Positions 1 to 64,000 of a DNA stretch of 64,000 nt are shown here, in pieces. A program made the position numbers and the translations under genes. The first letter of the stretch is position 1; every line of letters starts with the position of its first letter. Source of the stretch: Vibrio sinaloensis. GTDB lineage: Bacteria; Pseudomonadota; Gammaproteobacteria; Enterobacterales; Vibrionaceae. The stretch covers positions 1,674,001-1,738,000 of the forward strand of contig NZ_CP096199.1 in NCBI RefSeq assembly GCF_023195835.1, read 5' to 3'. The notes below the pieces were generated by a model that saw nothing but the letters and a program-made list of their open reading frames with translations, was not told the origin of the DNA and searched no databases.

Positions 1-188
1 ACACCCATGCTATTGCCTACTTCCATATCCAACTCGCCCACCAACACCATTTCTACACGAGGAAAGTGAACCTGATAAGCCAAAGGCGGAGGTTTGGGCA
101 GATTGCCAGCAAAGTAGACATCGCTGATCGCTTCCGTCTGTTTCGCATAATATTCAAGTGCTTCTAGTAAATATGTTTTGTCTAGCAT
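1..188 (-). CDS. Regulator-like protein, possibly AraC family, N-terminal part
   Basis: An open frame starts at the ATG complementary to 186-188 and runs off the left edge, so only about 62 residues are visible. They begin MLDKTYLLEALEYYAKQTEA and continue into a Pro-rich strand and a segment ending VEMVLVGELDMEVGNSMG, which reads like the N-terminal cupin arm of an AraC-type activator. The diagnostic C-terminal helix-turn-helix lies outside the window, so the family is an inference. It is divergent from the PhyH-type dioxygenase at 436, the usual arrangement for a regulator and its target. The 247-bp gap between them is A+T-rich and must hold both promoters. Confidence 0.55.
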   Translation of the reverse strand, partial: MLDKTYLLEALEYYAKQTEAISDVYFAGNLPKPPPLAYQVHFPRVEMVLVGELDMEVGNSMG

Positions 189-435
189 GGTTGATTATCT
201 GTATGAGTTTTCATTCCACCCAAATATAGGGTAATTGAGCCTTAAAGCATTGTAGCTATTAACCTCCAACAAGATATTCGAGCAATAACCTTAAGGATAT
301 GTGTTAAATCACACTTTGTTCAATAGTCAACAAATATCCAGTATTTCGAACAATTCCCCTACTTATAAAACGCGTAATGTCCATTATTTTGGTGGTTGAA
401 GTCAGCACTAAAAATAATATTAAAAGGTACCCTAC

Positions 436-1203
436 ATGACACAAATCGCTCAAACGCATTTAAACGCGCTCGGTGCAGATCTTGAACTGTCTCCACAGAT
501 GATCTACGAGCTAGACACCCTAGGTTTCACCGTCATTCACAACGTAGTCGATGAAGATTGGCTTGAAGAGATGCGTCGAACTATCGACATGCTCGTTGAA
601 CGAGAAGGCGAAAACTTGGCGATCGAACATCACCAAGAGGAAGGCGTAACAAGAGTCGCGAACCTGATCAATAAAGGCACCGTGTGGGAAAAGGTCTGGG
701 CACACCCGCTTGCTCTCGCTGCCTGTAAACACATCTTTGGTGGCGCTTTTAAAATATCTAGCCTCAACGCGCGCGAAGCGCATCCTGACTGTGGTCATCA
801 ACCGCTGCATGCTGATTGGAAGAAACCACGTCCTGACTTTCCTAAAGTTCACTTAGTTAACTCTATTTGGGCGATTGACGACCTAACTCGTGAGAATGGT
901 GCACCGCGAATTATCCCCGGCACTCACCTACGACCAGAGTTACCTGAAGAGGTCTTGGAAGATGTCGAAGGGGCCCATCCAGACGAAATCTATCTAGAGT
1001 GCCCAGCGGGCAGCGTGATGATTTTCAACGCTCACACCTGGCATGGTGGAACCATAAACTATGCGGGAACACGCCGCAGAGTGCTGCATGGTTTGTATAT
1101 CGACCGTGATGATGCAGCACAACAAGACCAGCAAAAATGGCTCACGGAGCATACCGCTAGCCGCTTAACTCCAGCTCAAAAATGGCTACTGGATGTAGAG
1201 TAA
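436..1203 (+). CDS. Phytanoyl-CoA dioxygenase (PhyH) family protein
   Basis: A 255-residue Fe(II)/2-oxoglutarate oxygenase-like protein. The metal-binding His-x-Asp is seen in LHADWKK (around residue 120). The distal His lies in HTWHGGTINYAGTRRRVLHG (around residues 200-220), where the following Arg would bind the 2-oxoglutarate carboxylate. The family hydroxylates small molecules such as phytanoyl-CoA or ectoine in the cytoplasm; nothing here reveals the substrate. It starts at the ATG at 436 behind a weak Shine-Dalgarno. It lies divergent from a probable AraC-type regulator and 62 bp ahead of manA in the same direction, so the two may be co-transcribed. Family confident, substrate unknown. 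Confidence 0.85.
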   Translation: MTQIAQTHLNALGADLELSPQMIYELDTLGFTVIHNVVDEDWLEEMRRTIDMLVEREGENLAIEHHQEEGVTRVANLINKGTVWEKVWAHPLALAACKHIFGGAFKISSLNAREAHPDCGHQPLHADWKKPRPDFPKVHLVNSIWAIDDLTRENGAPRIIPGTHLRPELPEEVLEDVEGAHPDEIYLECPAGSVMIFNAHTWHGGTINYAGTRRRVLHGLYIDRDDAAQQDQQKWLTEHTASRLTPAQKWLLDVE

Positions 1204-1265
1204 TTAAAGCCAAGGGTTAGCCGTTCACTACGAATGGTTAACCGATTGAAATAGAGAGACTTAAC

Positions 1266-2453
1266 ATGTCGATATATAAGCTTAGCAACGTCATTCAAAC
1301 CTATGATTGGGGTAGCCTCACTTCTCTCAATGAGATGTTTAATATCGAAAACCCCCAACACTCACCGCAAGCAGAAATGTGGATGGGAACTCATCCTAGA
1401 GGGTGTTCAAAAGTCGCAGACAAAGGTATCGCGTTGAGTGAGTTAGTGGTCGAAGACACTCCGAACATGCTTGGACGCTACACCGCAATGCGTTTTGGCG
1501 AATTGCCATATCTACTTAAAGTCATCGCGGCCGATTCACCACTCTCTATCCAAGTTCATCCTAGCAAAACAAAGGCAGAGCAGGGCTTTCAGCGCGAAGA
1601 ACAGCTAGGAATTCCTATCGATGCCAGCAACCGAAACTATAAAGATGACAACCACAAACCAGAGTTGGTTTACGCACTGACCTTTTTTCTTGCCCTGAAT
1701 GGGTTTAGACCGATTTCAGAGATCATCTCTTTGTTTAAAGAGCTCAACCTCCATTCGATTAATACAATATTGCAATCATTGCTCGCTCAGCCAAATGAGA
1801 GCGGTTTGAAAGGCTTCTTCAAGCACATCATGACATTGTCGGGACAGGATAAACAACAGGCATTAGCAGAACTAAACTCTGCCCTGACACGGCCCGCCAA
1901 AAGTCGACTGGCAAGAGAAGCATTTCACACCATCAAAAAACTATCTGAGCACTACCAAGATGATGTTGGTTTGTTCGCACCGCTTCTGCTCAACATAATC
2001 GAACTCGCTCCAGGAGAAGCTATGTTCCTTCATGCAGAAACGCCACATGCGTATCTGTCAGGCACGGCATTAGAGATCATGGCTAACTCAGACAACGTTT
2101 TACGCGCAGGATTGACTTCCAAGCACATAGATACAGTAGAGTTACTCAACAATGTAACCTTTACTAGCACGCCAACATCCAGTTTGATTCTGGCGCCGGT
2201 GGAAAAGGCATCAAGGTTGAGCTATCCAGTTCCAGTCGATGACTTTTGCTTCGATATTGTCAGTTCAACTGAGAGTGCCCAAACTCTCTATGTAAGAAGT
2301 GCAGAAGTTCTTTTTTGCCTTGACGGCGAAGTGCTGATAGAGACTCCACAGAGCAGCATATCTTTGATCAAAGGCGAGTCTGCATTCATTTCTAACGATT
2401 CTCTGTGTTACAAACTTAGTCAAACAGGGACTCTTGCTAGAGCATATAACTAA
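1266..2453 (+). CDS. manA: Mannose-6-phosphate isomerase, class I
   Basis: A 395-residue cytoplasmic zinc enzyme that interconverts mannose-6-phosphate and fructose-6-phosphate, feeding mannose into glycolysis or GDP-mannose synthesis. The N-terminus (YKLSNVIQTYDWGS) and the motifs PYLLKVIAADSPLSIQVHPSK, DDNHKPELVYAL and FLHAETPHAYLSG are the type I PMI signature and supply the zinc ligands (Gln and His of IQVHP, Glu of KPE, His of ETPHAYL). Length is normal for the family. It follows the PhyH-type gene by 62 bp and is led by a GAGAGAC Shine-Dalgarno. An imperfect inverted repeat (GGGATTA/TAATCCC, 2462-2496) followed by TTTT may be its terminator. Confidence 0.95.
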   Translation: MSIYKLSNVIQTYDWGSLTSLNEMFNIENPQHSPQAEMWMGTHPRGCSKVADKGIALSELVVEDTPNMLGRYTAMRFGELPYLLKVIAADSPLSIQVHPSKTKAEQGFQREEQLGIPIDASNRNYKDDNHKPELVYALTFFLALNGFRPISEIISLFKELNLHSINTILQSLLAQPNESGLKGFFKHIMTLSGQDKQQALAELNSALTRPAKSRLAREAFHTIKKLSEHYQDDVGLFAPLLLNIIELAPGEAMFLHAETPHAYLSGTALEIMANSDNVLRAGLTSKHIDTVELLNNVTFTSTPTSSLILAPVEKASRLSYPVPVDDFCFDIVSSTESAQTLYVRSAEVLFCLDGEVLIETPQSSISLIKGESAFISNDSLCYKLSQTGTLARAYN

Positions 2454-2499
2454 CCACTAGTGGGATTAACACGTTATTAGTCTGACGAGCTAATCCCTT

Positions 2500-2961
2500 T
2501 TATATCCAGCGCCTCACTCGCTGTTTGTAATCTTTGTACTCAACACCGAATAACGTTTCCAGCGCTCGCTCTTCGGGTTGGATTTGGAAACGGTTCATGT
2601 ACAGCACAAAACCAAAACTGAAAGCAATCGACAAGATATTCTGTTGCCAGTACGCAAAGCCAAAAATAAGCAAAAATAGCCCCAAATACATTGGATTACG
2701 TGAGTAGGCAAAAATGCCGCTATCGACGACGGTTGAGGCCGAGTGGACTTTCACCGGATTCACTGTGGTTTTGGCGCGGCGAAACTCTATGATCCCTGCT
2801 AGCCCTACCACACCGGAGGCGACAAAGCAGAGCAGAAATACCATATTGCTCAATGGTAACGGGTAGCGAAATGCCAAGAATTCGTGGCTAATTTGATTGA
2901 TTGCGACAATAAACAACACAAACAGTGCCACCGGCGGGATTTTTGTCTCAAGTGCTTGCAT
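2500..2961 (-). CDS. Isoprenylcysteine carboxyl methyltransferase-like membrane protein
   Basis: A 153-residue protein with about four hydrophobic segments (residues 9-25, 38-60, 95-110, 112-125). The motifs SRNPMYLGL and PEERALETLFGVEYKDYKQRVRRWI match the S-adenosylmethionine-binding C-terminus of the ICMT/PEMT-like membrane methyltransferase families. In bacteria these small relatives usually have unknown substrates, often lipids or small molecules. It is on the opposite strand to manA and convergent with it. It lies downstream of ydiJ but behind that gene's terminator, so it is probably transcribed on its own. Confidence 0.8.
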   Translation of the reverse strand: MQALETKIPPVALFVLFIVAINQISHEFLAFRYPLPLSNMVFLLCFVASGVVGLAGIIEFRRAKTTVNPVKVHSASTVVDSGIFAYSRNPMYLGLFLLIFGFAYWQQNILSIAFSFGFVLYMNRFQIQPEERALETLFGVEYKDYKQRVRRWI

Positions 2962-2995
2962 GATAAGTCCTGTTTACTAGGGTCTGTTGACCCAA

Positions 2996-3028
2996 TAAAA
3001 AAATAGCTCAACTTTTTCGGTTGAGCTA
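2996..3028 (-). terminator. Rho-independent terminator of ydiJ
   Basis: Read on the minus strand, a perfect 9-bp stem TAGCTCAAC/GTTGAGCTA with a CGAAAAA loop is followed by seven T residues, a few bases past the ydiJ stop. Confidence 0.85.
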
Positions 3029-3037
3029 TCGAACGCA

Positions 3038-6000
3038 CTAAATGATAGATAGCAAAGCTTGCAGCGGATGCTTGGTCTTCACCTGCTCAAAGCGCTTTAC
3101 TTGACTTCGGCAAGAGTAACCGGTGATCAGGCAGCGATCCTGTGGCAAATCTTGTAAGCGTGGTTTCCAACTTAAGCCGTAGATGTCCTTCGACATTTGC
3201 AGTTTATCCACTTCGTGGCCGAACGTTCCCGCCATGCCACAACATCCTACCGGTACAGTCTGCAAGCTCGCGCCAAAGTGGGCAAAAATTGCGCCCCACT
3301 CTTTTTCGGCATTGGGCATCTTGGTTTTCTCAGTACAGTGAGCAAACAGATACCAAGGCTTGGCGTCGTTCTGTTCAGCTTGTTCAAATTCAGCCAATCG
3401 CGGCTGTAACCATTCGTGAACAGTGAGCACTTCAAAATCACCACGCTTGTCACCTAACACTTCTTGATACTCATCGCGGTAACACAGCACTAGCGCAGGG
3501 TCGACCCCAACTAATGGAATATTGATGTCGGCGACCTGTTGCAAAAAGGCAGCAGTGTTCGCCGCATTCGCAGCGAATTGTTTGAGAAAACCTTTTATGT
3601 GCTGCGCTTTGCCATTGGGCTTAAACGGCAACAGAATCGGTGTCTTGCCGAGTTTCATTACCAGTTGAGCGAAGTCGGCCACCACCTCTGCATCGTAGTA
3701 ACTGGTAAAGGGGTCTTGAACGATCACGACATGGTTAGCTTTATCCTGCTGCGATAGGGCAGCCAACTGCTGTAAATCGAAACGCGGTAAGTGCGCAAGC
3801 CGTTCACTCAAGGTGGGGGTCGATAGCAGTGGTGCATCCACATAACCGACGGTTTTTGCTGTTAAATCTTGCACCCAACGTTGCTTTAACGCCCCATTAA
3901 CCAGCTTAGGGGCTTTAGCCATCAGCGGCAGCATAGTCTCAATGTTGGCAACCAGATAATCCTTTGCCGGACGTTGATAGCGAGAGTAGTAGATGTTCAA
4001 GAATCGTGAGCGAAAACTCGGCACATCGACCTTGATCGGACATTGACTGGCACAGGCTTTACACGCCAAACACCCATTCATCGCCTCATACACTTCATGC
4101 GAAAAGTCATACTCATGACGCTTGTTAAGGTTATTACGCACCCGGTCAATCATGGTTTTAATTGACGCGTTTTTCTCAAGCGTCTGTTTCTCGAGATCAA
4201 GTATATCCACGCCCTGCTCTGTCAATTGGCGTAGCCACTCTCTAACTAGGCCCGCACGTCCTTTGGGTGAATGACGACGGTCGGCGGTGACTTTCATCGA
4301 AGGACACATCGGCGAAGAGGTATCGTAGTTGAAACATAAGCCGTTGCCGTTACACTCCATCGCCTGTTTAAAGCTATCACGCACTTCAACATCAATTTGT
4401 CGATCATAGTAACCACGCTTGGTGTCGGTGACTTTCACCAACGTTTCGTTGCTCTCAAGCGGCGTACAGATTTTACCCGGGTTCATTTTGTTGTGCGGGT
4501 CAAATGCGGCTTTTACGCGGCGAAGCTCGGTGAACAGCTCATCACCAAAAAACTCTGGACCGTATTCCGAGCGAAACCCTTTGCCATGCTCGCCCCACAT
4601 CAAACCACCATACTTGGCGACAAGCTTGACGACTTCGTCAGAGATTTCGTGCATCAGGGCTTCTTGTTTGGGATCGCACAAATCCAAAGCCGGCCGTACG
4701 TGCAATACGCCCGCATCAACGTGACCAAACATTCCGTAGTTGAGCGATTTGGCGTCTAGCAACTCTCTAAACTCTGCGATAAAGTCCGCCAGATTCTCTG
4801 GCGGTACACAGGTATCTTCGGCAAAGGCGACGGGCTTCGCTCGACCTTTTGCCGCGCCCAGCAGCCCCACAGCTTTTTTACGCATGTTGTAGATACGGCC
4901 GATACTGGCTAGATCATCACACACTTGATAGCCGATAATTCCGGCTTGATTGTCTTCCATCATGCTATCAAGACGTTGACACAGTGAGCTCACTTGCTGC
5001 GCGACCTCTTGTTCGTCTTGACCAGCAAACTCCACCATATTGATCCCTTGCATCTCTTTGCCAGGAACATCGGTCAACAAGTCACTGACGGTGTGCCAAA
5101 CGATGTCTTGTTTGGCGAGATTGAGCACTTTGGAATCGACCGTTTCTACCGACAACGCGCTGGCTTCGACCATGAAAGGCGCATTGCGCAGCGCTGAGTC
5201 AAAGCTGTTGTACTTGATGTTGACCAAAGTACGAGCTTTCGGAATCGGAGTGAGATTGAGCTTTGCTTCGGTGATAAACGCCAGTGAACCCTCTGCACCG
5301 CAAAGCACCCGCGTTAGATCGAAGCAGTCATTGTCGGTATCGAGCGCATTTTTTAGGTCATAGCCGGTGAGAAAGCGATTGAGTGGAGGAAATTTATCTT
5401 CAATTTGCTGACGCTTGTCACGACAAACTCGCTCAGTTTGATGATAAGCCTGATAAGCAAACTCGCCCTCGGTTGGCATACCATGAGATAGGTCAGACTC
5501 AAGGACCGAACCATCGGCAAACACCGCTTGCAAAGAGAGAACATGGTCGGAAGTTTTACCGTATTTTAGCGACCCTTGTCCCGAGGCATCAGTGTTAATC
5601 ATGCCACCGAGTGTGGCGCGATTACTGGTCGACAAATCGGGCGAGAAAAAATAGCCGTAAGGGCGTACCGCATCATTAAGTTGATCTTTCACGACACCGG
5701 TTTGAACTCGTACCCAACCCTCTTCAGCGTTGATCTCTAGCACTTTGTTCATGTGGCGAGACAAATCGACCACAATCCCTTTGGTCAGTGATTGACCATT
5801 GGTGCCCGTACCGCCACCACGAGGCGAAAAGGTCACGCGTTCGTATTCAGGTTTAGTGGCGAGTTTGCCAATCAGCATCACGTCTTGAGTGCTTTTCGGG
5901 TGCACTACGGCTTGAGGCAGTTGCTGATAAACACTGTTGTCGGTGGCTACGGCCAATCGGTTTGAATATTGGCTCTCGATATCGCCGCTAAAACCGGCGT

Positions 6001-6070
6001 TTTTGAGCGCTTCGAGAAAGGTGAGAACGATCGGATCAACATCCGACTGTGAATGTAATCTTGGTAACAT
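3038..6070 (-). CDS. ydiJ: D-2-hydroxyglutarate dehydrogenase-type FAD/Fe-S oxidoreductase
   Basis: A 1010-residue fusion flavoprotein. The N-terminal half is an FAD-binding type 4 domain (RGGGTGTNGQSLTKGIVVDLS near residue 85) followed by an FAD-oxidase C-terminal domain (GMFGHVDAGVLHVRP, MWGEHGKGFRSEYG). The C-terminal half has Fe-S cysteine clusters (CLACKACASQCP near residue 665 and an upstream CNGNGLC...MCPSMK set) and a cysteine-rich CCG-type motif near the end (VGCCGMAGTFGHE). The order and length match E. coli YdiJ, reported to oxidise D-2-hydroxyglutarate to 2-oxoglutarate with electrons passed through the Fe-S centre. Transcribed alone with its own terminator. Confidence 0.93.
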   Translation of the reverse strand: MLPRLHSQSDVDPIVLTFLEALKNAGFSGDIESQYSNRLAVATDNSVYQQLPQAVVHPKSTQDVMLIGKLATKPEYERVTFSPRGGGTGTNGQSLTKGIVVDLSRHMNKVLEINAEEGWVRVQTGVVKDQLNDAVRPYGYFFSPDLSTSNRATLGGMINTDASGQGSLKYGKTSDHVLSLQAVFADGSVLESDLSHGMPTEGEFAYQAYHQTERVCRDKRQQIEDKFPPLNRFLTGYDLKNALDTDNDCFDLTRVLCGAEGSLAFITEAKLNLTPIPKARTLVNIKYNSFDSALRNAPFMVEASALSVETVDSKVLNLAKQDIVWHTVSDLLTDVPGKEMQGINMVEFAGQDEQEVAQQVSSLCQRLDSMMEDNQAGIIGYQVCDDLASIGRIYNMRKKAVGLLGAAKGRAKPVAFAEDTCVPPENLADFIAEFRELLDAKSLNYGMFGHVDAGVLHVRPALDLCDPKQEALMHEISDEVVKLVAKYGGLMWGEHGKGFRSEYGPEFFGDELFTELRRVKAAFDPHNKMNPGKICTPLESNETLVKVTDTKRGYYDRQIDVEVRDSFKQAMECNGNGLCFNYDTSSPMCPSMKVTADRRHSPKGRAGLVREWLRQLTEQGVDILDLEKQTLEKNASIKTMIDRVRNNLNKRHEYDFSHEVYEAMNGCLACKACASQCPIKVDVPSFRSRFLNIYYSRYQRPAKDYLVANIETMLPLMAKAPKLVNGALKQRWVQDLTAKTVGYVDAPLLSTPTLSERLAHLPRFDLQQLAALSQQDKANHVVIVQDPFTSYYDAEVVADFAQLVMKLGKTPILLPFKPNGKAQHIKGFLKQFAANAANTAAFLQQVADINIPLVGVDPALVLCYRDEYQEVLGDKRGDFEVLTVHEWLQPRLAEFEQAEQNDAKPWYLFAHCTEKTKMPNAEKEWGAIFAHFGASLQTVPVGCCGMAGTFGHEVDKLQMSKDIYGLSWKPRLQDLPQDRCLITGYSCRSQVKRFEQVKTKHPLQALLSII

Positions 6071-6258
6071 TTGCTTCCTGCCCCCTACGACGCCGATCCT
6101 ATCAGCACTGGGGTCATCTGGTTTTTAACTATTTTTTGAATTAGGTCACTTTACAACATTTAAAAGGGTGATCAAAACAGAAATGCAGTGTCAGAATGGT
6201 AAAAATCGCATTTTTTTCCCACACTTATATCTAGCCTTTCTAAATTGTAAGTGTCTTT

Positions 6259-6954
6259 ATGAGCGAATCATCAATGAAAAGAAACAAAGTCGTAACTACC
6301 GAAGATATTCTATTGAAATTGTGTCAGTCTGTTTCTGGCGTTCTCACCTCTGCCACCAGCTCGAATGTGACCTATTCAGCCATGGTACAAAAAATCACAA
6401 AAACCAGCTTAAAGCCTGACTTCGGTTGCTTCGTGCTATTCGACGGTGGATTCTCAGGTTTGGTGGTGATCAACTTCACGTCTAAGGCAGCGTTAGAACT
6501 CTACACCAACTACATGCGCAACATGGGAATGCCGGAAGATGAGTTGGCAGTGCTTCATACCTCAGATGAAGTGGCCGATGTGTTGGGCGAACTGATGAAC
6601 CAGTTGGTGGGTCACTTTACCAACCAAGTGCGCAAAGAGCTGCAAACGCACATCACTCAAAACCAACCCAAAATGTTGTCACTCAACAAGCAGGTAAACT
6701 TGTCTGTCGACACCAATTTGGATCGCCCACAAGCTCGCCGAGTCACCTTCTCAACGGAAAAAGGCAATATCTTCTATCTTGAGTTAGCCATGGATAAAAC
6801 CGAGTTCATTCAACTTGAAGAATTCGAAGTGGCAGAAGACGAGTGTCCAGATGATATTCTTGAGCAAGCTCAGCAACAAATGAAACAGAAGCAGTCGCAA
6901 CCGGCGGCTGAGAAAGGCAATTCCGACGACTTGCTTGATGAATTAGGCATCTAA
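6259..6954 (+). CDS. DUF3334 protein with CheC/CheX-like phosphatase signature and CheZ-like tail
   Basis: A 231-residue cytoplasmic protein I recognise as DUF3334, a family without assigned function that is common in vibrios. What I see: residues 107-137 fit D-x3-E-x2-N-x22-P (D107, E111, N114, P137), which is how I recall the catalytic signature of the CheC/CheX/FliY CheY-P phosphatases. The preceding segment (CFVLFDGGFSGLVVINF) resembles the CheC-fold strand that runs into that helix. A Gln-rich, probably disordered linker (about 203-222) leads to the last residues DDLLDELGI, close to the CheY-binding C-terminal peptide of CheZ (DDLLDSLGF). Inference: a phosphatase acting on CheY or a CheY-like receiver. 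Start at 6259; an internal ATG at 6274 is an alternative. It has its own terminator and no chemotaxis neighbours. Confidence 0.8.
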   Translation: MSESSMKRNKVVTTEDILLKLCQSVSGVLTSATSSNVTYSAMVQKITKTSLKPDFGCFVLFDGGFSGLVVINFTSKAALELYTNYMRNMGMPEDELAVLHTSDEVADVLGELMNQLVGHFTNQVRKELQTHITQNQPKMLSLNKQVNLSVDTNLDRPQARRVTFSTEKGNIFYLELAMDKTEFIQLEEFEVAEDECPDDILEQAQQQMKQKQSQPAAEKGNSDDLLDELGI

Positions 6955-6978
6955 TCCTTCTCTCTTTCTATTCAGCTT

Positions 6979-7005
6979 AGGCTAACTCCATCGGGGTTAG
7001 CCTTT
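6979..7005 (+). terminator. Terminator after the DUF3334 gene
   Basis: Inverted repeat AGGCTAACTCC/GGGGTTAGCCT with a three-base loop, followed by a T-rich stretch (TTGTCATTTTT). Confidence 0.75.
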
Positions 7006-7084
7006 GTCATTTTTACTCGATCCGATTTCCGTTTTGGCGCTGAAAACGGTAAAATGTCCGACTTTGTCAATTTAGTGAGATTTG

Positions 7085-7777
7085 ATGCGGTCGATGGATA
7101 AACAAAAAGCCCTCAAAAAAATTGCGAAATGTCTAGAGCTCGGTAATTCAGCTAACGTCAACGAAGCGGCTAATGCGATAAAAATGGCGCACCGTTTGAT
7201 GCTGAAATACGGCCTCGATAAAGATGACATCGAGTTCATTAAAATGGGCAAAACCCAATCCACTCACTTATTACCTGCTGATGTCAGCTCCAACCTGCTG
7301 CGTATCATTCGCGGCATCAATACCAAATTCGGCGTCGAAGCGGTGCTGCTCAATCACAAAGGGCTAAAACGAGTCGAATTTATCGGTGAAGCCGATCGCG
7401 CCATCTTTGCCGCCTTCGCGTTCGACATCATTTATCGTGAGATGAATGAACAAACTGGCCGTTTTCGTAATAGCTTTGCCGGTACAGGTACACCAACCGC
7501 AGAAGTGACTCGACGCGTTAACTCCTTTCTTTCCGGTTGGGTCGAAGGCGCACTCGAAAAGCTGCCTATCATCAGTCCTGACGAAGAATCAGCAAAAAAA
7601 ATCGACGATTACATCGACAAAGAGTTTCAAAACATCGACCGTGAGACGTTCAAACAGCAGCTGCGTGAGGCGATGAAGAACCTGACTGAAGATTATGAAG
7701 TCGGGCTAAAAAAAGGCCGCACCGTTTCAGTGAATCGCCCAATCGACGGCGCACAAGCCCCCAAAATGCTGCGATAG
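7085..7777 (+). CDS. DUF2786 domain-containing protein
   Basis: About 230 residues. The N-terminus MDKQKALKKIAKCLELGNSANVNEAANAI, followed by MAHRLMLKYGLDKDDIE, is the conserved DUF2786 module, which occurs in bacterial and phage proteins of unknown function. The rest is helical and charged with no motif I can name. The reading frame is open from a TTG at 7082, with ATG codons at 7085 and 7094. I chose 7085 because a GTGAG sits five bases upstream; 7094 would begin exactly at the domain consensus. No signal peptide. It stands between its neighbours with separate spacing. Confidence 0.75.
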   Translation: MRSMDKQKALKKIAKCLELGNSANVNEAANAIKMAHRLMLKYGLDKDDIEFIKMGKTQSTHLLPADVSSNLLRIIRGINTKFGVEAVLLNHKGLKRVEFIGEADRAIFAAFAFDIIYREMNEQTGRFRNSFAGTGTPTAEVTRRVNSFLSGWVEGALEKLPIISPDEESAKKIDDYIDKEFQNIDRETFKQQLREAMKNLTEDYEVGLKKGRTVSVNRPIDGAQAPKMLR

Positions 7778-7919
7778 CACAAAGCTTATTCAGCTATCGT
7801 TAATATTCAGTCAATTAATCTATTCATCAATTGACAGTGTGCATGGTATCGGCTTTATTCATGGTACACATTCACCAGAACAATCTGGTCAAAATATAAT
7901 GATACACGGAGAAGTTATC

Positions 7920-8588
7920 GTGAAGAAAATTACGCTTGCGCTTGCAGTCGCTATCGCCCTCTCTGGCTGTCAGGCCACACAGCGACAAAACGCTACTACT
8001 GGCGAAACAGAGACCAACTCTGCAACCCAAGGCGCGCTGATTGGCGCCATTGCGGGTGCCGCTGTCGGCTTAGCAACCGGTGATGATGCCAAAGAGCGCC
8101 GACAACGCGCACTCGTTGGCGCTGCCGGCGGGGCTGCGGTCGGTGGTGGTATCGGCTACTACTTCGATCAACAAGAAGCAGCGCTACGCAAAGAGCTGCT
8201 AGACTCAGGGGTTCAAGTTGAACGCGTGGGCGAAAATCAACTCTTGCTGCGCCTAGAAAACGGTATTGGCTTTCAAACTAACTCCTACCAGCTCGACCCA
8301 AGCATTCACAAAACTCTGCGCGGTGTAGCGCGGATATTGGTTGAATACCCAGACACCAGTTTAGTGATCGATGGTCACACCGACAGCACCGGCAGTGATA
8401 CGACCAACCAAATTCTGTCTGAACGCCGCGCCGAATCCGTACGCGGATATCTCGTTGGTCAAGGTGTTGCTGCTGGACGCGCGATCGCTCGCGGCAACGG
8501 CGAACGCTACCCACTATGCAGCAACAGCACCGCCGAGGGTCGAGCGTGTAACCGCCGAGTCGAAATTCAGATCTTGCCACTCAAATAA
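7920..8588 (+). CDS. OmpA-family peptidoglycan-binding lipoprotein (YiaD-like)
   Basis: A 222-residue outer-membrane lipoprotein. A GTG start at 7920, nine bases after a GGAG, gives a type II signal peptide with lipobox LSGC. An upstream in-frame ATG at 7839 would bury that signal and is rejected. Residues 35-80 form glycine-zipper repeats (GALIGAIAGAAVGLATG and GAAGGAAVGGGIGYYF), likely membrane-embedded. The C-terminal OmpA domain carries LVIDGHTDSTGSDTTNQILSERRAESVRGYL and ends NRRVEIQI; its Asp and Arg bind the diaminopimelate of peptidoglycan. Overall it matches YiaD-type proteins. It is followed by a strong terminator and so is monocistronic. Confidence 0.92.
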   Translation: MKKITLALAVAIALSGCQATQRQNATTGETETNSATQGALIGAIAGAAVGLATGDDAKERRQRALVGAAGGAAVGGGIGYYFDQQEAALRKELLDSGVQVERVGENQLLLRLENGIGFQTNSYQLDPSIHKTLRGVARILVEYPDTSLVIDGHTDSTGSDTTNQILSERRAESVRGYLVGQGVAAGRAIARGNGERYPLCSNSTAEGRACNRRVEIQILPLK

Positions 8589-8612
8589 CGGGGCGGGTCA
8601 ACTTAATTGACA

Positions 8613-8639
8613 ATGGCTTCTTCGGAAGCCATTTTTTTT
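8613..8639 (+). terminator. Terminator after the OmpA-family lipoprotein gene
   Basis: Perfect stem ATGGCTTC/GAAGCCAT around a TTCG tetraloop, followed by eight T residues. Confidence 0.9.
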
Positions 8640-8711
8640 GCCCTATGGGTCTAATTTATGCGGTGAATTGATATACTTAGCCAATAGTGTTTCGATTGAT
8701 GTGAGATTATT

Positions 8712-9740
8712 TTGCGCCTACTGCTGTTATTGCTACTGAGTTGTTCATTTATGACTGCCGCACAAACGGTTGAGGAACTTATACAAAGTGCGCAAAACAA
8801 CAGTGTTCATGCCCAGCTCGAACTCGCAGAAAAATACGCACGAGGCAATGAGGTAGAGCAATCACACAGTGAAGCGCTGTATTGGTATCAGCAAGCCGCG
8901 CAAAACGGCAGTCATGTCGCCGCTGTCGCAACGGCGAACGCTTATCTCACTGGCACAGGCACGAACAAAGATATCGAGACTGCCCTGTTTTGGCTAACCA
9001 AAGCGGCTATCCTTGGTGATGAGCAAGCGCCACGTTTGCTCGGTGAAGTGTATGAACAGCTCAACCAACCCACTGACAACCTCGACTTAGCACAGCTTTG
9101 GTATCAAGAAGCAGCGCGAAACAATCCTGACGCTGAACAAGCGTACGCTCGAGTACTTGAGCAGCAGTTTAACAATCGCCGCGCCGAACAAGTCGCCACG
9201 CTCGATCAATTGGAAGAAGCGTTTGATGCCGAACAAATAGAGCTCAGTCCCAGCGCAAAGTCGCGTTCTGTTAGTCAACAGGATCAAAACACCGTCATCT
9301 ACTCTTTAGTCACGGCTCTGGTCGCAAGCGTGCTTGCGAGCCTATTTCTGCTTCGTCGCCAGCAGCAACTAAAGATGAGTGTCCACTCGAATGATAGCGA
9401 CCAACAGCGCCAACAGCTCAAGCTTGAACGCGAAATCAAACGCAAAGATGACACCTTGAAGCAGCAAAAACGCCAGCTAGAGACCCTCTATCGGCATGTG
9501 AAGAAACTGCAAGCCAGCAGTAAAACATCGACGCCTTCGGTCAGCTACAAAGATAACCCTCTCAACCTTGCCTGCGCCCTATTTGGCTTTAGCCCAAATC
9601 ACATCCCCGACGAAAAAAGCATCAAGCTAAGGTACAAGCAGTTGAGCAAAATTTATCATCCTGACTTAAAAGGCAGTGAAGAAGAGATGAAACGCTTAAA
9701 TCAGGCGTTAAAAGTGATCTTGAAACAAGTTAACAAATAG
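8712..9740 (+). CDS. Sel1-repeat membrane protein with cytoplasmic coiled coil and C-terminal J domain
   Basis: A 342-residue protein that starts at TTG 8712, seven bases after a GTGAG. Domain order: a hydrophobic N-terminus (RLLLLLLLSCSFM, signal peptide or possibly lipoprotein-like); Sel1-like repeats at about 30-150 (HAQLELAEKYARGNEVEQ, SEALYWYQQAAQNGS, DIETALFWLTKAAILGDEQA); a transmembrane helix at about 195-215 (VIYSLVTALVASVLASLFLL) followed by RRQQQ; a Gln/Lys-rich coiled coil (225-270); and a C-terminal J-like domain (285-340) with the DnaK-stimulating HPD in KIYHPDLKG. The positive charge after the membrane helix puts the J domain in the cytoplasm and the Sel1 repeats in the periplasm. 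Partner and role are unknown. Confidence 0.82.
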   Translation: MRLLLLLLLSCSFMTAAQTVEELIQSAQNNSVHAQLELAEKYARGNEVEQSHSEALYWYQQAAQNGSHVAAVATANAYLTGTGTNKDIETALFWLTKAAILGDEQAPRLLGEVYEQLNQPTDNLDLAQLWYQEAARNNPDAEQAYARVLEQQFNNRRAEQVATLDQLEEAFDAEQIELSPSAKSRSVSQQDQNTVIYSLVTALVASVLASLFLLRRQQQLKMSVHSNDSDQQRQQLKLEREIKRKDDTLKQQKRQLETLYRHVKKLQASSKTSTPSVSYKDNPLNLACALFGFSPNHIPDEKSIKLRYKQLSKIYHPDLKGSEEEMKRLNQALKVILKQVNK

Positions 9741-9910
9741 TTACAAAATCCACTTTATTGTTCCGAGTTTTTCAATCACGCTCGAAAATACAGGGCTGCG
9801 CAATCGATCACCCTCCCATTACCAGTAACAAACAATTAACTTAATAGTCCTGATCATGTCATAATGCCGCGCGATAATAACACCTAAGCAATAAAGGTGG
9901 GGAGAACACT

Positions 9911-10096
9911 ATGTTTACCATTGAAGGCGTATGTGATTGGTGTAAAAAACCAAGCATGCTAACCAAACATGATTACGTCGACGGCAAGAGCCACCACTCA
10001 TGTAAAGAGTGTCACGACTTGGCTGCACTGGATGTGCGCCAGTTTAACATTGCTGAGTTACAACACAGAGAGCGTCAATCAAACACGCTACGCTAA
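9911..10096 (+). CDS. Small two-CxxC protein, probable zinc ribbon
   Basis: A 61-residue cytoplasmic protein with CDWC near residue 8 and CKEC near residue 31, the spacing of a four-cysteine zinc knuckle. A strong Shine-Dalgarno (GGTGGGGAG) precedes the ATG and a good terminator follows, so it is very likely a real monocistronic gene. The two CxxC pairs suggest a structural zinc site. I do not recognise the family and cannot assign a function. The upstream gap contains TTAACT and CATAAT 18 bp apart, a possible promoter. Confidence 0.7.
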   Translation: MFTIEGVCDWCKKPSMLTKHDYVDGKSHHSCKECHDLAALDVRQFNIAELQHRERQSNTLR

Positions 10097-10124
10097 CTTG
10101 CTATGTTTTGAAAGGAAGATAAGA

Positions 10125-10148
10125 AAGCCACCGAGTCGGTGGCTTTTT
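10125..10148 (+). terminator. Terminator between the small CxxC gene and maiA (both strands)
   Basis: Stem AAGCCACC/GGTGGCTT with a four-base loop and a T-run on the plus strand (CTTTTTGCGTTTT). It sits between convergent genes and could also serve maiA. Confidence 0.8.
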
Positions 10149-10160
10149 GCGTTTTAAGGA

Positions 10161-10811
10161 CTAGCGCTCTGCGTCAGGCTGCTTTTCTGGCATGGCTTGC
10201 TGAAAAGCATCGAGGTGATTAAGTGACGCCGTCACACTTTCAATAATCGGATAAGGTGACATATCGACATTGAAACGCTTCGCATTGTATACCTGTGGCA
10301 CTAAGCACACATCAACCAAGCTCACCTGATCGCCAACACAATACCGCCCATGGGTTTGACTTAATCGCTGCTCAAGCGCACTAAATCCATGCTCAATCCA
10401 ATGCGCGTACCAACGCATTTTATCGGTGTCTGCCACATCCAACGAGTTGGAAAGATACTGTAGCACCCTTAAGTTATTGAGTGGATGGATATCAATCGCG
10501 ATATCCTGAGCCAGCGCTTTCACCAGATAACGCTGCTCTCTGTCTGTTGGTGTCAGCAGTTGCTGTGGATACGTTTCGTCGAGGTAGTCGATAATCGCTA
10601 ATGATTGGTTTAGCGTCATATCGCCATCCACCAGCACAGGCACCAACTGGTTGGGGTTCAACTGCTGAAATGCCGCAGTGTGTTGCTCCCCACCCGCTTT
10701 GACTAGGTGGATGCTGCGCTGTTGGTACTCGAGCCCCTTGAGGTTGAGGGCAATACGCACACGATAGGCCGCCGACGAGCGCCAGTAACCGTAAAGAATG
10801 CGATCAGGCAT
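10161..10811 (-). CDS. maiA: Maleylacetoacetate isomerase (zeta-class GST)
   Basis: A 216-residue glutathione-dependent enzyme that isomerises maleylacetoacetate to fumarylacetoacetate in tyrosine and homogentisate breakdown. The N-terminal thioredoxin-like domain has YGYWRSSAAYRVRIALNLKGLEY, whose SSAAYRVR is the zeta-GST glutathione site, and the later NQSLAIIDYLDE. The C-terminal helical domain has CVGDQVSLVDVCLVPQVYNA. Its ATG overlaps the end of fahA by 8 bp, so it is the last gene of the hppD-hmgA-fahA-maiA operon and probably translationally coupled. Confidence 0.94.
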   Translation of the reverse strand: MPDRILYGYWRSSAAYRVRIALNLKGLEYQQRSIHLVKAGGEQHTAAFQQLNPNQLVPVLVDGDMTLNQSLAIIDYLDETYPQQLLTPTDREQRYLVKALAQDIAIDIHPLNNLRVLQYLSNSLDVADTDKMRWYAHWIEHGFSALEQRLSQTHGRYCVGDQVSLVDVCLVPQVYNAKRFNVDMSPYPIIESVTASLNHLDAFQQAMPEKQPDAER

Positions 10812-11817
10812 ACTTCACCACTTGCTGATCAATCGCTCCGAAAATGGAGTGTCCATCTGAGTCTTTCATTTCGATGCGAATACGGTCACCAAATTTCATA
10901 AAACTGGTCGAAGGTTGGCCATCACGAATGGTTTCGATCATTCGCACTTCGGCGATGCAGGAGTAGCCGACACCACCCTCGGCAATCGCGGTCCCATAGT
11001 CGGTACCTTGTTTATTGGATACCGTCCCTGAGCCAATGATGGCACCCGCTGAAAGCGGCCTGGTTTTAGCCGCATGAGCAACCAACTGTGGGAACTCAAA
11101 CGTCATATCAACACCGGCGTTGGGGCAACCAAACGGCTGATCATTGTAGAAGCTGAGCAGAGGCAAATTCAGTTTACCCCCATCCCAATCTTCACCCAGT
11201 TCATCTGGGGTGACCGCCACTGGAGAGAATACTGATGACGGTTTTGATTGGAAAAAGCCAAAGCCTTTCGCCAACTCATTAGGAATCAAACCACGCAGTG
11301 AGACATCATTGACCAACATCACCAAACGAATCGCTTTCGCCGCCTCTTGCTCCGAAGCGCCCATCGGCACATCACCAGTGACTACCGCAACTTCACCTTC
11401 GAAATCGATGCCCCACTCTTCACTGGCAACCGGAATATCATCGCAAGGGCCAATAAAGGCGTCTGACCCACCTTGATACATCAAGGGATCTGTCCAAAAA
11501 CTCGGCGGCATTTCAGCGCCGCGCGCTTTACGCACTAACTCAACGTGATTCACGTAGGCAGAGCCATCCGCCCATTGGTAGGCGCGCGGCAGCGGCGATT
11601 CGCAGCTTTGCGCGGTAAAGGCCATTTCGTTGGTCAACTCACCACTGTTGAGTGCCACCGAGATTTCGTGCAGTTGTGGTTCGACATCGCTCCAATTGTC
11701 GAGTGCATACTGCATCGTTTGCGCGATTTCAGGTACCGCGACACATTTGCTGAGATCTTTGCTAACGACGACCAGCAGACCATCGCGACTGTTGTTTTTT
11801 AGGGTAGCTAACTTCAT
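10804..11817 (-). CDS. fahA: Fumarylacetoacetate hydrolase
   Basis: A 337-residue enzyme that cleaves fumarylacetoacetate to fumarate and acetoacetate. FAH-fold motifs are present: DFEGEVAVVTGDVP and a metal-binding core that continues into VMLVNDVSLRGLIPNE, then SAGAIIGSGTVSNKQGTDYG. I start it at the ATG complementary to 11815-11817 (MKLATLKNNSRDGLL) behind AAGGGA; the frame is open 33 codons further upstream, but that extension overlaps hmgA and is basic and low in complexity. It lies 13 bp after the hmgA stop and overlaps maiA by 8 bp, in one operon. Confidence 0.94.
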   Translation of the reverse strand: MKLATLKNNSRDGLLVVVSKDLSKCVAVPEIAQTMQYALDNWSDVEPQLHEISVALNSGELTNEMAFTAQSCESPLPRAYQWADGSAYVNHVELVRKARGAEMPPSFWTDPLMYQGGSDAFIGPCDDIPVASEEWGIDFEGEVAVVTGDVPMGASEQEAAKAIRLVMLVNDVSLRGLIPNELAKGFGFFQSKPSSVFSPVAVTPDELGEDWDGGKLNLPLLSFYNDQPFGCPNAGVDMTFEFPQLVAHAAKTRPLSAGAIIGSGTVSNKQGTDYGTAIAEGGVGYSCIAEVRMIETIRDGQPSTSFMKFGDRIRIEMKDSDGHSIFGAIDQQVVKYA

Positions 11818-11830
11818 ATGGGATCCCTTG

Positions 11831-12961
11831 TTATTTTTCTTGCCAGCTGTACACGTACTCTGGGTTCTCGACCTGCTGTGCTTGCTCACTGAAATTGAGC
11901 GCATGGCGCGTATCAATCATCACCGCCACTTCATCAGTGAATTTCTTCTTGTACTCTCGCCCTGCCTTAAACGCTTTGGGGTGCGGACCGTGAGTAAAAC
12001 CAGCGGGATGGAAAGTCACCATGCCCGCTTCAATGTTGTCACGGCTAAAGAAGTCACCTGCATGGTAGAACAGCACTTCATCGTAATCGTCGTTGTTGTG
12101 ATAAAACGGCACTTTTAGCGCGCCTGGATCGCTCTCAATTGGGCGAGGCACAAAGGTACAAATCACAAACCCCTGCCCAACAAAAGTGGTGTGTGCCGAA
12201 GGAGGAAGATGGTAGCGATGCGACATCAAGGGTCTGATATCCCGCCAGTTAACTCGCACCACCGACAAATCGCCATGCCATCCAATTGCATCCAGTGGGT
12301 TGAACGGGTATGTGACCACACTCACTTGCTCATGACGTTTGATGTGAACTTGAGTTGCCTGCTCGCTGTACTGGTCTTTAAACGCTTGATCAATACTAGG
12401 CACATCCAAAACGGCAGGATCAAACACAGCGTGATTGCCGACCATACCTTTCTCAGGCAAGGTGTACGCCGCGTCGGTGTTTTCTATCATCAATACAAAC
12501 ATCGGTTCAGCAGGCTCTAAACGCCAGTTGGTTGAGCGCGGGATCATCACATAATCCCCTTCGACAACCTCTAAGTGTCCGTAGTCGCAGTAAAGATCGG
12601 CTTTGCCTTGATGGATAAACAACAGCTCGTCACCATCGGCGTTACGCACTAAGTGCTCCATTGCGCTGTCCAGCTTCCACACTCGAACTTTACAATTGGC
12701 GTTATGCAGCAAATGCGGCACCGACCAAGGTGAAGTCTGAACCGCTTGCTCAACCAAATTGAAGTTGAACGCGCGAGGCTTGAGATCGCCCTGCCACTCA
12801 CTCCAAGCGGTTGGAGCATGTTGATGATGGAAGTGAGACGCCGGACCAAAAAAGCCACTGCGTCCCGCTTCTCGTTCATAAATCGCCTCTTCGGGAAAGT
12901 CGGCGTGCGCCTGCTTGGAGCACACTCCCTCCCGATGAGGGAATGTAATCCACTTATGCAT
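11831..12961 (-). CDS. hmgA: Homogentisate 1,2-dioxygenase
   Basis: A 376-residue cupin-fold iron dioxygenase that opens the ring of homogentisate to maleylacetoacetate. It carries the characteristic GDYVMIPRSTNWRLEP and, near the C-terminus, FHPAGFTHGPHP with His residues fitting the iron site. The start is the ATG giving MHKWITFPHREGV; it lies inside the last codons of hppD (AATGCATAA), an 8-bp overlap that suggests translational coupling. Loss of this enzyme in vibrios leads to accumulation of homogentisate and brown pyomelanin; this copy looks intact. Confidence 0.95.
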   Translation of the reverse strand: MHKWITFPHREGVCSKQAHADFPEEAIYEREAGRSGFFGPASHFHHQHAPTAWSEWQGDLKPRAFNFNLVEQAVQTSPWSVPHLLHNANCKVRVWKLDSAMEHLVRNADGDELLFIHQGKADLYCDYGHLEVVEGDYVMIPRSTNWRLEPAEPMFVLMIENTDAAYTLPEKGMVGNHAVFDPAVLDVPSIDQAFKDQYSEQATQVHIKRHEQVSVVTYPFNPLDAIGWHGDLSVVRVNWRDIRPLMSHRYHLPPSAHTTFVGQGFVICTFVPRPIESDPGALKVPFYHNNDDYDEVLFYHAGDFFSRDNIEAGMVTFHPAGFTHGPHPKAFKAGREYKKKFTDEVAVMIDTRHALNFSEQAQQVENPEYVYSWQEK

Positions 12962-14027
12962 TGTCGAGCACTCCACGACGAATTTGATCTTCTTCTATCG
13001 ATTCGAACAGCGCTTTGAAGTTACCTTCACCGAAGCCTTCGTTACCTTTGCGCTGAATGATTTCAAAGAACACAGGGCCAATTACCGTTTGGGTAAAAAT
13101 CTGCAGCAAAATACCGTCTTTCATTGGCGCGCCATCGATCAGGATTTGCAGATCGCGCAGCTTGTCGACATCTTCACTGTGCCCCTCCACTCGACTATCA
13201 ACTTTCTCATAGTACGTATCTGGCGTCGGCATAAAGTCCATGCCACGGTCGCGAAGTGTTTGTACTGTGGTGTAAATATCATCAGTCGTTAGGGCAATGT
13301 GCTGAATGCCTTCGCCGTTATATTCGCGAATGAACTCTTCAATTTGCGACTTGTCGTCTGACGATTCATTGATTGGAATGCGGATTTTGCCACACGGTGC
13401 CGTCATCGCTCGGCTGACAAGGCCTGTCAGTTTACCCTCAATGTCAAAGTAACGAATCTCTCTAAAGTTACCGATGCGCTCATAGAAACCCGACCAAACA
13501 TCCATGTTCCCTTGGCGAACATTGTGAGTAAGGTGGTCGATCTCGTATAGGCCCACATCCATCTTGGCGAGTCGCTCCTTAGCATCAGGATAGAAACGGA
13601 AATCGACCTCATAAATGCTGCCATCTTGGTAGCGATCAACAAAGTACAGCAGACTCTCCCCGATGCCATAGATGGCAGGAATACTCAGCTCCATTGGACC
13701 AATTTGGGTAACATACTGCTCGCCACCGTGCGCGATTGCGTGCTCCATTGCTTTGGCAGAGTCCGCGACGCGAAAAGCCATACCACATACCGAAGGGCCA
13801 TGAATCTTGGCAAATTCGTGCGCTTGGCTGTGTGGCTGCGCGTTGACAATAAAGTTGACATCCCCTTGGCGGTATAGCCACGCCTCTTTTGAACGATGTT
13901 TGGCGACTTCAGCGAACCCAAGAGAGCTAAACAACTGCTTAAGATCTTGGATACCCTTTTCATCGGCTGCCGTGTATTCGACAAACTCAAAGCCATCCGT
14001 ACCTAGTGGGTTATACACTTCGTTCAT
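12954..14027 (-). CDS. hppD: 4-Hydroxyphenylpyruvate dioxygenase
   Basis: A 357-residue Fe(II) enzyme that converts 4-hydroxyphenylpyruvate to homogentisate. It has two vicinal-oxygen-chelate modules. Iron ligands are visible as the His of YEIDHLTHNV (about 165), the His of EGIQHIALTTDDIY (about 245) and the Glu of GPVFFEIIQRKGNEGFGEGNF (about 325), and the last stretch is the family signature. It is the first gene of the tyrosine-degradation operon and starts at ATG 14027 behind GGGAAC. A possible TyrR box lies about 180 bp upstream. Confidence 0.95.
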   Translation of the reverse strand: MNEVYNPLGTDGFEFVEYTAADEKGIQDLKQLFSSLGFAEVAKHRSKEAWLYRQGDVNFIVNAQPHSQAHEFAKIHGPSVCGMAFRVADSAKAMEHAIAHGGEQYVTQIGPMELSIPAIYGIGESLLYFVDRYQDGSIYEVDFRFYPDAKERLAKMDVGLYEIDHLTHNVRQGNMDVWSGFYERIGNFREIRYFDIEGKLTGLVSRAMTAPCGKIRIPINESSDDKSQIEEFIREYNGEGIQHIALTTDDIYTTVQTLRDRGMDFMPTPDTYYEKVDSRVEGHSEDVDKLRDLQILIDGAPMKDGILLQIFTQTVIGPVFFEIIQRKGNEGFGEGNFKALFESIEEDQIRRGVLDNA

Positions 14028-14423
14028 TTTTGTTCCCTCATTATTGATATCACTACCGTGTCACTATCAATAACTTGGCTTAAGTGAGTAAAAAAATGAA
14101 CCTCTTACGTTTAATTCAAGGTTAACAGGGTGTAATAAAAAAGTGTAAACCAGACCGACCAAATACTAATTTAGCATTTAAATACAATCACATAAAACCA
14201 AAACTCTAGGTAACATATTTTTTACATCCAAACCAGAATGGTAACAAGCATCGTTTAGTTCGAGCCCTCAACCTGTTACCTGTGGCCAAATCTATGGACT
14301 GCAACATGCGCACATCACTTAGGCCATTGTTTCGTCAATCGGGAGATAGCTTGATGTAGCTCAGGCCAAGCTCATACCGTGGCCGCTAAGGTAGTGGCCT
14401 CTGTTCCTAAATGAGGTAAAACA
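14028..14423 (+). other. 396-bp intergenic region between hppD and the M20 peptidase gene
   Basis: Divergent promoter region. The part next to hppD is A+T-rich and holds direct TGTAA-type repeats (14131, 14144) and the TyrR-like site at 14209. The part next to the peptidase gene holds a short hairpin (GGCCGCTA/TAGTGGCC, 14381-14399) just before a TGAGGT Shine-Dalgarno, where it could affect translation. I see no further gene. Confidence 0.6.
14209..14226. promoter_or_regulatory. Candidate TyrR box upstream of hppD
   Basis: GGTAACATATTTTTTACA compared with the TyrR consensus TGTAAA-N6-TTTACA: the right half is perfect, the left matches four of six and keeps the invariant G, and the G-C spacing is right. 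A tyrosine-responsive regulator of a tyrosine catabolic operon is expected, but the site is a pattern match only. Confidence 0.4.
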
Positions 14424-15530
14424 ATGACCACTATCAATCGCGATCGTCTCGTCAACCACTTCTGTGAGTTGGTCAAAATTGACAGCGAATCGGGCAATGA
14501 AAAGCAAATCAGTGAACGTTTAGCCGAGCAGTTGGGCGAACTAGGTTTTGTTGTGCATAAGCTGCCAGTGCCTGAAAATGTCTCCAATGGCTTCAACTTA
14601 TATGCACGACTAGCAGGCGAATTGGACGACGGCGTAGTGTTTAGTTGTCACATGGATACAGTGACGCCAGGAGTTGGCATCGAACCTATCATCGACGATG
14701 GCATCATACGTTCAAAAGGCAACACGATTTTGGGTGGCGACGACAAATCTGGCATTGCCGCCATTTTAGAAGCCGTTCGCACGATTCAAGCGCAGAAACT
14801 GGCGCACAAAACCATCGAGATAGCCTTTACCGTTCATGAAGAAGGCGGACTGCGCGGCTCTGAGCACTTTGATATGAGTTACATCCAGTCCAGCAAAGCG
14901 ATTGTGTTAGATTCCGGCGGCCCGATTGGCACCATTATTAACGCGGCGCCAGGACAACAGCATATCGTGGCTAACTTCATCGGCAAACCAGCCCATGCTG
15001 GGTTAGCGCCAGAAGAAGGTATTAGCGCAATTCAAGTGGCTGCGGAGGCGATTAGCCAAATGAAGCTGCTGCGTATTGACTCAGAGACCACCGCGAACAT
15101 CGGTATTGTCGAAGGTGGCAATGCGACCAATATTGTTATGCCGGCGCTTAAAGTGGTTGCAGAGGCCCGCTCACTCAATGGTGATAAACTCGCCAAACAA
15201 GTGGATCACATGCTAGAGACTTTCCGAGCGGCAGCAGACAAGCATGGTGCGTCGGTTGAGATAGAATCAACTCGCGCTTACGACGCGTTTGTGATTGCTG
15301 AAAACGACCCGCATATCGAGCAAATCAAGACCTCATTTGACGCTATCGGCGCGACGCCTTTGACTCAAGCGACTGGTGGTGGCAGTGATGCTAATAACTT
15401 TAATGCGAAAGGTCTGACTACCGTTAATCTATCCACTGGCATGGCCAAAGTGCACACCACCGATGAGTACATTGCAGTCGAAGATATGGTCGACATTGCC
15501 CGCTTCGTTGAGCACTACCTGACGCACTAA
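14424..15530 (+). CDS. M20-family metallopeptidase (peptidase T/YqjE-like)
   Basis: A 368-residue cytoplasmic di-zinc exopeptidase. The zinc ligands and catalytic residues are in place: FSCHMDTV (His, Asp), LGGDDKSG (bridging Asp), FTVHEEGGLRGSEH (catalytic Glu and zinc Glu), VLDSGG (Asp) and MAKVHTTDEY (His). A dimerisation domain with HAGLAPEEGISAIQ lies between. It is shorter than E. coli PepT (about 408 residues) and closer to the Bacillus YqjE type, so I give no symbol. It probably trims di- or tripeptides. Divergent from the tyrosine operon; a similar arrangement occurs in Vibrio cholerae as I recall it. Confidence 0.88.
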   Translation: MTTINRDRLVNHFCELVKIDSESGNEKQISERLAEQLGELGFVVHKLPVPENVSNGFNLYARLAGELDDGVVFSCHMDTVTPGVGIEPIIDDGIIRSKGNTILGGDDKSGIAAILEAVRTIQAQKLAHKTIEIAFTVHEEGGLRGSEHFDMSYIQSSKAIVLDSGGPIGTIINAAPGQQHIVANFIGKPAHAGLAPEEGISAIQVAAEAISQMKLLRIDSETTANIGIVEGGNATNIVMPALKVVAEARSLNGDKLAKQVDHMLETFRAAADKHGASVEIESTRAYDAFVIAENDPHIEQIKTSFDAIGATPLTQATGGGSDANNFNAKGLTTVNLSTGMAKVHTTDEYIAVEDMVDIARFVEHYLTH

Positions 15531-15572
15531 AGGACGTTGATCCGACTGGGCCTTTCCTCCTATTAAAAGACA

Positions 15573-15597
15573 AGAGCCGCACTCAAGGCGCGGCTCT
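15573..15597. terminator. Hairpin between convergent peptidase and GGDEF-EAL genes
   Basis: Stem AGAGCCGC/GCGGCTCT with a nine-base loop. The plus strand has only a weak T-rich tail (ACTCTTTG) and the minus strand reads GTCTTTTAA, so it may serve both genes. It abuts the stop codon of the minus-strand gene. Confidence 0.65.
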
Positions 15598-17389
15598 ACT
15601 CTTTGACTAATTTCACTCGCCGTTTTTCCCGCTGTTCCTCTTGCATCATAGAGGCAAATTCATCGTGGGTGAGCGGACGCGAGAACAGATAGCCCTGATA
15701 TTGGTCACATTGCTCTTCGCGAAGCACGTCAAGTTGCTGCTGATGCTCGACCCCTTCAGCGACCAACTTAATCCCCAAGCTTCGACCCATTTGAATAATG
15801 GTGCGCAGTAGGACGCGGTCAGAATGATTGGTCGCACAGCCGTCGACGAAACATTTGTCAATTTTAATCACATCAACCGGAAGCTGTTTGAGATATTTAA
15901 GGCTGGAGTATTCTACCCCGAAGTCATCGATGGCGATCGATACCCCAATAGCGCGTAGTTGACGACAGATATCAGTGATGTGTTCAGGGTCGCTCATCAA
16001 TGCTGACTCAGTAATTTCCATTTGCAGCAAATGAGAGGGTAATTCGGTTTCTCTCAATGCCTTACAAACCACTTCAAACAAGTCACTATGGGCAAACTGG
16101 ACCGTCGAGACATTTACCGCGACGCATACCTCCAGCCCCTGATCGTGGTACTGCTTCGCTTGGCGACACGCTTCAAAGATAATCCAATGCCCCACTGGCA
16201 CAATCTGAGTGGTTTTTTCAGCAATGGGGATAAACTCAGCGGGCGAGATTGGCCCCAAATACGGATGGTTCCAACGCAGCAGCGCTTCTGCGCCGACGAT
16301 GTTTGCTGTCTCAATCGAGACTTTTGGTTGAAACAACAATACGAACTGCTTACTCAGCAGCGCTGATTTGATCTCGGTTTCGATTTGATGTTGGCGGATG
16401 GTTTCGCTGAGCAGCTCATCGTTAAACCAGCAGACTGATCCGGCGCCCTCAGAGCGCGCTTTAAACAGCGCAAAGTCAGCATTTTTTATCCAGACCTCAT
16501 GGTTACCTTGGGCATCTTTGCCAAGCGCCACCCCCACACAATACGACAGACGGTGTGAGGTATTATCGACCTTAAACATCACTCGCTTAAACCGAGTAAG
16601 CTCATCCACCACATGATTGAGCTTGAGAGCGAGCTCCTTGTGTTCAATTAAAGCGACAAACTCATCACCACCAAAACGATAGACCTTGCCATTTTCTGCC
16701 ACGATATCTTTTATGTAGCGTGAAAACTCAATAAGTAAATCATCGCCATAACGGTAGCCTAATCGGTCATTAACACTTTTAAACCCTTCCAGACCAATGT
16801 AAATCAGTGCAAAACGTGCGGCATTCTCTTGGTTGACTCGCTCAACATCCTCCATAAACGCATTGATATTGGGCAATTTGGTCAGAAAATCGGTCTGGCT
16901 TTCTGTTTTAAACTTCTCTGCCTGTTGACGTGTTTTGACATAAAAGTAAGTCATTAAAGTAGAAAACACCGTCAGTGCCGTCACTTCAATCGAGGTTGAA
17001 ACGAACAATTTGAAGTCAGAAATAGGTAGCTGATAAAGCAGAACATTAATCAACGCCGCACACACTGCAATTGGCCACAATGAGCCCGGAAACAACACGA
17101 TGTAACACAAAGGAAGTAAGAACAAGCACACTCGAACTGCGTCAAGCTGAAACGGCTGGATCAGCCCACCGAGCATAAACAGTGACAGTGCAGCAAAAGC
17201 AAAAACGTGTTTAAGGGAGCGATTGGTGACGTAGAGGGCAAGGAGCAACAGTAGCGGAAACAGGTAAAAACTCAACTGCCAGGGATGCGTCTGACCCATT
17301 AAAGTGTGTGTCATTGCCCCCACCGCCAGTAGATAGGCGATATAGGCAATCACTTGCACTCCTTGCGATACTTTAAACAGTTGCATCAC
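15596..17389 (-). CDS. Membrane GGDEF-EAL c-di-GMP enzyme
   Basis: A 597-residue inner-membrane protein. Five or six transmembrane helices occupy about 10-150 with no large periplasmic loop. A GGDEF domain follows (motif GGDEF at 240-244, preceded by TDFLTKLPN, a variant of the usual DxLTGLxNR), then an EAL domain (EAL at 368-370, IAIDDFGVEYSSL, DVIKIDKCFVDG, LVAEGVEHQQQL). Both active-site motifs are intact, so synthesis, breakdown or both are possible; the EAL half carries the full set of catalytic acids I can check. It is monocistronic, convergent with the peptidase gene and starts at Met 17389. Confidence 0.9.
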   Translation of the reverse strand: MMQLFKVSQGVQVIAYIAYLLAVGAMTHTLMGQTHPWQLSFYLFPLLLLLALYVTNRSLKHVFAFAALSLFMLGGLIQPFQLDAVRVCLFLLPLCYIVLFPGSLWPIAVCAALINVLLYQLPISDFKLFVSTSIEVTALTVFSTLMTYFYVKTRQQAEKFKTESQTDFLTKLPNINAFMEDVERVNQENAARFALIYIGLEGFKSVNDRLGYRYGDDLLIEFSRYIKDIVAENGKVYRFGGDEFVALIEHKELALKLNHVVDELTRFKRVMFKVDNTSHRLSYCVGVALGKDAQGNHEVWIKNADFALFKARSEGAGSVCWFNDELLSETIRQHQIETEIKSALLSKQFVLLFQPKVSIETANIVGAEALLRWNHPYLGPISPAEFIPIAEKTTQIVPVGHWIIFEACRQAKQYHDQGLEVCVAVNVSTVQFAHSDLFEVVCKALRETELPSHLLQMEITESALMSDPEHITDICRQLRAIGVSIAIDDFGVEYSSLKYLKQLPVDVIKIDKCFVDGCATNHSDRVLLRTIIQMGRSLGIKLVAEGVEHQQQLDVLREEQCDQYQGYLFSRPLTHDEFASMMQEEQREKRRVKLVKE

Positions 17390-17479
17390 TAACCTTGCTT
17401 CCCCGCTTATTACTATAAACAGTAGCGCAAAATTTCGCTTTGTCCTGCTCCGGCGGTGATTTGACTGCGTTTTAACGAC

Positions 17480-17505
17480 AAAAAACGCCTCAAAAGTGAG
17501 ACGCT
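17480..17505 (-). terminator. Probable terminator of the coiled-coil membrane protein gene
   Basis: Minus-strand stem GCGTCTC/GAGGCGT (one or two G-T pairs) followed by six T residues, just past the stop at 17527. Confidence 0.6.
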
Positions 17506-17526
17506 TAATGTTTTTTGGCGTGTCAG

Positions 17527-18261
17527 TTACAGACCGAGTTCTTCAGAAAGAGCATCTATCTGTTTCAAATCGAGTTGATGCACGCGTATCATCTGCTCTA
17601 CTTGGCTTAAGCGCGATGAGGCTTCATCTTGCTTATCACAAGAGTCCGACTTCGCCTCCCATGAAGTGCCCTCTAGGTAGAGGTCACAGGCCTTTTTGAG
17701 TTCCTCGATACGAGGCCCGAGCTCTTCACGCTCTTGCTCTAAAGCTTCGAGCTGTTGCTTGACTTTGAGTTCCTGCTGAAACAGCTCTCGTGAACGTTCA
17801 AACATGGTTGCTTGCATGTCTGCTTGTCGGTTCAAACGGCTATTCTGTGCAGTGGCCGATTCAAGCTGCTGTTTTTGCTCGCCTAGCTGTTGTTCGAGTG
17901 ACAAGTTGACCTTTTCTAACTCTTGCAACTGCTGCTGCAACGCTTCAATCTCGCTTTTATGTTCAGCTTGCTGATCGACGATCGCCTGTTGTAACTTTTG
18001 CTCTATCTCATTGTCGACCTCAGCAACCTTTTGTTCGACCTTGACCACCAATTGCTGCTTATCTTTGGTCAGTGTCTGATACTGCTGCTCCAGTTCCAAA
18101 TAGGTCGATTGCCATTTTTGCGCCGTTAACGTCGAGCCCAGTAAGCCACCCAGCGCAACACCGAGAACGCCAGCAATCACAATATAAAGAAGCGTCTTGT
18201 TGTCTCGCTCCTCAATCACCACCACGTCTTCGTTGTCTTGGTTGTCTGTCTGTTGGTTCAC
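17527..18261 (-). CDS. Single-pass membrane protein with long Gln-rich coiled coil
   Basis: A 244-residue protein: a short acidic cytoplasmic N-tail (NQQTDNQDNEDVVVIEERDN), one transmembrane helix with a glycine zipper (LLYIVIAGVLGVALGGLLGS, about 24-45), then about 170 residues of continuous Gln/Glu/Lys-rich coiled coil, probably periplasmic. Two cysteines near the C-terminus (KKACDLYLEG and KSDSCDKQ) could form a disulfide there. I do not recognise the family; a scaffold or envelope-spacer role is only a guess. It follows the 52-residue membrane ORF by 16 bp, in one transcription unit. Confidence 0.7.
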   Translation of the reverse strand: MNQQTDNQDNEDVVVIEERDNKTLLYIVIAGVLGVALGGLLGSTLTAQKWQSTYLELEQQYQTLTKDKQQLVVKVEQKVAEVDNEIEQKLQQAIVDQQAEHKSEIEALQQQLQELEKVNLSLEQQLGEQKQQLESATAQNSRLNRQADMQATMFERSRELFQQELKVKQQLEALEQEREELGPRIEELKKACDLYLEGTSWEAKSDSCDKQDEASSRLSQVEQMIRVHQLDLKQIDALSEELGL

Positions 18262-18277
18262 TTAAACACTCCTGATA

Positions 18278-18436
18278 CTAACGCATCAACTCGGTAATCA
18301 TTAATGTTGCGGTATAAATTAAAAAGCCAGAGATGAGGGTAATGACCACATACTTTTGTAGTTTTTCACTGGTGCGATAACGGATCAAGACAAACGCAAT
18401 AGCCGCTAAAAACACGATGGCCAGCAACCTAGTCAT
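18278..18436 (-). CDS. Small two-helix membrane protein (52 residues)
   Basis: A short ORF that begins ATG at 18436 directly after a GGAGAGATT Shine-Dalgarno and ends TAG at 18278. It encodes MTRLLAIVFLAAIAFVLIRY, a short basic turn (RTSEKLQKY), then a second hydrophobic helix (VVITLISGFLIYTATLMI) and ELMR. The strong ribosome-binding site, the two-helix hairpin topology and the 16-bp gap to the next gene support it as real. No family recognised. Confidence 0.65.
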   Translation of the reverse strand: MTRLLAIVFLAAIAFVLIRYRTSEKLQKYVVITLISGFLIYTATLMITELMR

Positions 18437-18665
18437 AATCTCTCCTTAGCAAGGTTTGATGACATACTTTATACCATTTTACGCAGGAATAGTCAGAGGC
18501 GCGTAGTTTTACTCTGCATGATTATTAAATTAATTGGATCAAACGGTTACTTATTACTCCACTCTTACCAGTCATAAGCAAAAAGCCATCAGCATGCCGC
18601 ATTTTGTTTGGCGAATAGATTCACATCATGGTTAAATAGCCGCGAAATAACAGAGAGACAAGCAA

Positions 18666-19004
18666 ATGAAACCATTCAAAGTTGACAACAAAAAACGTCG
18701 TATTCAAAAGAAACTCTTTTTGGGCGAGTTTGCCATGCTGGGGTTTGAGCTCAGCTGTGAAACCAACATCGACGACTTTGATCGCTATGATGCCTTTGTC
18801 GATGACTTCATTGATTACATCGACACACTCGGTCTTTGCTTTGGTGGCGGCGGCCTAGAGCTGTTTGAAGGCTTCTTGTGCGCAACCGAGCGCTACGTTG
18901 ATGTAACGGAAGAGCAAAAAGCACAAGTCACCGCTTGGCTTGAAGCTCGAGATGAAGTGAAATCTGTACAAACTAGCGAGCTGGTTGACGCTAACTACTT
19001 CTGA
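18666..19004 (+). CDS. yggL: YggL family 50S ribosome-associated protein
   Basis: A 112-residue cytoplasmic protein of the DUF469/YggL family. Recognisable elements are a basic N-terminus (KKRRIQKKLFLGEF), GFELSCET, DDFIDYIDTLGLCFGGGGLELFEGFLC and the end VTAWLEARDEVKSVQTSELVD, which line up with E. coli YggL (about 108 residues), reported on the 50S subunit. It starts at an ATG behind GAGAGACAAGCAA. Monocistronic with a strong terminator. Confidence 0.88.
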   Translation: MKPFKVDNKKRRIQKKLFLGEFAMLGFELSCETNIDDFDRYDAFVDDFIDYIDTLGLCFGGGGLELFEGFLCATERYVDVTEEQKAQVTAWLEARDEVKSVQTSELVDANYF

Positions 19005-19024
19005 ACCATGGTTACAAAAAACTC

Positions 19025-19050
19025 ATAGCGCCAAACGGCGCTATTTTTTT
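19025..19050 (+). terminator. Terminator after yggL
   Basis: Stem ATAGCGCC/GGCGCTAT with an AAAC loop, followed by seven T residues. Confidence 0.9.
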
Positions 19051-19167
19051 GCGCTAGCATGCAAAATTTCTATTGAATTACACCAATATAATGATAGAGT
19101 TCACACATCAGTAGCCACCAGTGCTATTGACTAGCTTTTGCTCAACTTACTGAGCAATTGTTCCGAT

Positions 19168-19366
19168 GAAGACAGCAGGAGAGCGGTTATTAACCAAAAT
19201 TTAACATTTTGGAAAAATAACCTACCGAAGAAGTAAATCTTTCAGGTGCTACCTAGGTAGCGGGGACTGTTGTTGGAGGAACCTCTGGAGAGAACCGTTT
19301 AATCGGTCGCCGAAGGAGCAAACCTAATGTTAGGTGAAACTCTCAGGCAAAAGGACAGAGGAGTGG
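19168..19366 (+). promoter_or_regulatory. Tandem glycine riboswitch (gcvT motif)
   Basis: Two adjacent glycine aptamers in the leader of the symporter gene. The first spans about 19168-19275 and has the conserved core CCGAAGAAGTAAATCTTTCAGG. The second spans about 19276-19366 with AACCTCTGGAGAG, CGCCGAAGGAGCAA, AACTCTCAGGCAAAAGGACA. The short linker and the order match the cooperative VCI-II riboswitch of Vibrio. Because the regulated gene is a transporter, glycine binding probably tunes uptake or excretion; the expression platform in the 100 bp before the ATG is not clear by eye. The stretch 19051-19167 upstream should hold the promoter. Confidence 0.95.
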
Positions 19367-19471
19367 AAAGACTTAATCAGCTGTATTGCTTTTCTGCCTA
19401 TAGCCATAGGAGATCCTTGATCTCTGCCCTTTCCCTCTTCTCCTTATAGTTTTATTAATTAAGGGGAAATC

Positions 19472-20845
19472 ATGGATAACCTACACGCTCTACTCGTTAC
19501 TATCGACAATTTTGTCTGGGGACCACCACTGTTAATACTGTTGGTCGGGACCGGTGTCTATTTCACTTTTCGCTTAGGCTTACTTCAGTTTCGACACCTT
19601 CCCACAGCACTAAAAATGGTGTTCAGTAAGAGCGATTCTAATAAGCAAGGCGACGTATCAAGCTTTGCTGCTTTATGTACCGCACTGTCAGCGACCATAG
19701 GTACGGGTAACATCGTCGGGGTGGCAACGGCCATCAAATTGGGCGGCCCTGGTGCTCTTTTTTGGATGTGGCTTGCTGCCCTATTCGGCATGGCCACTAA
19801 ATACGCCGAGTGTTTGCTGGCGGTGAAATACCGTAAAATGGACGACAAAGGCCAAATGATTGGCGGCCCAATGTACTACCTGCAATACGGTGTCGGCTCA
19901 AAAGCGCTCGCAGTGATGTTTGCTATTTTCGCCCTTGGTGTCGCCTGTTTTGGTATCGGTACCTTCCCGCAAGTGAATGCCATCCTTGATGCCAGTGAGA
20001 TCTCTTTTGGTGTGTCACGCGAAATCTCCGCTACTGTGCTCACGCTTTTAGTCACCTTTGTTACCTTAGGTGGCATCCAGTCGATCGCCAAAGTGGCGGG
20101 TAAAGTTGTGCCGACCATGGCGCTGTTCTATGTCATGGCGTGTTTAAGCGTGATCATCATGAATGCCGACCAGCTACTTGCAGCGGTCGAGTTAGTGATT
20201 GTTTCTGCCTTTACCTCTACCGCTGCGACAGGTGGTTTCCTTGGCGCGAGTATCATGTTGGCGATTCAGTCAGGCATTGCACGCGGCGTGTTCTCAAACG
20301 AATCGGGATTAGGCAGTGCGCCAATGGCAGCAGCGGCGGCCAAAACCGATTCGTGCGTCAAACAGGGCCTAATTTCAATGACAGGCACCTTCTTTGACAC
20401 CATCATCATCTGTACCATGACGGGCTTGGCGCTGATACTAACTGGGGCATGGCAGAGTGATTTTGCGGGTGCAGCTATGACCACTCATGCCTTCGCCGTC
20501 GGACTAAGCTCAGATACCTTGGGGCCTATGCTGGTGTCGATTGGTCTGATGTTCTTTGCTTTCACCACCATCTTAGGTTGGAACTATTACGGTGAGCGCT
20601 GCGTGGTGTACTTATTGGGCACCAAAGCAGTATTGCCTTATAAGCTGATTTTCGTTGGTTTAGTGGCATCAGGTGCTTTCCTACACTTGGATATGATTTG
20701 GGTGATTGCCGATATCGTGAATGGCTTGATGGCGATTCCGAACCTGATCGGCCTCATCGCTCTCCGAAGTGTGGTGATTGAAGAGACCAAGCAATACTTT
20801 GCTGCAACGGTAAATGGCTACAAGCAGCCACAGTGGCAAAACTAA
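19472..20845 (+). CDS. Alanine/glycine:cation symporter (AGCS family)
   Basis: A 457-residue inner-membrane transporter with about eleven helices. Family motifs are clear: GTGVYFTFRLGLLQFRHLP near the N-terminus, FAALCTALSATIGTGNIVGVATAI (substrate and sodium site region), GGPMYYLQYGVG, GGFLGASIMLAIQSGIARGVFSNESGLGSAP. It imports glycine or alanine with sodium. A tandem glycine riboswitch in its leader strongly suggests glycine as the physiological ligand. A Shine-Dalgarno AAGGGGAAA precedes the ATG and a strong terminator follows. Confidence 0.93.
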   Translation: MDNLHALLVTIDNFVWGPPLLILLVGTGVYFTFRLGLLQFRHLPTALKMVFSKSDSNKQGDVSSFAALCTALSATIGTGNIVGVATAIKLGGPGALFWMWLAALFGMATKYAECLLAVKYRKMDDKGQMIGGPMYYLQYGVGSKALAVMFAIFALGVACFGIGTFPQVNAILDASEISFGVSREISATVLTLLVTFVTLGGIQSIAKVAGKVVPTMALFYVMACLSVIIMNADQLLAAVELVIVSAFTSTAATGGFLGASIMLAIQSGIARGVFSNESGLGSAPMAAAAAKTDSCVKQGLISMTGTFFDTIIICTMTGLALILTGAWQSDFAGAAMTTHAFAVGLSSDTLGPMLVSIGLMFFAFTTILGWNYYGERCVVYLLGTKAVLPYKLIFVGLVASGAFLHLDMIWVIADIVNGLMAIPNLIGLIALRSVVIEETKQYFAATVNGYKQPQWQN

Positions 20846-20854
20846 ATTCAAAAA

Positions 20855-20880
20855 AAACAGCGACTTAAGTCGCTGTTTTT
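20855..20880 (+). terminator. Terminator after the AGCS symporter gene
   Basis: Stem AACAGCGACTT/AAGTCGCTGTT, with an A-run before and a T-run after, so active in both directions between convergent genes. Confidence 0.9.
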
Positions 20881-20904
20881 ATATGTTTAGAGTAAATGTT
20901 GCAC

Positions 20905-21573
20905 CTACTCTTCAACCATTAACTTAACGCCTAGGCCAACTAATACTGCGCCAGTGGTGGCTTCCATCCGGCGCATAAACTTGGCGCTCTTGAGAAGGTT
21001 TTTCGCTGAATTCAACACCCCAGCCAATCCACATTGCCACACCATAGCGATGACAAAATGAATCGAAGCCATAAGCATCGACTGCCACAGCGCTGAGCCT
21101 TCTGGGTTAATGAATTGAGGCAAAAACGCCAAATAAAACACCGCTGTTTTTGGATTTAACACATTAGACAAGAACCCTTCTCGCAAAGAGCGAGAGAGCT
21201 TTAATTGGCGATGCTGAGCTCCAACATTGACACTTCCCAGCTGGCCTTGCCACACACTGCGCAGCGTCGTCACACCTAACCAAATCAAGTAGGCCGCACC
21301 GACCATTTTTACTGCGTTAAATAGCTGTGCAGACTGAGCAAGAATCGCAGAAATACCGATGGCCGAGAAGCTGGCATGGACAAACAGGCCAAGACATATC
21401 CCTAAACTGGTGGTCGCACCATCACTGAACCCGCCTCGCGAGGAGTTGCGCAGCACCAAGGCGGTATCAAGTCCAGGGGTTAAAGTTAAAATGGTAATCG
21501 CTATTAAAAATGCTTCAAAGTTCTCTATCACAACTGCCCACTGCCGTTTATTTGTTTTCCTCTTTATTGTCAT
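20905..21573 (-). CDS. LysE/RhtB family amino-acid exporter
   Basis: A 222-residue inner-membrane protein with about six helices. The N-terminal LysE signature TLTPGLDTALVLRNSSRGGFSDG is clear, as are GAAYLIWLGVTTLR and the later LNPKTAVFYLAFLPQF. The family exports amino acids or homoserine lactones; substrate not readable here. The ATG at 21573 would add a basic 14-residue tail; a GTG at 21531 (starting VIENFEAFLIAI) fits the family's usual N-terminus, so the true start is uncertain. Confidence 0.88.
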   Translation of the reverse strand: MTIKRKTNKRQWAVVIENFEAFLIAITILTLTPGLDTALVLRNSSRGGFSDGATTSLGICLGLFVHASFSAIGISAILAQSAQLFNAVKMVGAAYLIWLGVTTLRSVWQGQLGSVNVGAQHRQLKLSRSLREGFLSNVLNPKTAVFYLAFLPQFINPEGSALWQSMLMASIHFVIAMVWQCGLAGVLNSAKNLLKSAKFMRRMEATTGAVLVGLGVKLMVEE

Positions 21574-21717
21574 ACTTCTTAAGCAGCGTCAATCCTTCTG
21601 GCATTTCACTAGCACGCAAGCCATCAATAACTCAACCCAATAACGCGAGCTAACAACTTGGTCTCAGCCGCTTTGATTGATAGACTCAGCGTTTTATACA
21701 GTCACGGAAGGCGGCTT

Positions 21718-23199
21718 ATGAGCGCATTCAATAAACTAAAAGCACACGCACAAAAAGTCTCTCATTTTAATCATTTAGCAGCCATTTGTGGCTGGGACCA
21801 AGCAGCAGTCATGCCCGCTGGCGGTAATCAAGCTCGCAGCGAAGCAATGGCAGAGCTTTCGGTTCACATTCATGGGCTGCAAACCCAACCACAACTCGAA
21901 GAGTGGTTTGCCGACGCAGAAAATGAATCACTCGACGCCACCGACCGCGCCACCCTGCGCGAGCTAAAACGCCAGTGGCAACAAGCCAATGTGCTGCCTG
22001 AATCTCTGGTACAAGCCAAGTCTCTTGCCGGCTCGAAATGTGAACACGCTTGGCGCACTCAACGCGGCAACAACGACTGGCACGGTTTTGAAAAAAACTG
22101 GGCTGAAGTGGTCAAGCTCTCTCAGGAAGAAGCGCAAATCCGCGCCGAAGCGAACGGTTTATCGGCCTACGACGCGATGTTAGACATCTACGAGCCCGGC
22201 ACAAGCTCTGCCTCTCTTGATGCGACGTTTGGTGAAGTCAAAACTTGGATACCTGACTTGATTGATCAAGTGATCGACAAGCAATCCAGCGAGCAGTACT
22301 TGGCTCCACAAGGCCAGTTTGCCACCAGCAAGCAAAAAGCCCTCGGCCTAGAGGTGATGCAACTGCTGCAATTCGACTTTGAGCACGGCCGTTTAGATGA
22401 AAGCGTGCACCCGTTTTGTGGCGGCGTGCCTACCGATGTGCGTATCACCACACGTTATGATGAAAGCGAGTTCGTTCAGTCTTTAATGGGCATCGTACAT
22501 GAAACCGGTCATGCTCGTTATGAACAAGGGCTGCCAAAAGCGTTGGCAGGTCTGCCTTCTGGTGAAGCTCGCTCGATGGGGATTCATGAATCACAATCGC
22601 TGTTCTTTGAGATGCAAGTTGGCCGCAGTGACGCCTTTATTGGCCACCTTTCGCGCTTGGCGAACAAACACTTTACCGAACATAATCCAGAGCTGTTTTC
22701 TCAACACAACTTCCAAAAGCTTTATACGCGGGTTAAGAAAGACTTTATTCGCGTCGACGCCGACGAACTGACCTACCCGGCCCACGTCATTCTGCGCTAT
22801 GAGATTGAGCGAGATCTGATTAACGGCGATATTAAACACACCGATGTGCCCGAACTGTGGGATCTTAAAATGCAGCAATACCTTGGTCTGTCGACTCAAG
22901 GCAACTATAAAAATGGCTGCATGCAAGATATTCACTGGACAGATGGCGCCTTTGGTTACTTCCCAAGTTACACACTCGGCGCAATGTATGCGGCGCAGTT
23001 TATGGCTTCAATGAAGCAATCGGTTGATGTGGATAGCGCGATTCAAAGCGGCGACTTATCCCCTATCTTCACTTGGCTGTCAGACAACATCTGGAGCAAA
23101 GGTAGCTTGCTGACCACCGATGAATTGGTCAAGGCGGCAACGGGTGAGACGCTCAATGCTAAGTTCTTCCAAGAACATTTAAGAAGTCGCTATCTATAA
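21718..23199 (+). CDS. M32 family (Taq-type) metallocarboxypeptidase
   Basis: A 493-residue cytoplasmic zinc carboxypeptidase. The zinc-binding HETGH lies at residue 261 (GIVHETGHARYEQGLP), followed by the family's IHESQSLFFEMQVGRS. The start is ATG 21718 after GGAAGG; the frame is open further upstream but without a ribosome site. Length is normal for M32. The protein is complete, but its last 90 or so codons also occur as a displaced copy at 23949-24219, beyond a toxin-antitoxin pair. The final residues differ between copies (KFFQEHLRSRYL here, EHFQHHLRNRYL there), so this 3' end probably arrived with the insert. Confidence 0.93.
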   Translation: MSAFNKLKAHAQKVSHFNHLAAICGWDQAAVMPAGGNQARSEAMAELSVHIHGLQTQPQLEEWFADAENESLDATDRATLRELKRQWQQANVLPESLVQAKSLAGSKCEHAWRTQRGNNDWHGFEKNWAEVVKLSQEEAQIRAEANGLSAYDAMLDIYEPGTSSASLDATFGEVKTWIPDLIDQVIDKQSSEQYLAPQGQFATSKQKALGLEVMQLLQFDFEHGRLDESVHPFCGGVPTDVRITTRYDESEFVQSLMGIVHETGHARYEQGLPKALAGLPSGEARSMGIHESQSLFFEMQVGRSDAFIGHLSRLANKHFTEHNPELFSQHNFQKLYTRVKKDFIRVDADELTYPAHVILRYEIERDLINGDIKHTDVPELWDLKMQQYLGLSTQGNYKNGCMQDIHWTDGAFGYFPSYTLGAMYAAQFMASMKQSVDVDSAIQSGDLSPIFTWLSDNIWSKGSLLTTDELVKAATGETLNAKFFQEHLRSRYL

Positions 23200-23204
23200 T
23201 CGAC

Positions 23205-23235
23205 TGCGAGAACAGTCTAATGGGCTGTTCTCGCA
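23205..23235 (+). terminator. Hairpin after the intact M32 gene
   Basis: Perfect 11-bp inverted repeat TGCGAGAACAG/CTGTTCTCGCA with a short loop, four bases after the stop codon. The following T content is modest. It differs from the hairpin behind the displaced 3' copy. Confidence 0.65.
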
Positions 23236-23246
23236 TCACTTGTTAT

Positions 23247-23576
23247 TTAATTGAGGTTTCTTAGTATCTGATGGCGGTACAGAGCGCTAATTAAGTCTTG
23301 TTTAGTATGTAAAATCAGCATCACATAGGCTTTATTATCAATGACTTCATATAGACACCGATACGAGCTATCTAGCCTTTCCTGAAACTTGATTCCAAAG
23401 TCCAGCAACGTAGCGTTATACCTATAACGTTCCGGGTTCTCTGAAATGGCATCATGGTTTCGATTAACGAGTCCATCAGTAAATGCAGCCACCTTTCCTG
23501 CGGAATAGTTTTCGCCAGCAAGAGATTCGATTTCCAATAAACAGTTAACAGCCATTTCAGTAAAAATGACTTCCAA
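23247..23576 (-). CDS. ParE/RelE-type toxin of a type II toxin-antitoxin pair
   Basis: A 109-residue protein of the ParE/RelE fold: an N-terminal strand (MEVIFTEMAVNCLLEIE), two helices, then the typical strands KFQERLDSSYRCLYEVIDNKAYVMLILHTKQDL and a C-terminal helix with HQILRN. Whether it poisons gyrase (ParE) or cuts ribosome-bound mRNA (RelE) cannot be decided from sequence. It begins three bases after the antitoxin stop, in the usual antitoxin-first order. The pair sits between the intact M32 gene and a displaced copy of that gene's 3' end, in the opposite orientation. Confidence 0.85.
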   Translation of the reverse strand: MEVIFTEMAVNCLLEIESLAGENYSAGKVAAFTDGLVNRNHDAISENPERYRYNATLLDFGIKFQERLDSSYRCLYEVIDNKAYVMLILHTKQDLISALYRHQILRNLN

Positions 23577-23579
23577 GAT

Positions 23580-23855
23580 TTAGCTCCTTGCGGCGCGAAG
23601 GCGTTCTAATACTGCTTCTTTAGAATGAACTCTATCTGTAGCAACATCTTGTTTAGCCATCATAGCCAACTTCAATAGGGCATTAGCTTGCCGTTCAGCG
23701 TCAATAACTCTTTGTTCCTGCTCTCTTTCGTCCGCAGTTTGAATATACAACTCAGCCGAACCATTTTTTGTAACCACACAGCCGCCTTTAAAGGCTTCAG
23801 GAGTACCAAGGCAGTCCTTTGCTGCACGTTGCGACATTGTACGAGTCTTGTTCAT
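23580..23855 (-). CDS. Phd/YefM-like antitoxin
   Basis: A 91-residue protein: a short N-terminal domain (SQRAAKDCLGTPEAFKGGCVVTKNGSAELYIQT) that resembles the DNA-binding Phd/YefM fold, then a charged helical tail ending LERLRAARS that would wrap the toxin. Antitoxins of this type repress their own operon. It is followed by the toxin after three bases. Family assignment is by overall look and gene context rather than by one diagnostic residue. Confidence 0.75.
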   Translation of the reverse strand: MNKTRTMSQRAAKDCLGTPEAFKGGCVVTKNGSAELYIQTADEREQEQRVIDAERQANALLKLAMMAKQDVATDRVHSKEAVLERLRAARS

Positions 23856-23948
23856 AGTGACCTCACTAAAAGTTATACCGAAACACTATGTCAAAATTAG
23901 TCCGTGGTCAAATACGGCCTCAATTTGCCCACACACGTTAGTTATCAT

Positions 23949-24219
23949 TATTCACCGGACCGATGTCGCCTTTGGTTGCTTCCCAAGCTACACACTCGGC
24001 GCAATGTATGCGGCGCAGTTTATGGCTTCAATGAAGCAATCGGTTGATGTGGATAGCGCGATTCAAAACGGCGACTTATCCCCTATCTTCACTTGGCGGT
24101 CAGACAACATCTGGAGCAAAGGTAGCTTGCTGACGACTGATGAATTGGTCAAGGCCGCGACGGGTGAGACGCTCAATGCTGAGCATTTTCAGCATCACCT
24201 ACGCAATCGCTATTTGTAA
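23949..24219 (+). pseudogene. Displaced 3' end of the M32 carboxypeptidase gene
   Basis: About 270 bp that repeat 22929-23199 at a constant offset of 1020 bp. From 23974 to 24180 I count only about seven mismatches, 60 consecutive bases (24001-24060) being identical; the last 40 bp diverge strongly. The frame stays open to a TAA at 24219. There is no start or upstream domain, so it is a fragment, presumably the original end of the gene pushed away when the toxin-antitoxin pair came in. The gap 23856-23948 contains the antitoxin promoter region and no gene. Confidence 0.88.
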
Positions 24220-24270
24220 TTGATGTTGGACTAAGCTCAAGCCTTGCTACGATTGGCGTTGGTCAATATA

Positions 24271-24307
24271 AGCCAGCCATCGATATTTTTAGTATCGATG
24301 GCTGGCT
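24271..24307. terminator. Long hairpin behind the displaced M32 3' end
   Basis: Perfect 15-bp inverted repeat AGCCAGCCATCGATA/TATCGATGGCTGGCT around a seven-base T-rich loop. It lies 51 bp after the displaced stop and is probably the ancestral terminator of the M32 gene; there is no clear T-run after it. Confidence 0.55.
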
Positions 24308-24333
24308 TACTGATAAGTCAAAGCGTGGTTTGT

Positions 24334-24897
24334 TCAGAAATTATATGACACACCAAGCTGGACTGAATTAAGCGCAATAGTGTGCTCTTTCACTTCTTTG
24401 CTGGTGACCTTATCGACATTTAGACTGTCTGCCACACTCATTACTCTTAGTGACATTTGCTCAATTGGACTGTATTCCAAACCGATCCCTAGGTGAAATC
24501 CAGCTTCAGAGTCACTCGCTAGAGGCATTTCAGAGCTTGCATTGGTATCAACATAGCTCAAGCCGACTAGAGCAAACGGTCGAAGACCATTGTCAAATGA
24601 GTACCCTAAATTTGCTGACGCAGAGAGAGATGTAGGTGAAAAGGCGGTATGTCCATCGGCCGATATATCTCCGTAGTCTGTATATGATGTCTCAATACCA
24701 ACTACCCGGTTGAACCTATAACCGCCATAAATACTGTACGCTATTCCAGAATGACTTGAATTAGCGGTAATCCCATCTAAATCTTCACTCTGTTTAACGC
24801 CATATGCACCACCAATATATGATTGCGATGACGCAGCATAAACTTGCATTGAAAACGCTGCACTAATGACTGCTGTTAAAATTAATTTATATCTCAT
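24334..24897 (-). CDS. OmpA-like/OmpW-size outer-membrane beta-barrel protein
   Basis: A 187-residue protein from ATG 24897 (MRYKLILTAVISAAFSMQVYA, a clear signal peptide cut after VYA), with GGGA upstream. The mature part alternates polar and hydrophobic residues in about eight strands (YIGGAYGVKQ, IAYSIYGGYRFNRVVGIETSYTDYG, LSASANLGYSFDNGLRPFALVGLSYV, GFHLGIGLEYSP) and ends with a C-terminal Phe (VQLGVSYNF), the BAM recognition signal. Such small eight-stranded barrels are common in vibrios; function not inferable. Confidence 0.82.
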   Translation of the reverse strand: MRYKLILTAVISAAFSMQVYAASSQSYIGGAYGVKQSEDLDGITANSSHSGIAYSIYGGYRFNRVVGIETSYTDYGDISADGHTAFSPTSLSASANLGYSFDNGLRPFALVGLSYVDTNASSEMPLASDSEAGFHLGIGLEYSPIEQMSLRVMSVADSLNVDKVTSKEVKEHTIALNSVQLGVSYNF

Positions 24898-24995
24898 TCG
24901 TAATATTCCCAATTTATTTATGTGGCTAAGAGCTTGATGGAAAGCTTGTTGTGGCTATGTTTGACCCTTGTGCAATCTTGTTCACTCGCTTTGGT

Positions 24996-25370
24996 TTAAA
25001 CCAATATTGAAGCGACTTTTTCGAAAGATACCCTTAAATTTGGAAAGCGCTGAGTCCCAAGGGCTATAAAATCTTGTTTCGATAGTTGACCATCCCATAG
25101 TAAAAATGCTCGAGCAGTAAACCACTCCATGTCTTCTGAACTATCTAAAGGAATACGCTCATACGATGGATCTTTTGACACTTCATCAGCGACGCGTCTC
25201 ATCGCATCGGAGAACTCATCTTGTTTCTGCGGATTTTGCAAGTCTGCAACAGCTTGGCTCATGTTCTCGACTCCAACGACACTCGTTAAACTATTTTGCG
25301 AAGGCAATGATGAGCATGCTTGCAGCATCACAAACCCACCTAATATCAATAGCTTGAGATATTTTTTCAT
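24996..25370 (-). CDS. Hypothetical lipoprotein
   Basis: A 124-residue protein with a type II signal peptide, MKKYLKLLILGGFVMLQAC, and lipobox LQAC; serines follow the Cys, so outer-membrane sorting is expected. The mature part is helical and charged with a C-terminal LRVSFEKVASILV. I do not recognise the family. It is upstream of and parallel to the beta-barrel gene with about 100 bp between, so co-transcription is possible. Confidence 0.7.
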   Translation of the reverse strand: MKKYLKLLILGGFVMLQACSSLPSQNSLTSVVGVENMSQAVADLQNPQKQDEFSDAMRRVADEVSKDPSYERIPLDSSEDMEWFTARAFLLWDGQLSKQDFIALGTQRFPNLRVSFEKVASILV

Positions 25371-25500
25371 TTCATTTTCCTCTTAGTTGAAGGCGCTAGC
25401 TAATCGTTGAGCTATAAACCACCATGTCAGAACCACAGTTCGCACAGATGTCAGCAAGTCGACAAGCTTTTCTCGTTACAATCTAATTCATTATCAAAAT

Positions 25501-25530
25501 AAAAAACAGCGTTCAATTATCGCTGTTTTT
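25501..25530. terminator. Bidirectional hairpin in a divergent promoter region
   Basis: AAAAACAGCG/CGCTGTTTTT with a nine-base loop has the form of a two-way terminator, yet lies between two divergent genes (25370 minus, 25650 plus) where neither needs one. It may be left over from a lost gene or act on transcription coming from outside. Confidence 0.5.
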
Positions 25531-25649
25531 GCAAACACTATTTTCAAAAATATTAATAGCGGCTCATTTTCTACATCGTAAGATGTACCAAGATCGATAT
25601 TTTCGCGAACAAGCAGAAACTGTTTACAATGACTACGGAGGAGAGTTCT

Positions 25650-26117
25650 GTGACTAGCAAACACGCATCACTTTTAGTGTTTCTATGCCTAACTTCAAGC
25701 CTGGTATACGCGAACAGCTTTACAGTTAGAGCCTCTATTGACCCTTTCACCGATGAACCAAATGCTGTTTTCGTGTTGCACTCTATAAAAAATACAGCGT
25801 CTCTTTTTCACTACTGTGCTCATGAAAAAGTACACTCTGTCATCGTAGACCACTCTAAACTTCCATTGGATAAACAAATACACGTTGAGGCGAACATAGA
25901 TGGAGGAGTTGTCAATCGGCTGGTTGGCTCTGGAGCAGAGGGGGGAAATAGAGCATATTTACTAGATGACGAAGGTTTACTGGCAGACGAGATGATGGAC
26001 GGAAATTGGATGGTTCTAAGAGTTGATGGCCGCGATAATATGTATGCGCAACACACATTTAGTTTGGTTGGTGTCCGCGCAGCGATTCGAGAAGTTCTCA
26101 CAACATGCCAGAAGTAG
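25650..26117 (+). CDS. Hypothetical exported protein
   Basis: A 155-residue protein that starts at GTG 25650, eight bases after GGAGGAG, with a signal peptide (TSKHASLLVFLCLTSSLVYA). The mature part is probably a beta-rich periplasmic domain (FTVRASIDPFTDEPNAVFVLHS, ENYHY-type polar strands, LVGVRAAIREVLTTC); single Cys residues at FHYCAHEK and near the C-terminus could form a disulfide. A longer ORF beginning ATG 25629 starts inside the ribosome-binding site and is rejected. No family recognised. Confidence 0.65.
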   Translation: MTSKHASLLVFLCLTSSLVYANSFTVRASIDPFTDEPNAVFVLHSIKNTASLFHYCAHEKVHSVIVDHSKLPLDKQIHVEANIDGGVVNRLVGSGAEGGNRAYLLDDEGLLADEMMDGNWMVLRVDGRDNMYAQHTFSLVGVRAAIREVLTTCQK

Positions 26118-26271
26118 CATTCTAAGCGTGCGCTAACCAAGCTCACATTAAACGTGATCTTAGTCCGCTGCTCTTCTCGGAGCACATGGAGTGACGTCTC
26201 TATTCCATTATCTCTGCTTAATAGATGAAGATTCGATCTCGCTTTCGGCTTCAACCACCAAACCACTTAGT

Positions 26272-27177
26272 TTAACCACAAGTCACCCGATCGCGACCCA
26301 ATCTCTTGGAGCGGTACATAGCTTCGTCCGCTCTTGAGAGGATACTTTTGATGTCAGTGTCGTCAGGGGTGACTTCTGTCACGCCGATGCTAACCGTGAG
26401 TGGGACGCGATACTGTTCGATTTTCAACGGGCTGTCGGCCAGGCTCAATCGTAGCTTTTCTGCCACCAGCCGTGCTGTTTGGGTATCGATATCAAACAAA
26501 ATTGCAGCAAATTCTTCACCGCCAATCCGTCCAAAACCATCACTATGTTTGAGTTGGCCAAATAGCCGCTGGGCGACCATTCGAATCGCCTCATCGCCAA
26601 CATTATGCCCCATGGTATCGTTAACCGCTTTAAAGCGATCAATGTCGATCATCAGTACCGAGAAATGACGGCCGCCCTCGCGAAAGTTGTCTAGCGCCGT
26701 AATGAGTGACTCTGTGAATACGCGTCGATTTGATATGCCGGTTAAATCATCTTTCTCAGAGAGCTTTTTTAGCCGCTGCTCAAGCAAATGTCTTTCAGTG
26801 ATATTTTTCGCGGTCCAGACCACTGTACGCTCGCCACTTTGCTGTAAAGGCAGAGGTTTAATCACGCCTTCAAACCAAAGTTCATCGACAATGGCCATCC
26901 CCTCTGGCAATTCAATCATATTATCGATATCAAACTTATAGCGCACCACTTGGGTTTGATTGCTATCCAGTGCGGCTTGAATGTAGTGATGGAATTGTTT
27001 GGCCATATCAGGTGGGGCGACATCATACAAAGAACGACCAATGAAAGGCTTGCAGTCAAAGCCGGTGGCGCTCTCTTCGCCACCAAACACATCCAAGTAA
27101 ACCCCAGATTTCGAGAAGACGAACACGTAATCGGGCAGAGCATCGAGAACCGTATAATACCGCTGCTTTAAGTCCAT
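26272..27177 (-). CDS. PAS-GGDEF diguanylate cyclase
   Basis: A 301-residue cytoplasmic protein. A PAS domain (about 5-130, ending with the PAC-like ERTVVWTAKNITERHLLEQRL) senses an unknown signal. A GGDEF domain follows with DDLTGISNRRVF, the GGEEF active site at 219-223, DIDRFKAVNDTMGHNVGDEA and the C-terminal SRADEAMYRSKRLGRDRV. The intact motif predicts c-di-GMP synthesis. There is no obvious RxxD inhibitory site just before GGEEF (the residues are SDGFGRIGG). Transcribed alone. Confidence 0.92.
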   Translation of the reverse strand: MDLKQRYYTVLDALPDYVFVFSKSGVYLDVFGGEESATGFDCKPFIGRSLYDVAPPDMAKQFHHYIQAALDSNQTQVVRYKFDIDNMIELPEGMAIVDELWFEGVIKPLPLQQSGERTVVWTAKNITERHLLEQRLKKLSEKDDLTGISNRRVFTESLITALDNFREGGRHFSVLMIDIDRFKAVNDTMGHNVGDEAIRMVAQRLFGQLKHSDGFGRIGGEEFAAILFDIDTQTARLVAEKLRLSLADSPLKIEQYRVPLTVSIGVTEVTPDDTDIKSILSRADEAMYRSKRLGRDRVTCG

Positions 27178-27402
27178 CCCACCACCTCTGACTGAACTTT
27201 CATACTGATAAGCATATCGCTTAAATTCAGATTAACATTAGACAGAGGTCAAATAACTCACCTATTCGGACTAATTCTCGTCTCTCAGGGCTGAAATGAT
27301 CGCACTGTTGCTTTGTAGAGTAAAAACGAATACGGGTTAACAGTGGTCACAGGTACCACCGTGACGTTAAACTGATACTTAAGCCCATCAATATGGAACG
27401 AT

Positions 27403-28431
27403 ATGGACTCAGTGACTCAAGCCGCACTCGGCGCGACCATCGCAGGTGCGATTGCGGGCAAAAATTGTAATGCCAAAGTACTGTTAACAGGCGCTGCGCT
27501 TGGTACGCTGCCCGACTTAGACGTTGTGCTCGATTATGGCGACGCGGTGAGCAACACCATAAAGCATCGAGGCTTTAGTCACTCTCTACTGGTGCTGCCA
27601 CCCTTTGCACTGCTACTTTCGTGGCTGTACTGCAAGCTTCGCCCCGACCACTACTGGTCTTTTAGACGGGTGTTTGCACTTATCGCTGGGGTATTGATTA
27701 CCCATCCTTTACTCGATGCAATGACCACTTACGGCACCCAGCTGCTGTGGCCAATTGAAGGGTACTTTGAAGTGAGCAATATCTTCATTATTGATCCGCT
27801 TTATACCCTCCCCCTACTGGCCGCTTTGATCGTTGCTTTGCTATCGAGGCACCATGCCGGTCGATGGTGCCAAACCATGGTGCTGATTTCGACCCTCTAC
27901 TTAGGTTGGGGCTATGGCGCACAACAAGTGGTCGCCAAGCAGGTCGAGAGTAACCTCGCCACTCAAAACCTGCCCAGCCAAAAGATACTGATCACGCCGA
28001 CACCATTTAATACTGTGTTGTGGCGCGTTGTGGTAATGGGAGATAACCAATATTGGGAAGGCTTGGTGTCGCTGCTTGACCGCGATCCTAACATAGAGTT
28101 TGTCAGTCGACCTGTCGGTCACTGGCCTCTTGAGGAAGAGCCCGAAACCTTAGTCGGCCTTAGAGCCTTTTCTCATCAATACCTCGACGTTAAAGAGCAG
28201 CAAGGGCAATTGATTGTCTCGGATCTTCGCTTAGGTATGGCCAACAACTTAGCGTTTGAGTTTGTGTTCGCCCGCAAGGATCAACAGGGCGAATGGCAGT
28301 TGCTTGAGGCCCCAGAGCGCTACCCGAGCGAGCGTAGTTTTGCCCAGCTAGCCACCTTGTGGCAAAGGTTGAAAGGCGATCAAAGTATCAACGCAAATCT
28401 GCAAAAAGTGGCGAGTCCAATCAGCCAATAG
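27403..28431 (+). CDS. YdjM-type membrane-bound metal-dependent hydrolase
   Basis: A 342-residue inner-membrane protein. The N-terminus MDSVTQAALGATIAGAIAGK with GTLPDLDVVLDYGD and HRGFSHSLLVLPP is the DUF457/YdjM signature; the Asp and His residues of PDLDV and HRGFSHS look like a metal site at the membrane. Four or five helices cover about 60-180, and a soluble C-terminal part follows. E. coli ydjM is under LexA; I find no convincing LexA box here. Substrate unknown. Confidence 0.85.
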   Translation: MDSVTQAALGATIAGAIAGKNCNAKVLLTGAALGTLPDLDVVLDYGDAVSNTIKHRGFSHSLLVLPPFALLLSWLYCKLRPDHYWSFRRVFALIAGVLITHPLLDAMTTYGTQLLWPIEGYFEVSNIFIIDPLYTLPLLAALIVALLSRHHAGRWCQTMVLISTLYLGWGYGAQQVVAKQVESNLATQNLPSQKILITPTPFNTVLWRVVVMGDNQYWEGLVSLLDRDPNIEFVSRPVGHWPLEEEPETLVGLRAFSHQYLDVKEQQGQLIVSDLRLGMANNLAFEFVFARKDQQGEWQLLEAPERYPSERSFAQLATLWQRLKGDQSINANLQKVASPISQ

Positions 28432-28457
28432 TTGCGGTTTTCGCATAAAAGCGTGGT

Positions 28458-28997
28458 TTACTTGATAAGTCGGAGGATTGGCTTAAACGCGGGATCGCGG
28501 CAATCCTCCACCAACTCATACAACGCCATTTCAACACAGGTCGACAATACGCCTAACTGCGCTAGCTTATCCAACGCCCACTGTTTGTGATGGAGTGAGC
28601 GTGACGACACACAATCTTGTACCACTTCTACTCGATAGCCCAGTTCACGCAGGCCAAGCGCCGTTTGATACACACAGATATGCGCTTCAACACCACACAC
28701 CAGCCAGGTCTCAACCTCGATACTTTTAACCGTTTGAACAAATTCAGGCTCAGCACCAGCGTTAAACGCGAACTTTTTAATCGGCGAGTAACCGTCAAGG
28801 TGTTGAGTCAATCTTTGGTCCGTATTCCCGAGTTTGTCTGGATTTTGCTCCAACCAAACTATCGGCAGTGACAAGTGCTTAGCTCCCTGAATCAAGTTAG
28901 CGCAGTTAGCAATCACCTGCTCACTATCTTCGACTAAGCGTGCCAGCTTGCCCTGAACATCGACAATCACTAACCCTGTTTTGCTGCGCTTGAGCAT
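28458..28997 (-). CDS. Isochorismatase-family hydrolase (YcaC-like)
   Basis: A 179-residue cytoplasmic cysteine hydrolase. Catalytic triad candidates are the Asp of LVIVDVQGKL (near 14), a Lys in IKKFAFNAG (near 94) and the nucleophile Cys in WLVCGVEAHICVYQTALGL (near 117). The family cleaves isochorismate, nicotinamide or similar amides and ethers; length and the HICVYQTALGLRELGYRVEVVQDCVSSR block resemble YcaC relatives. Substrate unassigned. It lies 13 bp downstream of the PhzF gene, so probably in the same unit. Confidence 0.85.
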   Translation of the reverse strand: MLKRSKTGLVIVDVQGKLARLVEDSEQVIANCANLIQGAKHLSLPIVWLEQNPDKLGNTDQRLTQHLDGYSPIKKFAFNAGAEPEFVQTVKSIEVETWLVCGVEAHICVYQTALGLRELGYRVEVVQDCVSSRSLHHKQWALDKLAQLGVLSTCVEMALYELVEDCRDPAFKPILRLIK

Positions 28998-29010
28998 ATC
29001 TTCTCCTTAA

Positions 29011-29913
29011 TTACTCCAACAGTTCTACCTGGCGTCGTTCCATCACTTTGCCATAGCCACCAGCCATCAAACCAGTTATTTCGCCGTTCTTAAGGGTCAA
29101 CTCGACGTTGATAATACTTGGTGAAGCAGGCTGCATGTGCTCACCTTGACGAATATCCAACTTGGATTTTTTTAGCTTGAGCACATCAAACAGGTAACAA
29201 GCGAGCGGTCCTGCCGCCATACCTGTTGCAGCCTCTTCCTCGATGGCGAAACGTGGAGCGAACATACGTGTTGTCGCATCAGCATAGGTGATATCTGGAG
29301 TAAAGACATAAACCCCCACCAAGTCTAATTGATGACTGATCTGCTCGATTTGGGCAAAATCTGGTTCAATAGAAGCTAAAGCCTCAGCGCTATCCACGGC
29401 AACCACGATAAAACTGTTGCCGGTGTTCACTTTTGCCATTGGGGCTTCGGATAGCAAATCATCGCAGGTCAGGTTTAAGGCGCGTAATACATCCTGATCA
29501 GATACACCTTGTACCTGCCATTCATTGGCAAACGAGTAGCTTGGGGCAAGTTGTTCCATGTAAGCGGCCCCTTGCTTGACTATGACTTTACGCGGTCCGT
29601 CGACCGTCTCCTTACTGGTCTCGCCATCTTCGACTAAGCCTTTCGAAGCAAGATAGGAAAACGCAGCTATCGTCGCGTGGCCGCAATGCGCAATGCGACG
29701 ATTGGGCGTAAAGAAATCGAGTTTGAACCCTTCACTTAACGATGAAGAAACAAAGGCGGTCTCAGACAACCCGACCTTTGCTGCGATCGATAACATCTGC
29801 TGTTCGCTGTATTGATCGGCGTTGAGCACCACCCCTGCCGGGTTACCGCCTTGGTTGTGTGCGACAAACCCATTCACCACGTTGACATCGACAATTAAAT
29901 GATTATTTTTCAT
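29011..29913 (-). CDS. PhzF-family isomerase/epimerase
   Basis: A 301-residue cytoplasmic protein with the two-lobed diaminopimelate-epimerase fold. Motifs: DVNVVNGFVAHNQGGNPAGVVL, LSETAFV (catalytic Glu region), FFTPNRRIAHCGHATIAAF and EEEAATGMAAGPLACYL. I start it at 29913 behind AAGGAATAGTAGAG; a further nine codons upstream stay open. No phenazine genes lie nearby, so the substrate is unknown. Divergent from a LysR regulator that probably controls it. Confidence 0.88.
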   Translation of the reverse strand: MKNNHLIVDVNVVNGFVAHNQGGNPAGVVLNADQYSEQQMLSIAAKVGLSETAFVSSSLSEGFKLDFFTPNRRIAHCGHATIAAFSYLASKGLVEDGETSKETVDGPRKVIVKQGAAYMEQLAPSYSFANEWQVQGVSDQDVLRALNLTCDDLLSEAPMAKVNTGNSFIVVAVDSAEALASIEPDFAQIEQISHQLDLVGVYVFTPDITYADATTRMFAPRFAIEEEAATGMAAGPLACYLFDVLKLKKSKLDIRQGEHMQPASPSIINVELTLKNGEITGLMAGGYGKVMERRQVELLE

Positions 29914-29975
29914 CTCTACTATTCCTTGTTTAGTTGCCACTTGCCAATAATAAAGAGATCAAACTATCATTATCC

Positions 29976-29993
29976 ACTCATATACAAATGAGT
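29976..29993. promoter_or_regulatory. Candidate LysR-type operator between phzF-like and lysR genes
   Basis: ACTCATATACAAATGAGT is a perfect 6-bp inverted repeat with a 6-bp centre and contains the T-N11-A pattern of LysR boxes. It lies 8 bp before the lysR start at 30001, in the 87-bp divergent gap. Confidence 0.5.
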
Positions 29994-30000
29994 TTAATTC

Positions 30001-30894
30001 ATGAATGAGAGCCAACTTAATCGACTCACACAAGCAGCGCCCATGTTGGCTGCGATCGCGCGTGAGCTGAGCTTTACTCGCGCGGCCGAACAACTGGGGA
30101 TACAGCAATCTGCGGTGAGCCATCGAATACGTACGCTCGAGCAAACACTTGGACTGCGCCTGTTTGAGCGTACGACTCGTGAGTTGCGGTTAACGCCAGC
30201 TGGAAAAATCGTGTGTGATGCAGCCCAGCAAGCAGTCGCGATTTGGCCTAAGGCTCTTGAGCAGCTCACACGCTTAGATGCACAAGAGCAAATTCGCCTA
30301 TCGGTATCTTCTTCATTAGCAATGAAATGGCTGATCCCACAACTTAGCAGTTGTGCACAATTTGGCCTATCGATAGCGCTTAATGTTGAAGATCAGCACA
30401 GCGACTTTTCGCTCGGAAACATCGATGCCGCAATCCGGTTTGGTACTGGGCCTTATCCCGGCTTACATACAGTTCATTTGTGTCATAGTCAGATGCAGCC
30501 TGTCATCAGCCCACGTCTAATTGAGCAACCTAGCGCCCAGAGCGAAGAGATCTTTAGCCACTTTGCGTTGCTTTCAGATCGACGAGGTGAACGCGACGGA
30601 ACTCAGTTCTACTGGGGTCACTATTTCGAACAAATAAATTTAGGCACCAAACACTCACCTGAGCAGGTGTTTTTTGACCGCGCCGACCTTATGCTCCAAG
30701 CCGCGATTAACGGGTTAGGCATTGGGCTGGGTCGCACCTTGCTGATTGAAGAAGATCTTAAGTCAGGGTTTCTTTCTTGTGTCGGCCCGAAGGTCAAGAC
30801 AGACGCCAGCTATTGGTTAGTCAGTACACCAGACTTTGCTCAAACCGAACGCCACGCTCAACTGAGGCATTGGTTAAAGTCTTTGCTAAGTTAG
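30001..30894 (+). CDS. LysR-family transcriptional regulator
   Basis: A 297-residue regulator. The winged helix-turn-helix is at 17-65 (LAAIARELSFTRAAEQLGIQQSAVSHRIRTLEQTLGLRLFERTTRELRLT, read in parts), followed by a linker helix and a periplasmic-binding-like effector domain. The style (SFTRAAEQLGIQQSAVSHRI, DAAIRFGTGPYPGLHT) resembles the GcvA/AmpR branch. It is divergent from the PhzF-like gene by 87 bp with an inverted repeat between, so that gene is the likely target. A hairpin GTCAACTC/GAGTTGAC (30926-30946) follows the stop. Confidence 0.9.
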   Translation: MNESQLNRLTQAAPMLAAIARELSFTRAAEQLGIQQSAVSHRIRTLEQTLGLRLFERTTRELRLTPAGKIVCDAAQQAVAIWPKALEQLTRLDAQEQIRLSVSSSLAMKWLIPQLSSCAQFGLSIALNVEDQHSDFSLGNIDAAIRFGTGPYPGLHTVHLCHSQMQPVISPRLIEQPSAQSEEIFSHFALLSDRRGERDGTQFYWGHYFEQINLGTKHSPEQVFFDRADLMLQAAINGLGIGLGRTLLIEEDLKSGFLSCVGPKVKTDASYWLVSTPDFAQTERHAQLRHWLKSLLS

Positions 30895-30974
30895 CATTGG
30901 CGCTATATCTGTAGCCAGAGCTTGAGTCAACTCATCACGAGTTGACCCTTAGCACTTTAAAGCGTTTTCGATGA

Positions 30975-31075
30975 TAGCGAACTAAAACACCACGTCGGCG
31001 ACACTCCATCCAAACTTGTCGCACAGTCGTTGTAGCTGCGTTCGATCAGCGTGAGTTTGACTCTCCAACCACTGC
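30975..31075 (-). pseudogene. Displaced 3' end of the lysR gene at 34016 (101-bp repeat copy)
   Basis: This segment is identical to 34009-34109 except for one base (offset 3034 bp). On the minus strand it encodes the last 30 or so residues of that regulator (from QWLE through RTQLQRLCDKFGWSVADVVF) and its stop. There is no upstream LysR sequence attached; beyond 31075 the frame runs into unrelated sequence with a stop at about 31110. It marks the far boundary of the 2.9-kb block 31076-34008. Confidence 0.9.
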
Positions 31076-31636
31076 GCTACAAGGATTCCTTCAATATCAC
31101 CCTCAACCACGTTTCAACTTTCTACAAGCCCGTTGATGAAGTCTTCATTGCCTCAAATCACATATTGCTTTAGATTATCCCAAAACGGTTTGCATAGGCC
31201 AAATAGTAAAAAATCCTGATATTTCTATCTAGGTATACTTAGTTGTTCGCTATCAAATAGTGCAAGTGTTTGACTAACTGCCAAACACACTTGAGTATCT
31301 TCTTCTTAAACAATGATTACGTGACAACTTCCCTATTGGTATTCTTCAGCACTAATGACCAAGGCAGCTTTATACCTCCCTTAAAGCAGATAATCTCTCC
31401 AATAATTTACGATTTAATCTTTCAGCAGAACCCCCCTTTAACTGCCGTATGCCGTTACTCAATTTTCCCTGTGGAGTTTCTATCAACAGTAACACTGGTT
31501 CCTATAAAAATGACCTAACCAAATAGCTAGGCCATTTCTCTCTAAAAGCAAAAAAACAATACCTGACCATTTTCAAAAAGCACTTGGAGACATTCTTGCC
31601 AAAGCCACTAATTGCTCTTTTCACTTTGTGGATGAT
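31076..31636. other. Gene-poor, degenerate stretch inside the inserted block
   Basis: About 560 bp without a convincing gene. On the minus strand at 31076-31200 a frame fused to the lysR remnant reads GDIEGILVAQWLE and, beyond one stop, EDFINGLVES, which looks like the remains of a coding sequence interrupted by stops. The plus-strand ORF 31270-31518 has no Shine-Dalgarno, odd composition and no family. A weak inverted repeat (AAATAGC/GCCATTT) lies at 31521-31537. The stretch is more A+T-rich than its surroundings by eye. Confidence 0.5.
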
Positions 31637-32845
31637 TTAAAAGCTGTAGCCAATGCCTGCACCAGCAACAAAGTCTTTTTGATTATGTTTCCCTTGTGCG
31701 TAAGAGCCACTCGCTTTGAGAGACCACTGGTTGTTCTCTCCGAACGATGAAGTTACACCGATAGCAAGTGCATTTGATCCATTGAAGTGGCCCATGGCTG
31801 CACCAACTGTTGTTCTGCCCGGTACTAGAGGTAAGTTAGCCATAGCGGCAACGCCTGCGATACCATTCGACATTTTGCCTTCGTTTTCGTTGATGCGTTG
31901 CGCTTGTTGGTTGAAGCTCTGCTCAAGGCTATCAATACGTGCGTTATTACTTACGGCATATGCCTCTACATTTTTGTTGAAAATTTCTTGCTGACCAGCA
32001 GCTCGTTCAATGGCGCCATTGAATTGTTCTTGTTCAGCAGACGCTTCCACAATAACTCTTTCCGCGGCTTGGTTTTCACTATCAATACGCTTGATCGCAT
32101 CTTTGTTATTGTCGATGTCTCGACGATTACCTGCACGTTCTTGGTCAGCAACCTTAGAGCCTTTCTCCAACTCATCTACACGGCCTTTAGTGGCATCAAT
32201 TTCAGTTTTGTTGTTCGTGATATTGCCTTCGTTCCGATTGATACGGTGATTCTGTTCTTTGTTTACTTGATCTTGCGCCGTTTTGTTCTGCTCAATTGCT
32301 TTACGGTTGTCTTCAATATTCTGACCATTTTTGTCGATGTCTCGACGATTGCCTGCACGTTCTTGGTCAGCAACCTTTGAGCCTTTCTCCAACTCATCTA
32401 CACGGCCTTTAGTGGCATCAATTTCAGTTTTGTTGTTCGTGATATTGCCTTCGTTCCGATTGATACGGTGATTCTGTTCTTTGTTTACTTGATCTTGCGC
32501 CGTTTTGTTCTGCTCAATTGCTTTACGGTTGTCTTCAATATTCTGACCATTGTTGTCGATGTCTCGACGATTGCCTGCACGCTCTTGGTCAGCAACCTTA
32601 GAGCCTTTCTCCAACTCATCTACACGGCCTTTAGTGGCATCAATTTCAGTTTTGTTGTTCGTGATATTACCTTCGTTCCGATTGATACGGTGATTTTGTT
32701 CTTTGTTTACTTGATCTTGCTCCGTTTTGTTCAGCTCAACTGGAGTGCGAGTATTTCCATCGGTTCTAGTTTCTAGTCCTGACGCAAATACTGTTCCAGT
32801 TGAAAGCATCACTAACAGTGACAAAGCAATAGTTCGTTTTTTCAT
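31637..32845 (-). CDS. Trimeric autotransporter (YadA-type) with 74-residue stalk repeats
   Basis: A 402-residue outer-membrane protein from ATG 32845 (MKKRTIALSLLVMLSTGTVFA, signal peptide). The passenger is almost entirely coiled-coil stalk: two full and one shortened copy of a 74-residue unit (from residue 39), then a degenerate coiled coil (QAAERVIVEASAEQEQFNGAI...). The units carry I-x-x-N heptads (INRN, ITNN, IDNN, IEDN, IEQN), the Asn-in-the-core layers typical of trimeric autotransporters. The C-terminal 75 residues (GIAGVAAMANLPLVPGRTTVG, GSNALAIGVTSSF, VAGAGIGYSF) form the YadA anchor that makes one third of a 12-stranded barrel. No head domain is visible, unlike most adhesins. Divergent from the LysR gene at 33065. 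Confidence 0.9.
   Translation of the reverse strand: MKKRTIALSLLVMLSTGTVFASGLETRTDGNTRTPVELNKTEQDQVNKEQNHRINRNEGNITNNKTEIDATKGRVDELEKGSKVADQERAGNRRDIDNNGQNIEDNRKAIEQNKTAQDQVNKEQNHRINRNEGNITNNKTEIDATKGRVDELEKGSKVADQERAGNRRDIDKNGQNIEDNRKAIEQNKTAQDQVNKEQNHRINRNEGNITNNKTEIDATKGRVDELEKGSKVADQERAGNRRDIDNNKDAIKRIDSENQAAERVIVEASAEQEQFNGAIERAAGQQEIFNKNVEAYAVSNNARIDSLEQSFNQQAQRINENEGKMSNGIAGVAAMANLPLVPGRTTVGAAMGHFNGSNALAIGVTSSFGENNQWSLKASGSYAQGKHNQKDFVAGAGIGYSF
32105..32731 (-). repeat. 222-bp tandem repeats in the autotransporter stalk
   Basis: Units at 32510-32731, 32288-32509 and a shortened 32105-32287. The period is exactly 222 bp (74 codons), as shown by the block GATATTRCCTTCGTTCCG recurring at 222-bp steps. 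Copies differ at only a handful of bases, so the number can change by recombination or slippage, shortening or lengthening the stalk by 74 residues at a time. Confidence 0.93.
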
Positions 32846-33064
32846 GTTACTTATCTCAGTGTTGGCCACCTTGGCTCATCAATTTGTTCTTCATGTACAA
32901 AGATGAAAAGTAAGAGGCAATTCTGAGTAATCATTCAGCTGGCCTCCGTCGCGACTCGAAAAGTAACTTAGTGTGCATTTCAAAAAAAATTCCAATAAGC
33001 GGACTTACTCCGTTTATACTTGTGCCATGACATTGCGATGACAAATCTTTGGCTGGAGAAATAA

Positions 33065-33967
33065 GTGAACATATCGATTGACCAAGCGACGGCATTTGTT
33101 CATTCAGCAGATGAATTGAGTTTTAAACGCGCCGCACAGATACTTAATAAGCATCCGTCCACAGTGGCAGATTTGGTGAAAAATTTAGAGCTCGAACTTG
33201 GGTTAGAACTATTTACCAGAAGTGTAAGAAAGCTGGCCTTAACCAAGGCTGGGCACGAGTTATATGACTATACACTTACCTTAGTTGAAGATAAGTACCG
33301 CCTAGAAAATAAAGCCAAATCTCTATTGAATAACACTAAAGGGTCGTTAACTATTGCCTGTGACAATAGTATTAAATCTTTACCTCTGGCTCAGGCGATA
33401 CAACCACTTTATAACAATAAAGAGATTCTCGACTTCAGCATTCTAACTGGTGAACCTATAGATGTTGTGAACTGGGTGATAAACGGACGAGCGGATTTAG
33501 CACTTTCTGTCGCAGGCAGCACCAACTCATTCACCAAAACTATCATTCAGAATGTGCTTATTTTTGACATCGTCAATGTTATGTCAATTAATCACAAACA
33601 ATTCAAAAAAGACATGACTCGCCGGGAACTACATCGTATTACACAAATCAGCTATGCATCGCTTAAAGATAGTGCAGATGAAAAATGGCACAATCTCAGT
33701 CGAGAAATAATATTCACAAATGACAGGGATACGCTTCTTCAAATGGTTGAGTTGGGGATGGGATGGGCAAGAATTCCTAGCTTTACTTTCGCCACGTTAG
33801 ACAACGATTGTATAGCTAAAATATCTATCAATGGATTAGTAGCAGAGCCGTGGACGATTGATAGCATTATTCTGCCGTCACACCAAAACGAAAGTAATAT
33901 TAATAAGTTTCTCGCCAACCTAAAATCAGAGTACGCGAGGATAATGCAATCGATTGGAGCCAACTAA
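33065..33967 (+). CDS. LysR-family regulator of the inserted block
   Basis: A 300-residue regulator with the N-terminal winged helix (SFKRAAQILNKHPSTVADLVKNLELELGLELFTRSVRKLALTKAG in parts) and an effector domain (NGRADLALSVAGS, MVELGMGWARIPSF). It is richer in Lys, Asn and Ile than the LysR proteins on either side, in line with the A+T-rich DNA around it, a sign of transfer. It is divergent from the trimeric autotransporter by 219 bp, so it is the obvious candidate to control that gene. Confidence 0.9.
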   Translation: MNISIDQATAFVHSADELSFKRAAQILNKHPSTVADLVKNLELELGLELFTRSVRKLALTKAGHELYDYTLTLVEDKYRLENKAKSLLNNTKGSLTIACDNSIKSLPLAQAIQPLYNNKEILDFSILTGEPIDVVNWVINGRADLALSVAGSTNSFTKTIIQNVLIFDIVNVMSINHKQFKKDMTRRELHRITQISYASLKDSADEKWHNLSREIIFTNDRDTLLQMVELGMGWARIPSFTFATLDNDCIAKISINGLVAEPWTIDSIILPSHQNESNINKFLANLKSEYARIMQSIGAN

Positions 33968-33975
33968 CAGAAATT

Positions 33976-33999
33976 AAAGGCACCAAGCCTTGCCTTTTA
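33976..33999. terminator. Hairpin between the convergent lysR genes
   Basis: Stem AAAGGCA/TGCCTTT with an eight-base loop. The plus-strand copy ends TTTTACC and the minus-strand copy AATTTC. It lies between the stop at 33967 and the repeat at 34009 and may serve both genes. Confidence 0.55.
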
Positions 34000-34008
34000 C
34001 CAGAATGC

Positions 34009-34109
34009 TAGCGAACTAAAACACCACGTCGGCGACACTCCATCCAAACTTGTCGCACAGTCGTTGTAGCTGCGTTCGATCAGCGTGAGTTTGATTCTCC
34101 AACCACTGC
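34009..34109. repeat. 101-bp direct repeat, copy inside the intact lysR gene
   Basis: Contains the last 94 bp of the lysR coding sequence at 34016 plus 7 bp after it. It is matched by 30975-31075 in the same orientation with one mismatch. The two copies enclose the autotransporter/LysR block. Confidence 0.93.
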
Positions 34110-34969
34110 TTAATGTCATTGATCATCGGCGTATGACTACGTTGATAGCAGTAGTAGTGCCAATCACTGTGCTGTAAGGCAATCCCTTCAGGGCACTTAA
34201 GAAATTGGCGCTCCAGCTCCGGCAACACCAACAATAAGTCAGTCACCGTCACCCCTTGTCCAGACAAGCACGCACTCAACGCGAGATCGAGACTAAAAAA
34301 CACCGTATCTCGGCCGCGTTTTGGGCCTCTCAAGGCGGTATTGGCCAACCATAACTTCCAGTCTTGATGGTCTAGCGTAGCGTGTAGATGAGGCAAATTG
34401 AGCACATCTTGGATTTGAATTCGACTCGCAGACATTAGCTCAGAGTAGACGGGCGCCATATACTCAGCCCGTAAAAAACTGACGCCTGGTTTATTGATAT
34501 AACGCTCGTGTTTACGTGAGTTAATAATCAGTAGATCGCAATCCTCCTGTTCCAAAATCGGATCTTCCTCTATGGAAGGAATGATCACGATTTCGTGATC
34601 GGGATATTTCTCGTTGAGCTGAGCGACTTTGGGCAGCAAAACACGAGTGGCGTAACTCAGCGCACTCTTTATCACAATACGATTCTTAGTCGGCGCTTTC
34701 CACTGGCCAATTAATGAGTTTAAGTTATGGTAGTTTTGCCGCAACACATCGAACAGGTCCCGTCCTTGCTCGGTCAGTTCGACGGTGCGGTGTTTGCGCA
34801 CGAGCAAGGTCACTTGGCACTCTTGCTCCAACTGCTTAATTTGCCGACTTACAGCGCTCTGAGTAACGTTCAACTCATCAGCCGCTTTGGTAAAACTCAG
34901 TAGTCGAGCGACCGCTTCAAACACTTTAAGACTGTTGTGTGAATAAGGTAGATTGCTATAGGGCGTCAT
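34016..34969 (-). CDS. LysR-family transcriptional regulator
   Basis: A 317-residue regulator from ATG 34969, after a strong GGGAGGTG. The winged helix (LLSFTKAADELNVTQSAVSRQIKQLEQECQVTLLVRKHR in parts) is followed by a GcvA-type effector domain (ALSACLSGQGVTVTDLLLV). The C-terminal 30 residues are encoded by the 101-bp repeat that also marks the far side of the inserted block. The gene is intact. It is divergent from the MATE pump by 103 bp and probably regulates it. Confidence 0.9.
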   Translation of the reverse strand: MTPYSNLPYSHNSLKVFEAVARLLSFTKAADELNVTQSAVSRQIKQLEQECQVTLLVRKHRTVELTEQGRDLFDVLRQNYHNLNSLIGQWKAPTKNRIVIKSALSYATRVLLPKVAQLNEKYPDHEIVIIPSIEEDPILEQEDCDLLIINSRKHERYINKPGVSFLRAEYMAPVYSELMSASRIQIQDVLNLPHLHATLDHQDWKLWLANTALRGPKRGRDTVFFSLDLALSACLSGQGVTVTDLLLVLPELERQFLKCPEGIALQHSDWHYYCYQRSHTPMINDIKQWLENQTHADRTQLQRLCDKFGWSVADVVF

Positions 34970-35047
34970 ATCACCTCCCATAACTTGAAGTCATAGCAGA
35001 TTGGCATAAATGTCATTTGAACGCCAGTGTAATAACCCTTACCTTAG

Positions 35048-35063
35048 TGTGATAACGATCACG
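35048..35063 (+). promoter_or_regulatory. Candidate CRP site upstream of the MATE gene
   Basis: TGTGATAACGATCACG matches the CRP consensus TGTGA-N6-TCACA at nine of ten positions. It ends where the Shine-Dalgarno (GAGGA, 35063-35067) begins, so binding here would more likely block than activate the MATE gene, while it could act on the divergent lysR promoter. Confidence 0.5.
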
Positions 35064-35072
35064 AGGAATAAC

Positions 35073-36413
35073 ATGCGCAACATACTAACACTGGCGATTC
35101 CACTGATTATTTCGCAAATGATATCAATGGCACTGGTTCTAACCGATGTATGGATGATGTCGAGACTGAGTGTCTCGGCCATTGCAGCGGGTGGATTAGG
35201 TGCGTCGGTATACTCTTTCGTCTTTATCGTCGCAGGGAGTACGGTAGGCTGTGTCGCAAACCTCATTGCTATTGCTTATGGTCAGCGTGTGGCTCGGCCA
35301 GAATTCGGCAATCAGCAAGTTCGTTTGGCGGTCAAAGGCGCTGTTCTGTTGTCCTTGGTACTGAGCGTAGTTTTAACCCTGAGCTTTGCCTTTGTTCCCC
35401 AGCTACTCACGTTAGCCAATCAGCCACCAGAGCTTGCTTCGCAGGCAATGCATTACGTTGATACGTTGAAGTGGGCGATGCTTCCTTCTCTGTTGCTACT
35501 GGTTCTGCGCGGTTTAACCAGCGCATTTGGCAATGTCCGATCGATTATGGTTATGTCGTTGCTTACGGTGATCCTTAATGTACCAATCAGCTATTTATTG
35601 GCATTCACCTTTGGTTTTGGTTTGGCAGGCTTAGGCGCCGGGACCGCGTTGGCCGCCTTTGTCGTGATGCTCGGCTATGGCGTTTGGGTGTTCAGACGCC
35701 CAGAGTATGCTCCCTTCGCCCCTTGGTTAAATCGCCATGAGTATTCGCTGTCACTACTGACACCATTGCTGGCTATGGGTCTGCCTATCGCCCTTGCGGC
35801 TCTGTTAGAGCACGGGCTGATTTATGGCGGCACCTTGATGGCAGGAACGATCAGTATCGCCGCGCTAGCGCTGCATCAGATCCTGCTGCAATGCTTGAGC
35901 TTTACCTGGAACATTAACTTCGGTTTCTCTCAGGCGGCCGCGATTTTGGTTGGACAAGACTTTGGGGCTGAGAACTATCAAGGGATCAAGCGTACTGCCG
36001 TGCGCAGCTTCGCACTCACCACACTTCTCAGTCTATTGTTAGCAGGGGGCTTTATCCTATGGCCGGATTTCATCGCAGGCATGTTTAATCTCGATGGAGA
36101 GTTGACTCAGCTACTAACGGCAGTGCTCTGGGTTGTGGCTTTATCCTTTGTGGTTGATGCCTGGCAGCTATTGGCGATTAACCTACTACGCGGGATGAAA
36201 ATCGTGGTCGGTCCTACCTTGATGACGGCGATTGGCTACTGGATGTTTGGCCTGCCTGCTGCGTGGTGGCTAATGCCTCATTTTGAGCTGGCTGGGATCT
36301 GGGGCGGGATCGGAATCGGCCTGGGGGTAACGGGCATACTATTGTTAGTACAACTGTTGTTCGCCATCAACAAACAGCGCAGCCTGAGCATGCTGGAGGT
36401 AGCCACAAGTTAA
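35073..36413 (+). CDS. MATE-family multidrug/sodium antiporter
   Basis: A 446-residue inner-membrane pump with twelve hydrophobic helices. The start is ATG 35073 (MRNILTLAIPLIISQMISMALVLTDVWMM) behind GAGGA; an ORF extension to 35010 lacks a ribosome site and a membrane signal. The N-terminal half shows the MATE pattern of IPLIISQ, TDVWMMSRLS and AIAAGGLGASVYSF; the C-terminal half repeats it (LAMGLPIALAALLEHGLIYGG, FTWNINFGFSQAAAILVGQDFGAENY). Exports cationic drugs with sodium or protons. The stop lies within an inverted repeat AGCCACAAG/CTTGTGGCT that may end the transcript. Confidence 0.92.
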   Translation: MRNILTLAIPLIISQMISMALVLTDVWMMSRLSVSAIAAGGLGASVYSFVFIVAGSTVGCVANLIAIAYGQRVARPEFGNQQVRLAVKGAVLLSLVLSVVLTLSFAFVPQLLTLANQPPELASQAMHYVDTLKWAMLPSLLLLVLRGLTSAFGNVRSIMVMSLLTVILNVPISYLLAFTFGFGLAGLGAGTALAAFVVMLGYGVWVFRRPEYAPFAPWLNRHEYSLSLLTPLLAMGLPIALAALLEHGLIYGGTLMAGTISIAALALHQILLQCLSFTWNINFGFSQAAAILVGQDFGAENYQGIKRTAVRSFALTTLLSLLLAGGFILWPDFIAGMFNLDGELTQLLTAVLWVVALSFVVDAWQLLAINLLRGMKIVVGPTLMTAIGYWMFGLPAAWWLMPHFELAGIWGGIGIGLGVTGILLLVQLLFAINKQRSLSMLEVATS

Positions 36414-36428
36414 CCTTGTGGCTGATTG

Positions 36429-37994
36429 TTAGCAGTACACTTCTGTGCGATTTCTACCGTTCCGTTTGGCGCGGTAGAGCGCATCATCGGCTTCTTTGAT
36501 GATTTTTCCTACCGCCACCTCTTGACTCTGCCACTGAGCAATGCCGATTGAAATGGTGATTTGTCCTAAGCCAGCAAAGCTGTGTGACTCAACCGCCAAG
36601 CGAATCCGCTCAGCAATTATCCTCGCTCGCTCCACATCCACCCCCGAAAGGAAAACAATGAACTCCTCACCCCCAGAGCGACATGTCATATCTTGTAGCC
36701 GCACCTCACGTTTGATGAGCTCCGCCACCTGCTTTAGCAACGCATCACCCTGGGTGTGGCCGTACTGATCGTTGACTTGTTTAAAATGGTCAATATCAAG
36801 CGCTAACACGGTAAAAGGCACCTGCCTTTGATAAAACTCATTGATCGCTTGCGTTAACCCTCGCCGATTGGACATCCCTGTCATGGGATCAGTTAAGCTT
36901 TCAGAATTGAGCTTTTGTACTGTGCGACTGACGGCGCTAAAAGTATCGGAAAGTCGCGACTTGAGTTGATGCGCCTCAAAGTACCACGGTTGAATCTTGT
37001 CTAACGCCTCAGCAGCTTTTGGGGAACGAGAATCATAATGCTGCACGGCATTGGCTAGTTTTGATAGCGGTTTAGAGATATAAGACGCGGCAAACCAGAT
37101 AAAGATTAGGGTCGCTGCACCTAACGGGGCCGATTTAGCCACTACCTGCCACATCTGTGACTCGAGTTCTTCCAATACACTCTGTTTTGAGGTTTGAGCA
37201 ACCACGCCCCACCTTGCTTCAGAGACCGGATAGAAGCCCGCAAGCATCGCCACCCCTTTTGAGTTAACAATGTCCATATCGCCACTCTCCCCTGAGGTGA
37301 CGGCATTGATAGCCAAGTTATTGGTGATCACTTCACCAATACGCTCAGGTAAGGGGTGATAAATAAGCGTTTTGCTGCGATCAACCACATACAAGTAGGA
37401 GCCTGACCGATAATTGTGTTTACCCAACAACTCACTAAGAATGCTGTCTTGATTTAGGTAGATACTCCCGCCGACATAGCCAAGATAATCACCCACAGGA
37501 CTGAACACTGGGTATGTCATATTTATCATGTAATTTCCAACGGGAGACACAAGCGGCTCGGTGATCATGGGCTGCTGCTTAGCGATGGGTGCCGTTGCGC
37601 CTTCGCTGGAAAGCGTATGATATTTGAGCTTTGATTGGTTCGATGAAATCGAGAGAATCTGCGCTTGTTCACTGACAAAATAGGTGGAGTTGAACGAGTC
37701 ACTTTGCTGAAATAAGCGCTCAATTTCTATGTCCACTTGACCCGCCTTGTCGGCAATAGAACTCAAATGGTTGGCGCTGTACTTAAGCTGCAACATCGCA
37801 TGGCGAAGAAAAGCATCCGCTGTCTCGGCGGTTTTTTGTGCGTAGACCCTGTTCGCTTCTAAGGTGTTACGCATCATCAGGTCGCGTTGCACCTGATACA
37901 CAGATTGAAATGTATTCGCGATGGTGAACGTCAATGTCACCACACATAACATGAGAATAAGAGTTCTTAGATCAACCCTGATTTTGAATGTCAT
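36429..37994 (-). CDS. Membrane sensor diguanylate cyclase (dCache-type + GGDEF)
   Basis: A 521-residue protein: transmembrane helix near 12-32, a large periplasmic ligand-binding region to about 280 with Cache-like stretches (MINMTYPVFSPVGDYLGYVGGSIYL, GSYLYVVDRSKTLIYHPLPERIGE, GFYPVSEARWGVVAQTS), a second helix (SAPLGAATLIFIWFAASYI), a short HAMP-like linker, and a C-terminal GGDEF domain with DPMTGMSNRRGLTQ, DIDHFKQVNDQYGHTQGD and GGEEF (in CRSGGEEFIVFL). Intact motif, so probably makes c-di-GMP in response to a small molecule bound outside. Transcribed alone. Confidence 0.92.
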   Translation of the reverse strand: MTFKIRVDLRTLILMLCVVTLTFTIANTFQSVYQVQRDLMMRNTLEANRVYAQKTAETADAFLRHAMLQLKYSANHLSSIADKAGQVDIEIERLFQQSDSFNSTYFVSEQAQILSISSNQSKLKYHTLSSEGATAPIAKQQPMITEPLVSPVGNYMINMTYPVFSPVGDYLGYVGGSIYLNQDSILSELLGKHNYRSGSYLYVVDRSKTLIYHPLPERIGEVITNNLAINAVTSGESGDMDIVNSKGVAMLAGFYPVSEARWGVVAQTSKQSVLEELESQMWQVVAKSAPLGAATLIFIWFAASYISKPLSKLANAVQHYDSRSPKAAEALDKIQPWYFEAHQLKSRLSDTFSAVSRTVQKLNSESLTDPMTGMSNRRGLTQAINEFYQRQVPFTVLALDIDHFKQVNDQYGHTQGDALLKQVAELIKREVRLQDMTCRSGGEEFIVFLSGVDVERARIIAERIRLAVESHSFAGLGQITISIGIAQWQSQEVAVGKIIKEADDALYRAKRNGRNRTEVYC

Positions 37995-38108
37995 TAATAT
38001 CGACTACTTACTTTATTAAAATGCTATTACTTTTCGCTCGAATACAAGCAGCCCCAGAGGTTTGGTAAATCTAAAGCGCTTGGCATTGACTGAATCTCTA
38101 GGTGATCA

Positions 38109-38453
38109 TCATTTTTTCATCATATTGGCTAAGTCGGCAAAGGGGTTATAGGTTGCGCTCTGGTGCTCATCTTCACCCGGTTTAACTTCGCTTCCGTAAC
38201 GTTCGTGCTCTAGATACTTGCTGTGCTCATGATCATGACAGTACAAGCATAATAGCTCCCAATTGCTGCCGTCTTCTGGATTATTGGTATGATCATGATC
38301 GATATGATGCACGGTAAGCTCTCGCAAATTGGAATAAACAAACTCACGAGCGCAACGCCCACACACCCAAGGGTAAAGCTTCAGCGCCTTTTCTCGATAA
38401 TCCGATTCTTTTCGCGCATACGCTTTGCTGGTTCCGTAGTAATCAGAAGACAT
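38109..38453 (-). CDS. yajD: YajD-family HNH nuclease
   Basis: A 114-residue protein with the HNH zinc-finger nuclease fold: CGRC near residue 32, the catalytic LTVHHIDHDHTNNPEDGSNWELLCLYCHDHEH (in parts: LTVHHIDHDHTNNPED and LLCLYCHDHEH) and a C-terminal FADLANMMKK that is typical of YajD. The two CxxC pairs bind structural zinc and HH...N...H is the metal site. DNA target unknown. Monocistronic. Confidence 0.9.
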   Translation of the reverse strand: MSSDYYGTSKAYARKESDYREKALKLYPWVCGRCAREFVYSNLRELTVHHIDHDHTNNPEDGSNWELLCLYCHDHEHSKYLEHERYGSEVKPGEDEHQSATYNPFADLANMMKK

Positions 38454-38603
38454 TGTTATCTCTCATAAAATCAAAGTTAGCAGAGGCTATCATAACCCCT
38501 CTCAAGAACAAAGTGACCGTGATGAAAGCTGAGTTATTTCATCTGCGCATTTTAAAGTCGAGTTAACTGCTAGTTCCAATGCAATAGAAGTCTAGCAGCC
38601 ACA

Positions 38604-40232
38604 CTACAGAACTTTGAATTGCTTGACGTCACTGGCCAGTTTACTGGTGCGTTTGTCCAGTTCTTGGGTGATCTGGTACACCTGCTCAGAAATCTCCTGA
38701 CTTTTCTTGTTGTTATCGTTGAGTTCAATCAAATTTGAATTGATCTCTTCTGATGTACTGCTCTGCTGCTCAGTCGCTGTCGCAATCTGAGTAGCCATGT
38801 CATTGATATGTTGAGTCGATGCCTGAATTGTTTCTAGTATTGATTGAGTCGACGTCGTTAACTCAACATTCATCTGCACTTTATCTGAGCCATCTTTAAT
38901 CGATGCTACTGCGTTTTTCACCCCTGCTTGAAGCTTATCAATCATGTCTTGGATCTCTTCCGTCGACTTCTGGGTTTTACTTGCCAATGAGCGCACTTCA
39001 TCGGCGACCACAGCAAAGCCTCGTCCATGCTCCCCCGCCCTCGCGGCCTCAATCGCCGCATTCAGTGCCAGCAGGTTAGTTTGCTCAGCGATATTGCGGA
39101 TAACATCAAGCACAGATGCGATATTGTCAGAGTCCTCAGCCAAACTGGCGATGGATTGATTGGCGTTTTCAATCGAGTCGGAAAGTGCGTTGATGTGTTG
39201 GACCGATTGTAAAATAATGTCTACACCGTTTGTCGTTGTCTCAACCGTGTCCGTCGTCACCTGCGAGGTCGTCGCCGCATTTTCCGCCACATCTCGAATG
39301 GAGTGACTAAATTCATGAACAGAGCTAGCGACCATTTCCAAGTTATGACTCTGTTGTTCATTGAGTTTTTGACGATTGGCATAAGTAGATTTCAAGTTTG
39401 ATGAGTTCTCACCAAGAGAAATCGCACTGTCACTGATCGCTTTTATCAAACCTTGTAGCTGAATGATAAAAGCATCGAACTGATTGGCTAAGTTGCCCAG
39501 CTCGTCGGCTCGTTTCGAGTTGATTCTTTGGGTTAAATCGCCATCGCCACTGCTGATTTCCTTGATGCGTTGCACAAGCTCATTGATGCCCTGAACCGTC
39601 GCTTTAGGGACAAAATAGGTCACCAAAGCACTTATGAACACAGAAACGACGACCAGTATAAGAAGCCAACGCTCGCTTTGCCGGGTCTCTTGGTCAAGGT
39701 CATTCATTTGCGCGACCGCGTGAGTATCTAAAAATTCTCCAGCGATATCGTACAAATCCCTCAGCGCGTCAAATTTTTCACTTACCGGCCCCGACAGCAA
39801 AGAAATCGCTTGCTGCTGCTGACCACTGTCGACCAGTGCAAAGAAGGTATCCGATTCAGACTTCCAGCTATTGAAGCGGCTATCGAACGACGATAACTTG
39901 CCTTGCACTTCTGAATACTGGCTCATTAACTCCCGGTAGGTATTCATTCTATCAAGCGCTTGTTGTGCATTCTCTTCAAAATCTTCTCTGAGCGCCTTGG
40001 CGGGAGAGTCTTGATATTTCAGTTGCGCCACATAGGCCTGATAGAGATCTCTGTCTGCATTAATGATGGCTGATATAGAAGGAAGATAGCGATGGCCATA
40101 GTGACCGACAGCATTGTTCAGCTTCACGGCTAACGCATCGAAAGCCAAATAGACAATAAGTAGCAACACGGTTGTAAGGCCGATTGTCAGCGATAATCGA
40201 ACCCGAATACTTTTGTTGATGACCGATAACAT
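38604..40232 (-). CDS. Methyl-accepting chemotaxis protein
   Basis: A 542-residue chemoreceptor from ATG 40232 behind GAGGAAGG. An N-terminal transmembrane helix ([25 protein letters not shown]) leads into a helical periplasmic sensor domain (about 35-185, with [17 protein letters not shown] typical of the four-helix-bundle class), then a second helix ([20 protein letters not shown]), a HAMP domain and the cytoplasmic coiled coil. The hairpin tip is [35 protein letters not shown] (in parts). It signals through CheW/CheA. The last residues do not form a CheR-binding pentapeptide. Ligand unknown. Confidence 0.95.
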
Positions 40233-40486
40233 AGGCAACCTTCCTCAAACTGTATCCCTGTAAAGACTATAGTGCATACGTGACCGTTTACACCGTAATC
40301 ATAAGGATTACTGAGCTTGGGAGTGGATTGATAAAAACTTCAATTAAGAGTAGAAATGAAGCATTATTAGCCCTACTCGTTGAAGCCATGCTTTTCAGCG
40401 TTCTACAAACCACTCCGAGTTGAAGCCCAAGTGATAACGCTCTTATACTCTCAGCTCTCGATACCGTTTTAGTGACTATTTGCCCC

Positions 40487-40975
40487 ATGACAGACCTCGA
40501 CATCGAACTTGAACATATGTTGCTTGAGATAAACGCGCAGCGCTGGCCGCAGCTAGAGCGATTTTTTTTTAGTTATTTCTGCTATCGAGAAGGTTTCGTG
40601 ACCCACAAAGGCAAACCAGACTGGGAAGCCGCTCGCAGCCGTACTCCTCATTCGGTAGAAGTGACAAGCTCGGGCGACGGAGTGTTAGAGCCCATAGTTC
40701 CGCTGCAAGTGGTAATCGGGGAAATCAAACGTTATTGGCGAGATGGGCAGCTAACACCAAGCTCGCTGCAACGCATTCTTGATGGCCTACTCCACTATGC
40801 CAACATCTCTAAGCACGAGCTAACAGCGCTCAAGCAAGCTGGCTTAGCCAATGCGATGCCTGCATACTGGTATCAATCGACAGACAAACTTCCATTGACG
40901 CGTTTTCAACAGCTAAGTATCAAGTTGAATGGCGACGCCAGTGAATCTTGGCCTTCAGTATTTGAGGCGCAATAG
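40487..40975 (+). CDS. Hypothetical protein
   Basis: A 162-residue cytoplasmic protein from ATG 40487, with GTG 40472 in the same frame as an alternative; neither has a clear Shine-Dalgarno. It has no signal peptide or membrane segment. It contains FFFSYFCYREGFVTHKGKPDWEAARSRTPHSVE (aromatic- and basic-rich) and a C-terminal helical region with LLHYANISKHELTALKQAGL. I do not recognise it. Its 3' end overlaps the convergent lacI-type gene by 56 bp, so transcripts from both strands pair there. Confidence 0.6.
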   Translation: MTDLDIELEHMLLEINAQRWPQLERFFFSYFCYREGFVTHKGKPDWEAARSRTPHSVEVTSSGDGVLEPIVPLQVVIGEIKRYWRDGQLTPSSLQRILDGLLHYANISKHELTALKQAGLANAMPAYWYQSTDKLPLTRFQQLSIKLNGDASESWPSVFEAQ

Positions 40976-41927
40976 ATTGATTCGGCGAACTAAGCAGTTG
41001 TGCAGCAGTGTCGTACAAGACCTGTGCGATCAGCGGACAATCTTGCTCGATTGAGTCCACTTTAATTGGCAAACAGTCGAGAATATCGGAGTTATCAAAC
41101 GTAGCCAAACGAATTGGGCTGGCCAGCAAGTTATGCTCCGTTAAGTACCTCAACACACCCTCAAGCAGAGTGTATGAAGCCGTGAATAGCGCTTTCGGCG
41201 GGCGGCCCAACTCATCAATCACAGCCGCCATCATCTGGTAACCAGATTCAGATTGATAATCTTTATTCAATACCAACTGAGGTTGGTAGTGTATTCCAAG
41301 TGAATTCAACGCCGCTCGATAACCAGCCAAGCGCTCTTTACTCGGCGATAACTCCAATTGCCCGCCGATATACACGCACTCATCAAGCCCCTCGGCTAAA
41401 CGGGCAACCACTTGCTGTGTGGCCTGAACGGCATCGGTTTTTACACTGATTAGCTCAGTATCATCAATCACTCGGTCAAACAGTATCACTGGCGTATGTT
41501 TCACCACCTGTTGTAAATACTGGTCATCACTGGCAGCACTCGCGACGAAGAGAAAGTCAACCTGTCGTTCAACCAATCCTTCAATGACCTGCTGCTCCAT
41601 CTGCAGATCATCATCTGAAGAGGCAATCAGCAACTGATACCCTACCCGGCGACAATGGGACTCCAGATGTTTAGCAATGGTGGCAAAGCCCATGTTGGTC
41701 AAGTCAGGAATCACTAATCCAACCGTATAGGTCTGCTTCGATTTTAACGCGCGAGCGTAAATGCTGGGCGAGTAATTGTTGGCCTCGGCAATCGCTTGTA
41801 CCTTTTTTACCGTCTGTTCGTTAATACGATGTTTTTGTGCGTGACCGTTGAGCACAAAACTCACTGTGGACTTAGACACACCGGCTAACTTAGCGATATC
41901 CGCCAGCCTCATTTTTTTAGCTGCCAT
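40920..41927 (-). CDS. LacI-family regulator next to scrK (Cra-like)
   Basis: A 335-residue repressor. The N-terminal helix-turn-helix MRLADIAKLAGVSKSTVSFVLNG with hinge helix IYARALKSKQTYTVGLVIPD is close to the Cra/FruR branch of the LacI family. The effector domain has GFATIAKHLESHCRRVGYQLLIASSDDD and LFDRVIDDTE. It is divergent from fructokinase with a perfect 20-bp palindrome between, so fructose or a fructose phosphate is a likely inducer. The gene overlaps the convergent hypothetical gene at its 3' end. Confidence 0.9.
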   Translation of the reverse strand: MAAKKMRLADIAKLAGVSKSTVSFVLNGHAQKHRINEQTVKKVQAIAEANNYSPSIYARALKSKQTYTVGLVIPDLTNMGFATIAKHLESHCRRVGYQLLIASSDDDLQMEQQVIEGLVERQVDFLFVASAASDDQYLQQVVKHTPVILFDRVIDDTELISVKTDAVQATQQVVARLAEGLDECVYIGGQLELSPSKERLAGYRAALNSLGIHYQPQLVLNKDYQSESGYQMMAAVIDELGRPPKALFTASYTLLEGVLRYLTEHNLLASPIRLATFDNSDILDCLPIKVDSIEQDCPLIAQVLYDTAAQLLSSPNQSIAPQILKAKIHWRRHST

Positions 41928-42114
41928 GAACTACCTGTAGAACGTTTGCACGACCAAACTTTACGCCGTGATCATGCCGTTATCTTAATCGTCTCGCGTC
42001 AGAATTCTACGCTAGGACACAAAAATAACGCGTGAGTCAGAAAGCAAAAGTTCAAACAAAGTGACAGATCACAGAAACGATCGAATTCCCGCACATTTGC
42101 GAGGCTAAAGTGGA

Positions 42115-42134
42115 TAGCTAAAACGTTTTAGCTA
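42115..42134. promoter_or_regulatory. LacI-family operator upstream of scrK
   Basis: TAGCTAAAACGTTTTAGCTA is a perfect palindrome with the central CG of LacI/Cra-type operators. It lies 43 bp before the scrK ATG; a further half-like TTTAGCTAA follows at 42148. Confidence 0.8.
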
Positions 42135-42176
42135 TATACTTATCTTGTTTAGCTAATCACAGAGATAGGTATTGAA

Positions 42177-43100
42177 ATGAGCAAAGTTTGGGTCACGGGA
42201 GATGCCGTCGTCGACTTAATTCCAGAGTCAGAGACCACATATTTAAAATGCCCAGGTGGCGCGCCCGCCAATGTCGCCGTCGCGATTGCACGATTGGGTG
42301 GTGAGACTGGATTTTTTGGTCGAGTGGGTGACGATCCCCTAGGGCAGTTTATGCGACAAACTCTCAATAACGAGCAAGTCGATACTCAATATTTACTACT
42401 CGACCCTGCGCAGAGAACCTCTACCGTGATCGTCGATCTCGACGACCAGGGTGAGCGCAGTTTTACTTTTATGGTGAAGCCCAGTGCAGACCAATTCTTT
42501 AGCGAAGCAGATATTCCCAGCTTTGAGGCAGGACAATGGCTACATGTTTGCTCGATAGCTCTTGCTAACGAACCAAGCCGCAGTGCCACGCTGTCAGCGA
42601 TGCGCCAAATTAAAGCTGCAGGTGGTTTTGTTAGCTTTGACCCGAACTTACGTGACGAGGTGTGGGCCAATCCAAGTGAGCTAAAACCTGTGGTTCATCA
42701 AGCGATTGCCTTAGCTGATGTGGTTAAGTTCTCTGATGATGAACTGACTTTTTTAACCGATTGCGATTCGATTGAACAAGGGCTTGCGGCGATTGAGCAG
42801 TATAGCAACACTTTAGTTTTAGTGACTCAAGGGGCGAAAGGTGCCTTAGTGGTTCACAATCACCAACAGCAGTTACTGTCAGGCAAAGCTATCCAGCCGG
42901 TAGACACAACAGGCGCAGGCGATGCGTTTGTTGGCGGGTTGCTAGCGAAACTGTCTCAATCAGAGTCTTGGGCAGATATGGCGGTGATTGAGTCGGCGGT
43001 ACAGTGGGCCAACGCTTGTGGCGCCCTCGCTACGACACAAAAAGGCGCAATGACCGCCCTGCCAACGAGCGAAGATTTGCAGGCTTATCTGTCAAACTAG
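42177..43100 (+). CDS. scrK: Fructokinase (PfkB family)
   Basis: A 307-residue cytoplasmic kinase that phosphorylates the fructose released from sucrose-6-phosphate. Motifs: an N-terminal VTGDAVVDLIPE, GGAPANVAVAIARLGGETGFFGRVGDDPLG and the C-terminal PfkB signature DTTGAGDAFVGGLL with its catalytic Asp. It is divergent from the Cra-like lacI gene and separated from scrB only by the EAL-HDOD gene on the opposite strand. A ribosome site (AGAGATAGG) precedes the ATG. Confidence 0.92.
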   Translation: MSKVWVTGDAVVDLIPESETTYLKCPGGAPANVAVAIARLGGETGFFGRVGDDPLGQFMRQTLNNEQVDTQYLLLDPAQRTSTVIVDLDDQGERSFTFMVKPSADQFFSEADIPSFEAGQWLHVCSIALANEPSRSATLSAMRQIKAAGGFVSFDPNLRDEVWANPSELKPVVHQAIALADVVKFSDDELTFLTDCDSIEQGLAAIEQYSNTLVLVTQGAKGALVVHNHQQQLLSGKAIQPVDTTGAGDAFVGGLLAKLSQSESWADMAVIESAVQWANACGALATTQKGAMTALPTSEDLQAYLSN

Positions 43101-43117
43101 CGGCAAACGCTAAAAAA

Positions 43118-43145
43118 ACAGCTCAGCATCAAGCTGGGCTGTTTC
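43118..43145. terminator. Terminator between scrK and the EAL-HDOD gene
   Basis: Stem AACAGCTCAGC/GCTGGGCTGTT (one G-T pair) with a five-base loop, an A-run before and a T-rich tail after. It serves convergent genes. Confidence 0.85.
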
Positions 43146-43173
43146 GTTTTACAAGCAATAGAACTGATGCAAC

Positions 43174-44430
43174 TTATAGGTCGATGGGCAACTCCGCCAG
43201 CCAAACTGCGGCTTCAACGTTACACGCAATAACCACTTGCTCGTTTACACCTAGTTCACTGCGTATCTGGTCAATCTCGTCCCATTGTGACGCCTCTATT
43301 GATTGACTCAATGACAGCAAAGTCCCCAGAACCCCCTCTCCTTCGAGCAGAGCCCGTTTGATCTCGGCGTCTAATGTCAGTTCACCTAGTGCGGTGTTAA
43401 TATCCACGTCAAGAATCGCATCAATGAGAGAGAGCAAGCCCACTAGGTAGGCACTTTGCGCCAACTGAGGGTGATTCAAGTAAGACATGATGAGTTGAAA
43501 CATTCTAGCTCTATGCAGTGACAGCAAGTAGAGCGCACTGGGCTTACCCGGTGCAAACGAAGAAATCACAGCATACGATGCAAATTTCTTTAATTTGTCC
43601 TCTCCTAAGTATGCCACAGCCTGTTTTAGCGATTTTATTGTCGCGTTCAATGAACTGCTTGCGTTAACAAAGCTCAGTAGCTGATGGGACAACACCGGAT
43701 TGCGTGACACTATGATGCTCACTTGATCAAAGTTAACTTTGGGTCCCGACAAGCACTGGGTTAAGCGAACTAGATCGTCAAATGATGTGTTTATTTTCCG
43801 ATTTTTTATGATCTCAGGCTTAGTGAAGAAATAACCTTGGAACAGTTCAAACCCGAAGTCTTTTGCGCGTTGAAACTCTTGATTGGTTTCGACTTTCTCG
43901 GCCAAAAACGCAATTTGGTACTCTTCTAGTTTATCCATCAGCGCACGCGCTTTAAGTAGCGATGTCTGTTGAATATCAACCTTAATAATATCAACCAGCG
44001 GGTAGAAGCGATGCCATTCGGCGCTTTCAAGATGATCATCTAAAGCGATAGTATAGCCCGCTTGCTTCAACTCAGTCAGAGCTGCCAACAGTTCATCGCT
44101 TGGCGGACAAGTCTCTAACACCTCGACGACAATGTCTTCACTAGGAAAATCTAAAGGAACGCCTTCAATCAGACAGTCGTAGTCAAAGTTCACGAACCCT
44201 TTAAACTCTCCCAACACCTTAGATTTGTACCCGAGCAAATGTTCTGCCAGTAGTTTTCTCGTTGCCTGACCACTGCTTACATTGACCGGAAATGCGTTTT
44301 TTTCACCGTCACGGTACAAAAGTTCAAATGCAACAATACTACGTTCTTGATCTAAAATGGGTTGGCGCGCAACAAAAGAGTACGCCACCTTATCTTGGTC
44401 GACAGACGGATTAAAACTTGCTGTCTGCAT
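43174..44430 (-). CDS. EAL(degenerate)-HDOD signalling protein (YuxH/CdgJ-like)
   Basis: A 418-residue cytoplasmic protein. The N-terminal EAL-like domain (about 18-210) has FELLYRDG where EAL would be, FVNFDYDCLIEG, VVEVLETCP and IALDDHLES, so most metal ligands differ from active phosphodiesterases. The C-terminal HDOD domain (about 215-410) has VSIIVSRNPVLSHQLLSFVNASSSL. This layout is the YuxH family, which includes CdgJ, a motility-linked protein of V. cholerae as I recall. It lies between scrK and scrB, 26 bp downstream of scrB, and could be co-transcribed with it. Confidence 0.88.
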   Translation of the reverse strand: MQTASFNPSVDQDKVAYSFVARQPILDQERSIVAFELLYRDGEKNAFPVNVSSGQATRKLLAEHLLGYKSKVLGEFKGFVNFDYDCLIEGVPLDFPSEDIVVEVLETCPPSDELLAALTELKQAGYTIALDDHLESAEWHRFYPLVDIIKVDIQQTSLLKARALMDKLEEYQIAFLAEKVETNQEFQRAKDFGFELFQGYFFTKPEIIKNRKINTSFDDLVRLTQCLSGPKVNFDQVSIIVSRNPVLSHQLLSFVNASSSLNATIKSLKQAVAYLGEDKLKKFASYAVISSFAPGKPSALYLLSLHRARMFQLIMSYLNHPQLAQSAYLVGLLSLIDAILDVDINTALGELTLDAEIKRALLEGEGVLGTLLSLSQSIEASQWDEIDQIRSELGVNEQVVIACNVEAAVWLAELPIDL

Positions 44431-44456
44431 TCTTCCCTTTCCCTCTGGTTATCACA

Positions 44457-46088
44457 TTACTGGTAAAGAAATGGTTCACGGGGCTTAGTGATCATTCGTA
44501 CTTGAGCCAATTTCGACTGACCCACCAATGCGATCCCCGTGGAAGACTGCTCCACAAACACTCTCGAGGTCATCACTGCTTCTCCGCCATTGACAAACAC
44601 CTCGACTGATGAAGCATCCGCTAATATACGTAGTTGAACACGATCACTGGTCAATTTCAATTCACGCACTTTGTCACCGGTTTGGATCAAGGTTTGCGAG
44701 CGATCCAACAGTAAAGTCTGTGAGCCAGCGCTTGCCTCAATAACGAGTCGATGTTTCTCTCCGGCAAACAGCGTCAGTTGCTCCCCCCACTCTAGCTCGA
44801 CGCTCAGCTCGTAGGCGTTATTGACTAGGGTATACTCAGTCTCATTGAGCTCGATTTCTTGGATAGGTCCGAACAGCTGATCCATCTCACGCGCGGGTTG
44901 TTGGTAAAGCTTTCCATCTTGATGGCTCAACTCGCGCATCGAGGTAAGCTGATGAATCCACCCGTTTTCTACCGTCGGCTGCTCAACCTCATCCGGCAGC
45001 CCCATCCAAGCACATATCACGCGCCTTCCATCCGGAGTCTGCAACGTCTGAGGGGCATAAAAATCAAAGCCGTGATCGAGATGTTGAAAGCCACTTAAGC
45101 GTACACCCCCTTCTTCACTCCAGTTTGCAACGGCAATACCGTTATGATGAGGCACAGTGTGATGAGGCGAGCGAGATTGAATACCTTGTGGCCCAAGGAC
45201 GACAAAATGTTGGCCATTTAGCTCAAAGGCATCAGGGCATTCCCACATGTAACCAAACTGGCCCAGCTCTTCCCCAAACAAACCAAGAAAATCCCAATGC
45301 TTGAGGTCAGCGGAGCGATAAATGGCGAGTCGACCCATTAACTCTGAGGTTTGTGCTCCTAGCAGCATTAGCCAGTGATCTTGATGGCGAACCACCTTAG
45401 GATCGCGAATATGGGCGGTGACTCCCGGAGGCAAAGCATCAATCACAGGGCCCAGTTTTTCGAAGTGGATACCATCTGCTGATGTAGCGAGACACTGCAT
45501 GGTTTGACGCTCACGCTGCGCACCAATTCGCACGTTGCCGGTGTAAAACAGCAGCAGTTCCTCCCCATGGCTCAGTGCATGCCCAGAAAACGCACCATGC
45601 GAGTCGAAGTAGTCACTTGGCGTGATCGCAATAGGCTGCCATTCCCAATTGACTAGGTCTTTACTGGTTAGATGCGCCCAATATTTGTCTTTGTGTTGGC
45701 AGGCGAACGGGTACCATTGATAGAAAAGATGATACTGACCTTGGTGGTAGATGAAACCGTTCGGATCGTTTAACAGACCGCGCGGCGGCGAAATGTGCCA
45801 GTGAGGACGATAAGGGCAACTTGTCGGTTGCTGCACACCCTCGATTTGCGTTTGCTGCTGACGTTCGATACTGCGGCCCAATTGATAGAGTTCATCATCC
45901 CCTAACGTTTTCGGACGCATAAAGATTAACTGCCATTCATCAAGAACCAGCTCGGCATCGGCCATAGAATGATAATCCCCGACCAGTTGCCAATCTTTGA
46001 CGGCAAAGATTAACTTACCCTGAGCGGTTAAGACTCGACGAATGTTGCTCTCGCCGCCGCAGATCGCGATGTAATTCTCTATGGTCAT
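44457..46088 (-). CDS. scrB: Sucrose-6-phosphate hydrolase (GH32 invertase)
   Basis: A 543-residue cytoplasmic glycosidase that splits sucrose-6-phosphate into glucose-6-phosphate and fructose. GH32 motifs: WHISPPRGLLNDPNGFIYH with the nucleophile Asp in NDPNG, HIRDPKVV (transition-state Asp) and MWECPDAFEL with the acid-base Glu. A C-terminal beta-sandwich follows. An N-terminal extension of about 110 residues before the catalytic core is normal for ScrB. An operator lies 18 bp before the ATG. Confidence 0.94.
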   Translation of the reverse strand: MTIENYIAICGGESNIRRVLTAQGKLIFAVKDWQLVGDYHSMADAELVLDEWQLIFMRPKTLGDDELYQLGRSIERQQQTQIEGVQQPTSCPYRPHWHISPPRGLLNDPNGFIYHQGQYHLFYQWYPFACQHKDKYWAHLTSKDLVNWEWQPIAITPSDYFDSHGAFSGHALSHGEELLLFYTGNVRIGAQRERQTMQCLATSADGIHFEKLGPVIDALPPGVTAHIRDPKVVRHQDHWLMLLGAQTSELMGRLAIYRSADLKHWDFLGLFGEELGQFGYMWECPDAFELNGQHFVVLGPQGIQSRSPHHTVPHHNGIAVANWSEEGGVRLSGFQHLDHGFDFYAPQTLQTPDGRRVICAWMGLPDEVEQPTVENGWIHQLTSMRELSHQDGKLYQQPAREMDQLFGPIQEIELNETEYTLVNNAYELSVELEWGEQLTLFAGEKHRLVIEASAGSQTLLLDRSQTLIQTGDKVRELKLTSDRVQLRILADASSVEVFVNGGEAVMTSRVFVEQSSTGIALVGQSKLAQVRMITKPREPFLYQ

Positions 46089-46106
46089 TTCAACTCACCT
46101 ATTTTC

Positions 46107-46120
46107 GGGAACGTTTGCAA
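46107..46120. promoter_or_regulatory. ScrR-type operator upstream of scrB
   Basis: GGGAACGTTTGCAA, the same sequence as the site before scrA (in reverse orientation) and one base different from that before scrR. Confidence 0.75.
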
Positions 46121-46191
46121 AATAGCGTAAATGAACTCAAACTACAAGTCTTCACAGTCGAACATCAAACCTAAGGCAAGTAAAACGGTGC

Positions 46192-46222
46192 AAAAACACC
46201 TGGACCGAGCCAGGTGTTTTTT
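46192..46222 (-). terminator. Terminator after scrR
   Basis: Stem AAAACACCTGG/CCAGGTGTTTT with an eight-base loop flanked by A- and T-runs. It separates scrR transcription from scrB, so scrB must have its own promoter. Confidence 0.85.
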
Positions 46223-46240
46223 AGTGGGATACGAGAGAAA

Positions 46241-47230
46241 TTAGCAGGTTTCTCGATCAATATTTTGAAAGCTGAGTACGACTTTGCTCATCACAGCTGG
46301 TGCACCTTCAATCAAATCAAGTAGCATTTTGGCTGCACTTTCTCCCGCTTTATCAAATGCATAGCTAAAGGTAGACAGGCTGGGAGCACTGATATATCCG
46401 AGCTCATCATTACCGACCCCCAACACCTTCACTTGTTGCCCAGCCACAATCTCGGACTCTTTTAGCGCTTTAATCGCACCGACCGCGATACGATCTGTCG
46501 CACAAAACACGCCATCCATATTCGGGAAATCTTTAAGTAGCTGGCGCATATTGGTATAGCCAGACTCAATACTAAACTCGCCATGACAATGGAACAGCAA
46601 CTCACTCGACCCATTCATTGCTAGCGCTTGCCTGAGTCCATCCGAACGCAACTTGTCAACCGCCAAGTCTGAATCACTCACGCCGATAAAACCAATCTGC
46701 CGGCAGCCTGCTTGTAACAAACGATTTCCCGCTTCAAACCCAACGCGCAAATCATCGTGTACCACACTTGGAATGTTAAACAGAGAGCCATCTTGTCCAA
46801 CCAAGATGACAGGACTTTTTGACTGATGAATCGCTTTGACCAACTCGGCATCGATATGGGTGGCATATAACACAATCCCTTCGACCCGTTTCTGGTTAAA
46901 TAATTGAATATATTCGATTTCTTTTTCGTTAGATTGCTGAGTACTGGCAAGTAAGACTTGTTTACTTGCTTGATCGAAGATGCGACTCAATCCATCAACC
47001 CCTTGCGCGGTCGCATTGGATGACACTCGAGGAACGATAACACCAACCAAATTGGTTTTTTGCGATTTCAAGTCCTTGGCCACTTGGTTGACGACGTACC
47101 CGACCTCTTCAACCGCTTTCATTACTTTCAGCTTAGTCGACGCTTTAACGCCATATTCATCATTGATAACCCGAGAGACGGTTGACTTGGAGACTCCGGC
47201 CAGTTTCGCTACGTCATGCAGACTCGCCAT
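46241..47230 (-). CDS. scrR: LacI-family sucrose repressor
   Basis: A 329-residue repressor. Helix-turn-helix MASLHDVAKLAGVSKSTVSRVINDEYGV and hinge region QVAKDLKSQKTNLVGVIVPRV precede a two-lobed effector domain (FCATDRIAVGAIKALKES). Three near-identical operators lie before scrR, scrB and scrA, so it most likely controls all of them and itself, with induction by sucrose-derived sugars. Divergent from scrA by 220 bp. Confidence 0.9.
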   Translation of the reverse strand: MASLHDVAKLAGVSKSTVSRVINDEYGVKASTKLKVMKAVEEVGYVVNQVAKDLKSQKTNLVGVIVPRVSSNATAQGVDGLSRIFDQASKQVLLASTQQSNEKEIEYIQLFNQKRVEGIVLYATHIDAELVKAIHQSKSPVILVGQDGSLFNIPSVVHDDLRVGFEAGNRLLQAGCRQIGFIGVSDSDLAVDKLRSDGLRQALAMNGSSELLFHCHGEFSIESGYTNMRQLLKDFPNMDGVFCATDRIAVGAIKALKESEIVAGQQVKVLGVGNDELGYISAPSLSTFSYAFDKAGESAAKMLLDLIEGAPAVMSKVVLSFQNIDRETC

Positions 47231-47253
47231 AGTGAAAACTCATGTAAGTAATT

Positions 47254-47267
47254 GGGAATGTTTGCAA
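47254..47267. promoter_or_regulatory. ScrR-type operator upstream of scrR
   Basis: GGGAATGTTTGCAA, one mismatch to the scrB site, 24 bp before the scrR start. Suggests autorepression. Confidence 0.7.
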
Positions 47268-47391
47268 AATTAGCAGAATTCTCAGTAAAAGCCACCCTGC
47301 TCAATCGGTTTAGCAAAAAATTTTAGCCGATCCAACTCACATAAACACCGGCTATTCTTTGACTGAATGGTTGGAATGGAAAAAAATCAAA

Positions 47392-47405
47392 TTGCAAACG
47401 TTCCC
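47392..47405. promoter_or_regulatory. ScrR-type operator upstream of scrA
   Basis: TTGCAAACGTTCCC, the exact reverse complement of the scrB site, 46 bp before the scrA start. A weaker related sequence (GCGTTTTGCAAACC) follows at 47409. Confidence 0.75.
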
Positions 47406-47450
47406 AAAGCGTTTTGCAAACCATTATCAAACATAATAACGGGGTCTGGA

Positions 47451-48890
47451 ATGAATTATCCAATAATTGCAAAAGAGCTGCTGGAGCTACTTGGAGGACG
47501 AGATAACCTACAAGCGCTCGCCCACTGCGCAACGCGGCTTAGGCTGGCATTGAAAGATGACACAATGGTCGATGAAGAAGCGATTTCGAACTTAGATGGG
47601 GTCAAAGGACAATTTAAAGTTGCAGGCCAATACCAAATTATTTTCGGCTCTGGCATCGTCAACCAAGTTCACGCGGAAATGGCAAAACTCACCGGTATGA
47701 GCGAGATGTCGACCAATGATGTTGCTAGCGCAGGTGCACAGAAACAAAACATCGTGCAACGTGCGGTCAAAGGGTTGTCGGATATTTTTGTACCTATCAT
47801 TCCAGCCATCGTTGCAGGCGGCCTGTTAATGGGGATCTTCAATCTGCTGACCGCACAAGGTCTGTTCATTGAAGGTCAATCATTGATCGAAGCCAACCCT
47901 GGTCTTGCTGATTTGGCAAGTATGATCAATACCTTTGCTAACGCGCCTTTTGTTTATCTGCCTGTTCTGTTAGCGTTTTCTGCCAGTAAGAAATTTGGTG
48001 GTAACCCATTCCTCGGCGCTGCTCTGGGTATGTTGATGGTTCACCCAGACCTACTTAACGGCTGGGGCTTCGGTGGCGCTAGTGTTGCTGGTACTATCCC
48101 GACCTGGAACATCTTTGGCTTTGAAATTCAAAAAGTCGGTTACCAAGGCTCTGTCCTGCCAGTGTTAGTCTCTGCCTTCATCCTCGCCAAAGTAGAAAAT
48201 GGCCTACGTAAAATTGTGCCATCGGTGTTGGATAACTTACTGACCCCAATGCTGGCGATATTTATCACTGGCTTCCTAACCTTTACTTTAGTAGGACCTA
48301 TCACTCGCGATATCGGCTTCCTACTGGGTGATGGCCTAAACTGGCTTTACGATTCTGCTGGCTTTATCGGTGGGGCACTGTTTGGCTTTATCTACGCGCC
48401 GTTTGTTATTACCGGTATGCACCACAGCTTTATTGCTATCGAAACTCAACTACTGGCGGATATTGCCATTACTGGTGGTACCTTCATATTCCCTATCGCC
48501 GCGATGTCGAACGTTGCCCAAGGTGCGGCCGCTTTAGCCGTCGGCTTTACCACTAAAGACGTTAAGCTGAAAGGGGTTGCCATGCCATCGGGAATCACTG
48601 CGCTACTTGGCATCACTGAACCGGCTATGTTTGGTGTTAACCTCAAGCTACGTTATCCATTCATTGCCGCGATCATCGGTGCAGCAACGGCAAGTGCGTT
48701 TATCACCCTATTCAATGTAAAAGCTCAGGCTTTGGGCGCGGCTGGTCTCCCTGGTGTTATCTCGATTAACCCAGAGAAAATCTTCTACTATGTAGCAGGC
48801 ATGGCCCTCTCGTTCATCGTTGCATTTGCGCTAACTCTAGTACTAGGTGCACGACATAAAATGAAAACCAGCCAAGCCGTTACCGCCTAG
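47451..48890 (+). CDS. scrA: Sucrose-specific PTS permease, IIBC components
   Basis: A 479-residue inner-membrane permease that takes up sucrose and phosphorylates it to sucrose-6-phosphate. The N-terminal IIB domain has ELLELLGGRDNLQALAHCATRLRLALKDD, with the phosphorylated Cys of HCATRLR. The IIC domain follows with about ten helices and the motifs GMHHSFIAIETQLLAD and GITEPAMFGVNLKLRYPF. There is no IIA domain, so phosphate must come from Crr-type IIAGlc elsewhere. I start it at ATG 47451; the frame stays open back to 47367, but that stretch contains the operator. Confidence 0.94.
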   Translation: MNYPIIAKELLELLGGRDNLQALAHCATRLRLALKDDTMVDEEAISNLDGVKGQFKVAGQYQIIFGSGIVNQVHAEMAKLTGMSEMSTNDVASAGAQKQNIVQRAVKGLSDIFVPIIPAIVAGGLLMGIFNLLTAQGLFIEGQSLIEANPGLADLASMINTFANAPFVYLPVLLAFSASKKFGGNPFLGAALGMLMVHPDLLNGWGFGGASVAGTIPTWNIFGFEIQKVGYQGSVLPVLVSAFILAKVENGLRKIVPSVLDNLLTPMLAIFITGFLTFTLVGPITRDIGFLLGDGLNWLYDSAGFIGGALFGFIYAPFVITGMHHSFIAIETQLLADIAITGGTFIFPIAAMSNVAQGAAALAVGFTTKDVKLKGVAMPSGITALLGITEPAMFGVNLKLRYPFIAAIIGAATASAFITLFNVKAQALGAAGLPGVISINPEKIFYYVAGMALSFIVAFALTLVLGARHKMKTSQAVTA

Positions 48891-48941
48891 GTTAGGATTT
48901 AGTAAGTCACTCCCCCACTACTTGAATAGATTGACTTGCTG

Positions 48942-48966
48942 GCCCCACACTTGTGGGGCTTTTTTA
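48942..48966 (+). terminator. Terminator after scrA
   Basis: Stem GCCCCACA/TGTGGGGC with a short loop, then six T residues. Confidence 0.9.
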
Positions 48967-48995
48967 ATTATTGCGGTTCAACGAACTTGCCGCAT

Positions 48996-49023
48996 AAAAA
49001 ACCCTGTCACTTGGACAGGGTTT
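48996..49023 (-). terminator. Terminator after pheT
   Basis: Minus-strand stem AAACCCTGTC/GACAGGGTTT with a five-base loop, then a T-run (complement of 48996-49000). Confidence 0.88.
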
Positions 49024-49046
49024 GTTGCTATTGATTTTTGCGATGA

Positions 49047-51452
49047 TTAGTCGCGCAGCGCTGCGCCAAACTTATCAGATACGTGAGCAACGATAGCGTC
49101 AACCGCGCCAGCGATATCTGCATCTTCAAGCGTACGCTCTACAGATTGTAGTGTTAGCGCGATTGCTAAGCTCTTCTTACCTTCTTCAACGCCTTTACCG
49201 ACGTAAACGTCGAACAGTTTCGCATCTTTCAGGAACTCGCCACCTTGCTCAACACATGCTGCAACGATGTCGCCAGAAGCCACGGCTTCGTCAACAACGA
49301 CCGCGATGTCACGACGGTTTGATGGGAACTTAGAAAGCTGCACTGCTTCAGGAATCACTTTAGTGTTGATTGCAGACCATTCCACTTCGAATACGATAGT
49401 ACGGCCGTTTAGACCAAACTTACGCTCAAGCTCTGGGTGAACGGTACCAATCACACCTACCTGCTTGCCATCAACAATAATTGCTGCAGATTGACCTGGG
49501 TGAAGCGCTGGGTTCGCTGCTTTGTCTTCAGCAGTAAGCGCTGCGAAAGAGTAAGCGGCTTCGTTTGCTGTTAGCTCAAGCACCGCTTCTAGGTCACCTT
49601 TAAGGTCAAAGAAATCAACTGTGTTGGTTTCGATGTCCCAGTGCTCTTCGCTGCGAGTACCTGCGATAACACCTGCAAGCATAGGCTCTTGGCGCATACC
49701 GTTTTCAGCCGACTCACATGGGATGAAACGTAGACCGTATTCGAATAGACGAACGCGCGGCTGTTGACGTTTCTGGTTGTGAACCACAGTGTTCAGTAGA
49801 CCTTGGATTAGACCTAGGCGCATTGCTGACATATCCGCAGAGATTGGGAATGGCAGAATTAGCGGCTCAACATCTGGAACAACCAGCTTTTGCTGCTCTG
49901 GCTCAACGAAGCTGTAAGTGATCGCTTCTTGGTAACCACGGTCAACAAGTAGGTTACGAACGCGTTTTAGCGGAATGTTCGCTTCAACGTGGTCGTGCAT
50001 CTTAAGTGCTGCCGCTGGGTTTTGGTTAGGGATATTATCGTAACCGTAGATGCGACCGACTTCTTCGATGAGATCTTGCTCGATTGCGATATCAAAACGC
50101 CATGTTGGTGCTGTCGCAATCCAACCTGACTCTGTCACTTCTACCGTTAGACCAAGACGCTCTAGGATTTCAACCACATCGCTATCTGCAATGTGATGAC
50201 CTAGTAGGCTGTCTAGCTTAGTACGACGAAGCGCAACTGTGTTTGCTTTTGGCAGGTCAGCTTCTGACTCTACTGCAACAACAGGGGCTACTTCTCCGCC
50301 ACAGATGTCAACGAGAAGTTCGGTTGCACGCTCCATTGCGCTGGTTTGTAGTGCGAAATCGACACCACGCTCAAAACGCATTGAAGAATCCGTATGTAGA
50401 CCGTAGCTACGCGCGCGGCCACGGATGTGGTCTGGTGCAAAGAAGGCACACTCAAGTAGTACATCTTTAGTCTCGGTGGTTACACCAGACTCTTCACCAC
50501 CAAAGATACCTGCGATAGCAAGAGCTTTGTTGTGGTCTGCGACAACGAGAGTATCTGCGTTTAGCTCCGCTTCGCTGCCGTCTAGAAGCGTCAGCTTCTC
50601 GCCCTGCTCTGCCATACGAACTACGATGCCACCTTCAATCTTAGCAAGATCGAATGCGTGCATTGGCTGGCCTTGCTCTAGAAGAACAAAGTTAGTGATG
50701 TCGACAACTGGGTCGATAGAGCGGATACCACAACGACGCAGCTTCTCTTGCATCCATAGTGGTGTTTCAGCTTGAACGTTGACGTTCTTAACCACACGGC
50801 CAAGGTAACGTGGACATGCTGCAGGCGCTTTCACTTCGATAGAAACCGTGTCATCAATCGCAGGAGCAACTGGATTAACCGCAGGCTCAGTCACGTCAGC
50901 ACGGTTTAGCACGCCCACTTCACGCGCCATACCACGGATGCTGAAACAGTCAGCGCGGTTAGCCGTTAGGTCAACGTCTACTGTTACGTCGTCCAGACCT
51001 ATGAATTCGCGGAAATCCGTACCGATTACGGCGTCTTCTGCTAGTTCCATGATGCCATCAGATTCAACATCGATACCTAGTTCAGAGAATGAACACAGCA
51101 TGCCGTGTGATGGTTGACCACGTAGTTTTGCTTTTTTGATTTTGAAATCGCCGGGTAGCACAGCACCAACAGTCGCTACCGCAACTTTGATACCTAGGCG
51201 GCAGTTAGGCGCGCCACAAACGATGTCTAGCAGTTCTTCTGCGCCAACATCAACTTTAGTTACGCGTAGTTTGTCTGCGTCTGGGTGTTGACCACACTCA
51301 ACCACTTTACCGACTTTAACGCCAGTGAAAGAGCCAGCAACAGGTAGTACGTCGTCGACTTCTAGACCCGCCATGGTGATTTGGTGTGTAAGTTCGTCAG
51401 TCGATACCGCAGGGTTTACCCACTCACGAAGCCAAGATTCGCTAAATTTCAT
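49047..51452 (-). CDS. pheT: Phenylalanyl-tRNA synthetase beta subunit
   Basis: An 801-residue subunit of the alpha2-beta2 synthetase. Domain order: N-terminal B1 ([31 protein letters not shown]) with an OB-like tRNA-binding insert ([20 protein letters not shown]), the B3/B4 editing domain, B5 ([16 protein letters not shown]), a catalytic-like core that lacks aminoacylation residues, and the C-terminal ferredoxin-fold anticodon-binding domain ([16 protein letters not shown]...). It starts 18 bp after pheS, in one operon, and ends at a strong terminator; no ihfA follows. Confidence 0.97.
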
Positions 51453-51470
51453 AGTGATGGTTCCCCTGGA

Positions 51471-52469
<999 letters not shown>

Positions 52470-52711
52470 CTACACCTATGATGCAAGCCACAGGCATAAG
52501 TGGTAGTGTCCATTGTAGGCAGAGTGTTTACTCTTACCCGACGGGGATTTTTGGTCTATAGATAGCCCTACATAGTAACGAATGACAAGATCAAATCCAA
52601 ACTGAAATCACCTTATTTACTGTCTTTGAGTAAATTTTCGTCTCAACGCTTGATAAAATACGATTTCGCACCAACTCGTTGAACATACGCATAGTTTTTA
52701 AAGGATCTAAG

Positions 52712-53194
52712 ATGACAATTTTGATAGAGCCCATCCAAGCGCAACATAACTCAGAGATATGTAAAATCATCAAGTCGGTCGGCAAGGAATTTGGCGCGAT
52801 TGGCGAAGGATTTGGCCCATCCGATGCCGAGGTGGAAGCGATGAGCGACCACTATACCCTAGATAAAAACAGCCTGTACTTAGTGGCTAGCATCGATGGC
52901 AAAATTGTTGGCGGCTGTGGCCTTGCCCCGTTTCAAGGCTCTGAGAGCATATGTGAATTAAAAAAACTCTTCTTGCTCCCAGAAAGTCGTGGTTTCGGCC
53001 TAGGTAAGCAGTTAACCGAGCGTTGCTTAACGTTTGCCGAGTCGCAAGGCTTTTCGCAATGCTACCTCGACACGTTAAAAACCATGACCTCAGCGATCAA
53101 GTTATATGAATCGCTAGGGTTCAACCACCTTGATAAACCATTAGATGGCACCGAGCACGGTGGATGCGATGTATGGATGTTAAAAACTCTCTGA
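52712..53194 (+). CDS. GNAT-family N-acetyltransferase
   Basis: A 160-residue cytoplasmic enzyme. It starts at ATG 52712 after AAGGATCTAAG; the frame is open to 52679 but without a ribosome site. Acetyl-CoA site: LKKLFLLPESRGFGLGKQLTERCL (the R/Q-x-x-G-x-G/A loop as RGFGLG), with the C-terminal AIKLYESLGFNHL motif. The preceding strand GGCGLAPFQGSESICELKKL is normal. Acceptor substrate unknown. Its 3' end overlaps the convergent haemerythrin-cyclase gene by 15 bp. Confidence 0.88.
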   Translation: MTILIEPIQAQHNSEICKIIKSVGKEFGAIGEGFGPSDAEVEAMSDHYTLDKNSLYLVASIDGKIVGGCGLAPFQGSESICELKKLFLLPESRGFGLGKQLTERCLTFAESQGFSQCYLDTLKTMTSAIKLYESLGFNHLDKPLDGTEHGGCDVWMLKTL

Positions 53195-54310
53195 GATTAG
53201 GTGCTGTTGAGTAACTGCAACCTGATTGCGGCCGAGAGATTTGGCTTTATAGACCGAGTTATCCGCCGCTTTTATCAAATCATTGTAGTCCAGCATCTCA
53301 CTACTGCGCTCCGCGACCCCAACACTAATGCTGCCGCGCCAAACGCTCTCGCCGACCGGTATCAACATCTGGTTGACTTTGTGCCGTGTGACCTCTGCGA
53401 TATGTACTCCACCTTCAAGATCGGTATTTGGGCAAATCACAAAAAATTCGTCCCCTCCTAAGCGGCACACTAGGTCGTCACTACGAAACGCGTCACTAAG
53501 GGCTTGAGACAGTTCAATCAGCAATCGGTCCCCTGCATCATGGCCCGCGGTGTCATTGACCTGCTTGAAGTAATCGGCATCAATCATAATACAAACCAAC
53601 GGCTCGTTATTCTGCAATGACTCTTGCCAGTAGACTTTGAGTTTACGAATCGCGCAGCGGCGGTTTGGCAGCTTGGTCAACGAGTCTGTCAGCGAGAGCT
53701 CTTCAAGCTGTTTATTAACCCGAGATAACTGCTTAGTCCGCTCAAGAACCTTATCTTCTAGACACTGATTGAGTTCCAGCAACTCTTTGTTGCGTTCAGA
53801 GACTTGCTCAAACAGACCATTCAGGGCCTTAAGAAGAGGTTCGGTCGACTTATCTTGTTTGGTTTGCTCGTTTTCCCACGCTAGTTTAGGATCCACGCCC
53901 TGCTCTATCTGTTTGATCTGGCGAGACATATTCTGATCAATGCCAAGAATATGGTAGGCCAACCAGTGAATAAGAAAATTGAGCAACTGCTCTGATGATT
54001 TCTTGTTCTCTTCACTGATAAACGCTTGCATGCTGATAATGTCCGCCATAAAAGCGCGGTGTATTTTGATATGTTCATCGATATGCAGCTGATAGACTCC
54101 CGCCTGACGCATCAAATTTTCTTCTTCTTTGAAGTGAAACTCTGCGTAGCGAGAGAGTTCGAACAGCGCCATCCGGATATCTTGCAGTGAGATGTTATTT
54201 TGTGCGATCAACGCACCATAACGGTTGATGACCTCCACCAGGTATTGATGCTGCTCGTCGACATCTTCCAAACCTGTCTCGTAACAGCTATCCCATTCAA
54301 ATGACTTCAT
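53180..54310 (-). CDS. Bacteriohaemerythrin-diguanylate cyclase
   Basis: A 376-residue cytoplasmic sensor from ATG 54310 (MKSFEWDSCYETGLEDVDEQHQYL); the frame extends 20 codons upstream. Haemerythrin iron ligands are seen as the His of DEQHQYL, H-F-x-x-E-E-x of EFHFKEEENLM, the H...H of LHIDEHIKIHRAF and HWLAYHILGID, so a di-iron oxygen sensor is complete. A coiled-coil linker leads to a GGDEF domain with SLTKLPNRRCA, DADYFKQVNDTAGHDAGD and GGDEF in CRLGGDEFFVI. V. cholerae has a characterised relative beside pgsA and pheS, where oxidation raises cyclase activity, as I recall. Intact and probably active. Confidence 0.95.
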   Translation of the reverse strand: MKSFEWDSCYETGLEDVDEQHQYLVEVINRYGALIAQNNISLQDIRMALFELSRYAEFHFKEEENLMRQAGVYQLHIDEHIKIHRAFMADIISMQAFISEENKKSSEQLLNFLIHWLAYHILGIDQNMSRQIKQIEQGVDPKLAWENEQTKQDKSTEPLLKALNGLFEQVSERNKELLELNQCLEDKVLERTKQLSRVNKQLEELSLTDSLTKLPNRRCAIRKLKVYWQESLQNNEPLVCIMIDADYFKQVNDTAGHDAGDRLLIELSQALSDAFRSDDLVCRLGGDEFFVICPNTDLEGGVHIAEVTRHKVNQMLIPVGESVWRGSISVGVAERSSEMLDYNDLIKAADNSVYKAKSLGRNQVAVTQQHLISESF

Positions 54311-54651
54311 CAATTCTAGCCCTTGTACACTGCCAACTTTAGTTAAATAGCGGCGGTTTATAATCACCATTTTATTGATAAGGATTTTACATACTTTATT
54401 AGTGAATGCTAAGTGATGAAACGCTGAAAAGCGGAGCTAGATCGGCCCCTAAGCATTTGGAATCAATATCACATTCAATAAGCGTGATCTGCGTAACGCT
54501 TAATTCAACTCTGATGCTAAGTAAACGACCGCTTATCGTGGTTTTGATTGGCAGCCGCTATCAGCCGTTGCCTCTTGTTACCATTGCCAACATTGATCAG
54601 CTGCACTATTTATTGCATACAATAGGAATATCTCGAAATAAGGAAATAACT

Positions 54652-55728
54652 ATGAACAAACTGCTTTTTGGACTACTCCTCATCTTGGTCTACCCCGCTG
54701 TTGCTGCTGCTAAGTGGCAAGCCCAACCCGTTGTCACTGGATTAAACATTCCTTGGGGTTTGAGTGCGGTTGACGCTGATCGAGTGTTAGTGAGCGAAAA
54801 AAATGGGACTATCGGGATTTTGACCCTTTCAACCAACAATTACCAAGTACTCACTAAAGTGCCCAATGCCATCGAATATGGACAAGGCGGGCTACTGGAC
54901 ATTGCCGTTTCCCCTTTCAATCCAAACCATATCTATGTGACCTATGCTAAACGGGTTGGTCAGGAGATTGAGACAACGCTGGCGAGAGCGGACTTTGATG
55001 GGCAGGCCATCAGTGGCTGGCGTGAGCTCTTGGTCACACAATCAGGGTCGGATGGCGGCCGCCACTTTGGTAGTCGCATCACCTTTGACCAGGACTCGGT
55101 GTACTTCTCCGTCGGAGACCGTGGTGAGCGAGAAAATGGACAAGATCGCACCACCCATGCCGGCTCTATCCTTCGCTTAACGCCCGATGGTCAAGTGCCA
55201 AACAGCAATCCATATGTCAATGATGATAAGGTGCTCAGCGAGATTTGGAGCTACGGTCATCGCAATCCTCAAGGGCTATTCTTTGACAGCCAATCTAATC
55301 AACTTTGGTCAATTGAACATGGGCCGCGCGGCGGAGACGAGATTAACTTAATCAGCAAAGGGAGCAACTACGGCTGGCCGATTACCTCACACGGTAAAGA
55401 GTACTGGGGGCCAATCAACGTTGGTGAAGCAGAAGAGAAACCTGGAATTGTCTCGCCGACAAAAGTGTACGTCCCTTCAATCGCACCCAGCTCATTGATT
55501 CTCTATCGCGGCGAGAAACACCCACAGCTCAATGGTAAGCTGTTGGCGGGCGCGCTCAAGCTTACCCACATTAATGTGCTTACCTTGCAAGGTGAGGCGA
55601 TCATTAGTGAACAGCGACTATTGGAGGATCTCGGAGAGCGGATTCGAAATATCGAAGCTCTGCCAAACGGAGAGATTTTGTTTAGCACCGACAGCGGCAA
55701 AATATTTCGCTTAATCAAATCAGACTGA
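54652..55728 (+). CDS. PQQ-type soluble aldose/glucose dehydrogenase (YliI-like)
   Basis: A 358-residue periplasmic beta-propeller enzyme that starts at ATG 54652 after AAGGAAATAACT, with signal peptide MNKLLFGLLLILVYPAVAAA. The GSDH/YliI family motifs are LNIPWGLSAVDADRVLVSEKNG, GGLLDIAVSPFNPNHIYVTYA, GGRHFGSRITFDQDSVYFSVGDRGER, EIWSYGHRNPQGLFFD and IEHGPRGGDEINLISKGSNYGWP. It oxidises aldose sugars with PQQ (and calcium) as cofactor. The long ORF extension to 54406 has no signal and is rejected. No PQQ synthesis genes are present here. Confidence 0.9.
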   Translation: MNKLLFGLLLILVYPAVAAAKWQAQPVVTGLNIPWGLSAVDADRVLVSEKNGTIGILTLSTNNYQVLTKVPNAIEYGQGGLLDIAVSPFNPNHIYVTYAKRVGQEIETTLARADFDGQAISGWRELLVTQSGSDGGRHFGSRITFDQDSVYFSVGDRGERENGQDRTTHAGSILRLTPDGQVPNSNPYVNDDKVLSEIWSYGHRNPQGLFFDSQSNQLWSIEHGPRGGDEINLISKGSNYGWPITSHGKEYWGPINVGEAEEKPGIVSPTKVYVPSIAPSSLILYRGEKHPQLNGKLLAGALKLTHINVLTLQGEAIISEQRLLEDLGERIRNIEALPNGEILFSTDSGKIFRLIKSD

Positions 55729-55756
55729 TCGGTATGATACTGGGTTAGTGCCTTGA

Positions 55757-57244
55757 CTAAAGAAGGTTGTCAGCCCAGTTGACCTGGTTTCGTCCACTCT
55801 GTTTGCATGTGTAGAGGGCCTTGTCAGCCACTTCGAACATCGCTTCCTTGAGCTCCTGAGGGTTAACAAATCTGTTGTGGAGCGCCCTACTATCGCAGAT
55901 TGCTCCGCCTACAGAGATGGTGATAACGCCATGGGGTTGATTGCCGTGGTGCACGACTGCGGCTGACGCGATTTCACGTCTTAACTGCTGTGAAAAATTA
56001 ACCAGTTGCTCTGCACTTGAGCGAGCACAGAAAATAACAAACTCTTCTCCACCATAACGAAAAGCCAAATCGCAATCTCGAGTCAGCGCACTTATCTTAG
56101 CTCCGACCAGAGATAGCGCATTGTCCCCTTCGCTATGACCATAAATATCATTGAACGCTTTGAAATTATCGACATCACAAACCATCAACGCAACGTAATG
56201 ACCTTTAGCTAAATGATGCCTTATAAAAGGAACTGCGGTTCTTGAATATTTGTGCCGAGATCCCAGCCCGGTCAAAGGATCAGTATCCGATTTAGAGCGC
56301 AAAATATTCATTTGATTGTCAAGCTTAGTAAGCAAACTCTGATAAGCGCTGGCAAGTTGACCAATTTCATCACTTCTTTCAAGCTCAGCAATGTGTTTGA
56401 TGTCGGCATCCGTTTCAGCGCTTCGCATATGACTAGCGAGGGATTTAAGTGGAGAAACAATCCAGTGAGAGACCCAGCCAATCAAAATCAGCGAAACAGC
56501 TAAAGCAACCAAAGCCTCAGCAACAATCTCTTCAATCAGCGAATTCTGTAACACTGAGAGTTCACTGGCATCAAACACCGCCCAGACTTCTCCACCATTC
56601 TTATTAATCAGTGGTAGAGCAAGATTTAAAGTGCATGACTCTTGGTCAAGATAATAGCTATCACGAAGCGCAGTGGGTTTACTCCATGGGATAATCACAT
56701 TGTTGGTTACATAGAGACCTTCAACCAACGACTGATGTTCACTTTTTACTCGATTATATATGGCTTTAAGTTTCTTTAGCCTAATCGTATTGTCGGAACC
56801 TGTCGCCTCTATCTGTGCTTCGAGTGTGTTGAGTTTTTGCTCGTTATGTTCTACTTCATCACTCTTGATATCCGCGCGCCATAGGTAGTCGAAGCGCTTA
56901 AAAAAGCGCACTTTAACCTTTTGCCCGGAATAATCTGATTGTCCGTCGATATCAAGAAACTCAAGATCTTCGATAGAAGCCAATGTTCGCTTTGTGGTGG
57001 GCATGGTGAGGTTGGCGTAATTGATTCCAGCAACTGAACTCGATATAAATGAGATGTGAGGGGCAAGCTTTAGTTTAGCAAGAGATGCTGAGTTTTCGAC
57101 GTAACGATTCCATTCACTCTGATAGCGGGAATAGCTAAAACCGGCGATCAACATAACCACGAGAAACAGATGTGATAACACTAGCATCTGGTTGATTGAA
57201 AGCTTGGCCGCCAGTTTGTTCGGCGTGAGGAGACTTGTGGACAA
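55757..57244 (-). CDS. Membrane GGDEF diguanylate cyclase with periplasmic sensor
   Basis: About 495 residues: a transmembrane helix (MLVLSHLFLVVMLIAGFSYS), a periplasmic region (to about 230), a second helix (EEIVAEALVALAVSLILIGWVSHWI), a HAMP domain (VSPLKSLASHMRSAETDADI) and a GGDEF domain with DPLTGLGSRHKYSR, VCDVDNFKAFNDIYGHSEGD and GGEEF in FRYGGEEFVIF. Intact, so it should make c-di-GMP. No ATG fits the start: TTG 57244 follows the upstream stop by two bases, TTG 57301 overlaps the upstream gene by 55 bp and has AAGGA. Either way it is coupled to the CxxCH protein gene. Confidence 0.87.
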   Translation of the reverse strand: MSTSLLTPNKLAAKLSINQMLVLSHLFLVVMLIAGFSYSRYQSEWNRYVENSASLAKLKLAPHISFISSSVAGINYANLTMPTTKRTLASIEDLEFLDIDGQSDYSGQKVKVRFFKRFDYLWRADIKSDEVEHNEQKLNTLEAQIEATGSDNTIRLKKLKAIYNRVKSEHQSLVEGLYVTNNVIIPWSKPTALRDSYYLDQESCTLNLALPLINKNGGEVWAVFDASELSVLQNSLIEEIVAEALVALAVSLILIGWVSHWIVSPLKSLASHMRSAETDADIKHIAELERSDEIGQLASAYQSLLTKLDNQMNILRSKSDTDPLTGLGSRHKYSRTAVPFIRHHLAKGHYVALMVCDVDNFKAFNDIYGHSEGDNALSLVGAKISALTRDCDLAFRYGGEEFVIFCARSSAEQLVNFSQQLRREIASAAVVHHGNQPHGVITISVGGAICDSRALHNRFVNPQELKEAMFEVADKALYTCKQSGRNQVNWADNLL

Positions 57245-57246
57245 GA

Positions 57247-57768
57247 TTACTGTTCGCTGTAAACGCCGAGCACAGGTTCTGCGCAAGTACCGTTTACACA
57301 AATATCCTTGTAGGTACTATGACAACTTTGGCAAAAGCTGGGTTGTAGACTGGGGTGGGTATGACTAATGTCCTCACCTTGACGATTATAACTGCCATAC
57401 ACGGCTTCTCCGGCAATATGCTCGGTGACCCAAACAATCCCTTGAGCTTCCGATACCGCAACGGCAGTTATACCATCACTGTATGGCCCATGTGTTTTGT
57501 ACTGTTCAATCTTTGCAGGGTTTACACGAATCGTTAATGGCGAGCCTTGTCCATCGTTAATCCAACTGTACGCTCGCACCGATTCCTGAATAAACAAAGA
57601 CGTTTCTGGTGGTAATACAGTATCTGCGGGTAAATTGACCGATTCTTTTACTACTGGCCATTCGAGAAAATCCTCTGGGAAGGAGGCTAGCGATTCAGCT
57701 TTGGCTGCCAAGCCAAACATAACAGCTAGATAGCAAGCACCCGTCATTAACCATTTTGATCTAAGCAT
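57247..57768 (-). CDS. Periplasmic CxxCH protein, possible cytochrome P460-like haem sensor
   Basis: A 173-residue exported protein with signal peptide (LRSKWLMTGACYLAVMFGLAAKA). The mature N-terminus FPEDFLEWPVVKESVNLPADTVLPPETSLFIQ resembles the opening of cytochrome P460-type domains, and a single haem c motif CQSCH follows near residue 142 in SFCQSCHSTYKDICVNGTC, with a further Cys pair. A covalently bound periplasmic haem is expected. Its stop is two to five bases from the cyclase start, so the two form one operon and probably one signalling unit. Sensing of redox or a gas such as NO is inference. Confidence 0.75.
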   Translation of the reverse strand: MLRSKWLMTGACYLAVMFGLAAKAESLASFPEDFLEWPVVKESVNLPADTVLPPETSLFIQESVRAYSWINDGQGSPLTIRVNPAKIEQYKTHGPYSDGITAVAVSEAQGIVWVTEHIAGEAVYGSYNRQGEDISHTHPSLQPSFCQSCHSTYKDICVNGTCAEPVLGVYSEQ

Positions 57769-58010
57769 TTGGTTCCGTCCGTGTCGTCTTTGAGAGCAGA
57801 AATAAATAATTCGCTGTATTTTATTCGTTGTATAAATAAATTCACTTTAAGATTTCTCAAAAAGCGATCTCGCGATGAGCATTTTTTCATTTAGATTCTG
57901 AAATCAGAGCGACAACACAATCCGGACGGACTCAATGGAAGCAGCAAGCACGGAGTACAATTATTGCCGAGGTCGACAGTGCTAAATCGATTTCCAGAAA
58001 ACCAGAAACC

Positions 58011-58040
58011 AAAAAGCCCCAGCATTTCTGCTAGGGCCTT
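58011..58040 (-). terminator. Terminator of the tRNA operon
   Basis: Minus-strand stem GCCCTAGCA/TGCTGGGGC (one G-T pair) with a GAAA loop and a TTTTTGG tail, just after the last tRNA. Confidence 0.85.
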
Positions 58041-58046
58041 GTAATT

Positions 58047-58122
58047 TGGAGCGACACACGAGGTTCGAACTCGTGACCTCAACCTTGGCAAGGTTGCGCT
58101 CTACCAACTGAGCTAGTGTCGC
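58047..58122 (-). tRNA. tRNA-Gly (GCC), copy 2
   Basis: 76 nt with encoded CCA. Cloverleaf parts are clear: acceptor GCGACAC, D-loop AGCTCAGTTGGTAGAGC, anticodon loop TTGCCAA (GCC), T-loop GGTTCGAAC. Identical in sequence to the copy at 58296. Confidence 0.98.
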
Positions 58123-58140
58123 GTAATGCGTTTGTTTAGA

Positions 58141-58227
58141 TGGTGCCCCGGGCCGGACTTGAACCGGCACAGCGCGAACGCCGAGGGATTTTAAATCCCT
58201 TGTGTCTACCAATTCCACCACCAGGGC
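58141..58227 (-). tRNA. tRNA-Leu (TAA)
   Basis: 87 nt with a long variable arm and encoded CCA. Anticodon loop TTTAAAA reads TAA (UAA). Acceptor GCCCTGG pairs with CCGGGGC. Confidence 0.97.
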
Positions 58228-58295
58228 ACACAAATCTAAATCTGTGATGGAGACACCATCTAGATACCGATTGTTTAATCACTATCTGTAAAATT

Positions 58296-58371
58296 TGGAG
58301 CGACACACGAGGTTCGAACTCGTGACCTCAACCTTGGCAAGGTTGCGCTCTACCAACTGAGCTAGTGTCGC
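58296..58371 (-). tRNA. tRNA-Gly (GCC), copy 1
   Basis: 76 nt with CCA, the same sequence as the copy at 58047. The order Cys-Gly-Leu-Gly beside pgsA resembles the glyW-cysT-leuZ cluster of E. coli with one extra Gly. Confidence 0.98.
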
Positions 58372-58374
58372 AAA

Positions 58375-58448
58375 TGGAGGCGCGTCCCGGAGTCGAACCG
58401 AGGTCCACGGATTTGCAATCCGCTGCATAGCCACTCTGCCAACGCGCC
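58375..58448 (-). tRNA. tRNA-Cys (GCA)
   Basis: 74 nt with encoded CCA. Anticodon loop TTGCAAA reads GCA. Acceptor GGCGCGT pairs with ACGCGCC. First tRNA of the operon. Confidence 0.98.
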
Positions 58449-58495
58449 CCAAAACCGCTTCGAGTTAATCTCAACTCGTCTTGGGTACGGGATGC

Positions 58496-58523
58496 ATTCT
58501 ACGGATTCGAACTTGTTCGTCAA
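58496..58523 (-). promoter_or_regulatory. Promoter of the tRNA operon
   Basis: Minus-strand TTGACG, 16-bp spacer, TAGAAT, followed by a G+C-rich discriminator (GCATCCCG). Near-consensus sigma-70 elements with such a discriminator are the pattern of stringently controlled stable-RNA promoters. Confidence 0.7.
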
Positions 58524-58768
58524 CACTATTTTTAAAATTTTAAATCGTTTGTCTAATTTACCGCCAAAACGAGCAAAAATCGTTATTTCTCATTAGCATC
58601 TGGTGAGTTTGCCACCAAGTTATTGAAAATAAACCGACATGACAAAGCAGAGTCAGGCTGTGATGACATCACCATGTAAACTTCAATTATTGCAATCGCA
58701 GCCCTATCTAGCCATCAATCACTATTTTTTACGACTATCGCGGATAAACGTGGGCAAATTTAGCCAAT
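58524..58768. other. Intergenic stretch between pgsA and the tRNA promoter
   Basis: About 245 bp, A+T-rich. I see no ORF with a ribosome site, no repeat and no further RNA gene. It separates the pgsA terminator from the tRNA promoter. Confidence 0.5.
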
Positions 58769-58795
58769 AAAAAAGCCCATAATTATGGGCTTTTT
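58769..58795 (-). terminator. Terminator after pgsA
   Basis: Perfect inverted repeat AAAAAGCCCATAA/TTATGGGCTTTTT directly next to the stop; it can work on both strands. Confidence 0.9.
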
Positions 58796-58796
58796 A

Positions 58797-59354
58797 TTAG
58801 TGATGCTGTTTATCGAGCAAGTCGTCTTTGGCCGCCAATAAATATTGGGCCATCGACCAGTAAGTTAACACTGTGGCGACATAGAGCGCTGCATAGCCTA
58901 GCCAAATCATCCAATCATCGTAGCGCCAAATCAGTACCCACAAGGCAAACATCTGGCTCACCGTTTTGACTTTGCCTACCCAAGAGACCGCCACACTGGC
59001 ACGTTTACCGATTTCGGCCATCCACTCTCGCAAAGCAGAGATGATAATCTCACGCGCTATCATGGTCACGGCAGGAATTGTGACCCAAATAGAGTGGTAG
59101 TGTTCGGTAATTAAGATAAGCGCAGTCGCGACCAATACTTTGTCGGCCACTGGATCGATAAAGGCGCCAAAACGCGAAGTTTGACCCAATTTTCTGGCCA
59201 ACATACCGTCGAGCCAATCGGTAAAACCTGCTACCCAAAACACCATTGCGGCTGCGAAAGGAGACCAGCTATAAGGGAGATAAAACACAACGACAAAGAC
59301 TGGTATCAAGAATAGTCGCAACAAAGACAATATGTTGGGAATGTTTAAACGCAT
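58797..59354 (-). CDS. pgsA: CDP-diacylglycerol-glycerol-3-phosphate 3-phosphatidyltransferase
   Basis: A 185-residue inner-membrane enzyme that makes phosphatidylglycerol phosphate, the committed step to phosphatidylglycerol and cardiolipin. The CDP-alcohol phosphatidyltransferase motif D-G-x2-A-R-x8-G-x3-D-x3-D is seen as [24 protein letters not shown]. About four or five helices cover the rest. It lies 77 bp downstream of uvrC and upstream of the tRNA operon, the order seen in many gammaproteobacteria. Confidence 0.97.
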
Positions 59355-59431
59355 ATTTTTTAAGGCTCTTTTTGTTTGCGTATGGCTCGGGCGGCTGCTT
59401 CCAAGCAGCGCCTTATGGTGCGGGATTTTTA

Positions 59432-61261
59432 TTATTGTTTCAATGCTTGATAGATGTTTTCTGCTAAAGAGGCGCTGATTCCCGGCACTTTGGCGATTTC
59501 TTCGACACTGGCTCTTTTCAGTTCTTGTAAGCCCCCCAAGTACTTAAGTAGGGCTTGGCGACGTTTCGGCCCTACTCCTTCAATGCCTTCTAACGCGCTG
59601 GTTCTGCGTGCTTTTCCGCGCTTAGCTCTATGCCCGGCGATGGCATGATTGTGACTCTCATCGCGAATATGTTGCATCAGGTGCAAGGCTGGCGCATCAC
59701 TGGGGAGGTTAAACTCTTCTCCATCAACCGTCATTAGGGTTTCCAATCCTGGTTTACGGGTCACACCTTTGGCAATCCCTATCAACAGTGGCCGCTTTGG
59801 CCAGTCATGCCAATAACGACTGATGATCTCATGAGCACGATTGAGCTGACCTTTGCCCCCATCGATAAACACAATATCAGGGATCTTCTCAACATCGAGT
59901 TGCTTCGAGTAACGACGCTCAAGTGCCTGCCCCATGGCTGCGTAATCGTCACCACCGGTGATCCCGCTAATGTTGTAGCGACGATACTCTTGTTTGACCG
60001 GACCTTCTTGATTAAACACCACGCAAGACGCGATCGTGTTCTCACCCATAGTGTGAGAAATATCAAAACACTCCATGCGTTGGATGCTGTCTAAACCCAA
60101 CAATTCTCTCAGCTCCTTAAAGCGCTGAGAAATGGTCATCTTATGATTGATTTTGGTGGTAATCGCCGTCAATGCATTGGTATTCGCTAACTTTAGATAG
60201 CGTCCGCGCGTCCCCGTTGGATTAACGTGGAACGTCACCTTGCGCCCTGCAATTTCACTGAGTGCCTGCGCGACCGGTTGCATCTCTTCGTTCAACGGCT
60301 GATTTAGAATGATCCGAGTCGGAATCGTACGCGCCTCATTGTGGCTCAAGTAATATTGGCTAAGAAAACTGTAGAAAACTTCTTGGGCGGCGGTGTTACT
60401 AGGGATCTTGGGATAATGACTGCGACTCCCCAACACCTTGCCCTGGCGAATCATCAAGATATGAATACAAGCGATGCCACTCTCTTGGGCAAAACCAAGC
60501 ACATCCATATCGTCCATCGAATCTTCGGACACAAACTGTTGCTCTTGTACACGTCGGATGGCTTGGATCTGGTCACGAAATTTAGCCGCTTGCTCAAATT
60601 CTAGCGATTGGCTTGCTTGCTCCATTTTTTCGACCAACGTTGCTAAGACTTGCTTATCTTTGCCTTGCAAAAACAGGCGCACATACCCCACCAGCTCATC
60701 ATATTCACCGTCTGAGATAATGCTGCTGACGCAGGGGGCCGCACATCGACCAATTTGGTACATCAAACAAGGACGAGTACGGTTGCTGTATACCGTATCC
60801 TCACATTGTCGAACTGGGAATATTTTCTGGATTAAGTGCAGCGTTTCGCGCACCGCACCAGAGTCTGGATAGGGGCCAAAATACTCTCCTTTGCGTTTTT
60901 TCGCGCCACGATGCATGGAGAGCCTTGGATGCTTATGACCGCTGATGAAAATATACGGATAAGACTTATCATCACGCAACAACACATTGTATTTAGGCAA
61001 ATACTGCTTGATGTAGTTGTGTTCGAGGATCAGGGCTTCGGTTTCTGTGTGAGTGACCGTCACATCAATTTTGGCAATATTACTTACCAGCGCGCGAGTT
61101 TTCTCACTATCTACTTTGGTGCGAAAGTAGCTGGAGAGGCGCTTTTTCAGGTCTTTGGCTTTACCTACATAGATCACCACAGCGTCAGCGTTATACATAC
61201 GGTATACGCCGGGCTGATTGGTGACTGTTTTTAGAAAAGAGGCTGAGTCAAACTTGGACAT
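59432..61261 (-). CDS. uvrC: UvrABC excinuclease subunit C
   Basis: A 609-residue DNA-repair nuclease. Domains: GIY-YIG 3'-incision domain ([29 protein letters not shown] in parts, about 14-45), a Cys-rich [13 protein letters not shown], the UVR domain that binds UvrB (about 200-235), the RNase H-like 5'-incision domain ([30 protein letters not shown]) and C-terminal tandem helix-hairpin-helix repeats ([40 protein letters not shown]). I start it at MSKFDSAS, behind AAAGGT; the frame is open seven codons more. It follows varA by 46 bp. Confidence 0.97.
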
Positions 61262-61307
61262 CACTATACCTTTAACTCGCAAACCACGTCATTAAGGTAT
61301 TAACGTC

Positions 61308-61952
61308 CTACAGTGTCTCGGTATCAATCATGCCATGCCGGATGGCAAGGTGAGTCAGTTCAACATCGCCGCTGATATCGAGCTTGTTGAACAAGCGGTA
61401 ACGATAACTGTTGACGGTTTTAGGACTCAAATTCAACTGCTCGGAGATATCCGTTACTTTCTGACCTTTGGTGATCATCATCATGATTTGTAATTCACGT
61501 TCAGATAGGTCAGCAAAAGGGTTTTCCGAAGCTGGTGAGAATTGACTTAACGCCATCTGTTGGGCAATTTCAGGTGAAATGTAGCGCTGTCCACTATTAA
61601 CCATGCGAATCGCATTGACCATCTCATCTGGGCCTGCGCCCTTGGTTAAATATCCGGCTGCGCCTGCTTGCATCACTTTAGTTGGAAACGGATTTTCCGT
61701 ATGAACAGTCAAAACGATAATTTTCACATCTGGATTAAAGCGCAATACCTTTTTGGTGGCCTCTAAGCCGCCAATACCTGGCATGTTCATATCCATTAAA
61801 ATGACGTCTGCATGATTGCTTCGACACCATTTTACTGCTTCTTCACCGCTTTCAGCTTCCCCTGCTACGTTCATTCCACGGACGTCTTCAATAATACGTC
61901 GTATCCCTGTGCGAACCAGCTCGTGATCATCTACAAGGAAAACATTTATCAA
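61308..61952 (-). CDS. varA: Response regulator VarA/UvrY (GacA family)
   Basis: A 214-residue NarL-type regulator. Receiver domain with LVDDHELVRTGIRRII, the phosphorylated Asp in DVILMDMNMPGIGG (near 54) and a Lys in TKGAG; the C-terminal LuxR-type helix-turn-helix has SERELQIMMMITKGQKVTDISEQLNLSPKTVNSYRYRLFNKL in parts. It starts at TTG 61952 (INVFLVDDHE) with GGAG ten bases before; the ORF extension to 61991 does not fit the family. It pairs with VarS/BarA (elsewhere) to drive csrB-type small RNAs. Upstream of uvrC as in E. coli uvrY-uvrC. Confidence 0.95.
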   Translation of the reverse strand: MINVFLVDDHELVRTGIRRIIEDVRGMNVAGEAESGEEAVKWCRSNHADVILMDMNMPGIGGLEATKKVLRFNPDVKIIVLTVHTENPFPTKVMQAGAAGYLTKGAGPDEMVNAIRMVNSGQRYISPEIAQQMALSQFSPASENPFADLSERELQIMMMITKGQKVTDISEQLNLSPKTVNSYRYRLFNKLDISGDVELTHLAIRHGMIDTETL

Positions 61953-62260
61953 ACTTGTATCTCCACACTTTGTCTTTGGCTCTGCACCCACTTAATGTGG
62001 ATAACAGCATAGCTGCCTAGTTTATCTGAAAATGAAAAAATTGCTTCCTCTGAATATGTGCTGAAATGCAAACTTTAGCAAGTACTTATTTTTATATCTG
62101 ATAGTTAAATCATTAATAATCTAAAAATCAGAAACTTAGCACATAAAACTGTTTAAAAAACGAACCATCAAAATGGCCTTAGATAAAAGCTCAGTGTTTC
62201 TATTTATGTGTTTTTGCTTATGCTAATCTATAGGCGTCTTAGGTTTACTTCACGCGTTAC
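61953..62260. other. Divergent intergenic region between varA and polB
   Basis: 308 bp, strongly A+T-rich. It must hold both promoters. I find no CTG-N10-CAG LexA box, no ORF with a ribosome site and no hairpin. Confidence 0.5.
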
Positions 62261-64000
62261 ATGACTACTCACAACGGATTTTTACTCACTCGTCAAGCAC
62301 GTGACGTTAATGGTCAAACGCAAATTGAACTCTGGCTAACCACAGACCAAGGTCCGACACAACTCGTCATTACTGGGGAGAAACCGGTATTTTTTGTTGC
62401 TCAACATCAACTCAATGACGCACAGCAGCTCGCAGCTGAGTTCCCTTTCGACATCCAATGGAAGCCGCTACCGCTCAAAACCTTTGACTTACAGCCATTA
62501 GCCGCTTGTTATTGCACCACCATTCAACACTCGCAACAGCTAAGTACGCGGCTCAAACAAAACGACGTTCAGGTTTATGAAGATGACATCCGCCTAGCCG
62601 ACCGTTTCTTAATGGAGCGATTTATCAAAGGCAGTCTCACCTTCACTGGTTCAGAGCAACCCAAAGCGAATTATCGGCGAGTGAACAGCGCTAAGTGCCG
62701 CCAAGGTGACTATACGCCACAGTTAAAAGTCGTCTCGCTCGATATCGAGTGTTCACAGAAAGGGGTGCTCTATTCAATTGGCCTTGATAGCCCAATGGAT
62801 AGCCGAGTGATAATGATAGGCCCAGCCCAGCAAGCAGAGACGCCGATACAGTGGGTCGACAACGAAAAAGCGTTGTTGGTTGCATTGCTCGATTGGTTTG
62901 AACGGTTTGACCCAGACGTCATTATCGGTTGGAACGTGATCGACTTTGATTTTCGCCTGCTGCATAAACGCGCTAAATTTAATCGTCTCAGACTGACGCT
63001 CGGTAGAGCCAAGCAAGCCTGTTTTTTTCGCACCTCCCAGACCACACAGCAAGCGTTTATTAGCATTCCGGGCCGTGTCGTCATGGACGGGATCGACACG
63101 CTCAAAACTGCGACTTACCATTTTCGCAGTTGGTCTCTTGAGTCTGTTTCTCAACAATTACTGGGTGAAGGTAAACAGATTCACAACGTCCATGACCGAA
63201 TGGACGAAATCAATCATATGTTCAAGCATGACAAGCCCGCTTTGGCCAAGTACAACCTTCAGGATTGTGTGCTCGTCAACAAGATTTTTGCCCACACTCA
63301 CCTACTCGAATTTGCCATTGAACGCTCAAGGTTAACCGGTGTTGAGCTCGATCGCGTCGGCGGCTCAGTCGCTGCATTTACCAACCTTTACCTGCCACAA
63401 CTTCATCGAGCCGGTTACATCGCCCCAAACTTGCAACCAGAAAACTGGATCGCCAGCCCAGGTGGCTATGTGATGGACTCGATCCCAAATTTGTACGACT
63501 CGGTATTAGTGCTCGATTTTAAGAGCCTGTACCCGTCGATTATTCGTAGCTTCCTTATTGATCCAATGGGCCTTATTGAAGGATTACAGCAGCAGATTGG
63601 GAAAGGTGACGATCAGGCTGTCGCGGGGTTTCGCGGCGGTCAATTTCATCGCAGCAAACACTTTTTACCGCAAATGATTGAAACCCTTTGGGCGGCGAGA
63701 GATGTGGCGAAAAAGAACAATGAACAGGCGTTTTCTCAAGCCATAAAAATCATCATGAACTCGTTTTATGGGGTGTTGGGCTCCTCGGGTTGTCGATTCT
63801 TTGATACCCGCCTTGCCTCAAGCATTACCATGCGTGGCCATGAGATCATGAAGCAAACCAAACTGCTGATTGAGCAGCAGGGTTATCAAGTTATCTATGG
63901 TGATACCGATTCGACCTTCGTGTCGCTTGGCAAAGCCCATTCGCAGCAACAAGCAGACAACATCGGCCAGCAACTGGTGGATTACATCAATCACTGGTGG
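62261..64000 (+). CDS. polB: DNA polymerase II (family B), 5' part
   Basis: An open frame from ATG 62261 to the right edge, 580 codons visible of about 790 expected. The 3'-5' exonuclease is present: Exo I SLDIECS, Exo II VIIGWNVIDFDFRLL. The polymerase motifs follow: A in LDFKSLYPSIIRS, B in IIMNSFYGVLGSSGCRF and C in YGDTDSTFV. Family B polymerase II helps restart stalled forks and bypass lesions. The ribosome-binding site is weak. Its C-terminus is outside the window. Confidence 0.96.
   Translation, partial: MTTHNGFLLTRQARDVNGQTQIELWLTTDQGPTQLVITGEKPVFFVAQHQLNDAQQLAAEFPFDIQWKPLPLKTFDLQPLAACYCTTIQHSQQLSTRLKQNDVQVYEDDIRLADRFLMERFIKGSLTFTGSEQPKANYRRVNSAKCRQGDYTPQLKVVSLDIECSQKGVLYSIGLDSPMDSRVIMIGPAQQAETPIQWVDNEKALLVALLDWFERFDPDVIIGWNVIDFDFRLLHKRAKFNRLRLTLGRAKQACFFRTSQTTQQAFISIPGRVVMDGIDTLKTATYHFRSWSLESVSQQLLGEGKQIHNVHDRMDEINHMFKHDKPALAKYNLQDCVLVNKIFAHTHLLEFAIERSRLTGVELDRVGGSVAAFTNLYLPQLHRAGYIAPNLQPENWIASPGGYVMDSIPNLYDSVLVLDFKSLYPSIIRSFLIDPMGLIEGLQQQIGKGDDQAVAGFRGGQFHRSKHFLPQMIETLWAARDVAKKNNEQAFSQAIKIIMNSFYGVLGSSGCRFFDTRLASSITMRGHEIMKQTKLLIEQQGYQVIYGDTDSTFVSLGKAHSQQQADNIGQQLVDYINHWW

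Follow-up and report, generated by a model that had tools for sequence, protein, structure and literature searches.

The locus and its surroundings

The window, by which we mean the whole 64,000-nucleotide stretch of Vibrio sinaloensis DNA that was analysed, carries on the forward strand at 6259..6954 a gene encoding a protein of 231 amino acids plus the stop codon. Residues 9–231 of the product match the Pfam family DUF3334 (PF11813) along profile positions 2–226 of 226, with 385.8 bits against a curated cut-off of 25.2 (E 9.1e-116). Met6 (6274, same strand) is a likely alternative start; because many homologues among the matches listed begin at this residue, residues 1–5 may not be made and the product possibly begins at Met6. 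An FAD/4Fe-4S oxidoreductase gene lies upstream on the opposite strand. A terminator-like hairpin of 11 pairs, found by a consensus scan (6979..7003, forward strand) and without bearing on function, stands 25 bases 3' of the stop and is followed by a DUF2786/DUF7168 gene and then by an OmpA-family gene. No sigma-28 pattern was found upstream of the gene (the window holds 25 matches against a shuffle mean of 15.7), nor any sigma-70-like site at 6040–7100. A mobile origin was considered and rejected, as the phage collection gave no match and the plasmid collection a single one, in a 4.9 Mb Aeromonas record.

These neighbours confirm that in this Vibrio the gene is solitary and apart from chemotaxis genes, as the earlier note had described it. 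A scan of 158 flanking loci with 12 che/fla proteins from this Vibrio as queries (3.6 to 19 kb per locus, less at some contig ends) placed the tested chemotaxis genes nearby in only one of them, and the idea of an operon partner was dropped. In that sole locus (L137, genome G232) the order is flhF-flhG-fliA-cheY-cheZ, a T2SSE/MshEN ATPase gene and DUF3334. The ATPase gene between cheZ and DUF3334 (L137:10277-12067) encodes an MshEN domain, a c-di-GMP-binding type. At locus L219 CheY was matched via a 902-aa ORF (E 1.9e-21), and an MCP tip motif was observed near DUF3334 in 6 of the 158 loci.

A CheX-type domain with a candidate active site

Three Pfam families were listed for the query at E up to 10. 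CheX (PF13690) was matched above its cut-off (35.6 against 27 bits, E 9.7e-9) and CheC (PF04509) under its own (16.2 against 22 bits), while neither CheZ (PF04344) nor a C-terminal SpoA/FliN domain gave a match at this threshold; PF13690 was matched at E 0.01 or better by 74 of 74 DUF3334 members. No PDB chain was related by sequence to the query at E 0.001. The second row of the PDB profile search was T. maritima FliY (E 0.21, aligned at E-x2-N), and a comparison of the DUF3334 profile with four conventional CheX proteins paired E with E and N with N at a probability of 19%. In the structural model, residues 13–186 (6295..6816, forward strand) form a CheX-fold domain, in which the secondary structure places a predicted active-site helix at residues 103–128 (6565..6642, forward strand). 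A fold unlike that of CheC/CheX was looked for, and the predicted one is the mixed alpha/beta CheX fold, not the long four-helix bundle of CheZ. The CheX structures compared (T. maritima 1squ/1xko, the Borrelia CheX-CheY complex 3hzh, V. vulnificus 6vpw, Shewanella 3h2d, 3iic) share 14–19% sequence identity with DUF3334, which has in addition a C-terminal linker and a CheZ-like tail. Judged from sequence and model together, DUF3334 is of the CheC/CheX/FliY kind, a variant with an added tail, and is not a CheZ.

The signature D-x3-E-x2-N-x22-P, claimed for this protein on the strength of D107, E111, N114 and P137, occurs in it once and with these residues at the positions given. Its E, N and P held throughout the family, E-x2-N-x22-P being found in every one of 358 proteins (the query itself and 357 homologues among the matches listed, from three lists with the best 120 of 4711, 3647 and 3086 matches). 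The aspartate did not hold: position 107 is N in 207, D in 144 and another residue in 5 of 356 proteins among the matches listed. Substitutions of E111 and N114 were searched for, and both residues, together with P137, are invariant in the aligned DUF3334 members (26/26 and 74/74). E111 (6589..6591) is thus a candidate acidic catalytic residue and N114 (6598..6600) a candidate water-orienting one by analogy with N99 of CheX (PMC3035606, excerpt), with P137 of the motif at 6667..6669, all on the forward strand. In the CheC/CheX/FliY phosphatases, according to the same excerpt, the asparagine orients the water and the acidic residue is joined to the receiver lysine by a salt bridge (PMC3035606); DUF3334 keeps a candidate for each of these two catalytic residues. 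A chance motif was ruled out by the family conservation together with the scan of C-termini described below.

The CheZ-like tail and its distribution

The protein ends in DDLLDELGI (residues 223–231, 6925..6951, forward strand), as the earlier note had pointed out, and CheZ of the same genome ends in DDLLSSLGF. In CheZ it is a short tethered helix at the C-terminus that provides the main affinity for CheYp (PMC1447658, excerpt). The linker that precedes the tail of DUF3334 (residues 187–222, 6817..6924, forward strand; low model confidence at 214–221) is indeed Gln-rich in this protein, but this is not a general trait, its length and sequence differing between genera. Beyond the domain, at 6847–6861 of the window (residues 197–201), stands another short motif, P-D-D-I-L, which loosely recalls other CheY-binding peptides; across 74 members, tail-less ones included, its P197 and D198 are conserved to 90% or more.

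Most members carry the tail, a point on which the family was searched for the opposite. Outside the Succinivibrionaceae it is present in 94 of 95 genomes (51 of the 52 whose sequence was inspected, and the other 43 by a profile match reaching position 225 or 226). In G379 it takes the variant form NDLLDELDL, in G416 the protein ends prematurely, and in G652 the gene is split with the tail on the second piece. In a set of 23 non-redundant members with tails, chosen beforehand with a loose tail pattern, position -3 is Leu in 23, -2 is Gly in 21 and -8 is Asp in 19. Among the matches listed, the pattern is universal in the Vibrio list (121 of 121 proteins, counting the query), almost so in the comamonad list (118 of 120) and confined to a minority in the Succinivibrio list (24 of 117). 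The C-termini of CheZ itself read DD[LI]L[SA]SLGF in all 48 inspected, from 53 loci. A scan of the DNA of the own genome for D/E-hyd-hyd-x-x-L-G-hyd-stop gave 6 matches against 7 for the reversed control, and only CheZ and DUF3334 among the six are real gene ends; of the remaining four, one ends in TGG, one has an in-frame stop and two are antisense inside other ORFs. Genome G520 has a tandem DUF3334 pair (L093:3805-4500 and L093:4825-5529) with the tails HDALLSSLGI and HDDLLDSLGI. Broken copies were seen in G652 (L107:3893-4566, with CheZ and FliM present) and in G317 (L005/L006, without CheZ), and may represent real decay or assembly error.

The Succinivibrionaceae were sampled separately (56 genomes returned of 340 asked for), with DUF3334 present in 46 and CheZ in 40. 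The tail is found in 9 of the 46, three with CheZ and six without it (G415, G660, G661 and G662 of genus g306; G691 and G692 of g369). The other 37, including the fragmented G669, are tail-less by profile coverage, and 35 of them have CheZ; the two without it are G680 (59% complete) and G683 (87%). The association between tail and CheZ (Fisher p 2e-4) ignores kinship. A tree built on the DUF3334 core unites the tail-less rows in a single clade (100/100, branch 0.9) and the tailed rows without CheZ in a second (94/89, slightly short of the star that the tool awards), so that the loss of the tail and the loss of CheZ look like about one event each. Where inspected, tail-less members keep the E111/N114 motif residues. 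The tail-less proteins at L071-L085 retain E111, N114 and P137 despite a branch as long as 0.9 changes per column, as if they had changed partner or role.

CheZ lies between cheY and cheA in 20 of the 22 CheZ loci examined (17 of the 22 from Succinivibrionaceae), and the remaining two have cheY-cheZ with no cheA within the stretch examined. The CheZ-less genomes are draft assemblies, and operons were inspected in two of genus g306. In G415 the order is FlhA-FlhF-FlhG-FliA-CheY-CheA-CheB-MotA-MotB and in G567 it is FlhG-FliA-CheY-CheA-CheB, with a cheY-cheA gap of about 100 bases in both. DUF3334 is the sole CheX-family match in G415, a draft assembly in which FliM was not found; in the draft of G567 neither CheZ nor DUF3334 was found. 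G567 has an extra 324-aa ORF between fliA and cheY (L281:9911-10885), where the gap in G415 is about 730 bases.

Link to flagellar chemotaxis, proposed mechanism and alternatives

Within the order, DUF3334 is present in 113 of 295 genomes, 18 of which belong to family f185, the Succinivibrionaceae by the names in the search. CheZ accompanies it in 112 and is missing from one, whereas 93 genomes have CheZ only and 89 have neither (Fisher p 2.4e-22, ignoring kinship, which inflates such co-occurrence statistics). FliM is found in 112 of the 113. Where FliM is present without CheZ, DUF3334 occurs in 0 of 17 genomes, 16 of them from one family. In the own genus it is present in 16 of 21 genomes; four of the five without it also lack CheZ, FliM and CheW, and G519 has all three. 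G317, a 410-contig assembly, has the broken DUF3334 match and no CheZ found, and G218 of the same family has both. Outside the order the family is seldom found, with 5 of 369 genomes of the class, counting the own genome. This co-occurrence with CheZ and FliM links the DUF3334 family to flagellar chemotaxis. At the same time DUF3334 is dispensable, because 93 of 205 CheZ genomes are without it.

In our judgement DUF3334 probably acts on CheY-P, as a phosphatase of the CheC/CheX/FliY superfamily equipped with a CheZ-style docking tail. This combination of a CheX-type site and a CheZ-type tail, proposed in the earlier note, is supported by the predicted fold, by the invariance of E111 and N114 and by the tail in most members. 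The CheX-fold domain would have one candidate active site, on helix 103–128. There, by analogy with CheX, E111 would be salt-bridged to the conserved lysine of the receiver, and N114 would position the water that attacks the phospho-aspartate in line. From its flexible linker, the C-terminal peptide would dock on the face of CheY that takes the CheZ tail, and the docked tail would raise the affinity and hold CheY for the catalytic domain. DUF3334 usually shares its genome with CheZ and, in this Vibrio, with a tail-less conventional CheX too.

Alternatively, DUF3334 may be an active CheX-type phosphatase whose main substrate and tail partner is another receiver (that of CheV, a second CheY or one from another pathway). 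The solitary position of the gene in this Vibrio, the single flanking locus with tested chemotaxis genes and the CheZ and conventional CheX already encoded in the genome would all fit such a role, to which we give a low probability in view of the 112 of 113 genomes in which DUF3334 is accompanied by CheZ and FliM and of a tail like that of CheZ, whose partner is CheY. It is improbable that the protein is a non-catalytic CheY-binding adaptor or sink, employing its CheX fold in the way that FliM employs its middle domain, since the catalytic E and N are invariant in the sets examined, tail-less members too. Least probable is a tail unrelated to CheY docking (likeness by chance, a signal for proteases or contact with some other partner): the nine-residue match is short and a whole clade is tail-less, but the near-universal tail outside the Succinivibrionaceae, its conserved Leu and Gly and its restriction to CheZ and DUF3334 among the gene ends of the own genome argue against it.

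If DUF3334 is a tail-docked CheY-P phosphatase, it may be the only such phosphatase in one Succinivibrionaceae lineage. A tentative extension, possible rather than probable, is that the hybrid protein can replace CheZ: g306 and g369 would have lost CheZ (whose gene would have stood between cheY and cheA in the two g306 operons inspected), the tailed DUF3334 would have become the sole CheY-P phosphatase and the tail would have decayed in the clade that kept CheZ. On this view the docking peptide would be portable, serving one and the same CheY as a module of two phosphatases with unrelated folds.

It is well known that CheX/CheC and CheZ perform the same chemistry with unrelated folds. Should the proposed mechanism be true, a CheX-type site and a CheZ-type peptide in one family would mean that the capture of a substrate and its catalysis evolve separately, as modules. 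This Vibrio would then have up to three CheY dephosphorylating proteins (CheZ, the conventional CheX and DUF3334), which would bear on the reading of a cheZ deletion in it. DUF3334 resembles CheZ in the sequence of its C-terminal peptide, which is on a flexible linker; it differs from it in its predicted CheX fold and the absence of a Pfam CheZ match. FliY combines a CheC-type domain with a FliM-like CheY-binding peptide at the N-terminus, and therefore a CheC-type domain with a docking peptide is not wholly new. Unlike FliY and FliM, DUF3334 has its putative docking peptide at the C-terminus and is without a SpoA/FliN domain match. The catalytic half is not new either, since databases already give several members among the matches listed the name 'chemotaxis protein CheX' or 'CheY-specific phosphatase CheX'; the names listed cover the CheX domain, and none mentions the tail or CheZ. 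No open-licence PMC paper names DUF3334 or PF11813, and among the titles and abstract starts of the open-licence papers listed for CheX or CheZ there is no description of the family, its tail or a replacement of CheZ. CheX together with CheZ is not new in itself, because it has been described for Campylobacterota (PMC9321776, excerpt).

The conventional CheX of the own genome (L282:1888-2349, G000:C1 near 2675510) has 153 aa and no such tail, is close to V. vulnificus CheX 6vpw (E 1.8e-95) and adjoins a Fur-family gene. V. cholerae VC0377 presumably has the same gene order, with a Fur-family neighbour. It was considered as a DUF3334 and fits the conventional CheX instead, which in the own genome has Pro at position 8 and the Fur-family neighbour; VC0377 is described as a CheX-family gene with a P8L mutation in a motility suppressor (PMC8789113, excerpt). 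The Comamonas gene CtCNB_4786, said on unpublished data to quench chemotactic signals (PMC6600141, excerpt), could be a DUF3334.
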